From NCBI GenBank assembly GCA_015493615.1, contig WGCV01000002.1, forward strand, positions 62,001-126,000: a stretch of 64,000 bases of DNA, read 5' to 3'. The stretch comes from Melioribacteraceae bacterium. Its GTDB lineage: Bacteria; Bacteroidota; Ignavibacteria; Ignavibacteriales; Melioribacteraceae. A program made the translations under genes and the position numbers. This document shows positions 1-64,000 of the stretch, piece after piece (within the stretch, counting starts at the first letter, position 1; each line of letters opens with the position of its first letter). A model generated the notes under the pieces. The model was not told the origin of the DNA. It was given only the letters and a program-made list of their open reading frames with translations, and searched no databases.

Positions 1-68
1 ATGTGAAATCCGGCTGGTAGTTTCAGAAGCAATGTTTTAGCGCCATCCTCTTCGCGCAGAGTCTTCAT
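1..68 (-). CDS. Cupin-like protein, N-terminal fragment (runs off window)
   Basis: Only the first 22 codons are present. The ATG at 68 is preceded by a good GGAGG ribosome binding site (about 73-78). The peptide begins MKTLREEDGAKTLLLKLPAG, which resembles the opening strands of ChrR-type or related cupin domains, where a 'R-D/E-x-x-G-A-x-T-L-L-L-K-L-P-G' pattern precedes the metal-binding histidines. The metal-binding part lies outside the window, so the family is a tentative reading. Confidence 0.45.
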   Translation of the reverse strand, partial: MKTLREEDGAKTLLLKLPAGFH

Positions 69-145
69 TTTTGCCTCCGATTTGTGAGTTGTTTAATTTA
101 TGTAAAATAGCGCTCAATAAACTATACAAAAATCGGCAGAATCGA

Positions 146-634
146 TTATTTTTTCATCCGTTTCTTTTTGGCGGAAGCGGTTTCTATTTTTTTCTTTAAC
201 TTCTTCAGCTTCTTGTTTTCTTCTTCGACATGCTCGCATCTTAATTGGTCGTTAATTCTTTTAACAATCCATTTCATGCAGCGTTTGTTATTCGTCTTTT
301 GATAATATTTTACAAGCTCTTCCTTCGGCTTGGCAAACTTGCTCCCCATTTCGACAAGATACTTAAAAATCTCCTCGGCTAATTCCTCCTTGTGCGCCTT
401 CTTCATTTTGCAACCCAAATCAATCAGCTCACGCTCAAGCCGGTAAAAATTTTCTCTCCTTTTTTCTCTTATTTCATCCGGAGGACTTGCCTCCTGACCG
501 GGTCTTTTACTTTTCAGGAAATTTTTTGCGTAAATTTTTTCATCAACATAGGGATATTCAAATTCCTCATGCATTAATTCTCTTATGCTGTCGGGTATAA
601 TTTCATCGGGCAAGAATGTTAAATCAATTTTCAT
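146..634 (-). CDS. Hypothetical Lys/Glu-rich protein
   Basis: A 162-residue protein if read from the ATG at 634. An in-frame TTG four codons upstream is possible but less likely, and no clear Shine-Dalgarno precedes either. The protein is strongly charged and probably all-helical, has no signal peptide or membrane segment, and ends in a basic tail (KKKRMKK). The middle (about residues 55-110) has regularly spaced Leu/Ile in charged helices. I do not recognise a family. It lies divergently from smpB, with about 125 bp between the starts. It is supported as a gene by length and the absence of a better frame, but its function is unknown. Confidence 0.55.
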   Translation of the reverse strand: MKIDLTFLPDEIIPDSIRELMHEEFEYPYVDEKIYAKNFLKSKRPGQEASPPDEIREKRRENFYRLERELIDLGCKMKKAHKEELAEEIFKYLVEMGSKFAKPKEELVKYYQKTNNKRCMKWIVKRINDQLRCEHVEEENKKLKKLKKKIETASAKKKRMKK

Positions 635-759
635 TTTATACTGCAATTTTTATTTACAAAAATATCAATTTTATCTGAATTTTAATAAATAATTCTCATT
701 GCTTCATTTTAAGTTTGCATATTGCAATTCATAGAAATAAATTTGGAACTCTATTTATT

Positions 760-1218
760 ATGGCTGAAGATAAAAACAACAAAAATATTACCACTAACAG
801 AAAAGCCCGTCATGAGTATCATATTCTGCAGACTTATGAGGCGGGAATTTCACTCGTCGGCTCTGAAGTTAAAGCCCTCAGGCAGGGTAACGCCAATTTG
901 ACTGACGCTTATGCAACAATTCAAAATGGCGAGGTTTGGCTGGTTAACGCTTATATCGGGATTTACAAGCAAGCAAATATTAATAACCATGAACCGACCC
1001 GCAAAAGGAGATTGCTTCTACATAAGAGTGAAATCAGAAAAATAAGAAAAGCCGTAGAAGAAAAAGGAAATACTCTGATACCTCTCCGCTTATATTTTAA
1101 GAACGGAAAAGTAAAAGTTGAGCTGGCGGTTGCCAAAGGTAAAAAAACTTACGATAAGCGGGAAGATATTGCCAAAAGAGACGCGCAAAGAAATTTAGAA
1201 AGAAGAATTAAACTTTAG
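760..1218 (+). CDS. smpB: SsrA-binding protein SmpB
   Basis: SmpB binds tmRNA and brings it to stalled ribosomes for trans-translation. The sequence has the family hallmarks: NRKARHEY near residue 13, GSEVKALRQG near 35, a conserved beta-barrel region with NHEPTRKRRLLLHK, and a basic C-terminal tail (KREDIAKRDAQRNLERRIKL) that normally lies in the mRNA channel. I chose the ATG at 760 because it gives the usual length (152 aa); a TTG at 715 would add 15 unlikely residues. tyrS follows after 10 bp, so the two are probably cotranscribed. The tmRNA gene itself is not in the window. Confidence 0.96.
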   Translation: MAEDKNNKNITTNRKARHEYHILQTYEAGISLVGSEVKALRQGNANLTDAYATIQNGEVWLVNAYIGIYKQANINNHEPTRKRRLLLHKSEIRKIRKAVEEKGNTLIPLRLYFKNGKVKVELAVAKGKKTYDKREDIAKRDAQRNLERRIKL

Positions 1219-1228
1219 GAGATTAGGT

Positions 1229-2458
1229 TTGAAAAAAGAGATAAAATTTCTGTCCGTAGATGAACAGTTGCAAATAATCAAACGGGGAGCTGTGGAAGTA
1301 ATCCCCGAAGATGAATTAAAAGATAAATTAACAAAATCATTTAAAGAGAATAAACCACTGAATATCAAGCTCGGTTGCGACCCGACACGCCCCGACTTAC
1401 ATCTCGGTCATTCCGTAGTTCTCAGAAAACTCGCGCAGTTTCAGGAACTCGGACATCAGGCGATTTTAATTATCGGCGATTTTACAGCGATGATAGGAGA
1501 TCCGAGCGGACGGAATCAAACGCGTCCTCCCCTAACCTTTGAAGAAGCAAAAGCCAATGCGGAAAGTTACCTTGCGCAGGCTTACAAAATTCTGCATCCC
1601 GACAAAACCAAGATTGTTTATAACTCAGAATGGCTTGGCAAAATGAATTTTGAAGATGTAATTAGACTCGCTTCAAAATATACGGTTGCACGAATGCTGG
1701 AGCGGGATGATTTTACGAAAAGGTTTAAATCCGGAATTCCAATAAGCATGCACGAAATACTTTATCCTCTTGCTCAGGCAATGGATTCCGTTGCAATTGA
1801 GTCCGATGTTGAGCTGGGCGGAACCGACCAGAAGTTCAATCTTCTTGTGGGACGCGACATTCAGCGTGAGTACGGAATCGAACCGCAAATTATTTTAACA
1901 ATGCCTTTGCTGGTCGGCACGGACGGCGCTGAAAAAATGAGTAAATCATACGACAACTACATAGGCATTGATGAAAGTCCGCAGAATATGTACGGCAAAA
2001 CCTTATCAATTCCGGATGATTTGATTTACACCTATTTTGAACTCGTAACCGACGAGCCGATCGAGGAACTTAAAAAGATAAAAGAAGCGCTGAAGAATCC
2101 GGATATCAATCCGCGCGACTTAAAAAGAAGACTTGCCCGCAAAATCGTTGAGATGTATCATTCCAAAGAGGCAGCCGTTAAGGCGGAGGAAGAATTCGAC
2201 AAGATTTTTGTAAAAAAAGGAATTCCTGATGAAATGCCGGAAATGGAACTTAATTACTCGGAAGAGATTACTCTTCTTGATTTAATTATGAAAGCAGGAT
2301 TTGCTCCTTCCCGCGGCGAAGCAAGACGACTGATTATGCAAGGGGGCGTTTCGATTGACGGAGAGAAAATCACAGACGCCAAATATTCGTTCAGTCCGCA
2401 AAAAGATTTTATTCTTAAAGTCGGCAAAAGAAAATTCATGAAAGTAATCGTTAAATAA
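1229..2458 (+). CDS. tyrS: Tyrosyl-tRNA synthetase
   Basis: This class I aminoacyl-tRNA synthetase charges tRNA-Tyr in the cytoplasm. The HIGH signature is HLGH at residues 58-61, after GCDPTRPDL. The KMSKS loop is at 236-240, and an S4 RNA-binding domain with FAPSRGEARRLI ends the protein (about 345-409). The length of 409 aa is normal for the TyrZ-like branch. The start appears to be TTG at 1229, placed by the AGGAG (1217-1221) that overlaps the smpB stop. No T-box leader is visible, and the close spacing suggests expression from the smpB promoter. Confidence 0.96.
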   Translation: MKKEIKFLSVDEQLQIIKRGAVEVIPEDELKDKLTKSFKENKPLNIKLGCDPTRPDLHLGHSVVLRKLAQFQELGHQAILIIGDFTAMIGDPSGRNQTRPPLTFEEAKANAESYLAQAYKILHPDKTKIVYNSEWLGKMNFEDVIRLASKYTVARMLERDDFTKRFKSGIPISMHEILYPLAQAMDSVAIESDVELGGTDQKFNLLVGRDIQREYGIEPQIILTMPLLVGTDGAEKMSKSYDNYIGIDESPQNMYGKTLSIPDDLIYTYFELVTDEPIEELKKIKEALKNPDINPRDLKRRLARKIVEMYHSKEAAVKAEEEFDKIFVKKGIPDEMPEMELNYSEEITLLDLIMKAGFAPSRGEARRLIMQGGVSIDGEKITDAKYSFSPQKDFILKVGKRKFMKVIVK

Positions 2459-2470
2459 GGAATAGAATTT

Positions 2471-3016
2471 ATGTATGTACCGAAAAAAGTTTTTTTCACA
2501 AAGGGAGTCGGACGCGACAAAGAATATCTTGCATCATTTGAATTAGCCCTTCGCGATGCGAAAATTGAAAAATACAATATTGTAACCGTAAGCAGTATTT
2601 ATCCCGTGGGCTGCAAAAAAGTTTCAGTTGAGAAAGGTTTGGAAGAATTAAAACCGGGACAAATTATTCATGCAGTTATGGCGCGTAACGCAACCAACGA
2701 ACCGAACCGGCAGTTAGCCGCTTCAATCGGCGTTGCGATTCCCAAAGATAAAAAGATGTACGGATACTTATCGGAACATCATCCATACGGCGAAACAAGC
2801 GAACGAAGCGGCGACTACGCCGAAGACCTTGCGGCAAGCATGCTGGCAACTACGCTCGGGATTGATTTCGACGCCGACAAAGCTTGGAACGAAAAGGAGC
2901 AGGTGTTTAAGATGTCAGGTAAAATAGTAAACACTTTCAACATCACACAATCGGCAAGAGGCAATAAAGACGGGCTTTGGACTACGGTTATTGCCGCCGC
3001 GATTTTCCTTCCTTAA
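2471..3016 (+). CDS. pdaD: Pyruvoyl-dependent arginine decarboxylase
   Basis: The enzyme converts arginine to agmatine, the first step to polyamines, using a pyruvoyl group made by self-cleavage instead of PLP. The cleavage site is visible as the Ser41-Ser42 pair in [12 protein letters not shown]; the second serine would become the pyruvoyl group of the alpha chain. The rest fits the family: [12 protein letters not shown], then SEHHPYGET and the C-terminal [14 protein letters not shown]. The length of 181 aa is typical. It follows tyrS after 12 bp and looks like the last gene of the smpB-tyrS-pdaD run. This enzyme type is best known from archaea, Chlamydia and the Chlorobi/Bacteroidota group. 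Confidence 0.92.
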
Positions 3017-3175
3017 AAGCTATTTTTATAAAAAAATAAATCCGACTCGGCGAAAAAATCTCAACATTAGAATTAGCGAAAATGTAAGATAGGAGATTCT
3101 TCATAACATCGGCTGTTATCTGCAGTATTAAGACGGCGTCCTTCAGAATGACAAATGTTGGATTAGTGCAATCAT

Positions 3176-3319
3176 TGTCATTCTGAATGAAGCGGAGCGG
3201 AATGAAGAATCTCAGAATTAGTAATTATACCAAATTTAGAGATATTGAGGACAGCTCCCACTCCTCCGCCTTGGCGGATTGGCGGACTCAATATGACAAC
3301 TTTAGGTTTTGTAAAAGTC
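3176..3319 (-). repeat. R1 MITE-like element, copy A
   Basis: This is a member of the main dispersed family of the window, in reverse orientation relative to the copies at 44277 and 44906. Shared blocks include the GTCATTCTGA start, the GAGATTCTTC-type block, the TTATACCAAATTTAGAGATAT block, a CTCCGCCTTGGCGGA mini-palindrome, and the ATATGACAAC..TTTAGGTTTTG end. The outer end nearest 3176 is shortened. Confidence 0.75.
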
Positions 3320-3333
3320 TCAATAAATTCAAA

Positions 3334-3366
3334 AACCCACTTTTGGATTTTCAGAAGTGGGCTTTT
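3334..3366 (-). terminator. Rho-independent terminator downstream of the HtrA gene
   Basis: The stem CCCACTT/AAGTGGG is flanked by A-runs on one side and T-runs on the other. Read on the minus strand it ends in GTGGGTTTTTG, placing it about 35 bp after the protease stop codon. On the plus strand it ends in GGGCTTTTT, so it may also stop transcripts coming from pdaD. Confidence 0.75.
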
Positions 3367-3399
3367 TACTATTTTTTTAATTGTTGAATCTGATATCTC

Positions 3400-4887
3400 T
3401 TATTTCTTTGGTATTTCCAATCCGACGAAACGCTTGTTGCCATCAGGATAAATTACTTGAAGCAGAACTGCGCTTCCTTCTTTATCGTCAAGAATATTTT
3501 TCAACTGGGAAACATCGTCTATCTTTTTGCGGTCAACTTCCAGGATTACCAATCCTCTGCCCAATCCGGCTTCTTCGGCTTTGCTGAATCTTTCAACATT
3601 TACAATCAAAACGCCGTTGTCAACATTGAAGTCGTTGTATTCACTGTCGTGCATGTTTCTTACCTGAAGCCCGATGTTATCGAATTTCACTACGTCAAAA
3701 TTATTATTTTCTTTTTTAGATTTTTTCTTTCTTACATGTTTAGCTGTTTTTCCGTCGGGAGCTTTTAATGTAACATAACGCTCGATTTTTTCTCCATCTC
3801 TGAAGATAAGAAGTTTAACCGTATCGCCCGCTCTTTTCTGTGCAATGTAACTTTGCAACGTGTTCGGCTGATTTACTGCGCGTCCGTCGATTTCCAAAAT
3901 AATGTCGCCGGCTTTAATATCTTTCTTTGAAGCTGCGCCATCCTTAACTATATCTTGAATTAAAACGCCTTCCGGTTTTTCCAATCCAACGGCTCTTGCG
4001 GTTGCGTCGCTTACTGCTTCAATTCGAACTCCGATATATCCGCGACTTACTTCTCCATTCTCAATCAAATCGTTTGCGACGGATTTAACCAAATTGACAG
4101 GAATAGCAAAACCGTAACCGATATAACTTGCCGAGAATCCGTTTGTGGCGATAGCTGAATTAATTCCTACGAGCGAGCCGTGAAGATCAACCAAAGCGCC
4201 TCCGCTGTTACCGGGATTAATTACCGCGTCGGTTTGGATAAAGTTTTCGACTCCGTAGCTGTTTTTAATTAATCTTAAACTTCTGTTTTTTGCGCTTACA
4301 ATTCCCGCCGTAACCGTTGACGAGAATGAAAGGGGATTTCCGATTGCCATCACCCACTGCCCTACTTTCAGTTTGTCGGAATCGCCGAAATGGACGGGAG
4401 TTAAGCCCTTAGCGTCAATCTTAATTACGGCTAAATCTGTCAACGGGTCTGTTCCGATAACCTCCGCGTCAAAATTTCTTTTATCGGATAATGTAACCGT
4501 TACCGAAGTTGCATTTTTAACAACATGGTTATTTGTTACAATATAACCGTCGTCCGAAATTATTACTCCGCTTCCCAAACCTTCCTGTTCTTTCGGCATC
4601 TGGTCAAACGGCATAAAAAACTGCAGTCCTTTATGAGGATCTTCTTTTATTTTGCTTACAACTTTTATTTCTACAATCGAGGGAGTAACCTTCTGAGCCA
4701 CTTCAATAAAAGCGTCTTGGAAAGATTGGAGATTGCCGTCTATTTGCTGAACCGGTTCGTTTTTACTTCCGAGCTGAACTTCGCCGTAGGAAGGTCTGAC
4801 ATATCCGAAATTTGAAACCAGTATCGCTCCGAAAACCGCTCCCAAAAACAACAAACCTAATGTGCCCCATATTTTTTTCTTCTGCAT
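3400..4887 (-). CDS. HtrA/DegQ-type periplasmic serine protease
   Basis: An envelope quality-control protease and chaperone that degrades misfolded periplasmic proteins. The ATG at 4887 is chosen because AGGAGG lies six bases upstream; this gives 495 aa. The N-terminus has an uncleaved-looking anchor or signal (residues 6-26). The trypsin-like catalytic triad is visible as His121 (TNNHVV), Asp151 (TDLAVIKI) and Ser228 (NPGNSGGAL). Two PDZ domains follow: the first about 285-365 with GYIGVRIEAV, the second in the last 85 residues, with a Lys-rich linker between. It lies 14 bp after recO in the mtnA-recO-htrA run. Confidence 0.93.
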   Translation of the reverse strand: MQKKKIWGTLGLLFLGAVFGAILVSNFGYVRPSYGEVQLGSKNEPVQQIDGNLQSFQDAFIEVAQKVTPSIVEIKVVSKIKEDPHKGLQFFMPFDQMPKEQEGLGSGVIISDDGYIVTNNHVVKNATSVTVTLSDKRNFDAEVIGTDPLTDLAVIKIDAKGLTPVHFGDSDKLKVGQWVMAIGNPLSFSSTVTAGIVSAKNRSLRLIKNSYGVENFIQTDAVINPGNSGGALVDLHGSLVGINSAIATNGFSASYIGYGFAIPVNLVKSVANDLIENGEVSRGYIGVRIEAVSDATARAVGLEKPEGVLIQDIVKDGAASKKDIKAGDIILEIDGRAVNQPNTLQSYIAQKRAGDTVKLLIFRDGEKIERYVTLKAPDGKTAKHVRKKKSKKENNNFDVVKFDNIGLQVRNMHDSEYNDFNVDNGVLIVNVERFSKAEEAGLGRGLVILEVDRKKIDDVSQLKNILDDKEGSAVLLQVIYPDGNKRFVGLEIPKK

Positions 4888-4901
4888 TGTATCCTCCTGC
4901 A

Positions 4902-5639
4902 TCATATCAATTTCAGTGATTTTATTTCTTTGAATTCATCAATCTGGTAGGAAAGATATTTTTCAAAGAAACCGATTAATTTTTCAATTAGTTCCGGGCT
5001 TTCGCCGCAATTGGAATCTCGAGAGCTTAAACACTGCACTTTTTTAAATTGTTCCGCCGAAAACGAAAAATTAATTAGCCGGTCTTTTTTACACTCCGAA
5101 CAAAGGAATCCTTCCTCAAAATTAAAGCCGACATTTGCAGATATCGAAAGCGGAGCTGAACAAAGAGCGCATTTCTCAGTTTCCAATCTGTAACCGAGTT
5201 CGTCGAGGAAGAAAAAAAGAAATTTGACGAAGTACATTCCACCCTTGCCGGGGTTGGAGTTAATCAATTCCAAAATTCTTATCACCCCGCGGAAGAGTCT
5301 GAAGTTAGTTTCATTTTCATGAAGAAGTTTATCCAGCAATTCAATAATTGCCGAACCGTAGATAAGCGATTCGTAATTTTCTTTCAGATGCGGAAAAAAG
5401 TTAACCAAAGTTGCTTCGGTAATCAGCTGCAGATCGCGCGATTCTTTTTTATAAAAAATAAATTCTATATTGTTTAACGCGTCAACAATATTTCCCGATT
5501 TCGATTTCGAGGAGCGCGCCGCTTTTACAAGGAACGACATCTTCCCGAAATCCTTTGTGTAAACTCTTACGATTTTACTGCTCTCTTGGAAGTTGAGTTT
5601 AGATAAAACCAATCCTTGAGTTTTAAGAATTTCGGGCAT
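4902..5639 (-). CDS. recO: DNA repair protein RecO
   Basis: RecO helps load RecA at gaps in the RecFOR recombination pathway. The N-terminal OB-fold shows the usual opening (TQGLVLSKLNFQESSKIVRVYT), followed by the helical domain. A zinc-binding cluster is present with Cys157, Cys160, Cys180 and Cys183 (CALC...CSEC). The length of 245 aa is normal. Its start codon overlaps the mtnA stop by one base (TGATG), so translation is probably coupled. Confidence 0.93.
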   Translation of the reverse strand: MPEILKTQGLVLSKLNFQESSKIVRVYTKDFGKMSFLVKAARSSKSKSGNIVDALNNIEFIFYKKESRDLQLITEATLVNFFPHLKENYESLIYGSAIIELLDKLLHENETNFRLFRGVIRILELINSNPGKGGMYFVKFLFFFLDELGYRLETEKCALCSAPLSISANVGFNFEEGFLCSECKKDRLINFSFSAEQFKKVQCLSSRDSNCGESPELIEKLIGFFEKYLSYQIDEFKEIKSLKLI

Positions 5640-6655
5640 CAGAATTTATAAGGGAATTTAAATAATTTTTCTTCCGTGATAATTCCCGCAATCAGTTCGG
5701 CTGGAGTAACGTCAAATGCGGGAGCAAAAACATTATAGCTATCTTTTGTAACGGGAACTCCTTTAATTTCAGTAACTTCCCGCTTCGAGCGTTCTTCGAT
5801 TACAATCTCCTCCCCTGTAGGGCAAGATTTATCAATAGTAGATGAAGGAGCGGCAATGTAAAACGGAATTCCGTGATGCTTTGCCAGAACCGCAAGCGAG
5901 TAAGTCCCAATTTTATTTGCGGAATCGCCGTTGGCTGCAATTCTATCGGCTCCGGTAATAATTAAATTAACTTTTTTATTTTTGATTATAAAAGCGGCTG
6001 CGGAATCAACGTTAATCGAGAATGGAATTCCCGCTTTCTCAAGCTCAAAAGCCGTAAGCCTCGAACCTTGCAGCAAAGGACGGGTTTCATCCGCATAAAC
6101 AAACTCCACCATTCCATTTTCATACGCATATTTTATTACCGCTAACGCCGTGCCCGCTCCTCCGGTAGCTAAAGCGCCTGTGTTGCAATGCGTTAAAACA
6201 ACGGACTTTTCCTTAAAAATCTCCAATCCGTTTTTTGCCATTGCATCGCACATTTCAATATCTTCATTATGAATCTTTTTTGCTTCGCCAAGCAATTCTT
6301 CATAAACATTATTTCCGCTTAAATTTTCATATATCTTTTTCATTCTGTCGAGAGCAAAAAAAAGATTTACGGCGGTGGGTCTTGTTTCTGCAAGAGTTGT
6401 GTAAACTTTCTTAAAAAGAACATCATCCTTCGCGGAATTCTTAAATGCGAGCGCAACGCCGTAAGCTGCGGCAACTCCGATAGCGGGAGCGCCGCGAACT
6501 TCCAAACGCCTTATCGCATCGGCTATTCTTTCGTAACTATCCGTAACAATGTACTCTTCTTCAAAAGGAAGCAGAGTTTGATTAACCAGTTTTAAAGAAT
6601 CATTTACAAACTCGATACTATTAAAATCCGGCATCGTCGAACCTTGTAATTTCAT
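5639..6655 (-). CDS. mtnA: S-methyl-5-thioribose-1-phosphate isomerase
   Basis: The enzyme converts methylthioribose-1-phosphate to methylthioribulose-1-phosphate in methionine salvage. It belongs to the eIF2B-like isomerase family. Signature stretches are RGAPAIGVAAAYG (54-66), THCNTGALATGG with the catalytic cysteine at 157, and TGADRIAANGDSANKIG with the catalytic aspartate at 237. The ATG at 6655 has AAGGAG five bases upstream and gives 338 aa. It overlaps the end of the upstream sugar-kinase gene by 35 bp. No other salvage genes (mtnB, mtnC or mtnD) are nearby, so the end product is unclear. Confidence 0.93.
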   Translation of the reverse strand: MKLQGSTMPDFNSIEFVNDSLKLVNQTLLPFEEEYIVTDSYERIADAIRRLEVRGAPAIGVAAAYGVALAFKNSAKDDVLFKKVYTTLAETRPTAVNLFFALDRMKKIYENLSGNNVYEELLGEAKKIHNEDIEMCDAMAKNGLEIFKEKSVVLTHCNTGALATGGAGTALAVIKYAYENGMVEFVYADETRPLLQGSRLTAFELEKAGIPFSINVDSAAAFIIKNKKVNLIITGADRIAANGDSANKIGTYSLAVLAKHHGIPFYIAAPSSTIDKSCPTGEEIVIEERSKREVTEIKGVPVTKDSYNVFAPAFDVTPAELIAGIITEEKLFKFPYKF

Positions 6656-7541
6656 GAAACTCCTTAAACCTCTTTTGGATTTCATCCTTAGTCAAATTTT
6701 CGATTTTCTTAGTACTGTATTCTTGAACGCAAAAAGATGCTACGGCGCTGCCGTAAACTACCGCGCGTTTCATGTTGTCAAAACTTAAATCTCCGCTCCG
6801 GCTCAAATAACCGGTAAAACCGCCGGCAAATGTGTCCCCCGCGCCTGTCGGATCGCTAATTGATTCAAGCGGATAAGCGGCGGCGGCAAATATTTTATCT
6901 TCGCCGAACAACAATGCGCCGTGTTCCCCTTTTTTAATAATAAGGTGTTTTGGGCCCATTTCCATTATCATTTTAGCGGATTTTATCAAATTATTTTCTT
7001 TAGTTATTAAACGGGCTTCAGAATCATTAATAATCAAAACATCCACTTTTTTGATAACTTCAAGCAATTCGTCATAAGCTGTTTCGATCCAAAGATTCAT
7101 CGTATCGCAGACAATCAATTCGGGAGAATCGAGCTGGGAAAGGACATGATTCTGCAGCGCGGGATGAATGTTGCCAAGAACAACAAATTCGTCTTTTCTT
7201 TCCTTTTCCGGAATTTTCGGGTCGAACCGCTCAAAAACTCCCAGTTCGGTAAATAAAGTATCCCTTTGATTCATATCCGTATGATATTTTCCTCCCCAGC
7301 GAAAAGTTTTACCTCCTTTTACGATTTCGAGTCCGGAAATATCAATATTGTGATTTTTCAGTAAATTAATATGTTCTTGTGGAAAATCTTCTCCCACAAC
7401 ACCGATTAAATGAACCTCATCCTGAAAATAACTTGAAGCTATAGAAATATAAGTGGATGAACCTCCGAGAGCATTTTCAACTTTTCCGGTTGGGGTTTCA
7501 ATAGTATCCAAAGCAATAGAACCTACAACAAGTAACGACAT
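6621..7541 (-). CDS. PfkB/ribokinase-family carbohydrate kinase
   Basis: A cytoplasmic sugar or nucleoside kinase of the ribokinase fold. The ATG at 7541 has AAGGAG directly upstream and gives 306 aa; longer versions add an implausible leader. Visible motifs are the N-terminal GG-containing substrate region (ENALGGSSTYISIA, near residue 25) and the catalytic DPTGAGDTFAGG near residue 233, whose aspartate is the general base. The overlap with mtnA suggests a substrate in methylthioribose or nucleoside salvage, but known methylthioribose kinases (MtnK) belong to another fold. Adenosine, ribose or a related substrate is equally possible. Confidence 0.85.
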   Translation of the reverse strand: MSLLVVGSIALDTIETPTGKVENALGGSSTYISIASSYFQDEVHLIGVVGEDFPQEHINLLKNHNIDISGLEIVKGGKTFRWGGKYHTDMNQRDTLFTELGVFERFDPKIPEKERKDEFVVLGNIHPALQNHVLSQLDSPELIVCDTMNLWIETAYDELLEVIKKVDVLIINDSEARLITKENNLIKSAKMIMEMGPKHLIIKKGEHGALLFGEDKIFAAAAYPLESISDPTGAGDTFAGGFTGYLSRSGDLSFDNMKRAVVYGSAVASFCVQEYSTKKIENLTKDEIQKRFKEFHEITRFDDAGF

Positions 7542-7675
7542 TTTTTCTCCTTTTCTAAATAATTTAACATGAAAAGATAAAATTTTTTGGAGTAAATGAA
7601 TTAAATAATTTTTCATTGTGTTTCATAGAAAAAAAATTATAAAAAAACTTGTTTATCTTATTTTCTATTTTTAAG

Positions 7676-7718
7676 TTTTGATTGTCAAAAATAAAAAAAT
7701 AATATTTCTATTTTGGAG
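7676..7718 (+). promoter_or_regulatory. Candidate promoter and operator upstream of the cytochrome unit
   Basis: TTGATT (7678-7683) and TAATAT (7700-7705) are spaced by 16 bp, compatible with a sigma-70-type promoter. The -35 box lies inside a small inverted repeat, TTTTGATTGTCAAAA (7676-7690), which could be an operator. A GGAG ribosome binding site precedes the ATG at 7724. The assignment rests on eye matching in AT-rich DNA and is tentative. Confidence 0.35.
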
Positions 7719-7723
7719 CACAA

Positions 7724-9295
7724 ATGAGAAATACATATCTAACACTACTAGTCATCGGAGTAATCATAATAGGAGCGGTTTATTACTTAAAAGATCCTAC
7801 CGTTTACCCGACAAAACTCGATCAGCTTAAAGAGAAGTACTCAGCTCCTCATAAAAAGAAAGCGGTTGATCACAGCAAATTTGCAGTTCTGCAAAAAAAA
7901 TTCAAATCGGCGCAAGAAGTTACAAAAGCTTGCTTAACTTGCCATAACGAAACAGCCAAAGAGATTATCGGCACTCCCCACTTTCGCTGGGAACGCCCGA
8001 TTTATCTCAAAAACAGAGGCGTTACGTATCTCGGTAAAGCGGACGCTTTAAATAACTTCTGTATTGGCGTTCAAGGAAGCGAAGTAAGCTGCGCAAAATG
8101 CCACGCAGGTTATGGAATGAACCGTACGGCTACGGCTATGGATACGGTAGCAAACGATATTGATTGCCTGGTTTGCCACGACAATTCCAACACCTATGTT
8201 AAAGGCGCCAATATGTTCGGCTATCCGGGAAAATCGGTTGACTTAAACGTAGCGGCAAAAAGCGTCGGACGCCCGACAAGAGATAACTGCGGCGTTTGCC
8301 ACTTTTTCGGAGGCGGCGGAAACAACGTAAAACACGGCGACCTTGAAAAATCAATGTTCCACCCTTCCCGCGATGTTGACGTTCACATGGCGGATTCAGG
8401 TCCGAATCTTCAATGCGTGGACTGTCATAAAACCGATCATCACAATATCGGCGGAAAATTATATTCCATCGAAGCTCAGAATGTTGGCAGAATCGAATGC
8501 GAGGACTGCCACAGCAACGAACCTCACGCAAGTGAAATTTTAAATGAGCACACCGTAAAAGTCGCATGCCAAACTTGCCACATTCCGGAATATGCGAAGG
8601 TCAATTCGGTTAATATCCATTGGGATTGGTCAACAGCCGGAAAATTGAGAGATGGGAAACCCTTTATGATAGAAGACTCGCTCGGCGATCACATTTACAA
8701 ATCGATAAAAGGTAGTTTTACTTGGGGACGCCATCTTAAACCGCAGTACTTCTGGTTTAACGGTACGGCAGATCATTATCTGCTGGGCGATAAAGTTCCG
8801 GAAGGCGACACTGTAGTTGTTCTGAACCAAATTCACGGTTCTTACAGCGACGTACGCTCAAAGATTTATCCGATGAGAATTCACACGACTAAACAGCCAT
8901 TTGATTTGGGCACAAGAATGATAATCCAGCCTAAATTAGCCGCTCTTAAAAAAGGAGTCGGCGCCTATTGGAAAGATTTTGACTGGAATAAAGCCGCAGA
9001 AGTCGGGATGAAACATGTCGGATTGCCTTACAGCGGTAAATTCGGGTGGATTAATACAATAATGTATTGGCCCTTAAACCACATGGTTTCGACAAAAGAT
9101 AAATCGCTGCAATGCACCGATTGCCATACCGAAAACAACAGCCGTTTAGCCGGATTGACTGATTTCTATATGCCCGCAAGAGACCACTATAACATTGTAG
9201 ATACTCTCGGGAAATTACTGATTATCTTAACACTGCTCGGCGTTATCGGTCACGGTTCAATTAGATACTATTTCAATAAAAAGAATAAATCATAA
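7724..9295 (+). CDS. Octahaem c-type cytochrome, tetrathionate reductase (OTR) family
   Basis: A membrane-anchored multihaem reductase on the periplasmic side. Eight CXXCH haem sites are visible in order: CLTCH (70-74), CAKCH, CLVCH, CGVCH, CVDCH, CEDCH, CQTCH and, far downstream, CTDCH. Residues 5-21 form an N-terminal anchor, and a second helix ends the protein (about 497-515) before a Lys-rich tail. Spacing and length (523 aa) match the octahaem tetrathionate reductase family; the Shewanella enzyme of this family reduces tetrathionate, nitrite and hydroxylamine in vitro. The next gene is a cytochrome b likely to deliver quinol electrons, and the two after that encode YeeE/YedE halves, which points to sulfur oxyanions. 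The true substrate is inferred. Confidence 0.88.
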   Translation: MRNTYLTLLVIGVIIIGAVYYLKDPTVYPTKLDQLKEKYSAPHKKKAVDHSKFAVLQKKFKSAQEVTKACLTCHNETAKEIIGTPHFRWERPIYLKNRGVTYLGKADALNNFCIGVQGSEVSCAKCHAGYGMNRTATAMDTVANDIDCLVCHDNSNTYVKGANMFGYPGKSVDLNVAAKSVGRPTRDNCGVCHFFGGGGNNVKHGDLEKSMFHPSRDVDVHMADSGPNLQCVDCHKTDHHNIGGKLYSIEAQNVGRIECEDCHSNEPHASEILNEHTVKVACQTCHIPEYAKVNSVNIHWDWSTAGKLRDGKPFMIEDSLGDHIYKSIKGSFTWGRHLKPQYFWFNGTADHYLLGDKVPEGDTVVVLNQIHGSYSDVRSKIYPMRIHTTKQPFDLGTRMIIQPKLAALKKGVGAYWKDFDWNKAAEVGMKHVGLPYSGKFGWINTIMYWPLNHMVSTKDKSLQCTDCHTENNSRLAGLTDFYMPARDHYNIVDTLGKLLIILTLLGVIGHGSIRYYFNKKNKS

Positions 9296-9301
9296 GGTAT
9301 A

Positions 9302-9949
9302 ATGATGAAAAGAGTTTATATATATGAAGGATTCGAACGATTTTGGCACTGGACACAAGCCATTCTCATCATTTTTCTTGCCTTCACAGGATTTGAAGTA
9401 CACGGCTCATATACATTTTTCGGATATGAAAACGCCGTGGTTTATCATCGTATAGCAGGATGGACTTTGCTTGGTCTTTATGTATTTGCAGCTTTCTGGC
9501 ATATTACTACCGGAGAGATCAAACAATATATCCCCACTCCGAAATTTATGCGCGCACAGATTGAGTATTATCTTCTGGGAATTTTCAAAAACGCGCCTCA
9601 TCCTGTTAAGAAAAACAGATTGAGTAAATTAAATCCGCTACAAAAGATTACTTACTTTTCGTTAATGGTAGTTATTATACCTTTGATGATGGTAACCGGA
9701 CTTCTTTACATTTACTACAGAGTGCCTCAGGCAAGCGTAGTTGATCCTTTGAATGTTTCAAGTTTGGGACCGATTGCCCTCTGGCACACTATCGGGGCTT
9801 ACTTATTAGTAATCTTTTTAATTGGACATCTTTATTTGATTACAACCGGACATACGGTTCTTACCAACTTAAAAGCTATGCTAACCGGTTGGGAAGACAT
9901 TGAAGATGAAGATGATGAAAATGAACAAACTGAAAATGTTAATAACTAA
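9302..9949 (+). CDS. Four-helix cytochrome b (cytochrome b561/Ni-hydrogenase b type)
   Basis: An integral membrane quinol-oxidising subunit, probably partner of the octahaem cytochrome encoded 6 bp upstream. Four hydrophobic helices lie at about 15-32, 50-68, 115-138 and 158-182. Histidines suited to haem b binding occur in FERFWHWTQA, VVYHRIAGW, FWHITTGE, ALWHTIGAY and IGHLYLITTGH. The C-terminus is a very acidic tail (about 198-215). The start may be either of two adjacent ATG codons (9302 or 9305). The fold and haem pattern are clear; the direction of electron flow is inferred from the neighbours. Confidence 0.87.
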   Translation: MMKRVYIYEGFERFWHWTQAILIIFLAFTGFEVHGSYTFFGYENAVVYHRIAGWTLLGLYVFAAFWHITTGEIKQYIPTPKFMRAQIEYYLLGIFKNAPHPVKKNRLSKLNPLQKITYFSLMVVIIPLMMVTGLLYIYYRVPQASVVDPLNVSSLGPIALWHTIGAYLLVIFLIGHLYLITTGHTVLTNLKAMLTGWEDIEDEDDENEQTENVNN

Positions 9950-9958
9950 GGTGTTATT

Positions 9959-10471
9959 ATGAACGAAGAAACAAAATACATGAATCCATATCTCGCGGGA
10001 TTTCTGTTAGGACTTCTGATTGTTTTAGCAATTTACCTTAACGGCGACGGACTCGGCGCCAGCGGCGCGGTAAAGAATACCGTTATCGGAACAATACAGG
10101 CTGTTGCTCCGCACTCTCAGATTCCTTATATGAAATCATATAATGCCACTCATCCCGATAGTCCTTGGAAAACATGGTTAATCTGGGAAATTATCGGATT
10201 GATAATAGGCGCATTTGTCTCCGGTTTAATTCACAACCGCAACAAATTCGTTATCGAACATGGACCGAGGATATCATCCAAAACGAGACTTGTAGCCGCC
10301 GTAATCGGGGGCATGCTATTCGGAATAGGTTCTCAATTCGGACGAGGTTGTACAAGCGGAGCCGGATTGGATGGAATGGCAGTATTCTCAGTAGCAGGAT
10401 TTTTAGTTACATTTGTAATTTTTGGTACCGGATACATTCTGGCGCCGTTTTTTAAGAAACTTTGGCTATAA
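9959..10471 (+). CDS. YeeE/YedE-family transporter half (first)
   Basis: A 170-residue membrane protein with four predicted helices (about 10-28, 60-82, 103-122 and 138-160). It carries the family signature around GIGSQFGRGCTSGAG (about 120-134), whose cysteine corresponds to the conserved cysteines that relay thiosulfate in full-length YeeE/TsuA. Full-length YeeE proteins are internal duplications; here the two halves are separate adjacent genes, as in PmpA/PmpB-type pairs. The gene follows the cytochrome b by 9 bp. Transport of thiosulfate or another reduced sulfur compound is inferred from the family and context. Confidence 0.83.
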   Translation: MNEETKYMNPYLAGFLLGLLIVLAIYLNGDGLGASGAVKNTVIGTIQAVAPHSQIPYMKSYNATHPDSPWKTWLIWEIIGLIIGAFVSGLIHNRNKFVIEHGPRISSKTRLVAAVIGGMLFGIGSQFGRGCTSGAGLDGMAVFSVAGFLVTFVIFGTGYILAPFFKKLWL

Positions 10472-10495
10472 TTTTAAATAATAAGAGAGTTTATT

Positions 10496-11689
10496 ATGGG
10501 ACCAATATATCCTGAACCAAACTTTAACTTGATGTTAGCGTTAGTAATCGGTTTCTTTTTCGGCTACTTACTGGAACATGCCGGTTTTTCGACATCAAAA
10601 AAATTAGTGGGCGTTTTTTACGGCTACGACTTTACCGTATGGCGAGTATTTTTTACCGCTGCAATTACGGGCATGGTCGGAATTTTGGCGCTTGCCCACT
10701 TCGGATTATTAAATCTCGACGCTATTTATATTAATCCCCTTTATTTGTGGTCGGTTATTGTAGGCGGAATAATCATGGGCTTCGGCTTCATCATTGGCGG
10801 TTTCTGTCCGGGCACAAGCATCTGCTCTACATTCATCGGCAAAATCGACGCCCTCTTTTTCGTAATCGGAGTAGCTCTCGGAATATTCCTTTTTATCATC
10901 GGTTATCCGCTGGTGGAAGGACTCCATAAAGGAAGCTACATGGGAACGCCTCAGTTATTCGACACCCTTAACATTTCAATGGGATTATTCACTTTCCTCG
11001 TTGTCATCTTTGCATTTTTCACATATTGGGCAGTTGAAAAAATCGAGTTGAAAGTTAATAAGGGTAAATCCGCCGATCCTACTCCCAAAAGTACTTTTGC
11101 GAAAATTACCGGCTTTGCTGTTGTAGTTGCAATCTTTGCATTGTTTATCCCTCCCAAAAAACCTACGATGTTGGCGGAATTTGCAAAACCTGACTTCGGT
11201 AAAGATATGCATATCAATTACATCACTCCCGATGAAGTTGCGGTTCGGTTGATTAAAGGCGATAAATCGATGCAGTTTGTTGATTTGCGCTTGCCCGGAG
11301 AATTCAAGAAACTTGCGCTTCCCTATGCCGTAAATGCAAAACCGGAACAGTTCTGCCAGATGAAAATGAAAAATGTTTTCAACGCCGCAGGTAAGATTAC
11401 AATTATTTATAGTAATGATGATAATCTTGACAGACGCGCCGCCGCCCTCGCAATGAAGGTAGGATATGAACCTCAAAATGTTTGGGTTCTCAAAGGCGGT
11501 TTTCCCGCATTCAAGAAAGATATTTTAGATTTTAAGCCTCCTGCAGTAATGCCTGCAAACCGAATGTTGCGAACTACTTACCTTTTCCGTGAAGAATTCG
11601 GACCGCAAATTATGCAGATTCTTAAGAATTCCAAACCGAGAAAAGTTGTTATTCCTAAAGCAAAACGCGCGCTCGGAGGCTGCGGTTAG
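10496..11689 (+). CDS. YeeE/YedE transporter half fused to a rhodanese-like domain
   Basis: This 397-residue protein has about six membrane helices in residues 1-220, with the YeeE/YedE signature EHAGFSTSKKL (near 26) and GFIIGGFCPGTSICS (near 98-112), including the conserved cysteine. Residues about 240-350 form a rhodanese-like fold (MQFVDLRLPGEF ... VWVLKGGFPAFKKDI). The loop where rhodaneses carry the catalytic cysteine reads IIYSNDDNLDRR and has no Cys. The protein ends in ALGGCG, placing one cysteine next to last on a flexible tail. It is the last gene of the cytochrome unit. It probably imports or hands over sulfur, but the mechanism must differ from a standard rhodanese. Confidence 0.84.
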   Translation: MGPIYPEPNFNLMLALVIGFFFGYLLEHAGFSTSKKLVGVFYGYDFTVWRVFFTAAITGMVGILALAHFGLLNLDAIYINPLYLWSVIVGGIIMGFGFIIGGFCPGTSICSTFIGKIDALFFVIGVALGIFLFIIGYPLVEGLHKGSYMGTPQLFDTLNISMGLFTFLVVIFAFFTYWAVEKIELKVNKGKSADPTPKSTFAKITGFAVVVAIFALFIPPKKPTMLAEFAKPDFGKDMHINYITPDEVAVRLIKGDKSMQFVDLRLPGEFKKLALPYAVNAKPEQFCQMKMKNVFNAAGKITIIYSNDDNLDRRAAALAMKVGYEPQNVWVLKGGFPAFKKDILDFKPPAVMPANRMLRTTYLFREEFGPQIMQILKNSKPRKVVIPKAKRALGGCG

Positions 11690-11717
11690 TAGTTAATAAA
11701 ATTATGTAGTTAAAAAG

Positions 11718-11750
11718 AAAGCCGTCTTAAATTTAAGACGGCTTTTTTTT
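11718..11750 (+). terminator. Strong rho-independent terminator after the cytochrome/YeeE unit
   Basis: A perfect palindrome AAAGCCGTCTTAAATTTAAG continuing to ACGGCTTT is followed by a run of eight T. It begins about 28 bp after the stop codon of the YeeE-rhodanese gene and marks the end of the four-gene unit. Confidence 0.88.
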
Positions 11751-11757
11751 TAACCTC

Positions 11758-11778
11758 CCGAAGGTTTGCAACCTTCGG
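11758..11778. repeat. REP-like hairpin left of the Y1 transposase
   Basis: CCGAAGGTT-TGC-AACCTTCGG forms a nine-base-pair stem with a three-base loop, 21 bp from the transposase stop codon. Related AACCTTCGG..GGTT hairpins occur at 12487 and 45126-45221. Such hairpins are the usual companions of REP-associated transposases. Confidence 0.6.
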
Positions 11779-11799
11779 AAACGTTTGATTGAACAAATG

Positions 11800-12369
11800 C
11801 TACAAGTCCACTAACTTAATTTCAGTCAATTCTTTTAAATCTTCCCTCGTTATCATTTCAAGAATAAACTTCTTTTTTGGTAAGGTTCCTTTTCTAAGAT
11901 CTATATAATCTGAATAACTGGAATATTTCCAATCTTCTGCTTTCTCAACTAAATTTGAACGAACCGGGTTTTGATGAATGTAAGTTAGGAGAGTTACTAA
12001 ATATCTATTGTTATCTACCGGCTTGGATTTAGTATTTTGCTGGAATAAGTTTCCGTGACGGTTGTATTTTTTGTTGATTGCCTTTGTATATGAAGATAAA
12101 AGAATTTTGATTTTATGTGAAATTATATTTTGTTTGTTGAGATGTGCCACACCTTGAAGCCGTGGCACATCTGTTATAAACTCTTTTACTCTAACCAAAA
12201 AATGAAAATGTGTCGGCATTAAGCAATATGCTATTGTTTCTAAATATTCTTCGAGGTAAAAGCGGTATTTCTTTAGAAAATATCTATAATTTTCTTCTGA
12301 GCGGAAAAGCAATTCTTCGTTGTTTGTGCGATTGTAAATATGGTAAAAGTTGTTCTCGTAAAAATCCAT
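11800..12369 (-). CDS. REP-associated tyrosine transposase (Y1/IS200-like)
   Basis: A single-strand DNA transposase-like protein of the HUH superfamily. The metal-binding HUH motif is seen as THFHFLVRV, and the segment SYTKAINKKYNRHGNLFQ carries the candidate nucleophilic tyrosine and the conserved GxLFQ. The late TYIHQNPVRSNLV and WKYSSYSDY are also typical of the RAYT branch. The ATG at 12369 has AGAGGGG just upstream and gives 190 aa. It is a lone intact gene with hairpins on both sides rather than an IS with an accessory TnpB. RAYT proteins are thought to mobilise or maintain REP palindromes. Confidence 0.88.
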   Translation of the reverse strand: MDFYENNFYHIYNRTNNEELLFRSEENYRYFLKKYRFYLEEYLETIAYCLMPTHFHFLVRVKEFITDVPRLQGVAHLNKQNIISHKIKILLSSYTKAINKKYNRHGNLFQQNTKSKPVDNNRYLVTLLTYIHQNPVRSNLVEKAEDWKYSSYSDYIDLRKGTLPKKKFILEMITREDLKELTEIKLVDL

Positions 12370-12388
12370 TTGCCCCTCTCTATCTATC

Positions 12389-12421
12389 ATTCATCCGATG
12401 ACTTAAAGTCATCGGATGAAT
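12389..12421. repeat. Perfect 16-bp-stem palindrome upstream of the Y1 transposase
   Basis: ATTCATCCGATGACTT and its reverse complement are separated by one base, giving a 33-base near-perfect hairpin. It sits 20 bp upstream of the transposase start and is likely in its leader. The central GACTTAAAGTC resembles the core GGCTTAAGCC of the palindrome at 56603-56630. It may be a transposase target, a self-regulatory hairpin, or both. Confidence 0.65.
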
Positions 12422-12486
12422 TGAAATAAGTTATTTATCAATTTGTATAAAATAAGGAGATTACAAAATTTCCGCAATTTTTTTTT

Positions 12487-12501
12487 AACCTTCGGAAGGT
12501 T
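12487..12501. repeat. AACCTTCGGAAGGTT palindrome right of the Y1 transposase
   Basis: A short perfect palindrome that shares AACCTTCGG with the hairpin left of the transposase (11758-11778). Together they bracket the gene over about 740 bp. Confidence 0.5.
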
Positions 12502-12571
12502 TTGCAGTCTTATTTGTATATTCCCGATTTATTATTTAATTTTAGGTAATAATAAAAATGAGAGTGCAGCC

Positions 12572-13249
12572 ATGAAAAAAATAATTTTGATTTTTCTCCT
12601 TTTTACCGCTTTGACTAATATTTTTGCCCAAAATTACGCTCCCGGCGATAATGAATATCTCTTTACTCCAACCGCATACACAATGCCGAAAGGTAATTCC
12701 TACTTTACCGACTACGAACTTTTTCTGCTGAATTACACTTATGCCGTTACCGACAGAACTCACCTCGGCGTATTTATCCCTTTCCCGATTACAACCGATT
12801 TGCTGAAATTATTGTCATTCGGCGTTAAGCAAAATTATCTTAAAACGGACTGGATTCAATCCGCCGTTTATGCTTCATACACTTTTGACACGGCTCAGCT
12901 GATTTTAGGAAATTCGATAAGCATCGGTAATCCTTCCAACGGAGCGAATTTAAGCGCCGGAATTACAAAGTTTTTTAAAGACTCAAATGGTTTCGGCATC
13001 CTTTTATCTTTCGGATATAGATTTGATCCTAGCGAAAATACATCTCTAATTGCCGAAATCAGCCAAATTTTTGGAGGAGATAACGTACAGAATTTCACTT
13101 CGACTTTCCCCGGAGGTTTGATTAGCGTTGCGTTCAGAATTCGCTCAACTCATCTCTCTTGGGATTTGGGCGCTTTCCGCCCACTTGATATGGAGGACAG
13201 CGGAATTGTTGCATTTCCCATGTTGAAAGTTTCTTACTATTTCTTTTAG
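12572..13249 (+). CDS. Predicted outer-membrane beta-barrel protein, hypothetical
   Basis: A 225-residue protein with a clear signal peptide (MKKIILIFLLFTALTNIFAQ), read from the ATG at 12572. The mature part consists of alternating hydrophobic and polar strands with many aromatic residues at strand ends and finishes in VSYYFF, a typical outer-membrane barrel terminus. Repeated transmembrane-strand-like segments include THLGVFIPFPI, GFGILLSFGYRF and LSWDLGAFRP. No family is recognised. It stands alone downstream of the Y1 transposase region. Confidence 0.72.
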   Translation: MKKIILIFLLFTALTNIFAQNYAPGDNEYLFTPTAYTMPKGNSYFTDYELFLLNYTYAVTDRTHLGVFIPFPITTDLLKLLSFGVKQNYLKTDWIQSAVYASYTFDTAQLILGNSISIGNPSNGANLSAGITKFFKDSNGFGILLSFGYRFDPSENTSLIAEISQIFGGDNVQNFTSTFPGGLISVAFRIRSTHLSWDLGAFRPLDMEDSGIVAFPMLKVSYYFF

Positions 13250-13325
13250 AAAACTTTACGAAACTTAAAATTGTCATATCGAGTCCGCCATGGCGGAGTG
13301 AAAGCTGCCCGAATAATCAATTTTT

Positions 13326-13362
13326 GTCATTGCGAGGAGCGGAGCGACGTGGCAATCTCTAA
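13326..13362 (+). repeat. R2 module (GTCATTGCGAGGAGCGGAGC type)
   Basis: The 34-base core runs from GTCATTGCGAGGAGCGGAGC to GTGGCAATCTC. The same core occurs in reverse orientation at 24599-24632 with a single difference. Similar GTCATTGCGA..GCAATCT palindromic repeats are known from several bacterial groups. Confidence 0.7.
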
Positions 13363-13442
13363 TCCCATATTGTTACAAATATAAACCCAAAATTGTCATT
13401 AGAATTTTTTCTAATCTAAAATTTTTAAGAAAAATACTATTC

Positions 13443-13545
13443 TTTGTAACGTAGATTGCTTGCAATCTGCGAAAAAACAGCATAATGCTAAATTGCAGCC
13501 ACAGATTGACCGTTCACAAGCTCACTAATCAATCTGCGCTACAAA
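13443..13545. repeat. 103-bp inverted repeat with TTTGTAnCGnAGATTG ends
   Basis: The left end TTTGTAACGTAGATTG and the right end CAATCTGCGCTACAAA are reverse complements except for two positions. Inside, GATTGCTTGCAATC forms its own hairpin. There is no coding potential. It looks like another small non-autonomous palindromic element. Confidence 0.6.
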
Positions 13546-13697
13546 TAGAACGAGTAAGATTTTCTTACATGGTTTTTTGTCTAAAATTAAAAGCTTGGCA
13601 GTTAGTTAACCTGTTGTCCTTTAATAACTTAAGTCATCTTTTTCCTAATGGCAGTCATTAGAACTTTTTTGTCTAATAACAATTTTGGGATAAATTT

Positions 13698-13863
13698 TTA
13701 AGATTCTCACCCCCACAAAAAGTAGTTGGGGTAAGCTTGGCGAAGGTGTTAGTCGTCCGAAATATCTCTAAATTTGGTATAATCATTGGTTTTGAGATTC
13801 TTCTCTCGCTCCGCCTTGGCGGAGGATCAGAATGACATTTTATTGGGTTATGCAAAACCTTCT
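13698..13863 (+). repeat. R1 MITE-like element, copy C (mosaic left part)
   Basis: The right end (AATGACATTTTATTGGGTTA then TGCAAAACC) matches the copy at 24770 almost exactly. The middle has the CGTCCGAAATATCTCTAAAT block and a CTCCGCCTTGGCGGAG palindrome. The left 44 bases (13701-13744) are identical, in reverse complement, to 24524-24567, and replace the usual TIR. Confidence 0.78.
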
Positions 13864-13957
13864 AATAATGATTTGCCGAAACCGAATTCAGCGTTTGTCA
13901 ATTTCTTCATTATATCGTATTTTGATTGTTTAAATATTGATGAATTCGGAGTTTTCA

Positions 13958-16114
13958 ATGAAAAAGATTTTCACCCTCACACTTGTTTTTTTAAGCTTTA
14001 TATCACTATCCGCACAGAAAGAAAAACTAACTTTTGAACAAGTATTTCAGTTCGCTCCCCCGCGCCTGACTAAACAAATTCCAACTCCGGTTAAATGGTT
14101 AGACGGAAAAAACTATCTTCTTTCGGAAAGAAAATCGGGAGCGATTCGCTACATAAAAACAAATGTTGAAACCGGAGAAAAGGAAGTCTTTTTTGATTAC
14201 TCGGAAATAAAGGATGCGCTTCCCGCTGAGTTCCAAAGTCTTTCGCCCACTGTTAAATCAAAAGATTTTTTACATTACATCTACGAGAAAAAAGGAGACA
14301 TTTATTATTTTTCCGTTGAAGATAATTTTTTCAAACGATTAACTGCAACTGCCGGCGAAGAGAAAAATCCGACCTTTTCACCCGACTACAAATATATCGC
14401 CTACACTTTGAACAACAATTTATATGTTTACGATTTGGATAAAAAGTTATCGATTCAACTTACAAACGACGGTTCGGAAACAATTAAAAACGGTTATTCA
14501 TCTTGGGTTTATAACGAGGAAATTCTCGGGCGTTCATCCCATTACAAGGCATTCTATTGGTCGCCCGATTCACGCAAATTAGCTTATCTTAAATTTGATG
14601 ATTCCCCCGTTCCCCGCTTTCCCCTTTTTAACGCAAACGGAGTTCACGGCAGTTTGGAATGGGAATATTATCCTTATCCCGGGGATAAAAATCCAATCGT
14701 CCGGTTAGGCATACTTAATTTAGAAACAAAACAAATAACTTGGATTGACTCGACCGTAAACGAAGACAAATATATCGCTTGGGTTTTCTGGTCGCCTTCC
14801 GGAAAAAATCTGCTGTACGAAGAAGTTAACCGCGGACAAGACCATCTCAAGTTTCATCTCGTTGACTTAAAAACCGGAAATAACAAAATCATTTATAAAG
14901 AGCATCAAAAATCTTGGGTTGATTTTAAGGAAGATATTCGTTTTGCCGATAACGGGAAATCGATATTTTTCGTCTCGGATTTTCAAGGAAGAGGACGCGT
15001 TTATAATTACTCGACCAAAGGAAAACTGCTTCGCTCTTTCGGGAAGAAAAAGACTAACATTACAAAAATTATTTCCTTCGACAACAGCGGTAAAATATAC
15101 TGTGAAGGATTCCCTCTCGGAAGCACAGATAATTTTATTTACAGATTCGATAAACGCGGAAGAGAAAAACAGCTGACTAAAGATAAAGGATATCACCGCG
15201 GAGTTGTCTCTCCCGACGGGAATTTTATTCTTGATACATACTCCAATATCTCCCGTCCTTCCGAACTTCTTTTGTTAAACGTTAAAAAGAGCGGCACGAA
15301 AGTATTGTTTGATTCCAAATCGGCTGACTTTGACAAATTTGAACTTGGGAAAACCGAGCTGTTTTACATTCCGAATCGAAATGGATTAAAACTTCCAGCT
15401 AAATGGATTCTTCCGCCCGGTTTCAGTAAAGATAAAAAATATCCGGCGCTCTTTTCAATCTACGGCGGACCCGGAACGCCGATTGTTAAGAACAGATTCG
15501 CGCGCTGGTTAAAAGATTACTACTACGCCCAGCTTGGTATGATCGTAATTAATGTAGATAACCGGGGAGCCGGACACTACGGAAAAAAAGTCCTTGCACA
15601 AATGCACCGCAACCTCGGTAAATATGATTTGGACGATTTCATAGACGCCGCCAAATGGATTAAGAAACAACCGTTCGTTGATTCTACGCGCATCGGAATT
15701 ACAGGCGGCAGTTACGGCGGCTACATTACGCTTCTTGCCCTCACGCGCGGCGCAGACCAATTTACACACGGTTTGGCTGAGTTTGCCGTTACAGACTGGC
15801 GTTTATACGACGATATCTACACGGAAAGATATATGGACGAGCCGAGCGAAAATCCCAAGGGGTATGAATACGGCTCTGTAATGAATTACGCGGATAAATT
15901 AAAAGGCGCGCTGAAAATTACAGCGGGAACGCTTGACGACAATGTCCATTATCAAAATACTCTGCAGCTTGTTGACAAGCTGCAGAATCTCGGAAAACAT
16001 TTTGAGCTTATGATTTATCCCAACGAAAGACACGGTTACCGCTCAATTAAGTGGTTTCACGCGGTTAAAGAAAATCTAAACTTTTGGAAAACAAAATTTA
16101 ACTTAAGCGAGTAA
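13958..16114 (+). CDS. Dipeptidyl peptidase IV-like serine peptidase (S9B)
   Basis: A secreted or periplasmic exopeptidase that removes N-terminal dipeptides. The ATG at 13958 follows a GGAG and opens a signal peptide ending near LSLSA/Q; the protein is 718 aa. Residues about 30-460 form the beta-propeller (DPP-IV N-terminal domain, with DYKYIAYTLNNNLYVYDL and FYWSPDSRKLAYLKFDDS). The alpha/beta-hydrolase part carries the nucleophile Ser585 in TGGSYGGY, the aspartate in GTLDDNVHYQ and the histidine in NERHGY. Two small genes follow at once (gaps of 3 bp and -1 bp), so it heads a four-gene run. Confidence 0.93.
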   Translation: MKKIFTLTLVFLSFISLSAQKEKLTFEQVFQFAPPRLTKQIPTPVKWLDGKNYLLSERKSGAIRYIKTNVETGEKEVFFDYSEIKDALPAEFQSLSPTVKSKDFLHYIYEKKGDIYYFSVEDNFFKRLTATAGEEKNPTFSPDYKYIAYTLNNNLYVYDLDKKLSIQLTNDGSETIKNGYSSWVYNEEILGRSSHYKAFYWSPDSRKLAYLKFDDSPVPRFPLFNANGVHGSLEWEYYPYPGDKNPIVRLGILNLETKQITWIDSTVNEDKYIAWVFWSPSGKNLLYEEVNRGQDHLKFHLVDLKTGNNKIIYKEHQKSWVDFKEDIRFADNGKSIFFVSDFQGRGRVYNYSTKGKLLRSFGKKKTNITKIISFDNSGKIYCEGFPLGSTDNFIYRFDKRGREKQLTKDKGYHRGVVSPDGNFILDTYSNISRPSELLLLNVKKSGTKVLFDSKSADFDKFELGKTELFYIPNRNGLKLPAKWILPPGFSKDKKYPALFSIYGGPGTPIVKNRFARWLKDYYYAQLGMIVINVDNRGAGHYGKKVLAQMHRNLGKYDLDDFIDAAKWIKKQPFVDSTRIGITGGSYGGYITLLALTRGADQFTHGLAEFAVTDWRLYDDIYTERYMDEPSENPKGYEYGSVMNYADKLKGALKITAGTLDDNVHYQNTLQLVDKLQNLGKHFELMIYPNERHGYRSIKWFHAVKENLNFWKTKFNLSE

Positions 16115-16117
16115 GAG

Positions 16118-16588
16118 ATGAATAATCATTTTATTAAAAGAAAATTATTTGCCGCGCTGATATTTCTTTTTGCCTCAATGTTTACGTCGTGTTCGTCGAT
16201 TACAATTAAACCGGTTCAGTACGGCTGGCCCGTTGAAAATGTCGTCAAAATAGCTTCCGACTTTAACATTACATTTCCCCGCTATTCAATTTCAATGAAC
16301 GTTAAAAGTATCTTTGAAAAGGAAAATTTGATAAAAAACGGTTCCCCCGTTTCACACCAAGTCCGTTTTATCAGAGATAACAGAGGATACTACTATCTTA
16401 CCGGAGAAATGTTTAAGAATGTTTACGTGCTTGTTCCCGAAGACTCCGAAATGAAAGTCGTAAATGTAATTTTGATTAATAAAAAAGGAATGGTTTCGCC
16501 CGCAATGAATCAACGCGGCAACTACATTGAACTTCTTTTAAACAACGGTAAAAAAAGATTAAAAATAAATAACGACGGAATTTTATAA
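16118..16588 (+). CDS. Hypothetical lipoprotein
   Basis: A 156-residue protein with a type II signal peptide: a basic start, a hydrophobic core and the lipobox FTSC followed by SS, so Cys near residue 25 should be lipidated. The mature part has mixed alpha/beta character with FIRDNRGYYYLTGEMFKNVYVLVPEDSEM in the middle. No family is recognised. It starts 3 bp after the peptidase gene, and its stop overlaps the next start (TAATG), so the three genes are probably translated together. It may be an envelope assembly or anchoring factor, but nothing in the sequence proves this. Confidence 0.7.
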   Translation: MNNHFIKRKLFAALIFLFASMFTSCSSITIKPVQYGWPVENVVKIASDFNITFPRYSISMNVKSIFEKENLIKNGSPVSHQVRFIRDNRGYYYLTGEMFKNVYVLVPEDSEMKVVNVILINKKGMVSPAMNQRGNYIELLLNNGKKRLKINNDGIL

Positions 16589-17877
16589 TGCTGAAAAAAT
16601 CACTGCTGCTGCTTCTACTTTTCTCCTTTACTTTGCCGATTTTAGGTCAATCCGATTATATATATTTGCAAGAATTTAAGAAAGGCGTCAAAAAAATTGA
16701 GCTTAAAATAAAAAAATCAAAAACCGAAGATGAACTTAAAAAAATCTCCGAAGATATTGTCGGCTTTTATACTTATCACAAGATGAGGCAGAACTTTTTG
16801 GATAAAGCTCTTTACCCCGACAAGTTCGATTCAATCATCGGGAAATTGAAGAAAATGGTTTCCGAAAAAGAGAAAAAAATTAAACTTTACACAAAAGCCG
16901 CTAAACTGGAAAACCAAGTAAGCGAACTTGAACGCTCTATTAATGCTCTCTCTTCAGGTTACTACAAGTCGGTAAAAACAATTGATTCGTTAAACAATGC
17001 TTTAATCATCAAGAGCGAAAGGGAAAAACTACTAAAGCGGCAAATTGCCGAGATGCAAAAAAATCTGAATAACAGAAACAATTTAATCACAGGTTTGCTC
17101 GATACTCTTCTTCTCGTTAAAAGCAGAACCGCGGATGAGCCTGAGATTGAAGGAGCTTCGAATTACATCAAAATTAACGGAGATAATCTTATCAGTCAGA
17201 TGATTACTCTGCTGAATGACAATATCAGTTATGTAAAAATTAAGAAGAAAATCAGTCCGCGCGAATATGATGAAATAATTAAGGAGCAAAAACTTTTCGA
17301 CGAAAGTTTCAATAAAATTCCGGATGACGTTTGGGGAGAGTTGCTCGGGGAAAACGTCGATATTAAAAACTTTAAGAAAAATGTAAGTCAACTAAGCGCT
17401 CTCTGGAAAAAACAAATCGATAAATCCCTTACAGCTCGCCTTTACGAGATTTTTGCCGAACATAAAGTTAAGCTCGATTCAGCCGAAACTTTTGACGATT
17501 TCCTCCAGTCTTTATTCGACTATGCGGAAAAGAAAAGCATAGAAGCCGGCTCCCACTTTGAACGTCTTCATAATTACAAGGTCTTTGCTGACACACTGTG
17601 GAATAGGGAGTTCTTAAAAAATTGGGCGCCGATACTTGAGCGGAACGGCTTTATATCAGCAGACGACATCACATCAATGCAAAACCTAAACAGCGACTGG
17701 CTGGAAAGAGCTAATAAAAAAACGCCCCTTTTCCTCTACTTAATAATAAGTTTTATTTTAGGGACAATATTGATTTATATAATAGCGGCGGCAAAAAGGA
17801 ATAAATACAAGCGTTTGGGAATTGCAAAAAAGAAGAAACGCGAATATGAAGAAAAGAAAAAAAACAGAGGTAACTAA
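16588..17877 (+). CDS. Hypothetical coiled-coil periplasmic protein with C-terminal membrane anchor
   Basis: A 429-residue protein with a signal peptide (residues 1-20), a long Lys/Glu-rich coiled coil (about 85-175, with LENQVSELERSINAL), a helical middle, and one transmembrane helix near the C-terminus (LYLIISFILGTILIYIIAAA, about 385-404) followed by a strongly basic cytoplasmic tail. This predicts an inner-membrane protein with most of its mass in the periplasm. No family is recognised. Both ends overlap neighbouring genes by one base (TAATG), linking it to the lipoprotein upstream and the acyl-CoA dehydrogenase downstream. Confidence 0.72.
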   Translation: MLKKSLLLLLLFSFTLPILGQSDYIYLQEFKKGVKKIELKIKKSKTEDELKKISEDIVGFYTYHKMRQNFLDKALYPDKFDSIIGKLKKMVSEKEKKIKLYTKAAKLENQVSELERSINALSSGYYKSVKTIDSLNNALIIKSEREKLLKRQIAEMQKNLNNRNNLITGLLDTLLLVKSRTADEPEIEGASNYIKINGDNLISQMITLLNDNISYVKIKKKISPREYDEIIKEQKLFDESFNKIPDDVWGELLGENVDIKNFKKNVSQLSALWKKQIDKSLTARLYEIFAEHKVKLDSAETFDDFLQSLFDYAEKKSIEAGSHFERLHNYKVFADTLWNREFLKNWAPILERNGFISADDITSMQNLNSDWLERANKKTPLFLYLIISFILGTILIYIIAAAKRNKYKRLGIAKKKKREYEEKKKNRGN

Positions 17878-19022
17878 TGGATTTCAATTTCACAGACGAG
17901 CAGAATGCAATTAGAAAAACCGTACGAGATTTCGCTGAACAGGAAATAAAGCCGAAAGCAAAGGAGCTTGACGAAAAGGAAGAATTTTCTCCCGAGCTGA
18001 CCAAGCGAATGGGAGATTTGGGACTTTTCGGAATGTACCTTCCCGAGAAGTACGGAGGAATCGGCTCCGATACGCTTTCTTATATAATCGCCGTTGAAGA
18101 GCTGGCGCGTATAGACGGCTCGCACGCCGCAACGCTTGCGGCTCATAATTCATTGGGAATCGGACCTTTATATTACTACGGCACCGAAGAACAAAAACAG
18201 AAATATTTGCCGAAACTGACCACAGGGGAACATCTCTGGGCGTTTGGATTAACCGAACCTAACGCAGGCTCTGATTCCCGCGGAACAAAAACAACCGCCA
18301 CGCTCGAAAACGGAAATTGGAAAATTAACGGTTCGAAAATTTTTATTACAAACGGTTCTTCCGATTTATCGCTCGGCGTTACAGTCCAGGCGATTACCGG
18401 AATGAACGGCGACCGGAAGGAATATTCGACAATAATCGTAGAAACAGGAACTCCCGGATTTACGGCAAAAACAATGCACGGAAAAATGATGTGGAGAGCA
18501 TCGGTTACATCCGAGCTTTATTTCGACGACTGCGTTGTTCCGGAGGAAAATCTACTTGGGGCAACAGGACAAGGTTCAAAGATTATGTTAAGCACTTTGG
18601 ATAACGGACGCCTCTCAATAGGCGCAATGGGCTTGGGACTGGCGCAGGGCGCTTACGAAATGGCATTAAAACACGCGCAGGAAAGAGTTCAGTTCGGTCG
18701 CCCGATTGTTAAATTTCAGACGATTGCTTTCAAGTTGGCGGATATGGCGCTTAAAGTTGAACTTGCGCGCAATCTGCTTTATAAAGCATGCTGGCTCAAA
18801 GATACCGGAAAACCTTTCGCAAAAGAAGCCGCTATGGCTAAACTCTATTGCAGCGAAGTTGCAAAGGAAGTAGCCGACGATGCCGTTCAGATTCACGGCG
18901 GATACGGTTTAATGAAGGAATACGACATCGAGCGATTCTACCGCGATCAGAGACTTCTGCAGATTGGCGAAGGGACATCCGAGATTCAGCGGCTTGTTAT
19001 ATCAAGACACATAACCGGATAA
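17877..19022 (+). CDS. Acyl-CoA dehydrogenase (short-chain/butyryl-CoA type)
   Basis: An FAD enzyme that makes trans-2-enoyl-CoA from acyl-CoA. Family signatures are FGLTEPNAGSDSRGTKT (near 122-138), RVQFGRPIVKFQ (near 270) and the C-terminal QIHGGYGLMKEYDIERFYRD. The catalytic base is Glu365 in IGEGTSEIQR, the position used by short- and medium-chain enzymes. The length of 381 aa is standard. It could work with the crotonase at 32355 and the 3-hydroxyacyl-CoA dehydrogenase at 43228, although these are encoded far apart. Electron-transfer flavoprotein genes are not in the window. Confidence 0.94.
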   Translation: MDFNFTDEQNAIRKTVRDFAEQEIKPKAKELDEKEEFSPELTKRMGDLGLFGMYLPEKYGGIGSDTLSYIIAVEELARIDGSHAATLAAHNSLGIGPLYYYGTEEQKQKYLPKLTTGEHLWAFGLTEPNAGSDSRGTKTTATLENGNWKINGSKIFITNGSSDLSLGVTVQAITGMNGDRKEYSTIIVETGTPGFTAKTMHGKMMWRASVTSELYFDDCVVPEENLLGATGQGSKIMLSTLDNGRLSIGAMGLGLAQGAYEMALKHAQERVQFGRPIVKFQTIAFKLADMALKVELARNLLYKACWLKDTGKPFAKEAAMAKLYCSEVAKEVADDAVQIHGGYGLMKEYDIERFYRDQRLLQIGEGTSEIQRLVISRHITG

Positions 19023-19337
19023 AATTCTATAAACGGATTGATCTGTTGAACCGTCTCGTCCGCTTTGTCGGACGCTTGTTTTTTGGCGCCGTCTCGTCAT
19101 TGCGAACTGCGACGTTAGGAGCAGTGAAGCAATCTTACTGGGAAACAAACTGTTGCAGAATGTTCAAAACCGGTTTAACAGCTGAGGTTGAATACCGGTG
19201 AGATTGCCACGCCCATCCACTATCGTGGATTGTCTCGCAATGACATTTTTTTTATATAAGTTTTGGTGTCCTTACGAGGTGCGGAGCGACGAACTTGCCC
19301 CGACCGACTTTTTGGTTAGGAGCGGACAGTGTATTTT
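19023..19337. other. Repeat-filled gap between convergent genes
   Basis: No gene was found in these 315 bp. The gap holds a small hairpin (GTCCGCTTTGTCGGAC, near 19058-19073), a complete R2 element (19096-19243), and a GAGGTGCGGAGCGAC..CCCCGACCG fragment (about 19274-19327). Confidence 0.65.
19096..19243. repeat. Complete R2 element
   Basis: The element runs from GTCATTGCGA to TCGCAATGAC, with secondary inverted blocks GCAATCTTACTGG and CCGGTGAGATTGC. The core TGTTGCAGAATGTTCAAAAC with GGTTTAACAGCTGAGGTTGA recurs at 28370-28405 and 28806-28853. About 148 bp, no coding capacity. Confidence 0.72.
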
Positions 19338-20474
19338 TTATCTCTCAACTTTTCTTTTTTTCCATTCGTAATTTCCGAAAACTCCCAACACCGCAGCTGT
19401 AACTATATACGGAATCTGAAAAATTTCCGTTAAGAAAAAATATTTCCTTAATCCTTTATCAAATAAGAATCCTTCTCCCTGCATTACGAGAAAATATTCA
19501 AGCAAAATCTTAGTGGTAAATAAAAAGAAAAATATCTCGCCCGACTTCCCTACTCCGGCAAGAGCCAAAATAGGCAGGAGCAAAAGGAGAAGATAGAATA
19601 GGAATACTCCGCTCAAAAAAATTGTAATTCCCTTATTGAAATAAAATAAACTTTTGCTTGCCCATCGTCTTCTCTGTTGCATAAATCCGTTTAGGTCGGA
19701 ATTCCCTTTTGAACTTACGAGCGCGTTGTTATTCCACGCATATTTAATATCATAACTTGTCTGCGCGGCAATTTTCTGCATCAAAATTTCATCGTCTCCC
19801 GAACTCAGATGCATATTGTCTTCGTATCCTCCTACCTCGAAGAAAACAGACTTTCGGAAGGCGAGATTAGCTGCATTTGCAATAATAGGCTTTTTAATTC
19901 CGATTAATCCCGCGCCGGTAATCACGAGTCCGGCAAATTCGAGACTCTGCATTTTTTCAAAAAGTGAATTCCCCGAATCGAACTTCACAGGTCCGGAAAC
20001 AAGAGCCGTGTTATCGTCAAAGAAAGAAGTTAGAGTTTCAAGCCACTTCGGAGAAACTCTGCAATCGGCGTCGGTTGAAACAATAATCTCCCCGCTTGAT
20101 TTCGTAATTCCCTTCAACATTGCGTTTTTCTTAAATGCTCGTTTTAAATTTGAATCATTATTCAATAAAAGGATATTATTAAGAGACTTGTAATTGTTTA
20201 TTATTTCAGCCGAGTTATCGGCGGAATTATCATTAACAAAAATGATTTCAAATAGGTCATTAGGATATGTTTGTTTGGACAAATCATCAAGCAGCGCCGG
20301 AAGATTTTCGGCTTCGTCGCGGAAAGGAATAATAACGCTAAGTTTCAACCTCGGAGCGGTCTTCATAACTTTTTTGACGCTCTGCAGATTAATAATTCCG
20401 ACGTAAACAAGAATCAAAAACAGAAAATATGTTACCGAAACTACAACAATAAAAAATAGAAGGATTGAGTTCAT
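19338..20474 (-). CDS. Membrane glycosyltransferase, family 2
   Basis: A processive-type GT2 enzyme with an N-terminal anchor helix (about 4-27), a cytoplasmic catalytic domain, and three C-terminal helices (about 280-365). Catalytic motifs are visible: FVNDNSADNS (near 80, nucleotide binding), STDADCRVSP (near 133, the DXD-like metal site), GDDEIL (near 225, base) and QRRRW (near 265, acceptor/product binding). The length is 378 aa. The next gene, a flippase-like membrane protein, overlaps or abuts it at 20474, so the pair likely makes and positions a glycolipid. Donor and acceptor are unknown. Confidence 0.87.
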   Translation of the reverse strand: MNSILLFFIVVVSVTYFLFLILVYVGIINLQSVKKVMKTAPRLKLSVIIPFRDEAENLPALLDDLSKQTYPNDLFEIIFVNDNSADNSAEIINNYKSLNNILLLNNDSNLKRAFKKNAMLKGITKSSGEIIVSTDADCRVSPKWLETLTSFFDDNTALVSGPVKFDSGNSLFEKMQSLEFAGLVITGAGLIGIKKPIIANAANLAFRKSVFFEVGGYEDNMHLSSGDDEILMQKIAAQTSYDIKYAWNNNALVSSKGNSDLNGFMQQRRRWASKSLFYFNKGITIFLSGVFLFYLLLLLLPILALAGVGKSGEIFFFLFTTKILLEYFLVMQGEGFLFDKGLRKYFFLTEIFQIPYIVTAAVLGVFGNYEWKKRKVER

Positions 20475-21439
20475 TATTTGTTTTTCAAAGGGATTGAAAG
20501 TGAATAGAGGGACGGAATCAATAAATTAATCAAAAAAAGAAAAATTGCAGCGCTGAATGCAGCAGGCTCGGCAATGCCGAATTGACCGAAGAAAAAGACT
20601 GCCGCCGCTTCTCTTATGCCGATATCCGCAATGGTAACCGGAGGGAAAAAGGATTTTGAAAAAAACACAAGAAGCGAAGCAAGGTAAATTTCCGGTAAAT
20701 ATCCCGAGCCGCCGAAAGCAAAAATCAGAAGTGCGAACTGAGTGAAAACGATAAATAACTGCGCAGCCGAAAAAAGGATAAGCAGCGTTGAAGTAGAATA
20801 TGAAAGATTATCAAGAAAATTAAGTTTGTTTTCAATCTTAGTTTTGTATCGCGAAGGAATAAACGTAAGAATAAGTTTTTTCTTTTCGATGTTCGGGGAA
20901 GTTATGATAAAATAAAATGTAAAACTCAGGGACACCAACAAAATCAATAGCGGAATTGTAATCACGCTATTTACATTATAAACGGCATGAACAAAATAAA
21001 GGGAGAAGATTCCGCCGAAAAAAGAAACGAGAAAAAGCGTAGTTCCTTTATCGAGAAAAGTTGAGAATACAATATGAGCCGCGTTACGATTTTCAAATGG
21101 AAGCGCCCTGCCGATATACTCTCCGCTTCTCCAAGGGGTAATCATACCTGCTCCCACCCCCAGCATTAGAGAACGCCAAATTTTTCGTGAATCTTTTTCG
21201 CCGATTACGTCGGACAAAATTAATTTCCATTTTAAGAATTGAAATAAAATATTAGGAATTAGAAGGACAACAGCAAAAGAAAAGTAGAAATAGTTAACAT
21301 TTTCCATGCTTGCAAGAATCTCTTTAGCGTTAAATTCAAAGAGAAGAAAAGCTATTATGCCCAATGAAATCAACAGCTTGGCGATTCCGAAAGCCTTCGA
21401 TTTAACATTTGCCGGTATTTTAATTTGCTCAAAAATCAT
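20474..21439 (-). CDS. Lysylphosphatidylglycerol synthase TM-region/UPF0104-like membrane protein
   Basis: A 321-residue polytopic membrane protein with about eight hydrophobic helices. The pattern matches the AglD/MprF flippase-like transmembrane family: WRSLMLGVGAGMITPWRSGEY (near 87-107), then FSTFLDKGTTLFLVSFFGG, and KSFFPPVTIADIGIREAAAVFFFG near 265. There is no aminoacyl-transferase domain. Coupling with the GT2 gene immediately downstream (shared base at 20474) suggests a role in moving or anchoring a lipid-linked sugar. This is inference from context; many members of the family are uncharacterised. Confidence 0.8.
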   Translation of the reverse strand: MIFEQIKIPANVKSKAFGIAKLLISLGIIAFLLFEFNAKEILASMENVNYFYFSFAVVLLIPNILFQFLKWKLILSDVIGEKDSRKIWRSLMLGVGAGMITPWRSGEYIGRALPFENRNAAHIVFSTFLDKGTTLFLVSFFGGIFSLYFVHAVYNVNSVITIPLLILLVSLSFTFYFIITSPNIEKKKLILTFIPSRYKTKIENKLNFLDNLSYSTSTLLILFSAAQLFIVFTQFALLIFAFGGSGYLPEIYLASLLVFFSKSFFPPVTIADIGIREAAAVFFFGQFGIAEPAAFSAAIFLFLINLLIPSLYSLSIPLKNK

Positions 21440-21440
21440 C

Positions 21441-22331
21441 TTAAAAGAAATCTACGAAAAATCCCGCTCCGATTTGCTCCGTTTTTTGCAGAAAATATTG
21501 ACTAAGATAATGATGTCCGTGGAAATAATCCAAATAAAAAACAATTCCTTTCCCGTGCCATTTCCCTATCTTAACTCCCGCCATTGAATTTGAATTTAAT
21601 GTGTAGCCGGGGTTTGCATCGAGAAACAGATGAGAAGCGACAAAAAGATTAACGGGCGCTCCCTGAACTTCCCCGAGAACTTTAGGGAAATTAATTTCAA
21701 ATCCGGTGTAGCCGAGCCATTTTTTCATCGCGGAAGGTCGAACCAGCGTTGCGTAAGAAATAGCCGAATAGAGTTTCAGACTGTATTTGTTTTTATTGAA
21801 GATGTAAGCGGCTGTTAATACTCCCGAATCCCTTGTGTACGGAATCGGCTGTATGCCGTCAATCCAGTCGTGAATTAATCTGTTAAAATGTCCGTCAACA
21901 AAATGCGCGCTGTTGTGTACAATTCTTAAACGAACCTGCAGTTTATCTTTACCGAGTTCTTTCGTAACCGCGCCGTTACCGCCGAAAAATCCATCGAGGG
22001 CGTCAATCTGCAGTCTGTGCCCTTGAAAGCTCGTAGCAAGCGCGTACGCAAAGAAATCAATACTTAAAGTCGCATAAATTTTTTCCCGATTGAGCTTAAA
22101 TCCGAAAAGATCAACGCTTGTCCCTATGTCAACTTTCAGATTATTTGTTTTAATCAAGTACTGTACGCCGACGCGAGGCTCTTCGTAATCGGCTTTAATC
22201 GGCATAAAATTTATTCCCGAAGGGAACATTATGAATTGGAAATTACTGTTATTTACGGTTTTCGTTTTCTGCGCATAATTTGCGCCGACAAAAATCAATA
22301 GAGCTAAAAATACTTTCTGTAGAATATCCAT
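21441..22331 (-). CDS. DUF1207-like exported protein, hypothetical
   Basis: A 296-residue protein with a signal peptide (LALLIFVGANYAQ). The mature sequence looks like an outer-membrane barrel with many aromatic strands and ends in IGAGFFVDFF. The opening FMPIKADYEEPRVGVQY resembles the start of DUF1207 proteins, which share a 'pLlADpRep' type motif. It is the first gene of the three-gene minus-strand unit, one base before the flippase-like gene. The association with a glycosyltransferase and a flippase-like protein suggests an envelope glycolipid or polymer role, which is inference. Confidence 0.65.
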   Translation of the reverse strand: MDILQKVFLALLIFVGANYAQKTKTVNNSNFQFIMFPSGINFMPIKADYEEPRVGVQYLIKTNNLKVDIGTSVDLFGFKLNREKIYATLSIDFFAYALATSFQGHRLQIDALDGFFGGNGAVTKELGKDKLQVRLRIVHNSAHFVDGHFNRLIHDWIDGIQPIPYTRDSGVLTAAYIFNKNKYSLKLYSAISYATLVRPSAMKKWLGYTGFEINFPKVLGEVQGAPVNLFVASHLFLDANPGYTLNSNSMAGVKIGKWHGKGIVFYLDYFHGHHYLSQYFLQKTEQIGAGFFVDFF

Positions 22332-22467
22332 TTTTCCGTAGTGTTAATTTTCAAAAATCGAAAGAGTAAGAATAATAACTTCGGTGGAATAAATAAAATA
22401 AGATTTGATTTTTTTTAATTTTCATCCGACATTTTTTTTCAATAATTTGCAAATAAAAAAAAGAGCT

Positions 22468-23220
22468 ATGAACAGAACTTTGGTTATCCCTTCGATTGAT
22501 ATTTTACACGGTAAAACTGTTCGAGTTGTGCAGGGAATTCCCGAAATGCACACATCCGACTACGGAGACGACCCGATTGAGATGGCGATGCTTTGGCGAG
22601 CCGAAAATGCCAAGATGCTTCATATTGTTGACTTTGACGCGTCGCAAAGACAATCCAAAGAGAATTTTGAATTGGTTGAGGAAGTTTGCGACAGCGTAAT
22701 AATTCCCGTCGAATACGGCGGAGGTATTCGTTCTTTTAACGACGCCAAAGAGATATTTTCACTCGGAGTTTACAGGGTTGTAATCGGTTCCCTTTATTTC
22801 GATAATCCGACGGATTACGCTAAAATTATTGATACTTTCGGCTCCGCAAGAATTTCCGCCGCCATTGACGTTATTGACGACGAAGTTGTAACTCACGCGA
22901 GACGGGACAGAACCGGCATTGCTCCCGTTGAGCATGCCAAAAATCTTTTAAAATTCGGAGTTGAACGTTTTATCGTAACCGATATTTTACGCAACGGAAT
23001 GCTGGGCGATCCCAACATTGAGCTTTCGAGAAAGATAGCTTTGGAAACCGGAGTTAAAGTTACGCACAGCGGCGGAATCTCATCCTACGAGCATTTACTT
23101 GAATTGCAGAAAATTATCGACTCCGGAGTAGATTCGGTTATAGTGGGAAGAGCGCTTTACGAAAATAAATTCTCCTGTCAAAAAATTTGGAGAATAGCTG
23201 AAACAGATATTTTTTCATAA
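22468..23220 (+). CDS. Divergent HisA-like phosphoribosyl isomerase
   Basis: A TIM-barrel protein of the HisA/HisF family, 250 aa from the ATG at 22468. HisA features kept are PSIDILHGKTVRVVQG at the start (with the catalytic Asp), VEYGGGIRSFNDA, the second phosphate site SGGISSYEHL with IVGRALYE, and the second catalytic Asp in VTDILRNGM. Two usual HisA features differ: the 'GW' substrate loop is replaced by THARRDRTG, and the DG of 'TDIxxDG' is NG. No other histidine gene is nearby. It may be an ordinary HisA in a scattered his pathway or a paralogue with another phosphosugar substrate. Confidence 0.78.
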   Translation: MNRTLVIPSIDILHGKTVRVVQGIPEMHTSDYGDDPIEMAMLWRAENAKMLHIVDFDASQRQSKENFELVEEVCDSVIIPVEYGGGIRSFNDAKEIFSLGVYRVVIGSLYFDNPTDYAKIIDTFGSARISAAIDVIDDEVVTHARRDRTGIAPVEHAKNLLKFGVERFIVTDILRNGMLGDPNIELSRKIALETGVKVTHSGGISSYEHLLELQKIIDSGVDSVIVGRALYENKFSCQKIWRIAETDIFS

Positions 23221-23237
23221 AACAATAAGGAGATTAA

Positions 23238-23711
23238 ATGCTTGAAATAAAAAAGATTTTAGTCCCGATTGATTTTTCCGATTATTCCTTAAAAGCTCTT
23301 GATTATGCAATTGATTTTGCGGCGGTAACGAAAGCCGAATTGTTTATTGTTAACGTAATTGAGCCGATTGTTTACCCCACTGATTTTACTATGGGAGAAG
23401 TTGTTCCTACGTTTGAATCAACGATAGAAGTAAATTTTTCGGATCAGCTTAAGAAAATCGCGGAAGAAAAAATCGGAGACAAACTTAAATATCACTTACT
23501 TACAAAAGAAGGACGACCTTTTCTCGAAATAATCAGCGCGGCAAAGGAAACGGACGCCGATTTAATAATAATCGCCACACACGGTCACACCGGAATGGAA
23601 CATATTCTTTTCGGCAGCACGGCTGAGAAAGTTGTTAGAAAAGCTCCCTGCCCCGTGCTTTCGTTAAGAGATCCGATTAAAGGTTTTTCATACGGGAAAA
23701 ATGAGAAATAG
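23238..23711 (+). CDS. Universal stress protein (UspA family)
   Basis: A 157-residue cytoplasmic stress-response protein. It opens with KILVPIDFSDYSLKALDYAI and carries the ATP-binding signature G-2x-G-9x-G(S/T) in THGHTGMEHILFGSTAEKVV followed by CPVL. A strong AAGGAG ribosome binding site lies 7 bp before the ATG. The eIF2B-like gene downstream overlaps it by 11 bp, so the two are coupled. The physiological trigger is not visible from the sequence. Confidence 0.92.
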   Translation: MLEIKKILVPIDFSDYSLKALDYAIDFAAVTKAELFIVNVIEPIVYPTDFTMGEVVPTFESTIEVNFSDQLKKIAEEKIGDKLKYHLLTKEGRPFLEIISAAKETDADLIIIATHGHTGMEHILFGSTAEKVVRKAPCPVLSLRDPIKGFSYGKNEK

Positions 23712-24486
23712 TTTTCAAAATAGACTGGATAAAATCCTTGCGGATAATAAGTCCGGCAGCGGCGATTTGGTTTCAGCAATTGTTCTTTTGCTTAAGGAGA
23801 AACTTATTGCCGGAGAAAGCGTTGAAGAGGAAATCAAAATTATTTCGGAACGACTGGATGAATTTGCCATAATAGAATCGCTAATGAATAACCTTAAAAA
23901 CACGCCTGTTGCCGAACGACTTTTTTTGTTAAATCAATTCGAGGAAGAACAATCCGCCGTTTACAAAATTATTTATAAAAACCTAAAACCCCGCTTGAAA
24001 AAAGCTCCGGTTATTACTACGCTTTCAAACAGTAAGACGATTGTAGAAATAATGAAATTAATTTTTCTAGACTTTCCGTCCGTTTCGGTTTACGTTTCCG
24101 AAAGCCGTCCGATCAACGAAGGAGTTATGATGGGCGAAACGCTTGCGGACATAGGTTTGAATACTACAATTATAACCGAAGCGATGCTTCCCGAGTTTGT
24201 AAGCAAAAGTGATTTTGCTCTTATCGGAGCGGACAAAATTTTATCAAACGGAAAAGTAATTAACAAAGTCGGTTCGCGCTTGCTTGCCATTTTATGCAGA
24301 TTCTACGGCAAACCGTTTTATGTAGCCGCCGATAAAAGAAAATTCACGGATGAGAAGTTGTTCATTCAAAAACCTCATCCGAGCAGTGAACTTTATTCTC
24401 CTAAGAATTCAAAAATTAAAGTCGCCGAAAACTATTACTTTGAAACAATAGACCCGGAATTAATTACGGGAATTTTCACCAATTAA
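23701..24486 (+). CDS. eIF2B-alpha/MtnA-like isomerase family protein
   Basis: A 261-residue member of the IF-2B superfamily, which includes methylthioribose-1-phosphate isomerase and archaeal ribose-1,5-bisphosphate isomerase. The N-terminal 90 residues are helical. The Rossmann part shows ITTLSNSKT, VYVSESRPINEG (the substrate arginine motif) and LIGADKILSNGKVINKVGS (the catalytic Asp region). It lacks the THCNTG cysteine motif of MtnA (compare 5639-6655), having TTLSNSKT in its place. Its neighbour HisA-like gene also handles phosphoribosyl compounds, so a pentose-phosphate isomerase role is plausible but not shown. Confidence 0.8.
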   Translation: MRNSFQNRLDKILADNKSGSGDLVSAIVLLLKEKLIAGESVEEEIKIISERLDEFAIIESLMNNLKNTPVAERLFLLNQFEEEQSAVYKIIYKNLKPRLKKAPVITTLSNSKTIVEIMKLIFLDFPSVSVYVSESRPINEGVMMGETLADIGLNTTIITEAMLPEFVSKSDFALIGADKILSNGKVINKVGSRLLAILCRFYGKPFYVAADKRKFTDEKLFIQKPHPSSELYSPKNSKIKVAENYYFETIDPELITGIFTN

Positions 24487-24500
24487 AAGAAGTCTTTTAA

Positions 24501-24632
24501 AAACTTAAAATTTGCATATTGAGTTCGCCAAGCTTACCCCAACTACTTTTTGTGGGGGTGAGAATCTCAAAATTTATATTTGTGACAGTATGGTTTTAGA
24601 GATTGCCACGTCGCTCCGCTCCTCGCAATAAC
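24501..24632. repeat. R1/R2 mosaic
   Basis: The left part (AAACTTAAAATTTGCATATT then GAGTTCGCC) is an R1 end. 24524-24567 is a 44-bp block identical in reverse complement to 13701-13744. The right part, 24599-24632, is the R2 core GAGATTGCCACGTCGCTCCG to CTCGCAATAAC. Two repeat families are joined in a single stretch. Confidence 0.7.
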
Positions 24633-24769
24633 AAAAATTGAATTTGTAGAACTTATTGCTCCAACCAAAAAAGGTCGGGGCAAGGTTTGCTTCAATCAAA
24701 ATATGTTCCGAATCCTTTTAGTTGGGATGACACATTATTCAATTATGCAAACCTTAAAGAAACCTTTGC

Positions 24770-24925
24770 ATAACCCAATAAAATGTCATTCTGCTCCTCC
24801 GCCAAGGCGGAGCGGGAGAAGAATCTCAAAACATGTAATTATACCAAATCTAGAGATATTTCGAACGGCTTTCATCTTCGCCGTGGTGAACTCAATATTG
24901 CGATTTTAGGTTTCGCAAAGGTTTC
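24770..24925 (-). repeat. R1 MITE-like element, copy E2
   Basis: The ends GAAACCTTTGC and GCAAAGGTTTC are perfect inverted repeats. The interior has all R1 blocks in reverse: GTCATTCTGCTCC, the CTCCGCCAAGGCGGAG palindrome, GAGAAGAATCTC, TATACCAAATCTAGAGATAT, and a TTCGCC..GGTGAA mini-hairpin followed by CTCAATATTG. Confidence 0.8.
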
Positions 24926-24929
24926 ATAA

Positions 24930-24968
24930 AAAAAAGCCGTAAAATCCAATCAGACTTTACGGCTTAAA
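24930..24968 (-). terminator. Terminator downstream of the antiporter unit
   Basis: AAGCCGTAAA and TTTACGGCTT form a ten-base-pair stem around CATCCAATCAGAC-type loop sequence. On the minus strand it ends in GGCTTTTTTTTT, about 18 bp after the stop of the small gene at 24986. It closes the asnS-antiporter-small gene unit. Confidence 0.85.
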
Positions 24969-24985
24969 AATAGAGGCAAAACGAT

Positions 24986-25354
24986 TTATTCTTGGAATAA
25001 AACGTCGTCGCTCATTTGTTCAATTATAACTTTATGTTTTTCGCCGATTCTGAGATCCAATCTCTTGTGATTATTTGTATCAAAAACATCTTTTCCGTCT
25101 TCAACCAATACAACCTTTATTAAGTCATATTTTGATAAATCGGAATACAAATCATCAAAATCCAAAAGATAAATTTCAGTCATGCAATCTTTATGATTTA
25201 CAACCGCGCCGTTTTTAATCTTAGGAAGAAATTCGGTATATAATTTTCCGGCGACAGCGATTTTCAGCACGACTGCTTTAAACGGAAGCATTATTCTGTT
25301 TCCGTAGCACAGTCCGTGCGATTCGTTCTTTAATGTTTCTTCTAATGTTTTCAT
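24986..25354 (-). CDS. Small hypothetical protein partnered with the NhaD-like antiporter
   Basis: A 122-residue soluble protein with no signal or membrane segment. It is rich in beta-strand-like stretches (MLPFKAVVLKIAV, MTEIYLLDFDDL, YDLIKVVLVEDGKDVFD, EKHKVIIEQ). It has two cysteines. The start codon directly follows the antiporter stop codon (TAAATG) with a GAGAGGA ribosome binding site inside the antiporter gene, so it is almost certainly coexpressed with it. I do not recognise the family. A regulatory or accessory role for the antiporter is possible from context only. Confidence 0.7.
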   Translation of the reverse strand: MKTLEETLKNESHGLCYGNRIMLPFKAVVLKIAVAGKLYTEFLPKIKNGAVVNHKDCMTEIYLLDFDDLYSDLSKYDLIKVVLVEDGKDVFDTNNHKRLDLRIGEKHKVIIEQMSDDVLFQE

Positions 25355-26809
25355 TTATCCTCTCCCGTAGAAAAATACGAACCAGACTAATGTAAATACC
25401 GGCACTAAAATTATTAGCGAATATTTAACTATATAAGCAAAGAAACTCGGCATTTTTACGCCCGAGCTTTCGGTAATCGACTTAACCATAAAGTTAGGAC
25501 CGTTACCGATATATGTTAACGAACCGAAGAAAACCGCGCCGACTGAAATTGCTTCAAGGTAAAGCGCATGATTTTCCTGGAAGAATTTAACGTCCTTAAT
25601 CAAATCGGGATTAAGCCCGAACTTGCCGAATGCCGCGCTGAAGAAGTTAACATAAGTAGGAGTATTATCCAAAACGCCCGAAAGCGCTCCCGTTGACCAG
25701 TAGAAGATTCCGGCGTTGAGCTGACTTCCGTATGCGTGAGCTTCGTGAGCGATAAGCTGAAGCGCAGGCACCATAGTCCAGAAAATTCCGATGAAAAGAT
25801 AAGCGACTTCGAGAATCGGAGCCCACTCAAACTCATTCCCTTTGAGCGCTTCCTTGTCGGCGTATCTGTATGATAAATAAACGACAGCAAACATTATAAT
25901 TTCACGAATTCCAATCGGGAACGGCATTAAATCCGGCACCCATGGAAGCACGTTAGGATCAATAAATACGGAAATTAAAATTATTACCAAGAACCAAAGA
26001 TTTTTCAAACCGACAATCTCAACTTTTCCGGTATATTCCTGAGATGCTTCGCTGACATCCTTATTTCTAATATCAAAAAGATAAAAGATTGCCAAAAGAA
26101 GCAATACTGTCGGCAGCCAAATAATCCAGACGTGATCAATTACCCAGAAGAAATCAACGCCTTTTAAGAATCCCATAAATAACGGAGGATCGCCAATCGG
26201 AGTTAGTGCGCCGCCTATATTACTGACAAGGAAAATAAAGAAAATTATTTGATAAGGTTTTACTCTTCCTTTGTTTACTCGCAAGAAAGGACGAATCAAA
26301 ACCATCGAAGCGCCGGTTGTTCCGATAATGTTGGCTAAAATTGCTCCGATAAAAAGCATAATAACATTAAGCATCGGCGTTGATTTTTTATCAATTTTAA
26401 TATAAATCCCGCCTGAAGCTACAAAAAGCGATGACAGCAATGCAATAAAAGAAAAATACTCGGCTGTTGTGTGAAGCAGACTATGGAAGTTTTGGAGAAC
26501 AATCACATAGTAAAGGACAACTATTATTCCGAGAGTTACGGCAATTAAAGGATAATATTTTTCCCAAAAATGCTCATAAAAAAGAGGCCCGGTTGCTATC
26601 ATTCCTAACAAAATTACGAAAGGAAGAACCATGTAACCGGAAGGCAAAGCTCCTTCGGATTCTTCTCCGACGGTAGCTTCGGCTTTGTGTTCAACAACTT
26701 GCTCTTGTTTGTTTACCGCAGTTTTTCCCGCTTCCTGTGCGAAAACTTTTGTTTCCGTAAAGGTAGCGACAACAAAGAAGAGCAACGCCAGCATGAATAA
26801 TTTTTTCAT
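25355..26809 (-). CDS. NhaD-like sodium:proton antiporter / citrate-transporter superfamily
   Basis: A 484-residue inner-membrane transporter of the ion-transporter superfamily. It begins with a cleavable-looking signal (MKKLFMLALLFFVVATF ... VFAQ) and a hydrophilic Glu/Ala-rich segment (30-57), unusual for a classic transporter but seen in this Bacteroidota-type branch. About 11-12 hydrophobic helices follow. Typical family blocks are ILANIIGTTGASMVLIRPFL (near 152-175), FFIFLVSNIGGALTPIGDPP (near 190-209) and FSAAFGKFG with NGPNFMVKSI near the end. NhaD function is the best guess; other anion or sodium-coupled substrates are possible. Confidence 0.83.
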   Translation of the reverse strand: MKKLFMLALLFFVVATFTETKVFAQEAGKTAVNKQEQVVEHKAEATVGEESEGALPSGYMVLPFVILLGMIATGPLFYEHFWEKYYPLIAVTLGIIVVLYYVIVLQNFHSLLHTTAEYFSFIALLSSLFVASGGIYIKIDKKSTPMLNVIMLFIGAILANIIGTTGASMVLIRPFLRVNKGRVKPYQIIFFIFLVSNIGGALTPIGDPPLFMGFLKGVDFFWVIDHVWIIWLPTVLLLLAIFYLFDIRNKDVSEASQEYTGKVEIVGLKNLWFLVIILISVFIDPNVLPWVPDLMPFPIGIREIIMFAVVYLSYRYADKEALKGNEFEWAPILEVAYLFIGIFWTMVPALQLIAHEAHAYGSQLNAGIFYWSTGALSGVLDNTPTYVNFFSAAFGKFGLNPDLIKDVKFFQENHALYLEAISVGAVFFGSLTYIGNGPNFMVKSITESSGVKMPSFFAYIVKYSLIILVPVFTLVWFVFFYGRG

Positions 26810-26827
26810 TTCAGTTCCTTAATTATT

Positions 26828-28117
26828 TTATGGTGTATTTCTGTAAATCAATCTTGGGAAAGGAATTGCTTCTCTTAAATGCTCTATTCCGCAAATCCAC
26901 GCAACCGTTCTTTCAAGTCCGAGACCAAAACCGCTGTGAGGAACAGAACCGTAGCGTCTTAAGTCGAGATACCATTGGAAGAAATCCATAGGTAAATCAT
27001 GTTCTTTAATTCTATCTACAAGCGTATCGTAATCATCTTCGCGCTGACTTCCGCCGATTATTTCTCCGTAGCCTTCCGGAGCAAGCACATCAACGGCAAG
27101 AGCAAGTTTCGGATTTTCGGGATCGCGCTTCATATAAAACGCTTTAACTTCGGCGGGATAGCGATGCACCATTACAGGCCTGTCGAATTGGTTGGAAATT
27201 GTCGCTTCATCAGGCGCTCCGAAATCATCTCCCCACTTGAAATCACGTCCGTTTTCATGAAGTATTTTAACCGCGTCATCGTAAGATATTCTCGGGAAAG
27301 GACGAACGACAGACTCTAATTTCGTTGTATCCCTTTCCAAAATTTTCAGTTCTTCTTTTCTATCTTCAAGAACGGTTTCGACAATGTATTCCAAAAATTC
27401 TTCAGCCAAATCCATATCGTCGTCCAAATCATAAAAAGCCATTTCCGGCTCAACCATCCAGAACTCGGTTAAGTGTCTTCTTGTTTTGGATTTCTCGGCT
27501 CTGAATGTAGGACCGAAAGTGTAAACTTTACCAAAAGCCATTGCACCGGCTTCAGCGTAGAGCTGACTTGATTGAGTAAGATAAGCTTTACCCAAATCAA
27601 AGTAAGGAGTTTCAAATAGCGTTGAAGTTCCTTCGCTGGCGTTGGGAGTAATAATCGGTCCGTCGAAAAGAGTAAAATCGCGCTCGTCAAAGAAATCTCG
27701 AATTGCTTTTACAACACGATGACGAATTTTAAGGACTGCATATTGCTTGCGCGAACGCACCCACAAATGACGATGATCAATCAAAAACTCAACGCCGTGT
27801 TCTTTCGGGGTAATCGGATAATTTTCCGATTTGCCTATGACTTTCAAATCAACGGCGTCCATTTCGTATCCGCCTATTGCTCTCGGCTCTTCTTTAATTT
27901 TCCCCGTAATTTCAAAAGATGTTTCCTGCCCCATGTGATCGGCAAGTTCAAAAACTTCAGGCGTAACATTTCCTTTAAAAACAACACATTGCAAATAACC
28001 GGTTCCGTCTCTCAAAATCAAAAATTTAACTTTACCGCTGGAACGTTTATTGAATAACCATCCTTTTAAAGTTACGGTTTCACCCACATGATTTTTTAAG
28101 TCTTTTATGTAAATCAT
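26828..28117 (-). CDS. asnS: Asparaginyl-tRNA synthetase
   Basis: A class IIb aminoacyl-tRNA synthetase. The N-terminal OB-fold anticodon-binding domain (1-100) opens with [19 protein letters not shown]. Motif 2 is seen in [21 protein letters not shown] and motif 3 in [13 protein letters not shown] near the C-terminus. The ATP/aspartyl region [11 protein letters not shown] and the lack of a GAD insertion favour AsnRS over bacterial AspRS; a non-discriminating archaeal-type AspRS is less likely given [10 protein letters not shown]. The length of 429 aa fits. It heads the minus-strand unit with the antiporter 18 bp downstream. Confidence 0.9.
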
Positions 28118-28300
28118 AACTTTCCTAATATTTTTAAAATTTAAATGGTAAAGATATTTACTCTGAGCAATAATATCAAAGTAAATATGATTAAAAGGTA
28201 TCTTTTTATTTAAACTTTAGAGAAATCGGAGAATAGATGAAGAATTAAGGGCGAATTACATTCAATTTTGGTAGTGTAGGAGGAAATAATCAAAATAACA

Positions 28301-28405
28301 GAAGGCTTTGCAGAACCTAATTTATATGTCATTCTGCTCCCGCCTTGGCGGACTCACCGGAAAATACTATGTTGCCAAATATACAGCAACGGTTTAACAG
28401 CTAAG
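28301..28405. repeat. R1-R2 chimeric repeat
   Basis: AAGGCTTTGCAGAACCTAAT followed by TTATATGTCATTCTG matches the right R1 terminus of the copy at 44906-45064 in reverse complement. It is fused at the CCGCCTTGGCGG hairpin to CACCGGAAAATACTATGTTG and AACGGTTTAACAGCT, which is the R2 core also seen at 19141 and 28795. Confidence 0.6.
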
Positions 28406-28424
28406 CACGAAGAATAGCCAAGCA

Positions 28425-28550
28425 ACTCCGTAGGAGTGTTACCTTTGTAAAAAAGAAGCGAGCTATTATGTGTTAGCTCCGTAGGAGCGACACTTATCTG
28501 ACGCTGTACGGAACATCCATTGTATTTGTTTTGTATCCCTCCTACGGAGC
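28425..28550. repeat. Cluster of three CTCCGTAGGAG hairpins
   Basis: ACTCCGTAGGAGT (28425-28437), AGCTCCGTAGGAGCGAC (28475-28491) and CCCTCCTACGGAGC (28537-28550) share one small palindrome. The third is in reverse orientation. GCTCCGTAGGAGCGACA-type repeats are frequent in Bacteroidota and relatives. Confidence 0.65.
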
Positions 28551-28794
28551 AGAAGTTCAAAATTGCCGCGCTACTGATAAATCTGTACTTGCGTTGAATA
28601 TCTAGAACTATAATTTTTTCTTCGCCATGGTGAATTTTTGGATGGAATCTGATTTTTTGAGTTCTCATTGCTCTTTTAAAATGCAAAGATTATTAATCTT
28701 AGTTTGATTATCCTATTTTGATTAATCCTGGTCTGTCCGCCTTGTCGGATTTAATCATTTTAACAATGGTTCGAGACTTTTTGCCTTGATGGAC

Positions 28795-28922
28795 TCACCG
28801 GAAAACACGCTATTGCTGAATATTCAAAAAGCTGTTTATCTGCTGAAGTTGAACACCAGTGAAATTGCCCCCAACCAAATAACGGTCGGGGCAAGCACGT
28901 CGTTCCGCTCCGCGCAATGACA
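28795..28922 (-). repeat. Half R2 element with inserted module
   Basis: It has CACCGGAAAACACGCTATTG, AATATTCAAAAAGCTG and GCTGAAGTTGAACACCAGTG as in the R2 element at 19096, then CCCCAACCAAATAACGGTCG and GGGCAAGC as an extra hairpin module, then the R2 terminus CGCGCAATGACA. The same extra module type occurs near 24663 and 19293. Confidence 0.65.
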
Positions 28923-29264
28923 TTGTCATTTTTTTGTTCCTTCACATTCCGTCCGCAACGAAGAAATGTAGTCGGAAGACGAGGTGTGGGAGGAGACTAA
29001 TTTTCTAGCGCCTTGTTTTATTGCAAACCCTATTTTAATTATGAGTTAATAATTATATATTGAAAATTAATATTTTTGATTTTGCGGCATTATTTAGTGT
29101 TTCTTTCAAAGAAATAAGAAACAAAGAAAACGTATTGAACATTCGGGGACTGTTACTCGAAAGGGATTGAACGATATAAAACATTCAGATTTTATTAAAA
29201 CAAATTTGTTCATGCCGCATCTGACAGCAAATATATAAACGTTAATTTCACAATAAGGTTAACT

Positions 29265-31298
29265 ATGGATAAATTTTTAAATAAAATAGTTCTGGTTGGA
29301 ATTCTGCTACTCGCTTCTGCAAGTTTCGGGCAAGTCCGCAGAATTGTGTTAATGGAAGTAGCCACAAATTCAGGATGCGGGAATTGCGCCGTTTCCAACG
29401 AAATAATGAACAACTTCTACAAAGAAAATTTCGGCGGAGTGATTTCCCTCAGATATCACGCGGCTTGGCCCGACATTTCCGACCCGATGTACGCCGATAA
29501 TCCGGTTGACAACGACGCACGAACTAACTACTACGGCGTAACATATACTCCGCAATACTTTATGGACGGCGCTTCCAAAGGCGCGGCAGACGACGAGGAG
29601 AGAATGCTCTCCGAGATGCAATCCGAATTGGATAAAGGCTCGCCGTTGTGGATTGACATTTACTCAAATATTTCACCCGACTCGGTTAAGTTTACTGTAT
29701 CCGTTAAATCTTTTGCAAATTTTAATATTCCGGGACTTAAATTGCGAACCTCGATAATCGAAAGATTAAAACATTACGACGTTCCTCCCGGCTCAAACGG
29801 CGAAACCGAATTCCCTGACGTAATGCGGAAAATGCTTCCCGATTTTAACGGCTTAACGCTTCCTCCTTTATCCGTAGGAGACTCCGCAAATTATTCATTT
29901 GCTTATCCTGTAGCTTCCGGTTGGAACTGGAAAGACCTGGCGGTTGTCGCCTGGACACAAAATGATTCCACAAAAGAAGTTCTACAAGCAAACATCAATA
30001 TTCCCACTGTTATTATTGTTCCGGAACAGCCCGACTTCATTCAAGTCAATAGAAATAGCGTTTACAACGAAACATATATTGTAAGGAATGAGAATAACAA
30101 ACCCGCCGGTATTACAATTAACGTTGAAGCAAATGCAATTCCCGCCGGCTGGTCGCACGATTTCCAGCCCGTTTCAACTGTTCTGCCTCCTCATGATTCC
30201 CTTTTGTTTGCGGACGGTTTCACAACCGATTCCACAAACTCGATTATTTCGCTTCAGTATCGCGTTTCCAATAATGAAGATTACCTTCATTATGATTACC
30301 GCAAATCTTTTTTCGGAGCGACAAAAAATCAGGATGTGGTAATTTTGAATAAGAATAATAGCGTTCCGGTTAATACGGCGCTCTTCCCTTTTCTCGATTC
30401 GCTCCGGCTCGGCTATGCTTCAATAGGAAGTTTTGACTCTCGACATTGGGCTTCCGAATTAGAAGGGCTGAATATCAAATCAGCTGTGTTGTTTTCAGGG
30501 AACAGTTATCCTGCTTATAAAAAATCGGACATAGAATTTTTAATCGGATTACAGGATTCGGGAATACCGGTTTTAATTACCGGGCAAAAAATCTCATACT
30601 CACGTACCGATTTCAGCGAAGCTACGGACTTTTACGACAACTACCTTGACGCGCGTTTTATTGCTCCGGATAGCGGCTCCGGCATTTATTCCATATCCGG
30701 TAATCCGGTAACACAATTGACCGATGCGGTTTTAAACGGATATTATCCGTCGCTATTGGAAAATATATCATCACGCAACGGGAACTCCTCGCCTATTTTT
30801 GCTTCGGATACCGCCAATAATAAAACCGTGGCTCTTTTTAACGAGACGGCAAATTTCAAGAATATTTATCTCGGTTTCGGAATTGAGCAAATTGAAAACA
30901 GACGAAAAAGAGAACTACTGTTTCATGATATTTTTAAATGGTTCGGCTTGCTGCAGCCCGATTTAGTCGCCCCGCGGGATGAAATTCCAACGCATTTTTC
31001 TCTTTCTCAAAACTATCCGAATCCATTCCCCAAAAATGCCGGAGGAAATCCCGTAACGGCAATTCAGTACACGGTTCCGGTAGTTAGGACTGGGGACGGC
31101 TCGCCTCGGCAACAATCCGTTATGCTTAAAGTTTACGATATGCTCGGACGTGAAATAACCACATTGGTTAACAAACGGCAATCTCCGGGTAAATACAAAG
31201 TCATTTTTAATGCGGATAATTTACCCAACGGGATTTACTTTTACAGATTTCAATCAGGGAAAATCAACATTACGAAAAAGATGATTATTTTAAGATAA
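29265..31298 (+). CDS. T9SS-exported Omp28/thioredoxin-like protein
   Basis: A 677-residue secreted protein. The signal peptide covers residues 1-23 (VGILLLASASFG). Next comes a thioredoxin-like Omp28-type domain (about 24-250) whose active-site motif CGNC lies in MEVATNSGCGNCAVSNEIM, with TYTPQYFMDGAS as the cis-Pro region. A middle region of beta-sandwich character follows. The last 95 residues are a type IX secretion sorting domain: HFSLSQNYPNPFP, VYDMLGREITTLV and GIYFYRFQSGK ... KMIILR. An insertion (VRTGDGSPRQQSV) splits the first sorting-domain strands. The CXXC suggests redox or disulfide work outside the cell; the partner is unknown. Confidence 0.87.
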   Translation: MDKFLNKIVLVGILLLASASFGQVRRIVLMEVATNSGCGNCAVSNEIMNNFYKENFGGVISLRYHAAWPDISDPMYADNPVDNDARTNYYGVTYTPQYFMDGASKGAADDEERMLSEMQSELDKGSPLWIDIYSNISPDSVKFTVSVKSFANFNIPGLKLRTSIIERLKHYDVPPGSNGETEFPDVMRKMLPDFNGLTLPPLSVGDSANYSFAYPVASGWNWKDLAVVAWTQNDSTKEVLQANINIPTVIIVPEQPDFIQVNRNSVYNETYIVRNENNKPAGITINVEANAIPAGWSHDFQPVSTVLPPHDSLLFADGFTTDSTNSIISLQYRVSNNEDYLHYDYRKSFFGATKNQDVVILNKNNSVPVNTALFPFLDSLRLGYASIGSFDSRHWASELEGLNIKSAVLFSGNSYPAYKKSDIEFLIGLQDSGIPVLITGQKISYSRTDFSEATDFYDNYLDARFIAPDSGSGIYSISGNPVTQLTDAVLNGYYPSLLENISSRNGNSSPIFASDTANNKTVALFNETANFKNIYLGFGIEQIENRRKRELLFHDIFKWFGLLQPDLVAPRDEIPTHFSLSQNYPNPFPKNAGGNPVTAIQYTVPVVRTGDGSPRQQSVMLKVYDMLGREITTLVNKRQSPGKYKVIFNADNLPNGIYFYRFQSGKINITKKMIILR

Positions 31299-31334
31299 AA
31301 ATTTGAAGATCTGAGGCGCGGCTCGGGTCGGCTT

Positions 31335-32330
31335 TCATTTTGAGCTAAGCGTAGTGAAACGCGTACCTTTTTTCCAAAGAGAGCTGAACAACGGTTCCAA
31401 CGATTCAAGCTGTTCGTCATTCACAAGAAAAATATTAGGGCCGCTTCCCGTAAGATATATTTTAACGACTGACTCGATATCATCAACTCTCTTAGAAGTC
31501 AAATCTTTAATCCGCCGCAATGACAATAAATTTATTCCGTAGAGTTCCTTAAATTTATCCCGTATAAAATTAAAAACAACAGATTTGTAGAAATCCGATT
31601 TATTATCGTAGATGTAAACCGTCCCCTTTCCGAAAGTTGAAACTAACTTTTCAATTGCCATCTTCAGAACAAACTTGTCGTCGGACGAGAATAAATCAAA
31701 ATCTCCCTCGGCAAGTTTGTCATCCAAAACAATTGCAAACGAATGCTTATGTTTTTTTATTCTATTAATAAATTTCAGCAACCCTTTATCCGGTCTGAAC
31801 AAAAATGTTAACGGAGTAACAGTCTCAACATCCTTCTTAAGTTTTGCAGGATCAAACTCCCTCTCGTCAACGCAGAACGTAACTTCTTTTTTTTCTCTTT
31901 TGATTTTATTGTTTCGCTTAAAAAACGCTTCTACCATTAACTTGTCGGAAGAATAAATCCTCGCCAGCGTTTTCCTTTTTTTTATCAAATCTTCCGCAAT
32001 AACTTTTTCTCCTTTCTTTGAAAAACTTTTTCTGAGATCGACAAGGATAAAATCAGTCGTAATATCGTTAGGAAGTTCCACTTGGTAAATGTATCCGGAA
32101 ACCGATTTTGTATTTCGAATCTTTAATTTTTTTATCCATTCGCTTTTAATTCCCCAATCGGAAAGAACTTTAATAAACCTCTTATCGAACGAAACGGTTT
32201 GGACTTTTTCCGCCTGACTAATACGGGACGGCTGCCGCTTCTTATTTTGCTTTACCAGAACATTGGCAAGAAGCAGAAGAGCGGCAAGAATAAAGAGAGA
32301 ATAAATAATCTTTAATTTTATGCCTTTCAT
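31335..32330 (-). CDS. Hypothetical membrane-anchored protein
   Basis: A 331-residue protein with an N-terminal transmembrane anchor (residues about 6-26) followed by a charged linker. The rest appears to be periplasmic and alpha/beta, in two parts: about 45-125 (FIKVLSDWGIKSEWIKKL) and about 150-320 (TPLTFLFRPDKGLLKFI, SFAIVLDDKLAEGDFDLF, GKGTVYIYDNKSDFYK). The second part is faintly like a divergent polysaccharide deacetylase barrel, with no metal-binding His/Asp set that I can see. I do not recognise a family. The ATG at 32330 is preferred over a TTG one codon upstream. It ends the minus-strand run 24 bp after the crotonase gene. Confidence 0.65.
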   Translation of the reverse strand: MKGIKLKIIYSLFILAALLLLANVLVKQNKKRQPSRISQAEKVQTVSFDKRFIKVLSDWGIKSEWIKKLKIRNTKSVSGYIYQVELPNDITTDFILVDLRKSFSKKGEKVIAEDLIKKRKTLARIYSSDKLMVEAFFKRNNKIKREKKEVTFCVDEREFDPAKLKKDVETVTPLTFLFRPDKGLLKFINRIKKHKHSFAIVLDDKLAEGDFDLFSSDDKFVLKMAIEKLVSTFGKGTVYIYDNKSDFYKSVVFNFIRDKFKELYGINLLSLRRIKDLTSKRVDDIESVVKIYLTGSGPNIFLVNDEQLESLEPLFSSLWKKGTRFTTLSSK

Positions 32331-32354
32331 CAAAATAGTTAGTTTTGCCGGAAA

Positions 32355-33137
32355 TTACTTCCCTTTAAACTCCGCTTTTCTTTTTTCAAGAAAGGCGTTT
32401 GTTCCTTCTTTAAAATCTTCCGTTCCGCAGCATAGCGAAAAATAACCGGCTTCCAAACGCTCTCCTTCTTTCTGGGGAGTTTCCTTAGTTGCGATAACGG
32501 CTTTAAGCGCAAGTCCCACGGCAATTTTGGCTTTTCCAGCAATCTTGTTCGCCATTTCTTCGGCTTTCGGCATCAAATCGCTTTGAGGATAAACGTGGTT
32601 TACCAAACCGAGCTTTTCGGCTTCCGGGGCGCTTATGCTGTCGCCGGTCAAAATGTATTCGGCAGCTCTTCCCGGGTTAATCAATCTTGCCAATCTTTGC
32701 GTACCTCCGTATCCCGGAATTATTCCGAGATTAACTTCCGGCTGACCGAAAACAGCGTTTTCCGAAGCGAGACGAATGTGACACGCCATAGCCAATTCGC
32801 ACCCGCCGCCAAGTGCGTAACCGTTAACGGCGGCAATTACAGGCTTATCAAGATTTTCAATTTTATCGAATACCGCCTGTCCTTTTTCCGAAAGTTTCCG
32901 TCCCGAAATTACATCCATTTTATTCAGCTCCGAGATATCGGCTCCCGCGACAAAAGCTTTATCGCCTTCTCCCGTAAGAATAACAACGCTAACCGAATCG
33001 TCCCCGTTTATTTCATCGAACAAAATACCAAGTTCGGTAATTGTAGCGTCGTTCAGCGCATTATATTTTGAGGGTCTGTTAATTTTAACAATTAAAATAT
33101 TACTTTTTCTTTCAACGATAAGATTTTGAAAATTCAT
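32355..33137 (-). CDS. Enoyl-CoA hydratase / crotonase
   Basis: The enzyme hydrates trans-2-enoyl-CoA to L-3-hydroxyacyl-CoA. The oxyanion-hole region AFVAGADISEL (61-71) and ALGGGCELAMACH (108-120) are present, with the two catalytic glutamates Glu114 and Glu134 (GQPEVNLGIIPGYGGTQR), the arrangement of true hydratases. The ATG at 33137 has AGAGGTGA upstream and gives 260 aa. It may act between the acyl-CoA dehydrogenase (17877) and 3-hydroxyacyl-CoA dehydrogenase (43228). The gene lies 8 bp after the beta-barrel gene in a tightly packed minus-strand run. Confidence 0.93.
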   Translation of the reverse strand: MNFQNLIVERKSNILIVKINRPSKYNALNDATITELGILFDEINGDDSVSVVILTGEGDKAFVAGADISELNKMDVISGRKLSEKGQAVFDKIENLDKPVIAAVNGYALGGGCELAMACHIRLASENAVFGQPEVNLGIIPGYGGTQRLARLINPGRAAEYILTGDSISAPEAEKLGLVNHVYPQSDLMPKAEEMANKIAGKAKIAVGLALKAVIATKETPQKEGERLEAGYFSLCCGTEDFKEGTNAFLEKRKAEFKGK

Positions 33138-33145
33138 ATTCACCT

Positions 33146-33748
33146 CTATATTTTAATAAAAATAGGAATTCTAACTCTGAGAGAAAAACCGAGAAATTGA
33201 TAACGATAATAATAGTTGTAACTTATCAAAGCGTCCATTAAAAAGATTGACACCCCGAATCCGGCGTGAAATCCGAAATGAACGGATTCATCGTAATACT
33301 GGGATTTGAAGCTGCTGTTAAATTGATATTTAGTAAACATAATTCCCAAGTTAAGTCCTCCTTCCACAAAAGGCATCAGCAGAATCACCTGTTTGCTTAT
33401 CGGCGGAAGAAAATATCTGACGCCGGGCTGAATGGAAAGAATTTTTGACGAAACTTCAAACGAAGGCTTGGATAAAATTCCGACGAACTCCGAAGGGAAA
33501 TTTGTGAATTGTAATTTTGCATATACAAAAACCGGAAGTCTTCTGTTGTCGGTGTAGGAAACCATCGTCTCAACGCCGGAAGCCATCGAATGATTATATG
33601 ATAAATCACCTACCGCGATGCGAGGACCTACTCCCATTGTAAAAAAAAGTCCGCGGGCTTCGCCGGGTTTTACATTAAACAACTGCCCGTAAGCCGGAAC
33701 GGAAGCCAACAGCATCAATAACAGCAGATATTTGCAGAATTTATCCAC
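33146..33748 (-). CDS. Predicted outer-membrane beta-barrel protein, hypothetical
   Basis: A 200-residue protein with a signal peptide (YLLLLMLLASVPAYGQ) and a mature part of amphipathic strands rich in Phe, Tyr and Gly (GLFFTMGVGPRIAVGDLSY, VHFGFHAGFGVSIFL, FLGFSLRVRIPIF). It begins with GTG at 33748, overlapping the SDR gene by 8 bp. The family is not recognised; small 8-strand barrels of this type are common in the group. Confidence 0.68.
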   Translation of the reverse strand: MDKFCKYLLLLMLLASVPAYGQLFNVKPGEARGLFFTMGVGPRIAVGDLSYNHSMASGVETMVSYTDNRRLPVFVYAKLQFTNFPSEFVGILSKPSFEVSSKILSIQPGVRYFLPPISKQVILLMPFVEGGLNLGIMFTKYQFNSSFKSQYYDESVHFGFHAGFGVSIFLMDALISYNYYYRYQFLGFSLRVRIPIFIKI

Positions 33749-34493
33749 AGAGGACGGCTCCGCCGTTAACGTTCATTATCTCTCCGTTAATATGTCTTGC
33801 AACATCCGAAGCTAAGAACAAAATCGGATACGCTATATCTTCCGCAGTTGCAATTCTGTTTGTCGGTATATCCTGAAGTATTTTATCCACGAAATCTTTA
33901 TCTTTAAACACTTCATTGTTCATATCGGTATCAACCCAGCCGGGGGCAACCGAATTAACCGTAATACCAAATGGGGCTAATTCCACAGCCAGAGATTTAG
34001 TAAATGAATTTAGTCCTCCTTTTGAGGCGGCGTAATGGGAATGAAACGCCTCTCCCCTAATGGCGGCAGTGGAAGTAACGTTTATTATTCTTCCGTAATT
34101 CTGCTCTTTCATTAAAGGAATTATATATTTGGCAAACAAGAATGAGCCGGTTAAATTAACCTTAATTAAATCTTCCCAAGTCTTTAATGACATATCATCA
34201 GACTTTCCGAACGTCCAGATACCGGCGTTATTGATTAAGATGTCAATTCTTCGGAAACGGTCAAAAGTTTCCTTTACAAAATGCTTAATTTCATGCTCTT
34301 CTCTAAGGTCAACCTTTTCGTAAAAGTGTTCGTTACGCAACTTGTCAGATAGCGAGTCCGCCGCTCTTTTATTTGCGTTGTAAGTGAAAGCAACATTTGC
34401 GCCGGCTTTATCCAAAAGCGCAACGCAAGCTGCGCCTATTCCACGCGAACCGCCTGTTACGATTGCCGTTTTACCTGTAAAATCTATATTCAT
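33741..34493 (-). CDS. SDR oxidoreductase, FabG-like 3-oxoacyl-ACP/CoA reductase
   Basis: A 250-residue classical short-chain dehydrogenase. The NAD(P)-binding TGGSRGIG (14-21), the structural NNAG, the catalytic Ser in NVTSTAAIRG and the Tyr-x-x-x-Lys in HYAASKGG are all intact. The C-terminus NVNGGAVLCG is typical. Basic residues after the glycine-rich loop suggest NADPH. It lies between truA and an outer-membrane protein gene, so the context gives no pathway. It may serve fatty-acid synthesis or another carbonyl reduction. Confidence 0.88.
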   Translation of the reverse strand: MNIDFTGKTAIVTGGSRGIGAACVALLDKAGANVAFTYNANKRAADSLSDKLRNEHFYEKVDLREEHEIKHFVKETFDRFRRIDILINNAGIWTFGKSDDMSLKTWEDLIKVNLTGSFLFAKYIIPLMKEQNYGRIINVTSTAAIRGEAFHSHYAASKGGLNSFTKSLAVELAPFGITVNSVAPGWVDTDMNNEVFKDKDFVDKILQDIPTNRIATAEDIAYPILFLASDVARHINGEIMNVNGGAVLCG

Positions 34494-34494
34494 C

Positions 34495-35229
34495 TCAGTA
34501 CCTCACTTTATTTAAGAATAAACCTTTTGCTTTTACAGCCTCTCCTGCCGCTTTTCTATCTCGCGCGTTAAGTATATCTTCCAAATCTTTTTTACTACCG
34601 TTTAATTGGTAAACTTTCAAAATTGTTCCAACAAGAGTTCTAACCATTCCGTGCAAAAATCTGTCCGCTTCAATATAAAAGATAGTAAGAAAATTCTTTC
34701 TTCTCCAATGAATGGAATAGATTTCGCAATTTTTATTTTCCGTTTCCGTTTTAGCTCGGGAAAAAGAAGTAAAATCATGCTTACCGAGAAAAATTCCGCT
34801 GAGATTGTTTAGCTTATTCAAATCGAAACTTGCGGATTTTGTATTCAGCCAAGAATATCTATCGTAAAACGGCGATTTAACAGAGGAGATAAAGTAAAAA
34901 TAGCTTCGTTTTTTTGCGTCAAAACGGGAGTGAAATGATTCGGAAACTTCTTCCGAGCCGATAACAGCAACAGATTTAGGAAGCATTGAATTAAGTGAGA
35001 ATGTAAACTTCTGTAAATCAGAAATAATTTCGAATCTGAAGTTAGCGGTCTGTCCCAAAGCGTGAACTCCGGCGTCCGTTCGTCCCGACCCGATTAGATT
35101 GATCTTTTCCCGAGTAAGAATACGGATTTTTTCTGTTAATACGCCCTGCACGGTTGTTACGTTGTTTTGAATCTGCCAGCCGGAAAAGTCGGTTCCGTCA
35201 TACTGTACTGTGAGTCTGTAGTTCCTCAC
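34495..35229 (-). CDS. truA: tRNA pseudouridine(38-40) synthase TruA
   Basis: TruA converts uridines 38-40 of the anticodon arm to pseudouridine. The catalytic aspartate is Asp52 in GSGRTDAGVHALGQ. Other family blocks are VQYDGTDFSGWQIQ at the N-terminus, SFHSRFDAKKRSYFYFI near 105, and FLHGMVRTLVGTI near 205. The 244-aa length is standard. The start is GTG at 35229, giving MRNYRLTVQYDG; no ATG alternative fits. Confidence 0.95.
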   Translation of the reverse strand: MRNYRLTVQYDGTDFSGWQIQNNVTTVQGVLTEKIRILTREKINLIGSGRTDAGVHALGQTANFRFEIISDLQKFTFSLNSMLPKSVAVIGSEEVSESFHSRFDAKKRSYFYFISSVKSPFYDRYSWLNTKSASFDLNKLNNLSGIFLGKHDFTSFSRAKTETENKNCEIYSIHWRRKNFLTIFYIEADRFLHGMVRTLVGTILKVYQLNGSKKDLEDILNARDRKAAGEAVKAKGLFLNKVRY

Positions 35230-35236
35230 AATTAAT

Positions 35237-35966
35237 TCAGAATCTTTTGATAATGTTAATCTTTATCCCTTCGGGAATTCCCGCGAAGGATTGAACTCCG
35301 AAATTGACTCCGAAAGTTGTTGCGGATTCCATCTTCTTATTATGCAGCTTAATAACTCGAACGGCATTTATCGCGCTGACTATTCTATTCAATACCATTA
35401 CGCCCGCCACATAATTCAATGCGGTTTTAGCGTGTTCGCTTGCGACCCACATATTCCGGTATGCCGCTCTGTCTTTGTTGCTCCGCCACTTCCAATAATA
35501 ACTATCTCTGTCGTAAACTTTTTCAAACTGCCACTGCAAATCCATAGCGCTGTTGTATTGGTCAATGTTCATATAAATTCCGATATTCGCCCAATAGGAA
35601 TTATCCTTTCCGGCATCTGTTACTCCAGCATTGGCAACAGCAAAATCTTCGTAGTTTTGTTTTTCGTTAGTCGAATAATAACTCAATCCAAAATATGTCA
35701 TCCAAGAAGCCGCTTCAAAAATAGTAAAGTACTTTCCGGTAGAGTAATCTCCTCCGTACAACTCTCCCATTCCGGGAAGAAGCAGCGAATAAAGAATTCC
35801 CAATCCGACTTTTTTCTTAACAAAAACTTGCTCGTGGGAATTGCCATCAAATTTAACAACATTACTTTTTTTCATTTCAAGTTTCAGATTAACAAGCTGA
35901 GCGTTGCTCTGTCCGAAAATTGAAAAAGAAAAAATCAACAGAGCCGGAAAAATCATTTTTAACATT
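35237..35966 (-). CDS. DUF5683 family membrane protein
   Basis: A 242-residue protein from the ATG at 35966, with a signal or anchor at the start (MIFPALLIFSFSIFGQS). The hallmark is LLPGMGELYGGDYSTGKYF, the glycine-rich segment of DUF5683, followed by a hydrophobic helix. Another hydrophobic segment (about 190-210) carries NYVAGVMVLNRIVSAINAV. The middle has many aromatic residues around DSYYWKWRSNKDRAAYRNM. The family is common in Bacteroidota and relatives and is unassigned; some members occur in outer-membrane contexts. It lies 16 bp after mtaB. Confidence 0.75.
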
Positions 35967-35982
35967 GCATTCTCATTTTTTA

Positions 35983-37275
35983 TTATAGTGTTTCTCCGCT
36001 GCATAAATTTTCTTTACAATCGGAAATTCTAATTTGAGTAAATTTATTTATTAAATCAACATTGAACTTGCTTTTAACCTTAATATAATTGGATGTAAAT
36101 CCGGTCATAAATCCGTTGTGATTTTCTCCTTCAAACAATACGGTCCCCACAGTCCCAATCATTTTATTATTGAATTCGGCTCTTTTTTCATCGCTGAGAG
36201 CCCGCAGCATGTTCGTCCTTTCTTTTCTTATCTTCACCGGGACAATATCTTCAATCTTTAACGCGTCGGTGTTTTCCCTTTCGGAATAAGTAAACGCGTG
36301 GAGATAAGAAACGGGAAGTGAGTTCAACAAATCGTATGTTGTTTTAAAGTCTTTATCAGTCTCGCCGGGAAACCCTGAAATAACATCGATTCCGATTCCA
36401 ACATCCGGAATTGTCTCAAGCGCTGATAAAATTTTCTCCTTAAAAAACTCCGAGTTGTAACGGCGGCGCATAAGTTTCAGCAGCTTGTCGCTTCCGCTCT
36501 GAAGCGGAATGTGAAAATGGTTGACCAATTTTTCACTGTTTTTTGTAAGTTCAATTATTTCATCTGAAAGCAGGTTCGGTTCTATCGAACTGATTCTAAT
36601 TCTGAAATCCCCTTCTTCTTCAACCATTTTTTTTAGTAAGGCGAACAAATTTGTTCCGATAGAATGACCGTAGTCGCCGACATTTACTCCGGTCAGAATA
36701 ACTTCTTTATATCCGTCCGACAGGATTTTTCTGAATTGAGTTAGAACATCGTCAACAGGCAGAGAGCGGCTTTTACCCCGCGCAAACGGTATTGTGCAAT
36801 AGGAACAAGTGTAATCACAGCCATCCTGAATTTTAAAAAACGCGCGCGTCCGAGCGTCGCTTTCGGAAGAAGACGCAAAATAGAAATCATCGATTTTATC
36901 CGTGGGCTTAACGGAAACGCATGACTGCCCCGTCTCCCAGAAATTATCTCCGAGCAGATCAAAGATTTTAAATTTTTCTTCATTACCGAGTACGGCGTCA
37001 ACTTCCGGCATACGGCTAAGACTTTCCCCTTGTATCTGCGCAAAACATCCCGCAACAATAACAAAAGCATCCGGATTAATACGCTTGGCGCGCCGAATTA
37101 TTTTTCTGCATTCGCGGTCGGCGTTTTCCGTAACAGTGCACGTATTAATTACATAAACATCCGCCGGTTCTTTGAAATCCACGATTTCAAAATTCTTGTT
37201 TTTAAATTCCGAAGCAATAGTCGATGTTTCGGAGTAATTCAGTTTACATCCTAATGTATGGAATGCCGCTTTCAT
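35983..37275 (-). CDS. mtaB: tRNA (N6-L-threonylcarbamoyladenosine(37)-C2)-methylthiotransferase
   Basis: A radical SAM enzyme that adds a methylthio group to t6A37 of tRNA. The N-terminal cluster domain has Cys10 (TLGCKLNYSE), Cys46 (INTCTVTENAD) and Cys77 (VAGCFAQ). The radical SAM cluster is Cys153-x3-Cys157-x2-Cys160 in DGCDYTCSYCTIPFARG. The C-terminal TRAM-like part contains FEGENHNGFMTGFTSNYIKV. The CKLN start and GKSRS favour the MtaB (YqeV) subgroup over MiaB or RimO. Together with tsaE at 44447, which acts in t6A formation, the window encodes parts of the same modification route. Confidence 0.9.
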   Translation of the reverse strand: MKAAFHTLGCKLNYSETSTIASEFKNKNFEIVDFKEPADVYVINTCTVTENADRECRKIIRRAKRINPDAFVIVAGCFAQIQGESLSRMPEVDAVLGNEEKFKIFDLLGDNFWETGQSCVSVKPTDKIDDFYFASSSESDARTRAFFKIQDGCDYTCSYCTIPFARGKSRSLPVDDVLTQFRKILSDGYKEVILTGVNVGDYGHSIGTNLFALLKKMVEEEGDFRIRISSIEPNLLSDEIIELTKNSEKLVNHFHIPLQSGSDKLLKLMRRRYNSEFFKEKILSALETIPDVGIGIDVISGFPGETDKDFKTTYDLLNSLPVSYLHAFTYSERENTDALKIEDIVPVKIRKERTNMLRALSDEKRAEFNNKMIGTVGTVLFEGENHNGFMTGFTSNYIKVKSKFNVDLINKFTQIRISDCKENLCSGETL

Positions 37276-37416
37276 ATATTTTCTTTCGATAATTTATTTT
37301 CATGCGTTTATTTTTTAATAATTTAGATTGAAACCTACCTTTGTAAACTGCACTCCGCAAATGATGAATAAAGTTCAAAAGGTTTATGAGCTTAGAAGTT
37401 TAGTGTTTATTTTTTC

Positions 37417-37468
37417 AAATCCGCGAAAATCATAAAAAATCTGCGTCATCCGTGTTCTATTTTTTTTA
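37417..37468 (+). repeat. R4 repeat (ATCCGTGTTCTATT type)
   Basis: AAATCCGCGAAAATCATAAA followed by AATCTGCGTCATCCGTGTTC TATT. Copies occur at 40291-40336 (reverse) and 45294-45338 (same strand). The repeat reads as tandem degenerate ATCCGTG units. Confidence 0.65.
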
Positions 37469-37513
37469 GTGAATAATTCTCACTTCAAATTTTTCAATTT
37501 CCCAATATTATAT

Positions 37514-37557
37514 AAAAAAAGGATACCTAATTCAATTAAGAATCGGGTATCCTTTTT
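37514..37557 (-). terminator. Rho-independent terminator of rpsA
   Basis: AAAAAGGATACC and GGTATCCTTTTTTT form a stem of about 12 base pairs around an 18-base loop. On the minus strand it ends in a seven-T run and lies about 20 bp after the rpsA stop codon. Confidence 0.88.
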
Positions 37558-37575
37558 AATAATTAATACGAAGAA

Positions 37576-39450
37576 CTATTCTTCGTTCTTAGCTTCTTCT
37601 TTAGTTTCAACAGTTTCTTCTTTTACTTCTTCCGCTACCGCTTCATCTTCTTTTGCCGCTTCGGCTTTTTTTGCCGGTTTAGCTCTTTTGGAAGATTTAT
37701 CCGCATAGAGGTTGAAGTCATTTGAATCGAACTTTGCGGTATCTGCATTTCTGATTGCGTTTACAGAAGTTCTTTCCAATTTATGAGATTCAATGTACTC
37801 TTGAATTTCTTCGTCGGTCTGCTCTTTAAGAGCCGCAAGAACGCTTAAAACAATCTTCTTGTTCTCTTTGTCGAATTCCACTACTCTCATGGTAAGTTCA
37901 TCGCCAATCGGGAAACAATAAGATAAGTTTTTAATTTTGGAAGTCGATAATTGAGCTTGAGGAACAAATCCGTCAACTCCGAGAGGAAGTTCAACAATAA
38001 GACCTTTTTCAATTATTCTGACAACTTTCCCTTTTGTAGTTGCGCCGACTTTGTATTCTTTTTCAAATTCCGGCCAGGGATTCGGCTTAATTTGTTTGTG
38101 ACCGAGAGAGATTTTTCTTTCGTCGGTATCTACTTCAAGAACTACAACTTCGAGAGTATCTCCTTTCTTAACAATCTCGCCGGGGTGGCGAACTTTTTTA
38201 GTCCACGACAAATCCGAGATATGAACTAATCCGTCAATACCCGGTTCCAATTCAACAAAAACGCCGAAGTTTGTTAAGTTGCGAACCACACCGGATTGAA
38301 TCGAACCGACAGGATATTTAGTAAGAAGTTCCTGCCACGGATCGGGAGTTAATTGTTTCATGCCGAGCGAAATTTTCTTATCGTCTTTGTCAAGACTTAA
38401 AATAACGGCTTCAACATGCTGTCCCATTGAAACGAACTGTGAAGGATGCGAAATATGCTGTGTCCAACTCATTTCGGAGATGTGAATTAATCCTTCAATT
38501 CCTTTCTCTATTTCAATAAATGCGCCGTAATCGGTAAGAGAGACTACTTTGCCGCTGACTTTGTCGCCGACTTTGTATTTCTCTTCGATGTTTTCCCACG
38601 GATGCGGAGTAAGTTGTTTTAAACTGAGAGAAATTCTTTTCTTTTCTGTATCGAAATCGGTAACCACAACCGTAATCTTCTGATCAAGTTCAACAACTTC
38701 TTTCGGATGACTGATTCTTCCCCAGCTTAAGTCTGTAATGTGAACCAATCCGTCAACGCCGCCGAGATCTACAAATACGCCGAAATCGGTAATTGCTTTA
38801 ACGGTGCCTTCAAGAATCTGACCTTTTTCAAGACTTTCAAGAATCTCTTTTCTCTTGTCGGCATACTTTTCTTCGATGAGAACTTTATGAGAAACAACAA
38901 TATTTTCTGTAGGAATGTTAACCTTAACAACTCTGAAATCCATAGATTCGCCGATAAGCGCGTCAAAATCTCTGATAGGTTTAACATCAATTTGAGAACC
39001 GGGCAGAAATGCTTCAATACCGTTTAAGTCAACAACCATACCGCCTTTGATTCTTCTGATAATTTTTCCGGTAAGAATTTCTTCGTTTTCATAAGCATGA
39101 AGAATATTATTCCAAACCTTTAGGAAATCAGCGCGTTTTTTACTGATAACCAAGTTGCCTTCGTTATCTTCAACACTTTCAATAACTATATCGACTTTGT
39201 TGCCGATCTTAATTTCTTCAGTGCTTGCAAATTCCGATTTCGGAATCGTACCATCGGACTTAAACCCAACATCAATCACCACGTTATCTTTATCAAAACC
39301 ACGGATGGTACCTTGAATAATTTCGCCTTCTTTAATATCGTGAAAAGAAGCGTTTACCAGTTGTTCGAATTCAGCAATTTCTTCAGGAGAATAACCTTCG
39401 TCGGTCATTAATTTTAAGTTTTCCTGATTTGCTAATTTTTCTTCGGACAT
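37576..39450 (-). CDS. rpsA: 30S ribosomal protein S1
   Basis: S1 holds mRNA on the 30S subunit during initiation. Six S1/OB repeats can be followed in the 624 residues, e.g. [21 protein letters not shown] (near 40), [22 protein letters not shown] (near 125), [62 protein letters not shown] and [21 protein letters not shown]. The C-terminus (about 580-624) is an Ala/Glu/Lys-rich tail. GGAGGATTA precedes the ATG. It follows cmk by 93 bp, the widespread cmk-rpsA arrangement. Confidence 0.96.
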
Positions 39451-39543
39451 TAATCCTCCAAATGTTCTCGCTAATTACAAACTATTAAAAAATCAGCAAG
39501 TTAAATAAGTTTATTTTGACATTAGTTACTTAAAATAGTTTGT

Positions 39544-40221
39544 TTAATTTGTTTTCTGTTTTTCTTTTATTGTATTTAACAAAAAGTTTAATTCGTCTTT
39601 AATTGTCATTGAGGTCGAGTCGATTACAAAAGCATCGTCGGCTTTTTTCAAAGGACTGACTTTTCTTCCGCTATCTATTCTATCGCGATTAGCCAAACTT
39701 TCCTTAACTTCTTCAAAAGTTGTTTCAACGCCGCTCTCGAGATATTCTTTCATTCTTCTGTCGGCTCTTGTATCCAGGGAAGCCGTAAGGAAAATCTTGA
39801 TGTCGGCGTTTGGAAAGACTACGGTTGAAGTATCCCGTCCTTCTGCGACAACGGTTTCCTTTTTTCCCAGTTCTCTTTGAATTTTCACCAATTCGGCGCG
39901 AACTTCTGGAATTGTACTTACATCGCTGACTTTGGAATTAACCTCAGCCGAGCGAATTTTATCGGTTACTTCTTCGCCGTTAACAAAAACGCGCGTCAAA
40001 CCGTTTTCATACTTTATTTCAATTGTCGAGTTTCTAACAAAATCGATGACTTTATCTTTGTCGTCAACAATTCCGTTGCGCATGGCAACGTAAGTTATTG
40101 CCCTGTACATCGCTCCGGTATCAATGTATGTTGCATTGATTTGGTCTGCCAAAAACTTTGCAATTGTACTTTTACCGGAACCGGAAGGGCCATCTATCGC
40201 TATGATTAATTTTTTTGACAT
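39544..40221 (-). CDS. cmk: Cytidylate kinase
   Basis: Phosphorylates CMP and dCMP to the diphosphates. The P-loop GPSGSGKST is at 11-19, followed by YIDTGAMYRAITY (36-48, the nucleotide monophosphate site). The VVAEGRDTSTVVFPNADIKIFL block (near 120-140) and RDRIDSGRKVSPLKKADDAFVIDST near 190 are also typical. The length of 225 aa is normal. It is upstream of rpsA on the same strand. Confidence 0.95.
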   Translation of the reverse strand: MSKKLIIAIDGPSGSGKSTIAKFLADQINATYIDTGAMYRAITYVAMRNGIVDDKDKVIDFVRNSTIEIKYENGLTRVFVNGEEVTDKIRSAEVNSKVSDVSTIPEVRAELVKIQRELGKKETVVAEGRDTSTVVFPNADIKIFLTASLDTRADRRMKEYLESGVETTFEEVKESLANRDRIDSGRKVSPLKKADDAFVIDSTSMTIKDELNFLLNTIKEKQKTN

Positions 40222-40290
40222 AATTAAGAAGTATAAGGTTTTTTTTACTTTTTTTCAAATTTTTGTTAGGGGAATTTCAGTGTTGAAAAA

Positions 40291-40336
40291 AGATAGAACA
40301 CGGATAACACGGATTTTTAATGATTTACACAGATTC
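40291..40336 (-). repeat. R4 repeat, reverse copy
   Basis: AGATAGAACACGGATAACAC then GGATTTTTAATGATTTACACAG AT on the plus strand. This is the reverse complement of the pattern at 37417 and 45294. Confidence 0.65.
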
Positions 40337-40442
40337 AGTGTTACCGCCGTTCTTTTTCAGACTACGTTACTCCGTTTAAAATGACAGGCGACGCATCTTA
40401 GAAATAATTTTAAATTTCCCCCTTTTTCTATTCGAAGGCCTT

Positions 40443-40541
40443 GCATAACGTTTAGTATATGCGATGTTTTGCGGAACGGGGTGAAGTAAAATATGGGAGA
40501 GCCAAGTGCAACGAGTGAACCGCATATACTGTGTTATATGC
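40443..40541 (-). other. attC-like imperfect palindrome downstream of the HIT-like gene
   Basis: The outer arms, GCATAACG..AGTATATGCG (40443-40463) and CGCATATACT..TTATATGC (40521-40541), pair except in the middle, leaving a mismatched spacer as in integron attC sites. Read on the minus strand the end is GTTATGC, close to the attC core GTTRRRY. A similar GTTATAC lies at 41094-41088, 54 bases before the gene start. Together these would delimit a one-gene cassette. No integrase gene is in the window, so the call is tentative. Confidence 0.4.
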
Positions 40542-40608
40542 CCCGACGACTGAAAGGGATAGAGCGCAGCGTGGTCGCCCAAAGGGAGAAGTTGAAACTT
40601 TTCCGCGT

Positions 40609-41034
40609 CTAAAAGTCATACATAAATTCTTTCATTTTTTTAACGTCCTCTTTGACTTTTCTAAAAACATCATCATTTAACATATTTTTTTTAGCATAAT
40701 TCATGATTGGTCTAACTGACTGGATTTTTCTTCCAAATTCTTCCATCCATTCATGACGTGGGAATATCCACAAATGAAACCCATGTTCTGTATCTTCATT
40801 TTGGAAGAAATAAACTTCTTCAATTTTCAGAATTTCTCTCATACCTTTACGAACTTTACGAATTAAACTGATAAATTCTGTTGCTTCCTCATCTGTAAAT
40901 TGATCGACAGATATTAATTTTCGTAAAGGTGCAATTATGAAAAATCCAGGAATAGGGACTTCCCAATCTTGATGAACATTAAAATATTTAGTTGTGATGA
41001 TGTTTTCGTTTGGAAATAATATTTTGTCTTCCAT
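40609..41034 (-). CDS. HIT-like (histidine triad) protein
   Basis: A 141-residue soluble protein. The segment GFFIIAPLRKLISVDQFTDEEATEF (about 30-54) and the late EHGFHLWIFPRHEW (83-96) match the histidine-triad fold, where H-x-H-x-H binds nucleotide phosphates. Here the spacing is changed: His84 and His87 are followed by LWIFPR and His94, so activity as a standard nucleotidyl hydrolase is uncertain. The gene stands between an attC-like palindrome (40443-40541) and R1 debris (41104-41190). It has a more AT-rich leader than its neighbours, which fits acquisition as a cassette. Confidence 0.72.
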   Translation of the reverse strand: MEDKILFPNENIITTKYFNVHQDWEVPIPGFFIIAPLRKLISVDQFTDEEATEFISLIRKVRKGMREILKIEEVYFFQNEDTEHGFHLWIFPRHEWMEEFGRKIQSVRPIMNYAKKNMLNDDVFRKVKEDVKKMKEFMYDF

Positions 41035-41103
41035 AATATGTAGTTAATAAATGAATTATATAAATTTAGCGGAAAAGCTTCAAATGCGTATAACTCCGTA
41101 ATA

Positions 41104-41190
41104 GTCATTCTGCTCCTCCACCAACAAAAAGCAGTTGGGGGCAAGCTTAGCGGACTGAATATGCAATTTTAGGTTTTGCAAAAGGATTCT
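41104..41190 (-). repeat. Internally deleted R1 element
   Basis: It begins GTCATTCTGCTCCTCCACC and ends in GAATATGCAATTTTAGGTTT TGCAAAAGG, with the CAAAAAGCAGTTGGGG module in the middle. Only 87 bp remain of the usual 160. Confidence 0.65.
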
Positions 41191-41211
41191 AAGAAGAAAA
41201 TAACCGTCGGC

Positions 41212-42003
41212 TCAATATGTGGATTTTATTATTCCTCCGTCAACTTGTAAAGTTACTCCCGTAATATAGGAAGCTTGCTCCGAGGCAAGGAAAGTTACCG
41301 CCGATGCAAATTCTTCGGGTTTACCGAATCTTTGCACGGGCATTTCTTTACTTAAAATCTCGAAGATTTCCTCGTAGGTTTTTCCGGCATTCTTTGCTTT
41401 TATTTCCAAAAGATTAACAAGCCTGTCGGTCAGAATATGTCCGGGAGCTACATTGTTAACAGTTATGCCGTATTTGCCGTATGCATTGCTAATTGATTTT
41501 GCAAAAGCCGTTAATCCGCTTCTGAATGTGTTGGAAAGGAGAAGGTTATCTACCGGCTGCTTAACCGACAAAGAAGTAATATTGATCACTCTTCCCCACT
41601 TCTTTTCTTTCATCGCGGGAAGAACCAGTTCGGTTAAACGTACCGCGCTCATCAGCGCCTGATTAAAGCCTTCGGACCACTTTTCTTCATCCAAATCTTC
41701 AAAAAATCCCGGAGCAGGTCCGCCGCAGTTGTTTACAAGAATGTCGGGATGCCCCAGAACATCGACAGCTTTGGAATAAAATTCCGAAATTGATTCTTTA
41801 TCATTTAAATCACAAACAAATCCGAAAATTATTCCTTTGTATTTTTCTCCTAGAGATTCAACCTTAAGCCGGACATTTTCGGGATTTGAAGAACAAAAAG
41901 CCACCTTTGCTCCCTCTCCGATTAACGAGCTGACAACCGCTCCTCCAAGTCCTTTTGACCCTGCCGTTACGATTGCCGTTTTGTTGTGAAGTCCGAGATA
42001 CAT
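41212..42003 (-). CDS. SDR-family protein with atypical active site
   Basis: A 263-residue Rossmann protein. The cofactor motif TAGSKGLGGAVV (13-24), NNCGGPAPG (91-99) and the catalytic-type Ser144 (NITSLS) are present. Where a classical SDR has Tyr-x-x-x-Lys 13 residues later, this protein has SNTFR (Ser157, Arg161 in LLLSNTFRSGLTAF). A subgroup of FabG-like proteins with a similar LSNxxRxG stretch exists, so this is probably a real subfamily, not an error. The reaction is unknown. Its start codon overlaps the ackA stop by one base (TAATG), so it is cotranslated with acetate kinase. Confidence 0.82.
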   Translation of the reverse strand: MYLGLHNKTAIVTAGSKGLGGAVVSSLIGEGAKVAFCSSNPENVRLKVESLGEKYKGIIFGFVCDLNDKESISEFYSKAVDVLGHPDILVNNCGGPAPGFFEDLDEEKWSEGFNQALMSAVRLTELVLPAMKEKKWGRVINITSLSVKQPVDNLLLSNTFRSGLTAFAKSISNAYGKYGITVNNVAPGHILTDRLVNLLEIKAKNAGKTYEEIFEILSKEMPVQRFGKPEEFASAVTFLASEQASYITGVTLQVDGGIIKSTY

Positions 42004-43217
42004 TATTCCTTCCCTTTTAGAATATCATTTACTATTTTTTCGGTGTCAAGCGCGATTACCAATTCCTCGTTTGTTGGGATTCGCATTACTTTTACATGAG
42101 AATCTTCCGAAGAAATTACCGCTTCGCCATTGGCTGTTTCGTTCAGTTTGTCATCAAGTTTTATACCGAGATATTCCATATTTTCACAGACAGATTTTCT
42201 TACAAGCTGCGAGTTTTCTCCGATTCCTCCGGTAAAGACCAAAGCGTCAAGTCCTCCCATTGCAGCCGTGTAAGCTCCGATATACTTTTTGATTCTGTAG
42301 GTAAAAACATCGAATGCGTTTTTCGCACGCTTGTTTCCTTCGGCAACCGCTTCTTCAATTTCACGCATGTCGCTGCTTTCTCCGCTGATTCCGAGCAGCC
42401 CGCTGTGTTTATTCATCAGGGTGTTCGCTTCCATAATGGAAAGCTCTTCTTTTCCGATAATATAAAGAATAACGGACGGGTCCATATCCCCTACTCTGGT
42501 TCCCATTAGCAAACCTTCAAGAGGCGTAAACCCCATGGATGTATCAATAGATCTTCCTTCTTTGATTGCAGCCATACTCGCTCCGTTTCCGAGATGCGCT
42601 GTAATGATTTTCAATTCCTCAACCGGCTTGCCCAATCGTGTAGCGGCGCGCTTGGAAACATATCTGTGAGAAGTTCCATGAAAACCGTACCTTCTGATTT
42701 TATACTTTTTATAAAGCGTGTAAGGGATTCCGTACAAATAAGCTTTCGGAGGCATATTGATATGAAACGCGGTGTCGAAAACCGCAACTTGAGGTTTATC
42801 GGGCATGTGCTCTTTTGCTGCAAGAATACCTTTAATGTTCGCCGGATTATGCAACGGAGCAAGCTCAATGTTTTCTTTTAATGCACGCATAACTTCATCT
42901 GTAATTAAAACCGAGCCGGAAAAAGTTTCGCCTCCGTGAACCACGCGATGCCCTACTGCGTCAATTTCATTGACATCCTTAATTACTCCGTGGTTTTTAC
43001 TCAGTAATACGGCAATGACATATTCTATCGCAATTTTATGATCAAGTATCTCGCCTACAATTCTAATTTTTTCGCCGTTGCGGGGAGCGTGAGTTAAAAT
43101 AGCCGAAGCCATTCCGATTCTTTCAACAGCTCCTTTTGCCAGCGCAGTTCCAATCTCAGTTTCAATAAACTGATATTTAATTGAAGAACTTCCACAATTT
43201 AATACTAAAACTTTCAT
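42003..43217 (-). CDS. ackA: Acetate kinase
   Basis: Makes ATP and acetate from acetyl phosphate (or the reverse). It opens with the ASKHA phosphate motif VLVLNCGSSSIKYQF. Other conserved blocks are GHRVVHGGETFSGSV, VAVFDTAFHINMPPKAYLYGIP (substrate aspartate), YGFHGTSHRYV, AHLGNGASMAAI and LVFTGGIGENSQLVR. The 404-aa length is standard. No phosphotransacetylase gene is adjacent. GAGGAAAAT precedes the start, and the hbd gene lies 11 bp upstream. Confidence 0.95.
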   Translation of the reverse strand: MKVLVLNCGSSSIKYQFIETEIGTALAKGAVERIGMASAILTHAPRNGEKIRIVGEILDHKIAIEYVIAVLLSKNHGVIKDVNEIDAVGHRVVHGGETFSGSVLITDEVMRALKENIELAPLHNPANIKGILAAKEHMPDKPQVAVFDTAFHINMPPKAYLYGIPYTLYKKYKIRRYGFHGTSHRYVSKRAATRLGKPVEELKIITAHLGNGASMAAIKEGRSIDTSMGFTPLEGLLMGTRVGDMDPSVILYIIGKEELSIMEANTLMNKHSGLLGISGESSDMREIEEAVAEGNKRAKNAFDVFTYRIKKYIGAYTAAMGGLDALVFTGGIGENSQLVRKSVCENMEYLGIKLDDKLNETANGEAVISSEDSHVKVMRIPTNEELVIALDTEKIVNDILKGKE

Positions 43218-43227
43218 TTATTTTCCT

Positions 43228-44154
43228 CTACGAAATTATTTTTTCATCTTCATCATATTTAAAAAATCCCTCGCCGGTTTTTTTCCCTAATTTTCTTTCT
43301 CTCACCATTTTTCTCAGCAGCGGACAAGGTCTGTAGCGAGGTTCGCCTAAAGTCTGCCAAAGCTGCTGCATCCAGGTCAGCACTTCGTCCAGTCCCATTT
43401 GATCGGCTAATTCCAAAGGTCCGGTTTGCATATTAAATCCGAGTTTCATCGCGGTATCAATGTCTTTTGCGGAAGCTAATCCTTCAAGCAAAATGTGCAT
43501 CGCCTCGTTCAGAAGAGGAATAATCGTCCTTGTCGTAACATAGCCGGGATAATCATAAACTTCAATCGGAGTTTTACCGATAGAAACTGCAAACCGTTTT
43601 ATCTTCTTTAAAGTTTCATCTTCGGTTTCAACAATTCTCACAAGTTCTACGAGAGGCACTTTAGGTACCGGATTCAGAAAATGCATCGCCATAATTTGAC
43701 CCTTACGATGCGTAACCTGCGCAATATCATCCAAGCTCAGCGTAGATGTGGTCGAGACAAAAAGGGCGCTTTCCTTCGCAATTCTGTCAAGTTTGTAAAA
43801 TATTTCTTTTTTTAATTCCGGATTTTCAGGAACCGCCTCAATTATTATGTCGCATTGATTAAGTTTCTCAAGATTTGTGTGCCATATTATTCGGCTTAAA
43901 ATTGCTTTTTTTTCGCTCGTCGTCATTCCCCAGCGCGCAATTTCACGATTCATACTCTCTTCCAATTTTGCTTGAGAGTTTTTTACCGCATCCGAACTTT
44001 TCTCGACAACCTTAACTTCCAAGCCGGCTGAAGCTATTGCCTGCGCAATCCCCTGCCCCATTACTCCGGCGCCGACAATCGCGACTTTATCGGCTTTTCT
44101 TATTTTATTTTCATTCGAATCTTTTAATAAATCTTCTAATTTGGTAATAGTCAT
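43228..44154 (-). CDS. 3-hydroxyacyl-CoA (3-hydroxybutyryl-CoA) dehydrogenase
   Basis: NAD(P)-dependent oxidation of L-3-hydroxyacyl-CoA. An extra 20-residue leader precedes the Rossmann motif VAIVGAGVMGQGIAQAIA (about 24-41). The catalytic His is in AMHFLNPVPKVPLVELVR and the C-terminal domain has GYVTTRTIIPLLNEAMHIL and GFNMQTGPLELADQMGLD. The length of 308 aa is slightly longer than the usual 282. It leads the hbd-ackA-SDR unit and could work with the crotonase and acyl-CoA dehydrogenase encoded elsewhere in the window. Confidence 0.92.
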   Translation of the reverse strand: MTITKLEDLLKDSNENKIRKADKVAIVGAGVMGQGIAQAIASAGLEVKVVEKSSDAVKNSQAKLEESMNREIARWGMTTSEKKAILSRIIWHTNLEKLNQCDIIIEAVPENPELKKEIFYKLDRIAKESALFVSTTSTLSLDDIAQVTHRKGQIMAMHFLNPVPKVPLVELVRIVETEDETLKKIKRFAVSIGKTPIEVYDYPGYVTTRTIIPLLNEAMHILLEGLASAKDIDTAMKLGFNMQTGPLELADQMGLDEVLTWMQQLWQTLGEPRYRPCPLLRKMVRERKLGKKTGEGFFKYDEDEKIIS

Positions 44155-44276
44155 TTTAAATATCTCAACTTTATTTTTTTGTTAATTAAAAATAGTAAAA
44201 TTCATTTCGAGGGAAAAGAAGAAATGTAAAAAAAGAGTTAAAAATCGTATTTAAATTTTATCGATTTGTTCTTTTA

Positions 44277-44441
44277 GAGACCTTTGCAAAACCTAAATTT
44301 GTCATATTGAGTTCGCCACGGCGAAAGTGTAAGCCGTCCGAAATATCTCTAAATTCGGTACTATTACCGGTTTTGAGATTCTTACTCCCGCTCCGCCTTG
44401 GCGGAGGAGCAGAACGACAAATTTCGGGGTTATGCAAAGCC
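44277..44441 (+). repeat. R1 MITE-like element, copy H, with 8-bp target duplication
   Basis: The 165-bp element begins GAGACCTTTGCAAAACC and ends GGTTATGCAAAGCC; the ends form an imperfect inverted repeat of about 27 bp. TTCTTTTA occurs directly on both sides (44269-44276 and 44442-44449). The right copy contains the stop codon of tsaE. The interior shows mini-hairpins TTCGCCACGGCGAA and CTCCGCCTTGGCGGAG and the AAATATCTCTAAATTCGGTA block. Confidence 0.85.
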
Positions 44442-44446
44442 TTCTT

Positions 44447-44875
44447 TTAATCTTTTTTTGAAATCGTTATTTCTCTTAAACCGTTTTTAAGAAGTAATAT
44501 TTTTACAAGATAAGAATATTCCGGGAGCGCATTTGGAAAAAGTTCAGCCCACTCAATAAAAGTAATCGCTTCTTCGTCTGATAAATATTCGTCTATCCCG
44601 ATGTCGTAAAGTTCCCTTTCCTTTTTAATTCTGTAAAAATCGAAATGATAAATTTTAACGTTTCCGTCATATTCGTTTACAATGGAAAAGGTCGGACTTG
44701 CAGCTTCGTCAACTGCAAAACTTTTTACCGCTTCCTTAACAAAAAAAGTTTTGCCTGCTCCAAGATTTCCCTCAAGCAGAACAATATCTCCCTTCTTCAG
44801 ACGCGATGCAAAATCCCGCGCGATTCTTTTTGTTGCTTCCTCTGTTTTAATATTTGAAAAGCGTTGTTTTTCCAT
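44447..44875 (-). CDS. tsaE: tRNA threonylcarbamoyladenosine biosynthesis protein TsaE
   Basis: TsaE is the ATPase that helps the TsaBD complex place threonylcarbamoyl on A37 of tRNA. The P-loop GNLGAGKT is at 36-43. SPTFSIVNEYDG, YHFDFYRI and FIEWAE (the Walker-B-like end) are also present. The ATG at 44875 gives 142 aa, the usual length; the reading frame is open further upstream into the leader but without family similarity. It is alone between two R1 repeat copies (44277-44441 downstream and 44906-45064 upstream). Confidence 0.93.
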   Translation of the reverse strand: MEKQRFSNIKTEEATKRIARDFASRLKKGDIVLLEGNLGAGKTFFVKEAVKSFAVDEAASPTFSIVNEYDGNVKIYHFDFYRIKKERELYDIGIDEYLSDEEAITFIEWAELFPNALPEYSYLVKILLLKNGLREITISKKD

Positions 44876-44905
44876 ATTTACAAAAAAGTTAATGTTATTA
44901 TTAGA

Positions 44906-45064
44906 GACCTTTGCATAACCTAAATTTGTCATATTGAGTTCGCCACAGCGAAGGTGTATGCCGTCCGAAATATCTCGAATTCGATGTCATTACCGGTTTT
45001 GAGATTCTTCATTCCGCTTCGCTTCATTCAGAATGACATATAAATTAGGTTATGCAAAGTCTTC
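44906..45064 (+). repeat. R1 MITE-like element, copy I
   Basis: The 159-bp copy begins GACCTTTGCATAACCTAAAT and ends ATTAGGTTATGCAAAGTC; the ends are near-perfect inverted repeats over about 25 bp. The interior matches copy H, with the right hairpin module exchanged for CATTCCGCTTCGCTTCATTC. It has the same orientation as copy H and lies 30 bp upstream of the tsaE start, so it is likely in the promoter or leader. Confidence 0.85.
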
Positions 45065-45125
45065 TATTATCAAACGTTTTATTTTTACTTCAAACAAATT
45101 GATTCTTGAAATTCAGTAATAAATC

Positions 45126-45221
45126 AACCTTCGAGGTTACACGATTTACTCAGAAATTCGCTATTTATAAAACAAAAAACGAATTTTCAATATTTGTTGA
45201 ATATTAAAAACCTCGAAGGTT
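45126..45221. repeat. AACCTTCGAGGTT inverted repeat pair
   Basis: AACCTTCGAGGTT (45126-45138) and its reverse complement AACCTCGAAGGTT (45209-45221) are 70 bp apart. Each half is itself a near palindrome. It resembles a REP doublet and the AACCTTCGG hairpins beside the Y1 transposase. Confidence 0.6.
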
Positions 45222-45293
45222 TTTTCGTTAAAACAGTTTATAGTGTCGGTAATTATTCCATAAATTAGCTTTTTTAAGTGAACTCATAGATAT

Positions 45294-45338
45294 TAAATCC
45301 ATGAAAATCCTTTTTTTTCGTGTTATCCGTGTTCTATT
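45294..45338 (+). repeat. R4 repeat
   Basis: AAATCCATGAAAATCC then TTCGTGTTATCCGTGTTCTA TT. The third R4 copy in the window, on the same strand as that at 37417. The surrounding 45065-45430 contains no gene. Confidence 0.65.
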
Positions 45339-45374
45339 ATAATTCCCAAAAGGTACTATTTATCATACAAACCA

Positions 45375-45408
45375 CCGGAAGCCGCATCCCTTAGAATACA
45401 GCTTCCGG
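45375..45408 (-). terminator. Possible terminator or hairpin after the S46 peptidase gene
   Basis: CCGGAAGC and GCTTCCGG form an eight-base-pair stem around an 18-base loop, 22 bp after the peptidase stop codon. There is no clear T-run on the minus strand, so it may only stabilise the transcript end. Confidence 0.4.
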
Positions 45409-45430
45409 ATAAATCAATTAGAAAAAACGC

Positions 45431-47566
45431 TTATTTTTTGTCAGCCGGAATGTGTCCGAGCTTCAATTCTTCGGCGATTCTTTTTGCATGCAGCAATGTG
45501 TTCAGCAGTTCACTGATTCCCTGCGAAGCAACACTGACAGTTCTGTTGGCAACCGGAGAATATAGGAAAGTCCCCGGCAGACTTTCAATATTGCCGTCGA
45601 ACGCTATTCCGACAATTTCGGCGTTTTTATTGATAACCGGACTTCCGGAATTACCGCCGACAATATCATTTGTCGATATAAAGTTGTAAGGAGTGCTCAA
45701 TTTCATCTCCTTCGGAGGATTAGCCCAGCGCTTCGGCAAAGCCCAAGGATATTTTTGCTGATGTCCGTAAAATCTGTTGTAAAGTCCGTAAAACGTTGTA
45801 AAAAGCGGAGCCAAAGTTCCGTTGTAATGATAACTTTTCATAACGCCGTCGCTAATTCTCAGAGTAAAAGTAGCGTCGGGCGGAATAGTAGTTCCGTAAA
45901 CATCGAACAAAGCTCTGCCAAGTTCGTTTTCAAGCACTTTCTCCGTCCGCCGAGTTTCTTTAACTTCTTTATTATATTTTTTCAGCTGGGGTTGAGTAAT
46001 TCTGACAAAGCGAATAAACGGATCATCCGAGTTCAAAATTTCTTCGGGCGATTTTTTCAAAAACTCTTTTAACGATTCAGCGGAAACTAACTTCGATTTG
46101 GAAAGAAGATAATCCACTGCTTTTTTCCCCGAAAGTCCGTTAAATAAATCAGCGACAATCGGGTGAGTTTTAGGGAGAAACATCTCAATGTAATTAACCT
46201 GCAGGGCTAACTTCTGATCTTCGACCGATTTATCAAATTTTGAAGGAAAAATAGAATCGATTGTTTTTTGAAGATCGTCGCCGGTGTACATCGGGCTTCT
46301 TTTATCTTCAGGAAGTTTCATCTGTTCGGCATATCTTATTACCGCTTGCGCTATAGTGAAATAACCGGAAGAAACCCTGGGATTTAAACTGAACGCGGTA
46401 ATTTCTCCAGCGTGTTGGCGATATTCGTCCTGAATTCTGTCAATGGCTTCCCAAAGGTGTCCGTATTTGGCTTTCAATTCCGGATTTTCATCCACCTTAG
46501 CTTTGAAACTTTTTTCAAACGCTTTTTTCCTTGCGATAAAATAAGGATCGAGAAGCGCTTTGTAAATTCCTTTATAGACTTTTGCGCTGTTAGCAAGATA
46601 AAATGTGGAACCTTCCAAATCCTTTTTCTTTTCAGGATGTTTTACCATTTCGTTTTCGAGAATATTAACAACGCCGTTCAGAAGGTAGTTGCTGGCTTTA
46701 TATCTGTAATCTCTTTCAAAAAGCATTTGGGAAACAGTCTTTACTCTTTCCGTTCTCCCCGGATTTCCAACGACAAAAAGAGGTTCGCCTGGATGCGCGC
46801 CGTTCGGGCTCCATTTGTAATAGTAGTCCGTGTGCAGAGGTTTTCCATCGTCATCGTAAACGCGCAGAAAAGCAAAATCGGCGTCGTAGCGGGGATAAGT
46901 AAAGTTATCGGGATCGCCGCCGTAAAGTCCAACAGCTCTTTCGTTAACAAGCGCCATTCTGACATCTTTGTATCTGCGGTATCCGTAAAGCGAATATTTT
47001 CCTCCGCTGTAAAGTTCCGTAACTTTACAAATCAGTCCGGTATCCTCGGAATATTGTTTCTGTAAGTCTTGAATAACTTTCTGCTTATTGGCGGCTTTGG
47101 CGCTGTCGGTTTTTCCTTCTTCAATAGCGCTTTGCACCTGATCGGTAACATCTTCGATTAATACAAGCTGGTCAACAAATAAATTCGGCACTTTTCTCTC
47201 ATCTTTTAAAGTCGGAGCGTAAAAACCGTTGGCGGCAATATCTTCCCCTTCTCTTTGAATCCTGTTGAGAATAAAATCGACGCAATGATGATTTGTCATA
47301 ACAAGTCCGTCCGCCGAAACAAATGACGCCGAACACCAGTTGGCAAATTTCAAAGCCGACATTCTGACTTTTTCCAGCCATTGCTCGGAAGGTTTAAAAC
47401 CGTATGTCGAATCAAAATAGTTAACGGGAGCGTCTTCAAACGTCCACATTTTCCCCATATCAATTTTACTTGCCTTTACAGTATCCGGATTAAAAGGCAT
47501 ATTCTGAGGGAAAATCGTAAGGGCGCTGAAAACAAATACAGCAATAAAACTCAGTAACTTTTTCAC
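45431..47566 (-). CDS. S46-family dipeptidyl peptidase (DPP7-like)
   Basis: A periplasmic serine exopeptidase, 711 aa, with a signal peptide (residues 1-21). The chymotrypsin-like His is in GLVMTNHHC (88-95) and the catalytic Ser in DIVGGNSGSPVIN near the C-terminus. The substrate-pocket stretch reads GIAFDGNIESLPG: a Gly at the position where DPP11 enzymes have Arg, which favours a DPP7-like preference for hydrophobic over acidic residues (known from Porphyromonas enzymes). With the S9 enzyme at 13958 it would feed dipeptide uptake. The gene is monocistronic, read divergently from the response regulator at 47835. Confidence 0.93.
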   Translation of the reverse strand: MKKLLSFIAVFVFSALTIFPQNMPFNPDTVKASKIDMGKMWTFEDAPVNYFDSTYGFKPSEQWLEKVRMSALKFANWCSASFVSADGLVMTNHHCVDFILNRIQREGEDIAANGFYAPTLKDERKVPNLFVDQLVLIEDVTDQVQSAIEEGKTDSAKAANKQKVIQDLQKQYSEDTGLICKVTELYSGGKYSLYGYRRYKDVRMALVNERAVGLYGGDPDNFTYPRYDADFAFLRVYDDDGKPLHTDYYYKWSPNGAHPGEPLFVVGNPGRTERVKTVSQMLFERDYRYKASNYLLNGVVNILENEMVKHPEKKKDLEGSTFYLANSAKVYKGIYKALLDPYFIARKKAFEKSFKAKVDENPELKAKYGHLWEAIDRIQDEYRQHAGEITAFSLNPRVSSGYFTIAQAVIRYAEQMKLPEDKRSPMYTGDDLQKTIDSIFPSKFDKSVEDQKLALQVNYIEMFLPKTHPIVADLFNGLSGKKAVDYLLSKSKLVSAESLKEFLKKSPEEILNSDDPFIRFVRITQPQLKKYNKEVKETRRTEKVLENELGRALFDVYGTTIPPDATFTLRISDGVMKSYHYNGTLAPLFTTFYGLYNRFYGHQQKYPWALPKRWANPPKEMKLSTPYNFISTNDIVGGNSGSPVINKNAEIVGIAFDGNIESLPGTFLYSPVANRTVSVASQGISELLNTLLHAKRIAEELKLGHIPADKK

Positions 47567-47834
47567 TTTAAATTATTCCTCTTATTTATTTAAAAAACAT
47601 TTTTCGATTTGACGTCTGTTTCATTTTTTTGTGCCGTAAAATAAAGAAATTTTTTCTCATCTTCCCGCCATATTTACCAAATAAACTAAATCGGTAACAA
47701 TCTATTCATTTTCTCATTCTTGTTACGCGAAAAAAGGCAACCTTTGGAGCATAATTTAATTTAAAATTGATTTTTTTTTCTTATTTTTAATGTTCAATAT
47801 AATATCGATTTTCAACATAAATTTTTGAGGATAT

Positions 47835-48614
47835 ATGTTTAGAGTTTTGGTTGTTGACGATGACCCGAACGTCAGGTTGTTTCTCGAAAGACTTTTATCG
47901 AAGAAGTTTTCGTGCACTGTTGAAACGGCAAAAGACGGAGCTGACGCTCTATCTAAATTGAAAGAATTTGACGCCGAAGTGATGCTTCTTGATATTACAA
48001 TGCCGGTAATGGACGGCGTTGAAACCCTTAACGCATTAAGACAAGACGACAAATTTAAAAACTTGGAAGTAATCGTACTAACCGCAGTAAGCGAAAAAGA
48101 AACGGTAGCTAAAGTCATGTCGATGGGCGTAGTCGATTATATGCTGAAACCTTTATTATACGAACAAACTTATATCCGATTAAAAGAACTTTTTGAAATT
48201 GTACGGAAGAGAATCCAGAAGCGGAAGCTAATGGAAACATCGGATAATGAAGCCGACGCCAACATTGATCCTTCCGTCGAAAAATTTTTACTTGTTTTAT
48301 CCGACGAACAATTAAAAAGGAATTTAAAGGAGAATTTAACCAGATTAGGTTACTATGTTCTTGACACCGATAACGGCGCAGAAGGATTAAAACTTTTTGT
48401 AAAATATAAACCGAACAAAATAATCGTAGGCGAAAATATTCATCTGTTAAATGAAAAACTTTTTGCTCAAAAAATTCAGACTTTTAAGAATCAAATGCCT
48501 AAACTTGAGCTTTATTACATCAAACAGGAGTTAGGCAATATTACAAGTTCCGATAAATCTCTTTTTGATTATATTATTTCAAAGGATAAAGCTGTAGCTA
48601 TGTTCCAAAAATAA
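47835..48614 (+). CDS. Response regulator with receiver plus degenerate second receiver
   Basis: A 259-residue cytoplasmic signalling protein. Residues 1-122 are an intact receiver: acidic pair Asp8-Asp9-Asp10, phosphoacceptor Asp53 (MLLDITMPVMDG), Thr in VIVLTA and Lys in YMLKPL. Residues about 145-259 resemble a second receiver (KFLLVLSDEQLKRNLKENL, GYYVLDTDNGAEGLKLF), but the phosphoacceptor position reads KIIVGENIHLL without Asp. There is no DNA-binding or enzymatic output domain, so it probably acts by protein contact. The kinase partner is not adjacent; a seven-PAS kinase lies at 52938. Confidence 0.87.
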   Translation: MFRVLVVDDDPNVRLFLERLLSKKFSCTVETAKDGADALSKLKEFDAEVMLLDITMPVMDGVETLNALRQDDKFKNLEVIVLTAVSEKETVAKVMSMGVVDYMLKPLLYEQTYIRLKELFEIVRKRIQKRKLMETSDNEADANIDPSVEKFLLVLSDEQLKRNLKENLTRLGYYVLDTDNGAEGLKLFVKYKPNKIIVGENIHLLNEKLFAQKIQTFKNQMPKLELYYIKQELGNITSSDKSLFDYIISKDKAVAMFQK

Positions 48615-48658
48615 TTACACTATTTTTTGCAAACCAATTAATTTGATGAGGATAAAAA

Positions 48659-49894
48659 ATGGCGGTTATCAGACCTTTTAATGCGGTAAGACCGGAAAAA
48701 AGCGTTGTCAGTAAGGTTGCCAGCGTTCCCTACGACGTAGTAAATCGCGAAGAAGCTAAGAAAGAAGCAGAAGGAAATACATTAAACTTTCTTCGGGTTA
48801 CGCGTTCCGAAATCGAGTTGCCGGACGAAGTTAATCCTTATTCCCCTGAAGTTTATCAAAAAGCAAAAGAAAACTACTTGAGATTAAAAAAAGAAGCTCC
48901 GTTGCTTCAGGATGAAACTCCGAGATTTTATTTGTACAGACAGATAATGGGCGAGCATTCACAAATCGGAATAACGGCGACATTTTCCGTTAAGGATTAT
49001 GACAACGACGTTATCATGAAACATGAAAAAACCCGTAAAGCCAAAGAAGACGACAGAACAAACCACATAGTTACCACTCGCGCTCAAACCGGAGTGGTTT
49101 TTCTCACATACAAAGGAGTTGACGAAGTTAACAAAGTTGTTAACGAAGTTATTTCCCAAAATGAACCGGAATATGATTTTACGGCTCCGGACGGAATCCG
49201 CCACACGGTTTGGATTATGCCCGAAGAATTAAACGATGTAATTATTTATGAAATCGAAAACGTAGAACATCTTTATATTGCGGATGGACATCACCGCGCA
49301 GCCAGCGCAAGCCGCGCGCAAAAAGTGATGATGAAGGAAAATCCCAACCACACCGGAGACGAAGAATACAACTACTTTATTGCAGTCCTATTTCCGGCTG
49401 AACAGCTTAAAATTCTTCCTTACAACAGAGTGGTTTTTGATTTGTTCGGCAATTTGGAAGAAGAGTTTTTAAAGAAAGTATCCGAGAACTTTGTCGTTTC
49501 GGATACGGATTCCCCGACGCCTCACAGCGTCAGAAATATTAAAATGTATTTATCCGGGAAATGGTATTCGCTTACTCCGAATGAAAACGTTAAGAAAGCC
49601 GATACCGTCGGAGGAAATTTGGACGTCAGTATTCTTCAAGAATATTTGCTTCATCCCATTCTTGGAATCGGAGATCCGAGAACGGACAACAGAATTGATT
49701 TCATCGGCGGAATTAGAGGTACCGAAGAATTGGAAAAATTAGTTGACAGCGGCAAAGCCAAAGTAGCTTTCTCCATGTTTCCCGTTTCCGTTGACGATTT
49801 AATCAACATCTCCAATGCGGGAGAAACAATGCCGCCCAAATCGACTTGGTTCGAGCCGAAGTTAAGAGACGGTTTATTAATTCATGAAATCTAA
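48659..49894 (+). CDS. DUF1015 protein (ParB/sulfiredoxin-like), upstream of serC
   Basis: A 411-residue soluble protein of the DUF1015 family. Hallmarks are the start IRPFNAVRPEKSVVSKVASVPYDV, TRAQTGVVFLTY and YIADGHHRAASASR (near 208-221). The DGHHR motif is the type seen in the ParB/sulfiredoxin superfamily, which includes the ADP-dependent serine kinase SerK of Thermococcus. It lies 12 bp upstream of serC on the same strand, an arrangement I recall from many Bacteroidota genomes. A role in serine or phosphoserine metabolism is a reasonable inference; the biochemical function is not established here. Confidence 0.87.
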   Translation: MAVIRPFNAVRPEKSVVSKVASVPYDVVNREEAKKEAEGNTLNFLRVTRSEIELPDEVNPYSPEVYQKAKENYLRLKKEAPLLQDETPRFYLYRQIMGEHSQIGITATFSVKDYDNDVIMKHEKTRKAKEDDRTNHIVTTRAQTGVVFLTYKGVDEVNKVVNEVISQNEPEYDFTAPDGIRHTVWIMPEELNDVIIYEIENVEHLYIADGHHRAASASRAQKVMMKENPNHTGDEEYNYFIAVLFPAEQLKILPYNRVVFDLFGNLEEEFLKKVSENFVVSDTDSPTPHSVRNIKMYLSGKWYSLTPNENVKKADTVGGNLDVSILQEYLLHPILGIGDPRTDNRIDFIGGIRGTEELEKLVDSGKAKVAFSMFPVSVDDLINISNAGETMPPKSTWFEPKLRDGLLIHEI

Positions 49895-49906
49895 CGAGGT
49901 ACAAAA

Positions 49907-50992
49907 ATGGAAAAACGCGTTTATAATTTTAATGCCGGCCCGGCGGTCCTTCCCGAAGATGTCTTAAAACAGGCACAGAAGGACTTTATGATTTATCCCG
50001 GCGCGGGAATGTCGGTAATGGAAATGAGCCATCGCTCTAAAGAATTTGATAAAATTATCAATGAAGCTAAAGCCGACTTAAAAACTCTGCTTGAAATCCC
50101 CGATAACTATCACATACTATTTTTGCAGGGAGGCGCAACGCTTCAATTTTCAATGGTTCCTTTGAATCTTATGCCTCCGGCGAACAAAGCCGATTATATT
50201 GTAACCGGTTCATGGTCGAAAAAAGCCGTTAAGGAAGCTAAAAGAGTCGGGAGCGTTAATATTGCGGCATCAACCGAAGATGATAGCTTTACGAGAATTC
50301 CCAAACAGGATGAACTTAAACTTGACCCTGAAGCATCCTACGTGCACTTTACATCAAACAACACGATTTTCGGGACAGAGTTCAAAACCGAGCCGGAAGT
50401 CGGGAACGTTCCCCTTGTGTGCGATACTTCATCGGATATGCTTCACAAAAAAATCGATGTTTCAAAATATGCGCTCATTTATGCAGGCGCTCAAAAAAAT
50501 ATGGGACCTTCCGGAGTTACTCTTGTAATTATCAGGAACGACATGCTTTCCCGTTCTTCGGATGAACTTCATACTTATTTGAATTACACAACTCATACGG
50601 CAAAAGCTTCTCTTTATAATACTCCCAACACGTGGGGAATTTATATGATCGGCTTGGTTTATAAATGGCTGTTAAATAACGGCGGACTTGATGCAATGTA
50701 CAAACGCAATTTGGAAAAAGCCGGAATCCTTTACGATGCAATAGACAACAGCGACGGATATTACCGAGGCACCGTAAACAAGGAAGACCGTTCGTTGATG
50801 AACGTTACTTTCCGTATGCCGAATGAAGATTTGGAAAAGAAATTTATCGCCGAAGCCGCTGAAAACGGTTTTGTAGGGGTTAAAGGTCATCGCTCCGTCG
50901 GCGGTCTCAGGGCGTCAATCTACAATGCTTTCCCTGTTGAAGGCGTTAACGCATTTGTAGATTTTATGGACAAATTCAAGAAGAATAATTAA
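49907..50992 (+). CDS. serC: Phosphoserine aminotransferase
   Basis: A PLP enzyme converting 3-phosphohydroxypyruvate to O-phosphoserine. The PLP lysine is about Lys196 in IYAGAQKNMGPSGVT. Other family blocks are VYNFNAGPAVLPEDVL at the start, MSVMEMSHRSKEF near 35, LFLQGGATLQFSMVPLN near 70, and GHRSVGGLRASIYNA near the C-terminus. The length of 361 aa is normal. serA and serB are not next to it. Confidence 0.96.
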   Translation: MEKRVYNFNAGPAVLPEDVLKQAQKDFMIYPGAGMSVMEMSHRSKEFDKIINEAKADLKTLLEIPDNYHILFLQGGATLQFSMVPLNLMPPANKADYIVTGSWSKKAVKEAKRVGSVNIAASTEDDSFTRIPKQDELKLDPEASYVHFTSNNTIFGTEFKTEPEVGNVPLVCDTSSDMLHKKIDVSKYALIYAGAQKNMGPSGVTLVIIRNDMLSRSSDELHTYLNYTTHTAKASLYNTPNTWGIYMIGLVYKWLLNNGGLDAMYKRNLEKAGILYDAIDNSDGYYRGTVNKEDRSLMNVTFRMPNEDLEKKFIAEAAENGFVGVKGHRSVGGLRASIYNAFPVEGVNAFVDFMDKFKKNN

Positions 50993-51005
50993 CATAAAAT
51001 ATTTT

Positions 51006-51032
51006 AAAGGCAATCTTTTTCGGATTGCCTTT
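51006..51032 (+). terminator. Rho-independent terminator after serC
   Basis: AAAGGCAATC and GATTGCCTTT form a ten-base-pair stem with a short T-rich loop, 14 bp after the serC stop. The A/T flanks make it usable in both directions. Confidence 0.85.
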
Positions 51033-51049
51033 ATTATTCAGGTTGAAAA

Positions 51050-51394
51050 ATGCCAAACATTCAAATTTTCGGGACACTAAAAAATAACGAAACGAAAAAA
51101 GCTATCCGCTACTTTAAGGAAAGAGGGATAAAATTTCATTTTATCGATTTACGCGAAAAGAACCTTGCAAAAGGAGAGCTTGAAAATATTTCCCGTAAAA
51201 TTCCGTTGGAAGAACTCTTGGACAAAGAGGGAAAAGAATATAAAAAAAGAAATCTCGCGTATATGAAGTTTAATATCGAAGAAGAAATACTTGAAGATTC
51301 GCTTCTTGTAAAGATGCCGATTGTCAGAAACGGTAAAGAAGCGACAATCGGATATCAGCCTGAAATTTGGGAAAATTGGATTAAAGAAAATTAA
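51050..51394 (+). CDS. ArsC/Spx/YffB-like protein without the active-site cysteine
   Basis: A 114-residue thioredoxin-fold protein. The ArsC/YffB layout is clear: IQIFGTLKNNETKKAIRYFKERGI at the start, FHFIDLREKNLAKGEL, a helical middle with YKKRNL, and SLLVKMPIVRNGKEATIGY (cis-Pro region) at the end. ArsC and YffB proteins have a cysteine in the first loop (C-x-T-x-K-K-A); here it is TLKNNETKKA, and the whole protein has no Cys. Arsenate reduction by the standard route is therefore excluded; it may bind thiols, proteins or glutathione. It precedes the DUF4301 gene by 19 bp. Confidence 0.83.
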   Translation: MPNIQIFGTLKNNETKKAIRYFKERGIKFHFIDLREKNLAKGELENISRKIPLEELLDKEGKEYKKRNLAYMKFNIEEEILEDSLLVKMPIVRNGKEATIGYQPEIWENWIKEN

Positions 51395-51413
51395 CTCTGG
51401 TCAAGGGGGCAAA

Positions 51414-52937
51414 ATGAAGTACGTTTTCAATTTATCGGAAATAGAACAAATTAGAGCGCACGGGCTTTCCGAAGAAGACGCTGTTGAACAAATCAATTAC
51501 ATCCTTTCCGGGACAAAGAAACCGGAATTGGTTCGTCCGGCAACTATCGGTGACGGCATTCGTGAACTGTCGAAATTCGAGATAAAGCGATTGTCAAAAC
51601 TTTTTAAAGAAAAGAAAAATAAATTTACATTTACCAAATTTGTCCCCGCCTCGGGAGCTGCGACAAGGATGTTCAAAGCGTTATCCGGCGTATTATTTCT
51701 ACACAAAACTCTAACTTATTCCGAATTGAAAAGTTTATCCGGGAAAAATGAAGACTATTCCAAAACACTTTATTTTCTCGAAAACTTTACCGAGTTCCCG
51801 TTCTCTTCCCTTTTGGAAGAAAGTGTTTCTTTATCCGAATTTACAGATGTAATTCCCTTGCTCGAAAAAATATTAACCGAAAAAGGATTAAATTTAGCAG
51901 ATTTTCCCAAAGCGCTTATTCCGTTCCACAAAGATTCGGAAAATATTAACACTCCCGTTCACGAACACTTAAACGAAGCCGTTAAACTTTTCGGCGATTA
52001 CGCCAATATACACTTTACCGTTTCCGAAAAACATGCCGAACGTTTTGAAGAGAATTTTGATTTGTTTTTAAAGCGCAATAATTTTAGCCGGGAAGAAATT
52101 TCCGTGGACTACTCTTTCCAATTGAGCAAGACAGATACGATTGCGCTTGACAGCGATAATCGATTGGCGAAAGATGAAAAGGGCAACGTTATTTTCCGTC
52201 CCGCAGGACACGGGGCTTTGCTAGAGAACCTCAACAAAATTAATTCCGATTTCATTTTTATTAATAATATTGATAACATTGCCCATCCTACGGTGCAAAA
52301 GGATATTATACTATATAAGCAAGCTCTCGGCGGGCTTGCAATAAAAATTAAAGAACAAATCGATTCGATACTGCTGGCGTTGAAAAGCAAAATAAACAGA
52401 CAAGCGAACTTGGAAGAAATCGAAGAATTTTTAAGTGAAAATTTATTTATCGATTTTAAAAACCTCAGCTTCTCGGAAACAGCCGAGATTGAGTTTCTTC
52501 TCGATTTACTAAACCGCCCGTTTCGAATTGCGGCTATGGTAAAGAACGAAGGCGAACCCGGGGGCGGACCTTTTTGGGTAAAAGAGGAAGGAAATTTTTC
52601 GCTCCAAATAATCGAGAAATCCCAAATCGACTTTTCGGATTTGTCCCAAGTGGAAATATTAAATAACTCCACTCATTTCAATCCTGTTGATATGGTTTGC
52701 TCGGTCAAAGATTATAACGGCAATAAGTTTGATTTAACTAAATTTGTCAACCATGATTTAGGAATTGTAACGAAAAAATCATATAACGGAAAAGAGCTTA
52801 AGGTTCTGGAATTGCCCGGGCTTTGGAACGGCGCAATGCACAACTGGCTTACGTTTTTCGTTGAACTTCCTCTTTTTACTTTTAATCCGGTTAAGGAAAT
52901 CAACGATTTACTCAAGAAGAATCATCTCGGCGAGTAA
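51414..52937 (+). CDS. DUF4301 family protein (nucleotidyltransferase-like)
   Basis: A 507-residue protein read from the ATG at 51414, which has AAGGGGG upstream. KFVPASGAATRMFKAL (about 64-79) looks like the glycine-rich loop of sugar-nucleotide pyrophosphorylases. FRPAGHGALLENLNKINSDFIFINNIDN (about 262-289) resembles their uridine and metal sites. Late blocks VKNEGEPGGGPFWVKE and LPGLWNGAMHNWLTFFVELPL are typical of DUF4301. Substrate unknown. It follows the ArsC-like gene by 19 bp, and its stop codon abuts that of the histidine kinase on the other strand. Confidence 0.8.
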   Translation: MKYVFNLSEIEQIRAHGLSEEDAVEQINYILSGTKKPELVRPATIGDGIRELSKFEIKRLSKLFKEKKNKFTFTKFVPASGAATRMFKALSGVLFLHKTLTYSELKSLSGKNEDYSKTLYFLENFTEFPFSSLLEESVSLSEFTDVIPLLEKILTEKGLNLADFPKALIPFHKDSENINTPVHEHLNEAVKLFGDYANIHFTVSEKHAERFEENFDLFLKRNNFSREEISVDYSFQLSKTDTIALDSDNRLAKDEKGNVIFRPAGHGALLENLNKINSDFIFINNIDNIAHPTVQKDIILYKQALGGLAIKIKEQIDSILLALKSKINRQANLEEIEEFLSENLFIDFKNLSFSETAEIEFLLDLLNRPFRIAAMVKNEGEPGGGPFWVKEEGNFSLQIIEKSQIDFSDLSQVEILNNSTHFNPVDMVCSVKDYNGNKFDLTKFVNHDLGIVTKKSYNGKELKVLELPGLWNGAMHNWLTFFVELPLFTFNPVKEINDLLKKNHLGE

Positions 52938-55900
52938 TTAAAATTTCACGGTAAATGTGCTTCCTTTTCCTTTTTCAGAGTCTATGAACAACTCGCCTTT
53001 ATTCAGTTCCACATATTGTTTGACTAAGGACAATCCCAAACCGTTTCCTTCATATTTTCTGGTATATCCTCCATCCTCCTGAGAAAAAGGCAAAAAGATA
53101 TTGCGTATGGATTTCTCGCTTATTCCTATTCCGGTATCGGAAACCGAAACAACAACTCTGTTATCCGAAGACTTGTTCGTCCGTATTACAACTTTTCCTC
53201 TATCGGTAAATTTGATTGCATTGTCAACCAAATTCAAGAAAATTTGTTTTAAAGAATATTCATCTTTATAAACAGTTTCGTTCTTAAGGTTATCCTCAAA
53301 TTCCAACTCCAAACCTTTTCTCTCCGCCGCCGATTTCGATTCAAGATAAACCCCGGCAAGAAGTCCCAAAATATCAATTTCCTTCGGACTATAATCATAA
53401 GTCCCTGTATGAAGTTCGGACATATTTAAGATTAAATCAATAGTCCTGATAATTCGTTTGCCCGCATTCTCCATACTCGTAAAAGCAAATTTCATGTCTT
53501 CTTCTATTTTGTCGCCAAGTTCATACCTAATCATTCCGCCGAAACTAAGCAAAGCGTTAATCGGGGTTCTTATCTCATGAGATATTAGAGTTAAGAATTC
53601 AGCTTTCAGTTTATCGGCTTTCTTTGCTTTATCCCTCGCTTTAATCAACTCTTCTTCCATTTTTTTACGCTTGGTTATATCGAATTGAACGTAAAGATAA
53701 TTAATGATTTTTCCTTCTTTATTTTTTATAGGAGTAACCGTACACAAAGCCCAGTACAAATCTCCGTTTTTCTTCTTCTTAGAAACTTCGCCGCGCCAAA
53801 CATCGCCGGAAACCAGCGCATCATAAATTTCACTGCAAGCATCGGTGTCGGAATAAAATGCGCGAGCGTCTTCCCCGAGTATTTCTTCAAGCTTAAATCC
53901 GGTTAAATCCGCGACATAGGGATTGGCAAAAACAATTTTGTCGTCTAAATCCGTTATTAAAATACCAACCGGACTTTGTTTAATCGCCTCGGAAAGTCTC
54001 AATATCTCAACAAGATGTTTCTTCTCCTCCGTAATGTCCTGAAGCACGGTAATTACAGCGTCCTTATCGCCCCATTGTGTTCTAAAAGAATTAGCGCTTA
54101 CGGTTAAAGTCTGATTCTCTTTTGTAATCACCTCAAATTCCAAAGATTTCAACTCCGCCTTAAAGTTATATTCGGAGCCGTAAAAATTAAGCGCATCCGC
54201 TCTGTAGGTTGGAGAAACAAGAGAAATAAATTCAAAGTTTCTTAACTCGTCATCGTTATAGCCCGATAATTTTTTAAACGCATTATTGTAAAATAGGATT
54301 TTGTTCCTGGAGGTAATAATAATGGCAAGGGGAAAATTATGGATTAATAGTCTGAAGTTTTTTTCATTGGCTTTAATTTCTTCATCTTTCTTAATACTCG
54401 AAGTAATATCGTTTGCCGTTCCGATCGTCCCTATTAATTTATCGTCGGCGTCATAAAGAGGAGCAATGTAAAAAGAAAAATCATAATGTTCGCCGTTCAA
54501 GTTCCCACTTACATGAGCGGTTACCGGCTCCAAACTTTTAAGTGCCGTATCTTCGTAGGACTTACTGATTTGATTAAAGGAGAATAAGTTTTCATCATAA
54601 TTATATTTTTCAAGCATCTCTTTTACAAATTCCGATTCATCTTTTCCAAGGACGTATCTGTAATCATCCACGCCAAGAAACAACTTTCGTAATTTATCAT
54701 TGGTAAAAATATATTTCCCGTCCAAATCTTTCGCCCAAATTAAATTCGGACTTGAATCTGAAATCAGCTTAATCAAATGAAGCGTATTTTTGTAGTTCCG
54801 TTCACTCTCTTTTAAGAGTTTACTTTCATGACGCTTTGTCGTAACGTCTCTTCCTGAAAAAACCAGTCCGTTAAACTCATCATTTCGGTCTTTCAGCGGA
54901 ACAATGGACAAATCAAAAATGTGTTTTATCCCATCTGCGGATTCAAGTTCAATGTCGGCTCTTACTTTTTTTCTCGAAAAGAAAGAATGTCTTAACACCT
55001 CATTCAAGCGGTTAAAATATTCTTTCTGAGCCGGCGAGTAAATTGAAATGTCTAATAAATCTCTATTAATAACCGATGTAGCGCTTAATCCGAAAAAATC
55101 AATAAACGTTTTATTAGCTTTAATTATTTTTCCATCCGAATTAAGGAAACAAATAATATCCTCTGTGCCGCTGTTAATAAGAGTTTCAAGCAAATCATTC
55201 TGTTCAAGCAGCGACCTTTCCGACTTTTTTTGTTCGGTGATATCAAAAACAAAATTCAAGATTGATTTATTGTTTTGCCAGACATAAGATACGGAACGCA
55301 TAACAAGCCAATGAAGATTGCCGTCGGAATCATAAGCCCGCACCTGATAACTGTTTATTCCGGACTCTCCTTCCATTAATTTCAAGGAGTTGTATTCGAT
55401 AAGGTTAGCGTCTTCCTTAACCACAACTTCATTTATTCTTTTGCCGAGAAGTTCATTGGTAGTTTTTTTAAGGATATCCGCAAAAGATTGATTTACAAAA
55501 ACAATTTGAGAATCGAAATGAATAAAAATTCCCTCTAATGAATTACTTATAATAGTTTGATATTGACTGTTCAGAATTTCAATTTTCTTATTTGCTAAAA
55601 CTCTGTCGGTAACGTCGGTAATAAAACTCATCGATGCGGGTTTGCCCTCCCAATTCAAAATTACGGCTGTAATTTCACCGTAAAACATTTTGCCTTTGGA
55701 CGTCAACATTCGTACTACATATCTGTTTTCAACATCTTCCCCCTTTAATCTTTTCCGATATGCTTCAGCGACTTTGGGCAAATCTTCAGGAAAAATAAAT
55801 TTTGTAATATCGCTTCCCAACAGACGTTCATATTTTTCATCGTACAATATTTCGGTTGTTCTGTTCATGAATATCAGCTTGAAATCTCTCATAACAATAA

Positions 55901-56402
55901 TCGCCTCGAGAGAATTTTGCACAACCGATTCATATCGGAACTTGCTTTCTTTAAGCTCTTTTAAAGTTTCTTCCTGTTCGGTAATATTTAACATAAAAGA
56001 GATGGAAGCTTTTTTCCCTTTCCAGAGATACGGAGTAGGTCTGTTTTCCAGCCAAAGAATCTCTCCCTTTTTATTGTAAATTCTGAATTTATAACTTCGT
56101 TTATAATTATCAGCTCCGGAGAAAATTTTTTTATGATTTTCAATTACAAGGTTTCTATCTTCTTCATGAACAAATCTCAGGAAGTTTTCGCCGATTAGTT
56201 CTTCTTTTTTCCAACCTGTTAATTCTTCGGTTCTGTGATTAACCCAAACAGTGCTTTTATCGTCAACAATGGCAATGGCTTCGTGAACCAACTCTAAAAT
56301 TGACTCGGCAAGTTTGGAATTACTATTCAAACTCGATTCCGATGATTGAATTTCGTTAACTAAGGAAATTAGTTCATCTTTGGTAAGCTTTTGAAGATTC
56401 AT
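52938..56402 (-). CDS. Multi-PAS hybrid-less sensor histidine kinase
   Basis: A 1154-residue cytoplasmic kinase without transmembrane segments. Seven PAS domains can be followed at about 25-140, 150-268, 272-395, 400-525, 535-665, 675-790 and 795-920, many ending in the PAC motif D-I/V-T-E/D. The dimerisation/phosphoacceptor helix has His942 in FLTLISHEIRTPINAL. The ATPase part shows NLVDNAIKFTDRG (N box), VSDTGIGIS (G1) and GNGLGLSLVKQY (G2). No receiver or output domain is attached and no regulator gene is adjacent, so the partner is unknown; the nearest is the response regulator at 47835. Confidence 0.93.
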   Translation of the reverse strand: MNLQKLTKDELISLVNEIQSSESSLNSNSKLAESILELVHEAIAIVDDKSTVWVNHRTEELTGWKKEELIGENFLRFVHEEDRNLVIENHKKIFSGADNYKRSYKFRIYNKKGEILWLENRPTPYLWKGKKASISFMLNITEQEETLKELKESKFRYESVVQNSLEAIIVMRDFKLIFMNRTTEILYDEKYERLLGSDITKFIFPEDLPKVAEAYRKRLKGEDVENRYVVRMLTSKGKMFYGEITAVILNWEGKPASMSFITDVTDRVLANKKIEILNSQYQTIISNSLEGIFIHFDSQIVFVNQSFADILKKTTNELLGKRINEVVVKEDANLIEYNSLKLMEGESGINSYQVRAYDSDGNLHWLVMRSVSYVWQNNKSILNFVFDITEQKKSERSLLEQNDLLETLINSGTEDIICFLNSDGKIIKANKTFIDFFGLSATSVINRDLLDISIYSPAQKEYFNRLNEVLRHSFFSRKKVRADIELESADGIKHIFDLSIVPLKDRNDEFNGLVFSGRDVTTKRHESKLLKESERNYKNTLHLIKLISDSSPNLIWAKDLDGKYIFTNDKLRKLFLGVDDYRYVLGKDESEFVKEMLEKYNYDENLFSFNQISKSYEDTALKSLEPVTAHVSGNLNGEHYDFSFYIAPLYDADDKLIGTIGTANDITSSIKKDEEIKANEKNFRLLIHNFPLAIIITSRNKILFYNNAFKKLSGYNDDELRNFEFISLVSPTYRADALNFYGSEYNFKAELKSLEFEVITKENQTLTVSANSFRTQWGDKDAVITVLQDITEEKKHLVEILRLSEAIKQSPVGILITDLDDKIVFANPYVADLTGFKLEEILGEDARAFYSDTDACSEIYDALVSGDVWRGEVSKKKKNGDLYWALCTVTPIKNKEGKIINYLYVQFDITKRKKMEEELIKARDKAKKADKLKAEFLTLISHEIRTPINALLSFGGMIRYELGDKIEEDMKFAFTSMENAGKRIIRTIDLILNMSELHTGTYDYSPKEIDILGLLAGVYLESKSAAERKGLELEFEDNLKNETVYKDEYSLKQIFLNLVDNAIKFTDRGKVVIRTNKSSDNRVVVSVSDTGIGISEKSIRNIFLPFSQEDGGYTRKYEGNGLGLSLVKQYVELNKGELFIDSEKGKGSTFTVKF

Positions 56403-56724
56403 TTAAACTCCGCATACTTGCTGATAAGTAGAAACAAAAATTTATTTTGGAGAACTCTTTGCATAAATTAAGAAACATAAAAATATTGATTATTTTATTA
56501 AAATAAAATCAACAATCATTTTTTTACGGTTCGGGAGGAAAATATTATTTAATTTTTACAACTACAAACCGTTAAAACGGTTGTTGCTATTCTAACTTGT
56601 TGTTAACCAACGGCTTAAGCCGTTGGTTAATAGTAACCTATTAATATTCTAACCGGTTCACCGGTTTTCCTTTTTTACAATAGCACGAAAATTATTTTTA
56701 TTTTTATTGTAAACTTATTCTATT
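56403..56724. other. Intergenic region with three palindromes
   Basis: No gene was found in these 322 bp. The left part (56403-56540) is AT-rich and probably holds the kinase promoter. The right part holds the palindrome cluster listed separately and likely also acts as transcript end for the GGR-like gene. Confidence 0.6.
56567..56666. repeat. Cluster of three REP-like palindromes
   Basis: AACCGTT-AA-AACGGTT (56567-56582), a perfect 28-base palindrome with core ACGGCTTAAGCCGT (56603-56630), and AACCGG-TTCA-CCGGTT (56651-56666). All begin with AACC. The middle one shares its CTTAAG core with the hairpin before the Y1 transposase at 12389. They lie 60-160 bp after the stop codon of the GGR-like gene. 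Confidence 0.75.
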
Positions 56725-57717
56725 TTAACAAAATATATTTGACCCCGTATCGCTGCATTTTTTTCTGAGAAACGGAAATAATATCCCGGGAATACTGTAC
56801 TTGGGAATTGAGTCCACTGAATAAGGAGAACCGTTCAATATCGAATCCGCCGCGAGCAAACCGCTTTTCACCGAAGGTCCAATCCCCTCGCCCATGTCAA
56901 GCGTTGCAAGTCCCACCGCGTCGCCGACAATAAAAGCATTTCCCGATCTTACTTTATTTACGCGCTTTCGTAAAAAATAACTGTAACCTCTCGCATGAAA
57001 ATCATAGTCGGTTACCAAACCTTTCTTCTTTAGTTTCTCCGTGAATAATTTCCAATGATCCCGGATTGTCATTCCGTTCTTTTTCATTCCGTTTAGCGTT
57101 CCGCCGATTCCGACATTTAGAAATCCGTTCTCTTTTGGAACGTACCACGAATAACCGGTAAGCTTGTTTTCCATAAACCAAAGTCTGCATTCCGGGTCAT
57201 TCCAATCGTAGGGAAACTCTTCTTCTATTGTTGTAATTTCGTCATCGTAAGAGCGCGGATTTATCTCCTTAAAAAACGTATGATATACGGGACAGTTAGT
57301 TCCGCCTGCGCCAATCAGATATTCGCTTTCATACAAACCGTCTATTACAAATTTCCCTTTGTGATTTACGATTTCTTTAACTTTATGAAGTTCGAAATCA
57401 GCTCCCGAATTTCGCAGAAGATAATCGTCCAGTTCATACCGTCGAATCGAATATTGCGTTGTGGGAAGCGGAATGTGAATTCCCTTAATATAGAAATGAA
57501 GCTTATTGTATTTTTTAATACCGCCCGTGTAGCTCGTAAAATCAAGTTCTAAATCTCTTACGGTTTCAGGAGTAATCCAGCCGGCGCAAAGTTTTAGTCT
57601 CGGGAAGGAATATTTATCCAAAATCAGAACTTTCTTTCCTCCCTGAACCAATTTCCTTGCTGCGCTGCTTCCGGCAGGTCCGCCTCCGACAATTATTACA
57701 TCGTAACTTTTTATCAT
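56725..57717 (-). CDS. FAD-dependent oxidoreductase, geranylgeranyl reductase (GGR) type
   Basis: A 330-residue flavoprotein from the ATG at 57717. The FAD-binding VGGGPAGSSAARKL (10-23) is followed by FPRLKLCAGW (the family's P-x-K-x-C-G-G-type motif, here LCAGW) and by GDAVGLATLDMGEGIGPSVKSG, the second FAD block. The C-terminal ring-like part is short. Its start overlaps the stop of the Cfa-type gene (ATGA), so the two are coupled. GGR enzymes reduce isoprenoid double bonds; the partner suggests a lipid substrate. Halogenases and other class A flavoproteins share the FAD motif but not the context. Confidence 0.82.
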   Translation of the reverse strand: MIKSYDVIIVGGGPAGSSAARKLVQGGKKVLILDKYSFPRLKLCAGWITPETVRDLELDFTSYTGGIKKYNKLHFYIKGIHIPLPTTQYSIRRYELDDYLLRNSGADFELHKVKEIVNHKGKFVIDGLYESEYLIGAGGTNCPVYHTFFKEINPRSYDDEITTIEEEFPYDWNDPECRLWFMENKLTGYSWYVPKENGFLNVGIGGTLNGMKKNGMTIRDHWKLFTEKLKKKGLVTDYDFHARGYSYFLRKRVNKVRSGNAFIVGDAVGLATLDMGEGIGPSVKSGLLAADSILNGSPYSVDSIPKYSIPGILFPFLRKKCSDTGSNIFC

Positions 57718-58829
57718 ATTTTTCTGCAATCAGGCTGAGTGCGCCCGACGGGCGTCAAAACAATATGCCAAAGCTGTGTTTGTCTCGAACGAAATCCGCC
57801 GGCGCTGCTTAACAGATAGTAATTCCACATTCTGCGAAAACGTTCGCCGTATTCATCCTTAAGCTCGGGCCACGCTTCATTAAATTTGTGATACCATGCC
57901 AGAAGAGTTTTATCATAATCTTCGCCGAAGTTGTGCCAATCTTCCATAACAAAAATATTTTCCATCGCCTCGCCCAACTGAGCTATTGAAGGAAGAACTC
58001 CGTTGGGGAAAATATATTTTGTAAGCCACGCGTTTGCCGTCGTTGCGCTGTCGTTCCTGCCAATTGTGTGAATAAACGCATATCCATCCTCGTTAAGATG
58101 TTCAAGCGCAAACTTCATGTAATTACGATAATTTTTATAACCTACATGCTCCATCATACCGATTGAAATTACTCTGTCGTACTTTCCCGTTGCGGCGCGG
58201 TAATCGTCGAGATAAAACTTAACGGGCAAATCCTTATAACGCTCTTTGGCGTATTCATATTGATTTTTGGAAACGGTGTAGCCGGTAACTTCAACGCCGT
58301 ACTTCTCGGCGGCGTAACCCGCAAAGGAACCGAAACCGCAACCGAGTTCGAGAACTGTCATGCCTGGTTCAAGATTAAGTTTCCTGCAAATTAAATCAAG
58401 TTTTGCCTCCTGCGCATCGTCAAGGTTATCGGCGTTGCGGTAATAAGCGCTTGTGTAATTCATTCGTTTGTCCAGCATTTTTTCGTACAAGTTGTTGCCT
58501 ATATCATAATGCTGGCGTCCTACTTCCCAAGATTTAGTTTTTGTCTGTAAATTTAATATCTTAGATTGGAGCAGATGGAGGGCAATTTTCCAGTCTCCGG
58601 TTACTTTGGATTCCAGATCCGCAAGCATTAAACGGTTAATCATTTCGTCAATCCGGTCGCAATCCCACCAACCATCCATATAGGATTCGCCTAACCCGAG
58701 CGCAGTTTCGTGAAGAACGCGTTTATATAATCTTTCATCGTGTACTTGGATATCATAAGGGCGAGAGCCGTTAATTTTAATGCCGGCAAGGTCAAGAAGC
58801 CCGACTACTACATCTTTTGCATCTTTCAT
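57714..58829 (-). CDS. Cyclopropane-fatty-acid-phospholipid synthase-type SAM methyltransferase
   Basis: A 371-residue enzyme that transfers a methyl or methylene group to an unsaturated phospholipid acyl chain. The ATG at 58829 has GAGGT five bases upstream. The N-terminal lipid-binding domain (1-110) contains LGLGESYMDGWWD. The catalytic part shows NYTSAYYRNADNLDDAQEAK (near 130-149), the SAM-binding VLELGCGFGSFAGY, ISIGMMEHVGYKNY and AWYHKFNEAWPEL, all typical of CfaS. It overlaps the GGR-like gene by four bases. Products could be cyclopropane, methylene-branched or methyl-branched lipids. Confidence 0.9.
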   Translation of the reverse strand: MKDAKDVVVGLLDLAGIKINGSRPYDIQVHDERLYKRVLHETALGLGESYMDGWWDCDRIDEMINRLMLADLESKVTGDWKIALHLLQSKILNLQTKTKSWEVGRQHYDIGNNLYEKMLDKRMNYTSAYYRNADNLDDAQEAKLDLICRKLNLEPGMTVLELGCGFGSFAGYAAEKYGVEVTGYTVSKNQYEYAKERYKDLPVKFYLDDYRAATGKYDRVISIGMMEHVGYKNYRNYMKFALEHLNEDGYAFIHTIGRNDSATTANAWLTKYIFPNGVLPSIAQLGEAMENIFVMEDWHNFGEDYDKTLLAWYHKFNEAWPELKDEYGERFRRMWNYYLLSSAGGFRSRQTQLWHIVLTPVGRTQPDCRKI

Positions 58830-58896
58830 AATCAACCTCACTTTTTTTATTTGTGAAGCAAAAAATATTTACATCACAAATATAACGAAAATGGGA

Positions 58897-59673
58897 TTAC
58901 TTTATAACGCCGAATGTACCTTCTTTAACCCAGCCCTTTTTGCCGTCGGAAAGTTTAACTTGTTCCCAGTCGCCGACTTTATCCTCAACTTGAACCTTAG
59001 TTCCCTCGTGAAGAATAAAAACAGCTTTTGCCGTTTCGTCGGGAGAGGTTCGCGCGGTAACTTCTTTCGAAAGAATAATCGCATAGTTTGAACTTTCGAT
59101 TTCACGGGCTTTCCCGATATAAACAAAGACGATCAGAATAAAAACCGCGAAAAGAAAACCGCCGCCGAAAAGCCCTCCTTTTTTTGCTCCGGGCGTCCTC
59201 CCGAAGATGAAAAGCCAAAGCGCTATCAGCAGCATTACAAAAACGGCGACAAGCGCAACGGCAAGCGTTTGAATTGAGAATAACGAGATGAAACTCCTCC
59301 ACCACCTGACAATAAAGAACTCAGGCAATGTATCAATTTTATCGACAATATGAGCGTTGGCGATTTTTAAGTTGTAACGTAAATCTTCGTTATCCGGAGC
59401 GAACCTCAAACCTTTTTCATAATTTAAAATTGCTCTGCCTAAGATTCCCTTTTTGTAGTATGAGTTTCCGAGATTATAATAAAGTTCGGGACTTTCAAAT
59501 CCCTCGTTTAATATTTTTTCATAATCGGCGATTGCTTCGTCATAATTTTTTGATATGTAAGCTTTGTTTGCTTTAACAACCAGACTATCCACTAAAACAT
59601 TCTGAGCCGAAACAGTTGTAAAACTTGCGGCGAAAAGTATGATTGTCAATAATTTTATTTTTATTAATTTCAT
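58897..59673 (-). CDS. batE: BatE-like TPR/SH3 membrane protein
   Basis: A 258-residue envelope protein, last gene of the bat operon. It has a signal peptide (1-23), TPR repeats (about 27-110 with ELYYNLGNSYYKKGILGRAI and YEKGLRFAPDN), two transmembrane helices (about 133-155 and 167-185), and a C-terminal SH3b domain (about 195-258, ending in GWVKEGTFGVI). The start overlaps the batD stop (ATGA). Bat proteins were named from Bacteroides aerotolerance and are linked to envelope stress; their mechanism is unsettled. Confidence 0.86.
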   Translation of the reverse strand: MKLIKIKLLTIILFAASFTTVSAQNVLVDSLVVKANKAYISKNYDEAIADYEKILNEGFESPELYYNLGNSYYKKGILGRAILNYEKGLRFAPDNEDLRYNLKIANAHIVDKIDTLPEFFIVRWWRSFISLFSIQTLAVALVAVFVMLLIALWLFIFGRTPGAKKGGLFGGGFLFAVFILIVFVYIGKAREIESSNYAIILSKEVTARTSPDETAKAVFILHEGTKVQVEDKVGDWEQVKLSDGKKGWVKEGTFGVIK

Positions 59674-61493
59674 TTTTTCACCTTTGATAAACTTCCGTCG
59701 AGGTCAACGATTAATTTAACTGTTTTGTCGTAAAGTTCTTTCGCCGAAACTTTATCAACCGACGAAGGGGCAAACCGGACAAATTCCGATTTTTCCGAGA
59801 TTTCCCGAACTTCGTTCAGCAGATTTTCTTTCACTCCGAGTTTCTTCATCTTGGCGATTGCGTTATCGGTCGTAAATTCCGATTTGGGAATTTGCAGTTT
59901 GGTTTCGAGATAGCCGAAAAGTCCAGCCGCCAAATTGGAATAAAATTCGGGCAGGTTGTTTTGCTCCAATGATTTCTTCGCATTCTTCAATCTTTTGCGA
60001 GCTTCTTTCTCGGCTTTTTTCATTTTAATAAGCGCCGTGTTCCCTTCGATTTTTCTTCTTCTCAGCTCGTAAAGCGATAACAGAATAAAGAGTAAAAGCG
60101 GAATTCCCAATCCGTAGTAAAGCCAATCCGGAAAAACTTCAGTCGCCGATTTTCTTTTAAGGTTTAAGTTTCCCGTTTTAATAAAGCGGATATCTTTGCT
60201 CAAAAGCTGAATGTTTTCTTTGCTGAAGCCCGAACCGGTAGTTCCGTTCTGGTACGATTCGTTTCCTCTTTCAATTTCAATTCTGTAAGGTCCGAATGAT
60301 TTTGTAACGTATTTTCCCGTTGCCGGATTAAAATAAGTAAATGAAATTGGACCTAACTTACGCGTTCCCGATATTCTCGGAACAATCAAATACTCAACCT
60401 TCTTTGTCCCGCTGACAACATTTTTTCGGGAGATATTATCCGATGTTTTAGGGTCGTAAACTTCAAAACCTTCCGGCACTTTCAGTTCCGGAATTTGAGC
60501 AAGCTCTATATTTCCGGTTCCGCTGAGAATAACCTTTATCGTTATCGGCTCGTTTACTTTTGCTTTAAGCTTGTCGATAGAAACGTTGAACGTAAAGTTT
60601 CCCACCGCTCCGGTAAATGATTTCGGCGCGCCGGCGGGCAAATCCTTTACGTAAATATTAACTTTGTTGGAAGCCACGTTCCGCTCAATGGTTTCCGTTC
60701 TGTCAAAGAAAGGATCGTTAAAAAAGTCGTCAAAAATATCTCCGCCTCTTCTCCGCTTCTGGATGACAATAGGGATTGTCAGCTCAAAAGGAGTAATCGT
60801 AAGTTTTCCCGTTTCGGTTGGGAAAAGCGCCATCTTCTTAATCGTAGCAACTCTGTAGCGTTTTCCATTATACATCTCGGCGCCGAACGTGATGTTGTTC
60901 GACATGTCAAGCTCTTCGTTCCAAAATCCTTTGTACGAAGGAAGTTTTGATATTTGCGGAGACTTGATATTTAATCTTGTGTAAAGTTTATAGGAAACGA
61001 TTATCTGTTCCCCTTTATAAACATGAGTTTTATTAGGTACGGCTCTGATAAAAATATTATTTCGAAGTTCTTCGTCGCTAATTCCGGAGCTGTTGTCGGT
61101 CTTTGTTCTGACTTTACCCTTTACGACGTTGATTGAAATCGGCTTTGTAACATACCGCTTACCTTTGTAGAATAAGGATGACGAGCCTATTGTATATCTG
61201 CCCGGAGTCGGAGCTACGAGGATATATGAATAAGTAACGGTCGCGGAAACCGCTCCGTTTATAATCTGCATACTTGAGGATTGATTCGGTCCGCTGAGGA
61301 CGGTAAAGCCCTTAAAATCGGGGGCGCGGAAATTCTTAACCGAATTAATATCTCCGCCGGTAAAAGTAAAATACGCTTGAAATCTTTCTCCCTGCCTGAC
61401 AGTGGATTTATCCACGGATGCGGAGTATTCCTGTGCAAATGCGCTTGAGGCAAAAAGTAAAATCGCTATCAGTATATTTATAAATTTATTCAT
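59670..61493 (-). CDS. batD: BatD-like protein
   Basis: A 607-residue protein with a signal peptide (1-20) and a large periplasmic part of beta-sandwich repeats: VDKSTVRQGERFQAYFTFTG (24-43), then GEQIIVSYKLYTRLNIKSP and NEPITIKVILSGTGNIELAQ. One transmembrane helix near 455-475 (LYYGLGIPLLLFILLSLYEL) is followed by a cytoplasmic helical Lys-rich tail with LYDKTVKLIVDLD. A KGLGGDIFDDFFNDPFFD-like aspartate/phenylalanine stretch occurs near 265. Order and fold match BatD of the oxygen tolerance family. It lies 5 bp after batC. Confidence 0.88.
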   Translation of the reverse strand: MNKFINILIAILLFASSAFAQEYSASVDKSTVRQGERFQAYFTFTGGDINSVKNFRAPDFKGFTVLSGPNQSSSMQIINGAVSATVTYSYILVAPTPGRYTIGSSSLFYKGKRYVTKPISINVVKGKVRTKTDNSSGISDEELRNNIFIRAVPNKTHVYKGEQIIVSYKLYTRLNIKSPQISKLPSYKGFWNEELDMSNNITFGAEMYNGKRYRVATIKKMALFPTETGKLTITPFELTIPIVIQKRRRGGDIFDDFFNDPFFDRTETIERNVASNKVNIYVKDLPAGAPKSFTGAVGNFTFNVSIDKLKAKVNEPITIKVILSGTGNIELAQIPELKVPEGFEVYDPKTSDNISRKNVVSGTKKVEYLIVPRISGTRKLGPISFTYFNPATGKYVTKSFGPYRIEIERGNESYQNGTTGSGFSKENIQLLSKDIRFIKTGNLNLKRKSATEVFPDWLYYGLGIPLLLFILLSLYELRRRKIEGNTALIKMKKAEKEARKRLKNAKKSLEQNNLPEFYSNLAAGLFGYLETKLQIPKSEFTTDNAIAKMKKLGVKENLLNEVREISEKSEFVRFAPSSVDKVSAKELYDKTVKLIVDLDGSLSKVKK

Positions 61494-61498
61494 CCTAT

Positions 61499-62260
61499 CT
61501 ACCAGTCTTTTTCCGTTTTAATCGCTTTTCCTTTTTTCTTCCTTAACTTTTTCTGAAGATTTTTTTCATGTTTTTTCAAAGCCGCAAGAATTCGCTCCGC
61601 TTCTTTTTTGCTTATTTTTTGTTTCTGCTTCTGCTGTTGTTGTTTATTTTTATTTTGTTTATTCTGCTTCTGTTTCTGATCCTTATTTTGGTCCTGATTT
61701 TTCTTTTTCTGCTTGTTTTTATCTTTATTCTTTTTATTATCGTTTTTGTTTTGATCGTTCTTCTTTTTGTTTTTCTTATTCTTGTTCTTCTTATTATTCT
61801 TTTTGTTTTGTTTGTTCTGCTTCTTGTTCTGCTGTTTCTGTTTAAGCGCGTAAGATAAATTATATTTCGCTTCGTTATCCTTAGGATTTAATTTTAAGGA
61901 ATTAATATAAGCCTTAATTGCGTCGTCAATCTTCTTCTTTTTTAAAAGAGAATTTCCGACATTATAAAATATATTCGATTCTTCTTTTTTGTTTTTAGTT
62001 AAAGCCAAAGCCGACTTATACTCTTTCAGCGCTTCATCGTAATTTCCTTTTTTGTAGTAAGTATTCGCCAAATCGTAATGAGCTTCAAACGAGGAAATAT
62101 CTTTTTCCAAAGCTTTCTTGAAATCTACTTCCGCTTTGTCAAATTCTCCTTTCTTATATTCTTCCACGCCTTTATTTACTTCGGTGCGCACGCTCTGAGC
62201 CGAAACAATCGAAAAGGAGAAAACAGTAACAAGCAATAATGAAATTACAATATTTTTCAT
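61499..62260 (-). CDS. batC: BatC-like TPR protein with Lys/Asn/Gln low-complexity tail
   Basis: A 253-residue protein. A signal peptide (1-21) is followed by three or four TPR repeats (about 26-140), e.g. AHYDLANTYYKKGNYDEALK and NIFYNVGNSLLKKKKIDDAI. Residues about 142-215 are nearly all Lys, Asn and Gln, and the last 40 residues are basic with EAERILAALKKHEKNLQKK. The tail is coded by repetitive AAA/AAT/CAA codons, prone to length change. The start overlaps the batB stop (ATGA) behind a GGGAGGGG ribosome binding site. Confidence 0.88.
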   Translation of the reverse strand: MKNIVISLLLVTVFSFSIVSAQSVRTEVNKGVEEYKKGEFDKAEVDFKKALEKDISSFEAHYDLANTYYKKGNYDEALKEYKSALALTKNKKEESNIFYNVGNSLLKKKKIDDAIKAYINSLKLNPKDNEAKYNLSYALKQKQQNKKQNKQNKKNNKKNKNKKNKKKNDQNKNDNKKNKDKNKQKKKNQDQNKDQKQKQNKQNKNKQQQQKQKQKISKKEAERILAALKKHEKNLQKKLRKKKGKAIKTEKDW

Positions 62261-63294
62261 TCTTCCCCTCCCGACTCAAGTTTACGCATGAGTCTTGTCT
62301 TGTTGCGCGACAGGAAGAAATCGACCAAAAGCAATAAAATAGCGGGCAACAGCAGATAATAAAATCTATCCTCAAAATCGGTAATTCTTTTCGAGCCGAA
62401 TTCTTTTTTCTGCAGTTTCGATAAATCTTTGTAAATCATTTCCAATTCGTTTTCGCCGTTTTGAGCGTTGTAATATTTACCGTGAGTTTCCGAAGCTATT
62501 TTTTTCAACGTCGTTTCATCTAATTTAGTAAGAACCACTTTGTTGTATCTGTCCTTTTTATATCCGATCATTTTTCCGGAAGCGTCGTAAGCGGGAATCG
62601 GCGCGCCTTCGGGAGTTCCCAACCCGATTGTGTAGATCGAAACGTCCTCTTCGTTGGCTTTCTTAATTCCGGCATCGATTCCCCCTTCGTTATCCTCGCC
62701 GTCAGTAATCAGTATGATAGCTTTTTTGGTGTCCGTTTTTTTCTTAAACGATTTAAGAGCCAAATCAATCGCCTCCCCTATGTTAGTGCCCTGTTGCGGA
62801 ACCGACTTTGTATCGACCGCGTCCAGGAACATATTAGCCGCAGAGTAATCGGTTGTAAGAGGAAATTGAACGTAAGCTCTCCCCGCAAAAACAATTAGTC
62901 CTATCCTATCGCCTTGCAGTTTTTTAATCAAATTTTTTATATCATGCTTTGCTTTTTCAAGTCTGCTCGGCTTAATATCCTCGGCGTTCATACTGTTGGA
63001 AACGTCAAGAAGGACGTAAACGTCAATTCCGACTTGTTTAACTTCTTCAACCTTCGTTCCGACCTGAGGATTAGCGAGAGCAAAAATCAAAAGAAATAAA
63101 GCCGTAAAAACCAATCCCGCTTTAGTGAAGAACTTCATTCCGCTCTTTTTTGGCGCCAAACGTTTTGCGGCTTCCCCGGCGGCAAATTCCTTTAAAGCGT
63201 TCTTCCTTTTATAAAAATCCCAGAAAATCAGAACAGCCGCGGGAATCAGCAGAAAGAGTAAATATAAATATTCGCTATGTGCATATCTAAACAT
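62257..63294 (-). CDS. batB: BatB-like VWA-domain membrane protein
   Basis: A 345-residue inner-membrane protein. Helices at about 8-26, 57-75 and 310-330 surround a von Willebrand factor A domain. The metal-ion-dependent adhesion site is complete: DVSNS in YVLLDVSNSMNAEDIKPSR, Thr in QQGTNIGEA, and Asp in LITDGEDNEGG. The last residues (RNKTRLMRKLESGGEE) are cytoplasmic. It lies 7 bp after batA. Confidence 0.92.
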   Translation of the reverse strand: MFRYAHSEYLYLLFLLIPAAVLIFWDFYKRKNALKEFAAGEAAKRLAPKKSGMKFFTKAGLVFTALFLLIFALANPQVGTKVEEVKQVGIDVYVLLDVSNSMNAEDIKPSRLEKAKHDIKNLIKKLQGDRIGLIVFAGRAYVQFPLTTDYSAANMFLDAVDTKSVPQQGTNIGEAIDLALKSFKKKTDTKKAIILITDGEDNEGGIDAGIKKANEEDVSIYTIGLGTPEGAPIPAYDASGKMIGYKKDRYNKVVLTKLDETTLKKIASETHGKYYNAQNGENELEMIYKDLSKLQKKEFGSKRITDFEDRFYYLLLPAILLLLVDFFLSRNKTRLMRKLESGGEE

Positions 63295-63301
63295 CGATAA
63301 C

Positions 63302-64000
63302 CTACGGATTTGTCCTTAAATATGCGTGACTTAACAATAGTTCCAAAAAGAGCAGAACCAATCCGGCTTCGAGCCAGCCGTAAAAAAGTTCATGCGCATG
63401 TCTGTATGAAGTTACTTTTATTTTGGATTTCTCAAGTTTGTCAATCGATTTATAAATTGCGCGCAGCTTGCTGTTGCTTGTAGCTCTGAAGTATTTTCCG
63501 CCGGTGATAGAGGAAATTTTTCTTAACGTTTTTTCGTCAATCTGGACGGGAACATTCTGATACTGCACGCCGAAGGGGGTTTGCACAGGATAAGGCGCCA
63601 TTCCTTCCGTTCCGAGTCCGATTGTGTAAATGCGAATGCCGTATGTTTTGGCAATCTGCGCCGCGGTTATCGGATCGATTTCACCGCTGTTATTAACGCC
63701 GTCCGTTAAAAGTATCATCACTTTGCTTTTTGCTTTACTATCCTTTAACCGGTTTACGCCGTTTGCGATTGCCGTCCCGATTGCCGTTCCGTCCTCCAGC
63801 ATTCCGCTTTTTACCTGCTTTAAAAGGGAACGCAGAACTCCGTAATCGATTGTAAGAGGACACTGAGTAAAACTTTCCCGCGAAAAAATCACCAGTCCGA
63901 TTCTGTCGCTGGTTCTCTCTTTAATAAAATTATCGATTACTTTTTTTGCCGCTTCCAATCTGTTCGGCTTTAAATCTTCGGCAAGCATACTGCCGGAAAT
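63302..64000 (-). CDS. batA: BatA-like VWA-domain protein, 5' part missing
   Basis: The gene runs off the right edge; the 232 residues present begin inside the metal site (ISGSMLAEDLKPNRL, the SGS of D-x-S-x-S). The remaining MIDAS elements are present: DGTAIGTAI and LLTDGVNNSGEID. A C-terminal helix follows (GWLEAGLVLLFLELLLSHAY). Similarity to batB in sequence order indicates a paralogous pair. Genes for MoxR and a DUF58 protein would be expected beyond the edge. Confidence 0.9.
   Translation of the reverse strand: MSGSMLAEDLKPNRLEAAKKVIDNFIKERTSDRIGLVIFSRESFTQCPLTIDYGVLRSLLKQVKSGMLEDGTAIGTAIANGVNRLKDSKAKSKVMILLTDGVNNSGEIDPITAAQIAKTYGIRIYTIGLGTEGMAPYPVQTPFGVQYQNVPVQIDEKTLRKISSITGGKYFRATSNSKLRAIYKSIDKLEKSKIKVTSYRHAHELFYGWLEAGLVLLFLELLLSHAYLRTNP

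Follow-up and report, generated by a model that had tools for sequence, protein, structure and literature searches.

A putative tail-cysteine sulfur carrier with a rhodanese fold, linked to a split YeeE/YedE pair and an octahaem cytochrome in a Melioribacteraceae bacterium

The four-gene unit studied here, which lies in a 64,000-nucleotide stretch of a Melioribacteraceae genome (hereafter, the window), probably encodes a periplasmic complex for sulfur respiration, fed by quinol and equipped with its own sulfur carrier, the carrying residue being a cysteine at the extreme C-terminal tail of a rhodanese-like protein. On our reading, this "rhodanese" is a tail-cysteine carrier and not a catalytic rhodanese. 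The carrier role is argued from conservation and genomic context, and we infer the substrate of the reductase and the direction of sulfur flow.

Results

Four open reading frames occupy positions 7724–9295, 9302–9949, 9959–10471 and 10496–11689, all on the plus strand and separated by only 6, 9 and 24 bp, and the four-gene unit of the preliminary description is thus made of real, adjacent genes. The strong terminator described with it is likewise present as a 12-pair stem at 11718–11745, annotated without a strand; the program lists it on the minus strand, inspection by eye shows that the plus strand also enters a T run, and it is probably a bidirectional intrinsic terminator. The promoter candidate was rejected, since the number of sigma-70-like sites (11) did not exceed that in shuffled sequence (10.9±3.4) and is at chance level.

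The first gene (7724–9295, plus strand) encodes an octahaem c-type cytochrome of the tetrathionate-reductase family (OTR), which scores 550 bits against TIGR04315 (cut-off 375) and aligns to PDB 1sp3 with an E value of 2.7e-120. As first described, it is an eight-CXXCH protein with two hydrophobic ends: the motifs were counted at residues 70, 123, 148, 189, 231, 259, 282 and 464, and the N- and C-terminal segments were seen by eye in the translation. Its Cys113 (8060–8062) and Lys203 (8330–8332) align with Cys64, which has an active-site role, and Lys153, a haem ligand, of 1SP3; both are conserved throughout the 70 YeeE-linked OTRs that were aligned. The second gene (9302–9949, plus strand) matches cytochrome b (PF01292, 96 bits), its nearest named model being the PhsC-type PRK15006, for which the score is below the cut-off, and its product is likely the quinol oxidase serving OTR.

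The third and fourth genes encode the two separate YeeE/YedE halves that had been recognized at the outset, the second of them fused to a rhodanese-like domain. YE2 (9959–10471, plus strand; 170 aa) covers profile positions 175–309 of PF04143 and is the C-terminal half, and YE1R (10496–11689, plus strand; 397 aa) covers positions 2–183, followed by a PF00581 domain and the cysteine tail; with 68.6 and 59.2 bits against a cut-off of 27, both belong to the PF04143 superfamily. Each half has one conserved cysteine, namely Cys131 of YE2 (GRGCTSG, 10349–10351, plus strand), which is the sole cysteine of that protein and whose motif is found in 70 of 70 relatives, and Cys104 of YE1R (GGFCPGTS, 10805–10807, plus strand), the putative channel cysteine, invariant in 70 of 70. 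Neighboring N- and C-half genes with one conserved cysteine each are the pattern of the split YedE1E2 and PmpAB pairs, although both proteins are larger than the split family members described as about 130 aa long with four membrane helices (PMC11582611). An AlphaFold model of YE1R built from 52 alignment rows (an 18-row model was poor in the membrane part) has about six long helices in the N-half before the rhodanese fold. No YeeE-type structure was among the Foldseek/VIA matches listed or among the listed profile hits, lists that the rhodanese domain fills and that leave the membrane part unprobed. We interpret YE2 and the YeeE half of YE1R (YE1) as a putative split sulfane-sulfur channel of the YedE1E2 type, an activity deduced from family membership and cysteine pattern.

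The rhodanese-like domain of YE1R (residues 241–345; 11216–11530, plus strand) has the fold that its name implies (PF00581, 36.8 bits; best chain for the model 6mxv_B, with Z 13.2, rmsd 2.6 and 113 residues, many rhodaneses being tied within 1), so the initial designation is correct as to fold. It does not hold for the catalytic loop, where serine stands in the cysteine position. Among 97 linked proteins, this residue was S in 51, A in 23, G in 18, D in 2, T in 1 and C in only 2 (L195 and L199, both of one genus), and with the loop cysteine missing in 95 of 97 a catalytic rhodanese fused to YeeE was ruled out. Both the lost catalytic cysteine and the GGCG terminus had been overlooked in the preliminary description.

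The residue that we propose as the sulfur-carrying one is Cys396 (...ALGGCG-COOH; 11681–11683, plus strand). A cysteine lay within the last two residues in 93 of the 97 linked proteins, as compared with none of the 353 other labelled genes and 52 among 1675 background ORFs, and a chance terminal cysteine was rejected; the 97 were, however, picked from the 1.6 kb that follow a YE2 match by a profile built from tail-inclusive sequences, and they are related and far from independent, with many source records being metagenome bins. The other four comprise one protein with the cysteine third from the end (L127), two with TGA and one with a frame break. Ten of 106 YE2 loci fell outside the 97; five were cut by contig ends, and five (L071, L091, L138, L148 and L162) had cysteine tails ending in GGC, EGC or GGCG. 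One YE1R-like ORF of 362 aa (L271/L290) is an exception without such a tail, and another (L283) enters masked bases.

In 68 of the 97 proteins, the tail cysteine is the only cysteine of the rhodanese-plus-tail part. It follows the last rhodanese motif by 55–98 residues (in the 77 proteins in which a pattern located that motif) and, in the AlphaFold model, sits in a disordered end (residues 389–397, pLDDT <50). Positive-inside charges place fold and tail in the periplasm, both where the domain is fused to YE1 and where it is a separate protein, and we regard the pseudo-rhodanese as putatively periplasmic. The glycine-flanked C-terminal cysteine resembles that of SoxY, and no SoxY domain was found in YE1R, for which the profile search gave PF04143 and PF00581 only. 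In the titles, abstract openings and passages that it covered, our literature search found no publication describing a tail-cysteine pseudo-rhodanese with YeeE halves, which does not prove its absence from print.

In four genomes of two phyla (G296, G297, G886 and G892), the tail codon is replaced by TGA followed by Gly and stop, and in each case a hairpin follows at a nearly constant distance. This TGA apparently encodes selenocysteine, a replacement that would be expected at a reactive residue. These genomes have SelA and tRNA-Sec over the cut-off with anticodon tca (67.8–72.8 bits for the matches relied on), and three of the four have SelB over the cut-off. Because tRNA-Sec and SelA are also present in genomes with a cysteine tail, they permit but do not prove selenocysteine. 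SECIS-like hairpins were clear against mononucleotide shuffles only in L217 (1/500), L264 (9/500) and L231 (11/500), and those of L229, L230 and L268 were not (71–99 of 500); of the four TGA-tail genomes, two had a clear hairpin. The YE1 cysteine is also read as TGA in two genomes, one with SelA and partial SelB over the cut-off in which no tRNA-Sec was found (G904) and one with no SelA (G903). One further tRNA-Sec match over the cut-off (L213, 47.5 bits) was rejected as a tRNA-Ser by ARAGORN, and near-cut-off matches are unreliable.

The order octahaem cytochrome, cytochrome b, YeeE C-half and YeeE N-half with rhodanese is recurrent. In 296 genomes from the window's phylum we counted 45 octahaem loci, 26 of which have a YeeE pair downstream, as do 53 of 80 relatives from many phyla, and the gene order is thus conserved. 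Trees of the octahaem and YeeE proteins also agree closely (Mantel r 0.84–0.87, reached in 0 of 500 permutations, computed without a species-tree control). OTR does not need the module, since many OTRs lack it. The pair is missing at 19 of the 45 loci from the window's phylum, of which ten belong to a single family, and, among the 80 relatives, at every one of the eleven loci titled Shewanella; the OTR that has been assayed (Shewanella) is of this kind. The YeeE pair and tail-cysteine protein also follow PhsA/PsrA-like molybdenum reductases in several phyla, and this strengthens the sulfur theme of the preliminary description. A few modules without a reductase have a rhodanese-like ORF of ∼300 aa just upstream (L186, L187 and L189), which scores 18–25 bits against an in-house profile and, in L189, 110.8 of 250 bits against a mercaptopyruvate sulfurtransferase model; the leaders of the L187 and L189 ORFs were read by eye.

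Discussion

We propose that quinol electrons would pass through cytochrome b to the periplasmic octahaem reductase, as their families suggest, and that YE2 and YE1 would form a split channel for sulfane sulfur, each half having one conserved cysteine. The terminal GGC(G) cysteine would act in the manner of the C-terminal cysteine of SoxY and covalently shuttle sulfur between the mouth of the channel and the catalytic centre of an enzyme that cleaves S–S bonds. That enzyme would be the octahaem reductase in this genome; elsewhere, the channel-plus-tail module is coupled to PhsA/PsrA-like molybdenum reductases or stands beside a two-domain rhodanese. In the likeliest flow, an external S–S compound would be cleaved on or with the tail, its reduced part would be released outside, and the sulfane sulfur left on the tail could go inward via the channel. 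The arrangement looks like an undescribed way of transferring sulfur to or from respiratory enzymes.

A bolder reading, which we put forward tentatively and would not favor outright, is that of a reductive counterpart of Sox, in which a tethered pseudo-rhodanese with a terminal Cys or Sec and a YedE1E2 channel serve interchangeable S–S-cleaving enzymes, with OTR acting on protein-bound sulfur. The machine would then be modular and spread over many phyla, its enzymes being the octahaem cytochrome, the PhsA/PsrA-like molybdenum enzymes and the two-domain rhodanese. In the literature, the natural substrate of OTR has not been settled, nitrogen and sulfur compounds both being considered (PMC4484225, PMC5276818, PMC6896113). 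A conserved, dedicated carrier in the operon would open this question to direct testing, as one can ask if tail-bound sulfur is reduced; were the module to play this part with the PhsA/PsrA-like reductases too, a general device for carrying sulfur would have escaped notice in the sulfur respiration of many uncultured phyla. Such a device would be easy to overlook, since the sequence passes for a rhodanese although its proposed reactive residue stands at the opposite terminus, in some genomes behind a TGA taken for a stop codon.

Sulfur could also flow the opposite way, with the channel loading excess sulfane sulfur from the cytoplasm onto the tail, where the reductase would discharge it as sulfide outside. 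OTR and the PhsA/PsrA-like enzymes are both reductases at the periplasmic face, and imported sulfur would lack its usual cytoplasmic carrier in this genome (96.8% complete), in which no TusA-family/TsuB partner (PF01206) was matched, against matches in 11 of 14 control genomes. Nevertheless, disposal is unlikely: the reductase-less modules with an upstream rhodanese-like ORF better fit the loading of sulfur for import, and YedE1E2, for which both cysteines are essential, is reported to import zero-valent sulfur and not to export it (PMC10812762).

The model originally offered for this locus, in which OTR uses tetrathionate for respiration and the resulting thiosulfate is taken in through the YeeE pair, is less probable still. 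It draws on the tetrathionate reduction described for Shewanella OTR (PMC4484225) and on thiosulfate uptake by full-length YeeE proteins (PMC11582611), and conserved gene order and concordant trees agree with it. However, YE2 scores 36.7 bits against the TsuA equivalog of NCBIfam (cut-off 400), and with no TusA-family partner found in the genome we rejected plain thiosulfate uptake as the best reading. This model would also leave without explanation the cysteine of the tail and the loss of the one in the rhodanese loop, and PhsA-type enzymes, which partner the module elsewhere, would yield sulfide and sulfite, not thiosulfate. What stands of the earlier interpretation is therefore its conserved order and its sulfur theme, and what falls is product capture by thiosulfate uptake, the comparable split pair moving zero-valent sulfur (PMC10812762).

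It is very improbable that the YeeE pair and tail are a thiol-disulfide relay that moves reducing equivalents and holds OTR or exported proteins in the reduced state. Redox relays could use a terminal Cys or Sec, and Cys113 of OTR is conserved, but the module's partners are PhsA/PsrA-like reductases and rhodanese-like proteins, and one cysteine per half is the pattern of the zero-valent-sulfur YedE1E2 and not of a CXXC relay (PMC10812762). We give equally little credence to OTR reducing nitrite or hydroxylamine here while the module only protects it or scavenges poisoning sulfur, for although Shewanella OTR reduces both compounds (PMC4484225) and a search of this genome found no NrfA, the module's occurrence in PhsA/PsrA-like operons of other phyla points to sulfur as the shared currency.

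The complex that we favor, a quinol-fed sulfur-respiration unit with its own carrier, overlaps several known systems. OTR of Shewanella oneidensis (PDB 1SP3) shares the eight haems and the Cys64 and Lys153 equivalents; here, in contrast, the cytochrome has hydrophobic ends, its own cytochrome b and a YeeE pair downstream, which the Shewanella-titled loci lack, the one examined (L163) being preceded by a monohaem cytochrome and a DUF3373 protein. The YTD cluster of sulfur disproportionators likewise ties a YedE-related protein to sulfur metabolism, but accompanies yedE with tusA, dsrE-like and hypothetical genes (PMC12998232, PMC13047784) that are absent from this operon. YedE1E2 and PmpAB are also two half-size YeeE proteins with one conserved cysteine each (PMC10812762, PMC11582611); in the present pair, the N-half, with about six long predicted helices, bears or precedes a pseudo-rhodanese that ends in a cysteine tail, and a respiratory reductase shares the operon.

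The Phs/Psr molybdenum thiosulfate/polysulfide reductases and Wolinella Sud (1QXN), a sulfur carrier, offer another case of a sulfur reductase whose periplasmic partner has a rhodanese fold, and 1qxn was found by profile (E 1.5e-5). Sud carries sulfur on its rhodanese loop cysteine; here that cysteine is gone, the cysteine is on the tail and a channel pair is added. In SoxY, the cysteine of the C-terminal GGCGG binds sulfur (PMC6067878), SoxYZ has been proposed as the sulfur donor for the YeeE-like SoxT (PMC11582611), and a soxY variant adjoins otr in lucinid symbionts (PMC11237559). A periplasmic carrier with a cysteine in a glycine-rich C-terminus and proposed donation to a YeeE-like channel are thus common to both systems; in contrast to SoxYZ, the carrier here has a rhodanese fold, is tethered to the channel or the membrane, occurs in apparent selenocysteine variants and has reductive partners rather than the oxidative Sox enzymes.

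Results

The unit at window 7724-11689 (+) is built as the preliminary description had it: four plus-strand ORFs, encoding an octahaem cytochrome (OTR), a cytochrome b (CYB), a YeeE C-half (YE2), and a YeeE N-half (YE1) joined to a rhodanese-like domain (YE1R), are separated by gaps of 6, 9, and 24 bases, and the strong terminator is a 12-pair stem at 11718-11745. The single promoter candidate is no better than chance, since promoter-like sites are about as numerous as chance alone would give. Gene 1 belongs to the OTR family by sequence (550 bits, cut-off 375; E 2.7e-120 against 1SP3) and has eight CXXCH motifs; Cys64 and Lys153 of 1SP3, the latter a ligand of the active-site haem, correspond to its Cys113 and Lys203, both invariant in 70 of 70 YeeE-linked OTRs. 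For gene 2, a PF01292 cytochrome b, the closest named model is the PhsC-type PRK15006, at a score under that model's cut-off. Gene 3 corresponds to the C half of PF04143 and gene 4 to its N half, with a rhodanese domain in addition. Across the terminator, a transposase-like ORF (11800-12390, -; Y1_Tnp 20.1 bits, cut-off of 23 not reached) faces the operon. Another OTR of the window's genome (L092, G000:C41:15500-25500) is accompanied by a cytochrome b and not by a YeeE pair, as are those of L093 (genome G009) and of L100 and L102 (family f24).

The four-gene order is conserved in relatives. In the window's phylum (Bacteroidota), OTR exceeded its cut-off at 45 loci in 41 of 296 genomes, and the YE1R search and locus maps placed a YeeE pair downstream at 26 of the 45; wide flanks were inspected for all 26 and for 11 of the 19 loci without the pair, absence at the other eight (seven of family f24, plus G124) being read from the YE1R search alone. 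A scripted scan returned OTR-CYB-YE2-YE1 in 24 of the 26. Also among the 26, L080 had its cytochrome b placed from the locus map, and L087 is without CYB and has a multihaem protein after YE1, the L103 counterpart of which shows cytochrome-b similarity of 22.5 bits, under the 30.1 cut-off. Gene 4 of L086 is split into two ORFs. When named genomes were scanned with an OTR alignment, YeeE halves lay downstream of OTR in 53 of the 80 top-ranked among 559 relatives, a sample biased towards the query (52 on the same strand by script, L152 by map). Titles among the 53 include Chloroflexi/Anaerolineae, Myxococcales, Bdellovibrionales, Spirochaetes, Gammaproteobacteria, Burkholderiales, Acidimicrobiia, Gemmatimonadota, Kiritimatiellae, Neomarinimicrobiota, Eisenbacteria, KSB1, Deltaproteobacteria, Chlorobi/Ignavibacteria, and Bacteroidales, and in many the maps show cytochrome b fused to a seven-haem domain (Pfam confirmation for L110 only). 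Eleven of the 27 without YeeE halves are Shewanella-titled, and in nine of the 27 the contig runs no more than 2.1 kb past OTR (L120, L126, L132, L143, L144, L166, L167, L171, L178).

Several neighbors deserve mention. OTRs without YeeE genes (L163, other Shewanella-titled and some Geobacteraceae- or Desulfuromonas-titled records) have a different conserved upstream context, often a large ORF (DUF3373 in L163, the sole one tested) with a small monohaem cytochrome c. Regulator genes upstream of the OTR unit are of MarR type (L070), ArsR type (L110), or MerR type, the last having a C-terminus rich in cysteines (tested for L079 and read by eye for L065). OTR relatives with 15 haems adjoin or stand near an ordinary OTR and YeeE unit in L121 and L152, and extra YeeE-like ORFs lie close to the unit in L136 and L146, L136 also having two OTRs close together.

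In the comparison that the preliminary description suggested as a check, octahaem and YeeE trees of 70 loci agree (Mantel r 0.843 for OTR-YE1, 0.867 for OTR-YE2, and 0.951 for YE1-YE2; 0 of 500 permutations each), with 4 of 34 well-supported OTR splits in conflict with YE1 and 6 with YE2; computed without a species tree, this agreement fits ordinary vertical descent as well as co-inheritance as a unit.

In an alignment of 25 YE1R-type proteins, the rhodanese catalytic cysteine is absent and the C-terminus ends in GGC, GGCG, GGCS, or similar. A census of 97 rhodanese-like proteins linked to YE2, from 96 of 106 YE2 loci, found the last cysteine at the ultimate or penultimate position in 67 of 70 OTR-linked, 20 of 21 PsrA/NrfD-linked, and 6 of 6 other proteins; among controls, the last cysteine stood there in 52 of 1675 background ORFs and in none of the 353 other labelled genes. 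Of the ten YE2 loci beyond the census, contig ends truncate five and the other five also have Cys tails. The four exceptions are L127 (GGCGG), L200 (frame break), and L125 and L142 (ending SGGG-TGA-GGC-stop). At the catalytic-loop position the 97 proteins have S (51), A (23), G (18), D (2), C (2), or T (1), both loop-Cys proteins being of one genus. Outside the census, a YE1R-like ORF of 362 aa (L271/L290) is without such a tail, and that of L283 enters masked bases. The predicted domain has a rhodanese fold (6mxv_B, Z 13.2, rmsd 2.6 over 113 residues), its profile also finds GlpE and Sud, and the end of the tail is disordered in the predicted structure; the stretch behind the last rhodanese motif is 55-98 residues long (median 67) in the 77 of 97 proteins whose motif could be located by text pattern. 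Mean net loop charges of the fusion, from the N-terminus to the segment behind helix six, alternate (-0.88, +1.12, -0.92, +1.00, -0.42, +0.85, -0.44; 52 sequences), matching a topology with N-terminus and rhodanese domain both outside. Where a separate tail protein has a helix of its own, the net charge is +2.5 ahead of that helix and 0 behind (26 sequences, of which a few have over-long starts). Both patterns point to a periplasmic tail, so that, fused or separate, it is expected from loop charges to lie on the same side as OTR.

The module also occurs without OTR. Of 24 shorter YE1 matches from the YE1R search inspected for neighbors, 18 show the order PsrA/PhsA-like gene, small ORF (an Fe-S protein where tested), NrfD, YE2, YE1, tail protein, a context called with profiles built in this work from L088, L090, and L091. 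The best NCBIfam model for the catalytic subunits of L192, L088, and L198 is PhsA, at 512.7, 470.4, and 462.5 bits; since the cut-off is 694, they are of the Phs/Psr kind and not named members. Many tail proteins end in KKKKKEGC or similar, and in most there is no second cysteine in domain and tail. One PsrA-like operon (L090:4128-5415) has two tail-cysteine pseudo-rhodaneses in tandem, both ending KPEGGC. In place of PsrA-type genes, a rhodanese-like ORF of ~300 aa lies directly upstream in L186, L187, and L189, and one of 561 aa lies upstream in L203; L206 has a different YeeE pair, and in L191 a recognized partner gene was not found. The PsrA-to-tail order recurs at eight loci retrieved from Neomarinimicrobiota (L274, L275, L277-L282) and in L286 and L288 (genomes of Caldithrix- and Spirochaetes-titled records), and a separate tail protein ends in cysteine in 26 loci (L234-L258, L270).

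In some genomes the tail cysteine is apparently replaced by selenocysteine. A TGA-Gly-stop tail occurs in G296 (titled Chloroflexi), G297 (titled Neomarinimicrobiota), and G886 and G892 of G297's phylum. In a search of 245 genomes from that phylum, the last three supplied all fusions found with E < 1e-160, and a lower-scoring fusion (G766) has an ordinary GGCS tail; G296's phylum has the fusion in 12 of 350 genomes, with TGA in G296 only. Behind all four TGAs stands a hairpin with its triloop 21-22 bases from the first TGA base. Between L230 on the one hand and L229 and L231 on the other, the stem shows paired changes (by eye). Shuffles that did as well as the hairpin numbered 1 (L217), 71 (L229), 99 (L230), and 11 (L231) per 500, so only some of the hairpins clearly beat their shuffles. 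All four genomes exceed the cut-offs for tRNA-Sec (67.8-72.8 bits; anticodon tca in each by ARAGORN) and SelA, and three that for SelB (the G892 genome is 1.2 Mb). Cys-tail genomes also have tRNA-Sec (e.g., G299, G301, G303, G304) or SelA and SelB (G298). An in-frame TGA, with a similar hairpin behind it, stands at the invariant YE1 channel cysteine (GGY-TGA-PGTS) in G904 and G903 (loci L287 (L268) and L289 (L264)). In G904, SelA and a partial match to SelB both exceeded their cut-offs, and tRNA-Sec was not found in a search at E 1e-9 that scored 150 of 599 candidates; in G903, SelA was unmatched and no SelB match was over cut-off. Selenoproteins named in a 2026 review include YeeE (GUxSG) and the octaheme TIGR04315 protein (PMC13188914).

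Discussion

The finding reaches beyond the window, in that a channel and tail-cysteine module is common to two unrelated respiratory enzymes. Cleavage of S-S bonds is common to OTR, Phs/Psr-type enzymes, and rhodaneses, and the terminal cysteine would serve as a sulfur carrier between the channel and the S-S-cleaving enzyme. The preliminary description had the octahaem protein reduce a sulfur oxyanion and the YeeE pair capture a product such as thiosulfate. It is right on conservation of the unit and probably right on the sulfur theme, but thiosulfate capture is probably wrong: TusA was not matched in the window's genome, which argues against TsuAB-style thiosulfate uptake. NrfA was likewise unmatched there, so this OTR may reduce nitrite.

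We favor an inward flow of sulfur. Related systems are described in the sources cited: YedE1E2 is a zero-valent sulfur importer requiring both its cysteines (PMC10812762), the two halves of YeeE correspond to PmpA and PmpB, and sulfur transfer from SoxYZ to SoxT has been proposed (both PMC11582611). The Shewanella OTR is described as acting on nitrite, hydroxylamine, and tetrathionate (PMC4484225), the GGCGG cysteine of SoxY as sulfur-binding (PMC6067878), and otr as adjoining a soxY variant in lucinid symbionts (PMC11237559).
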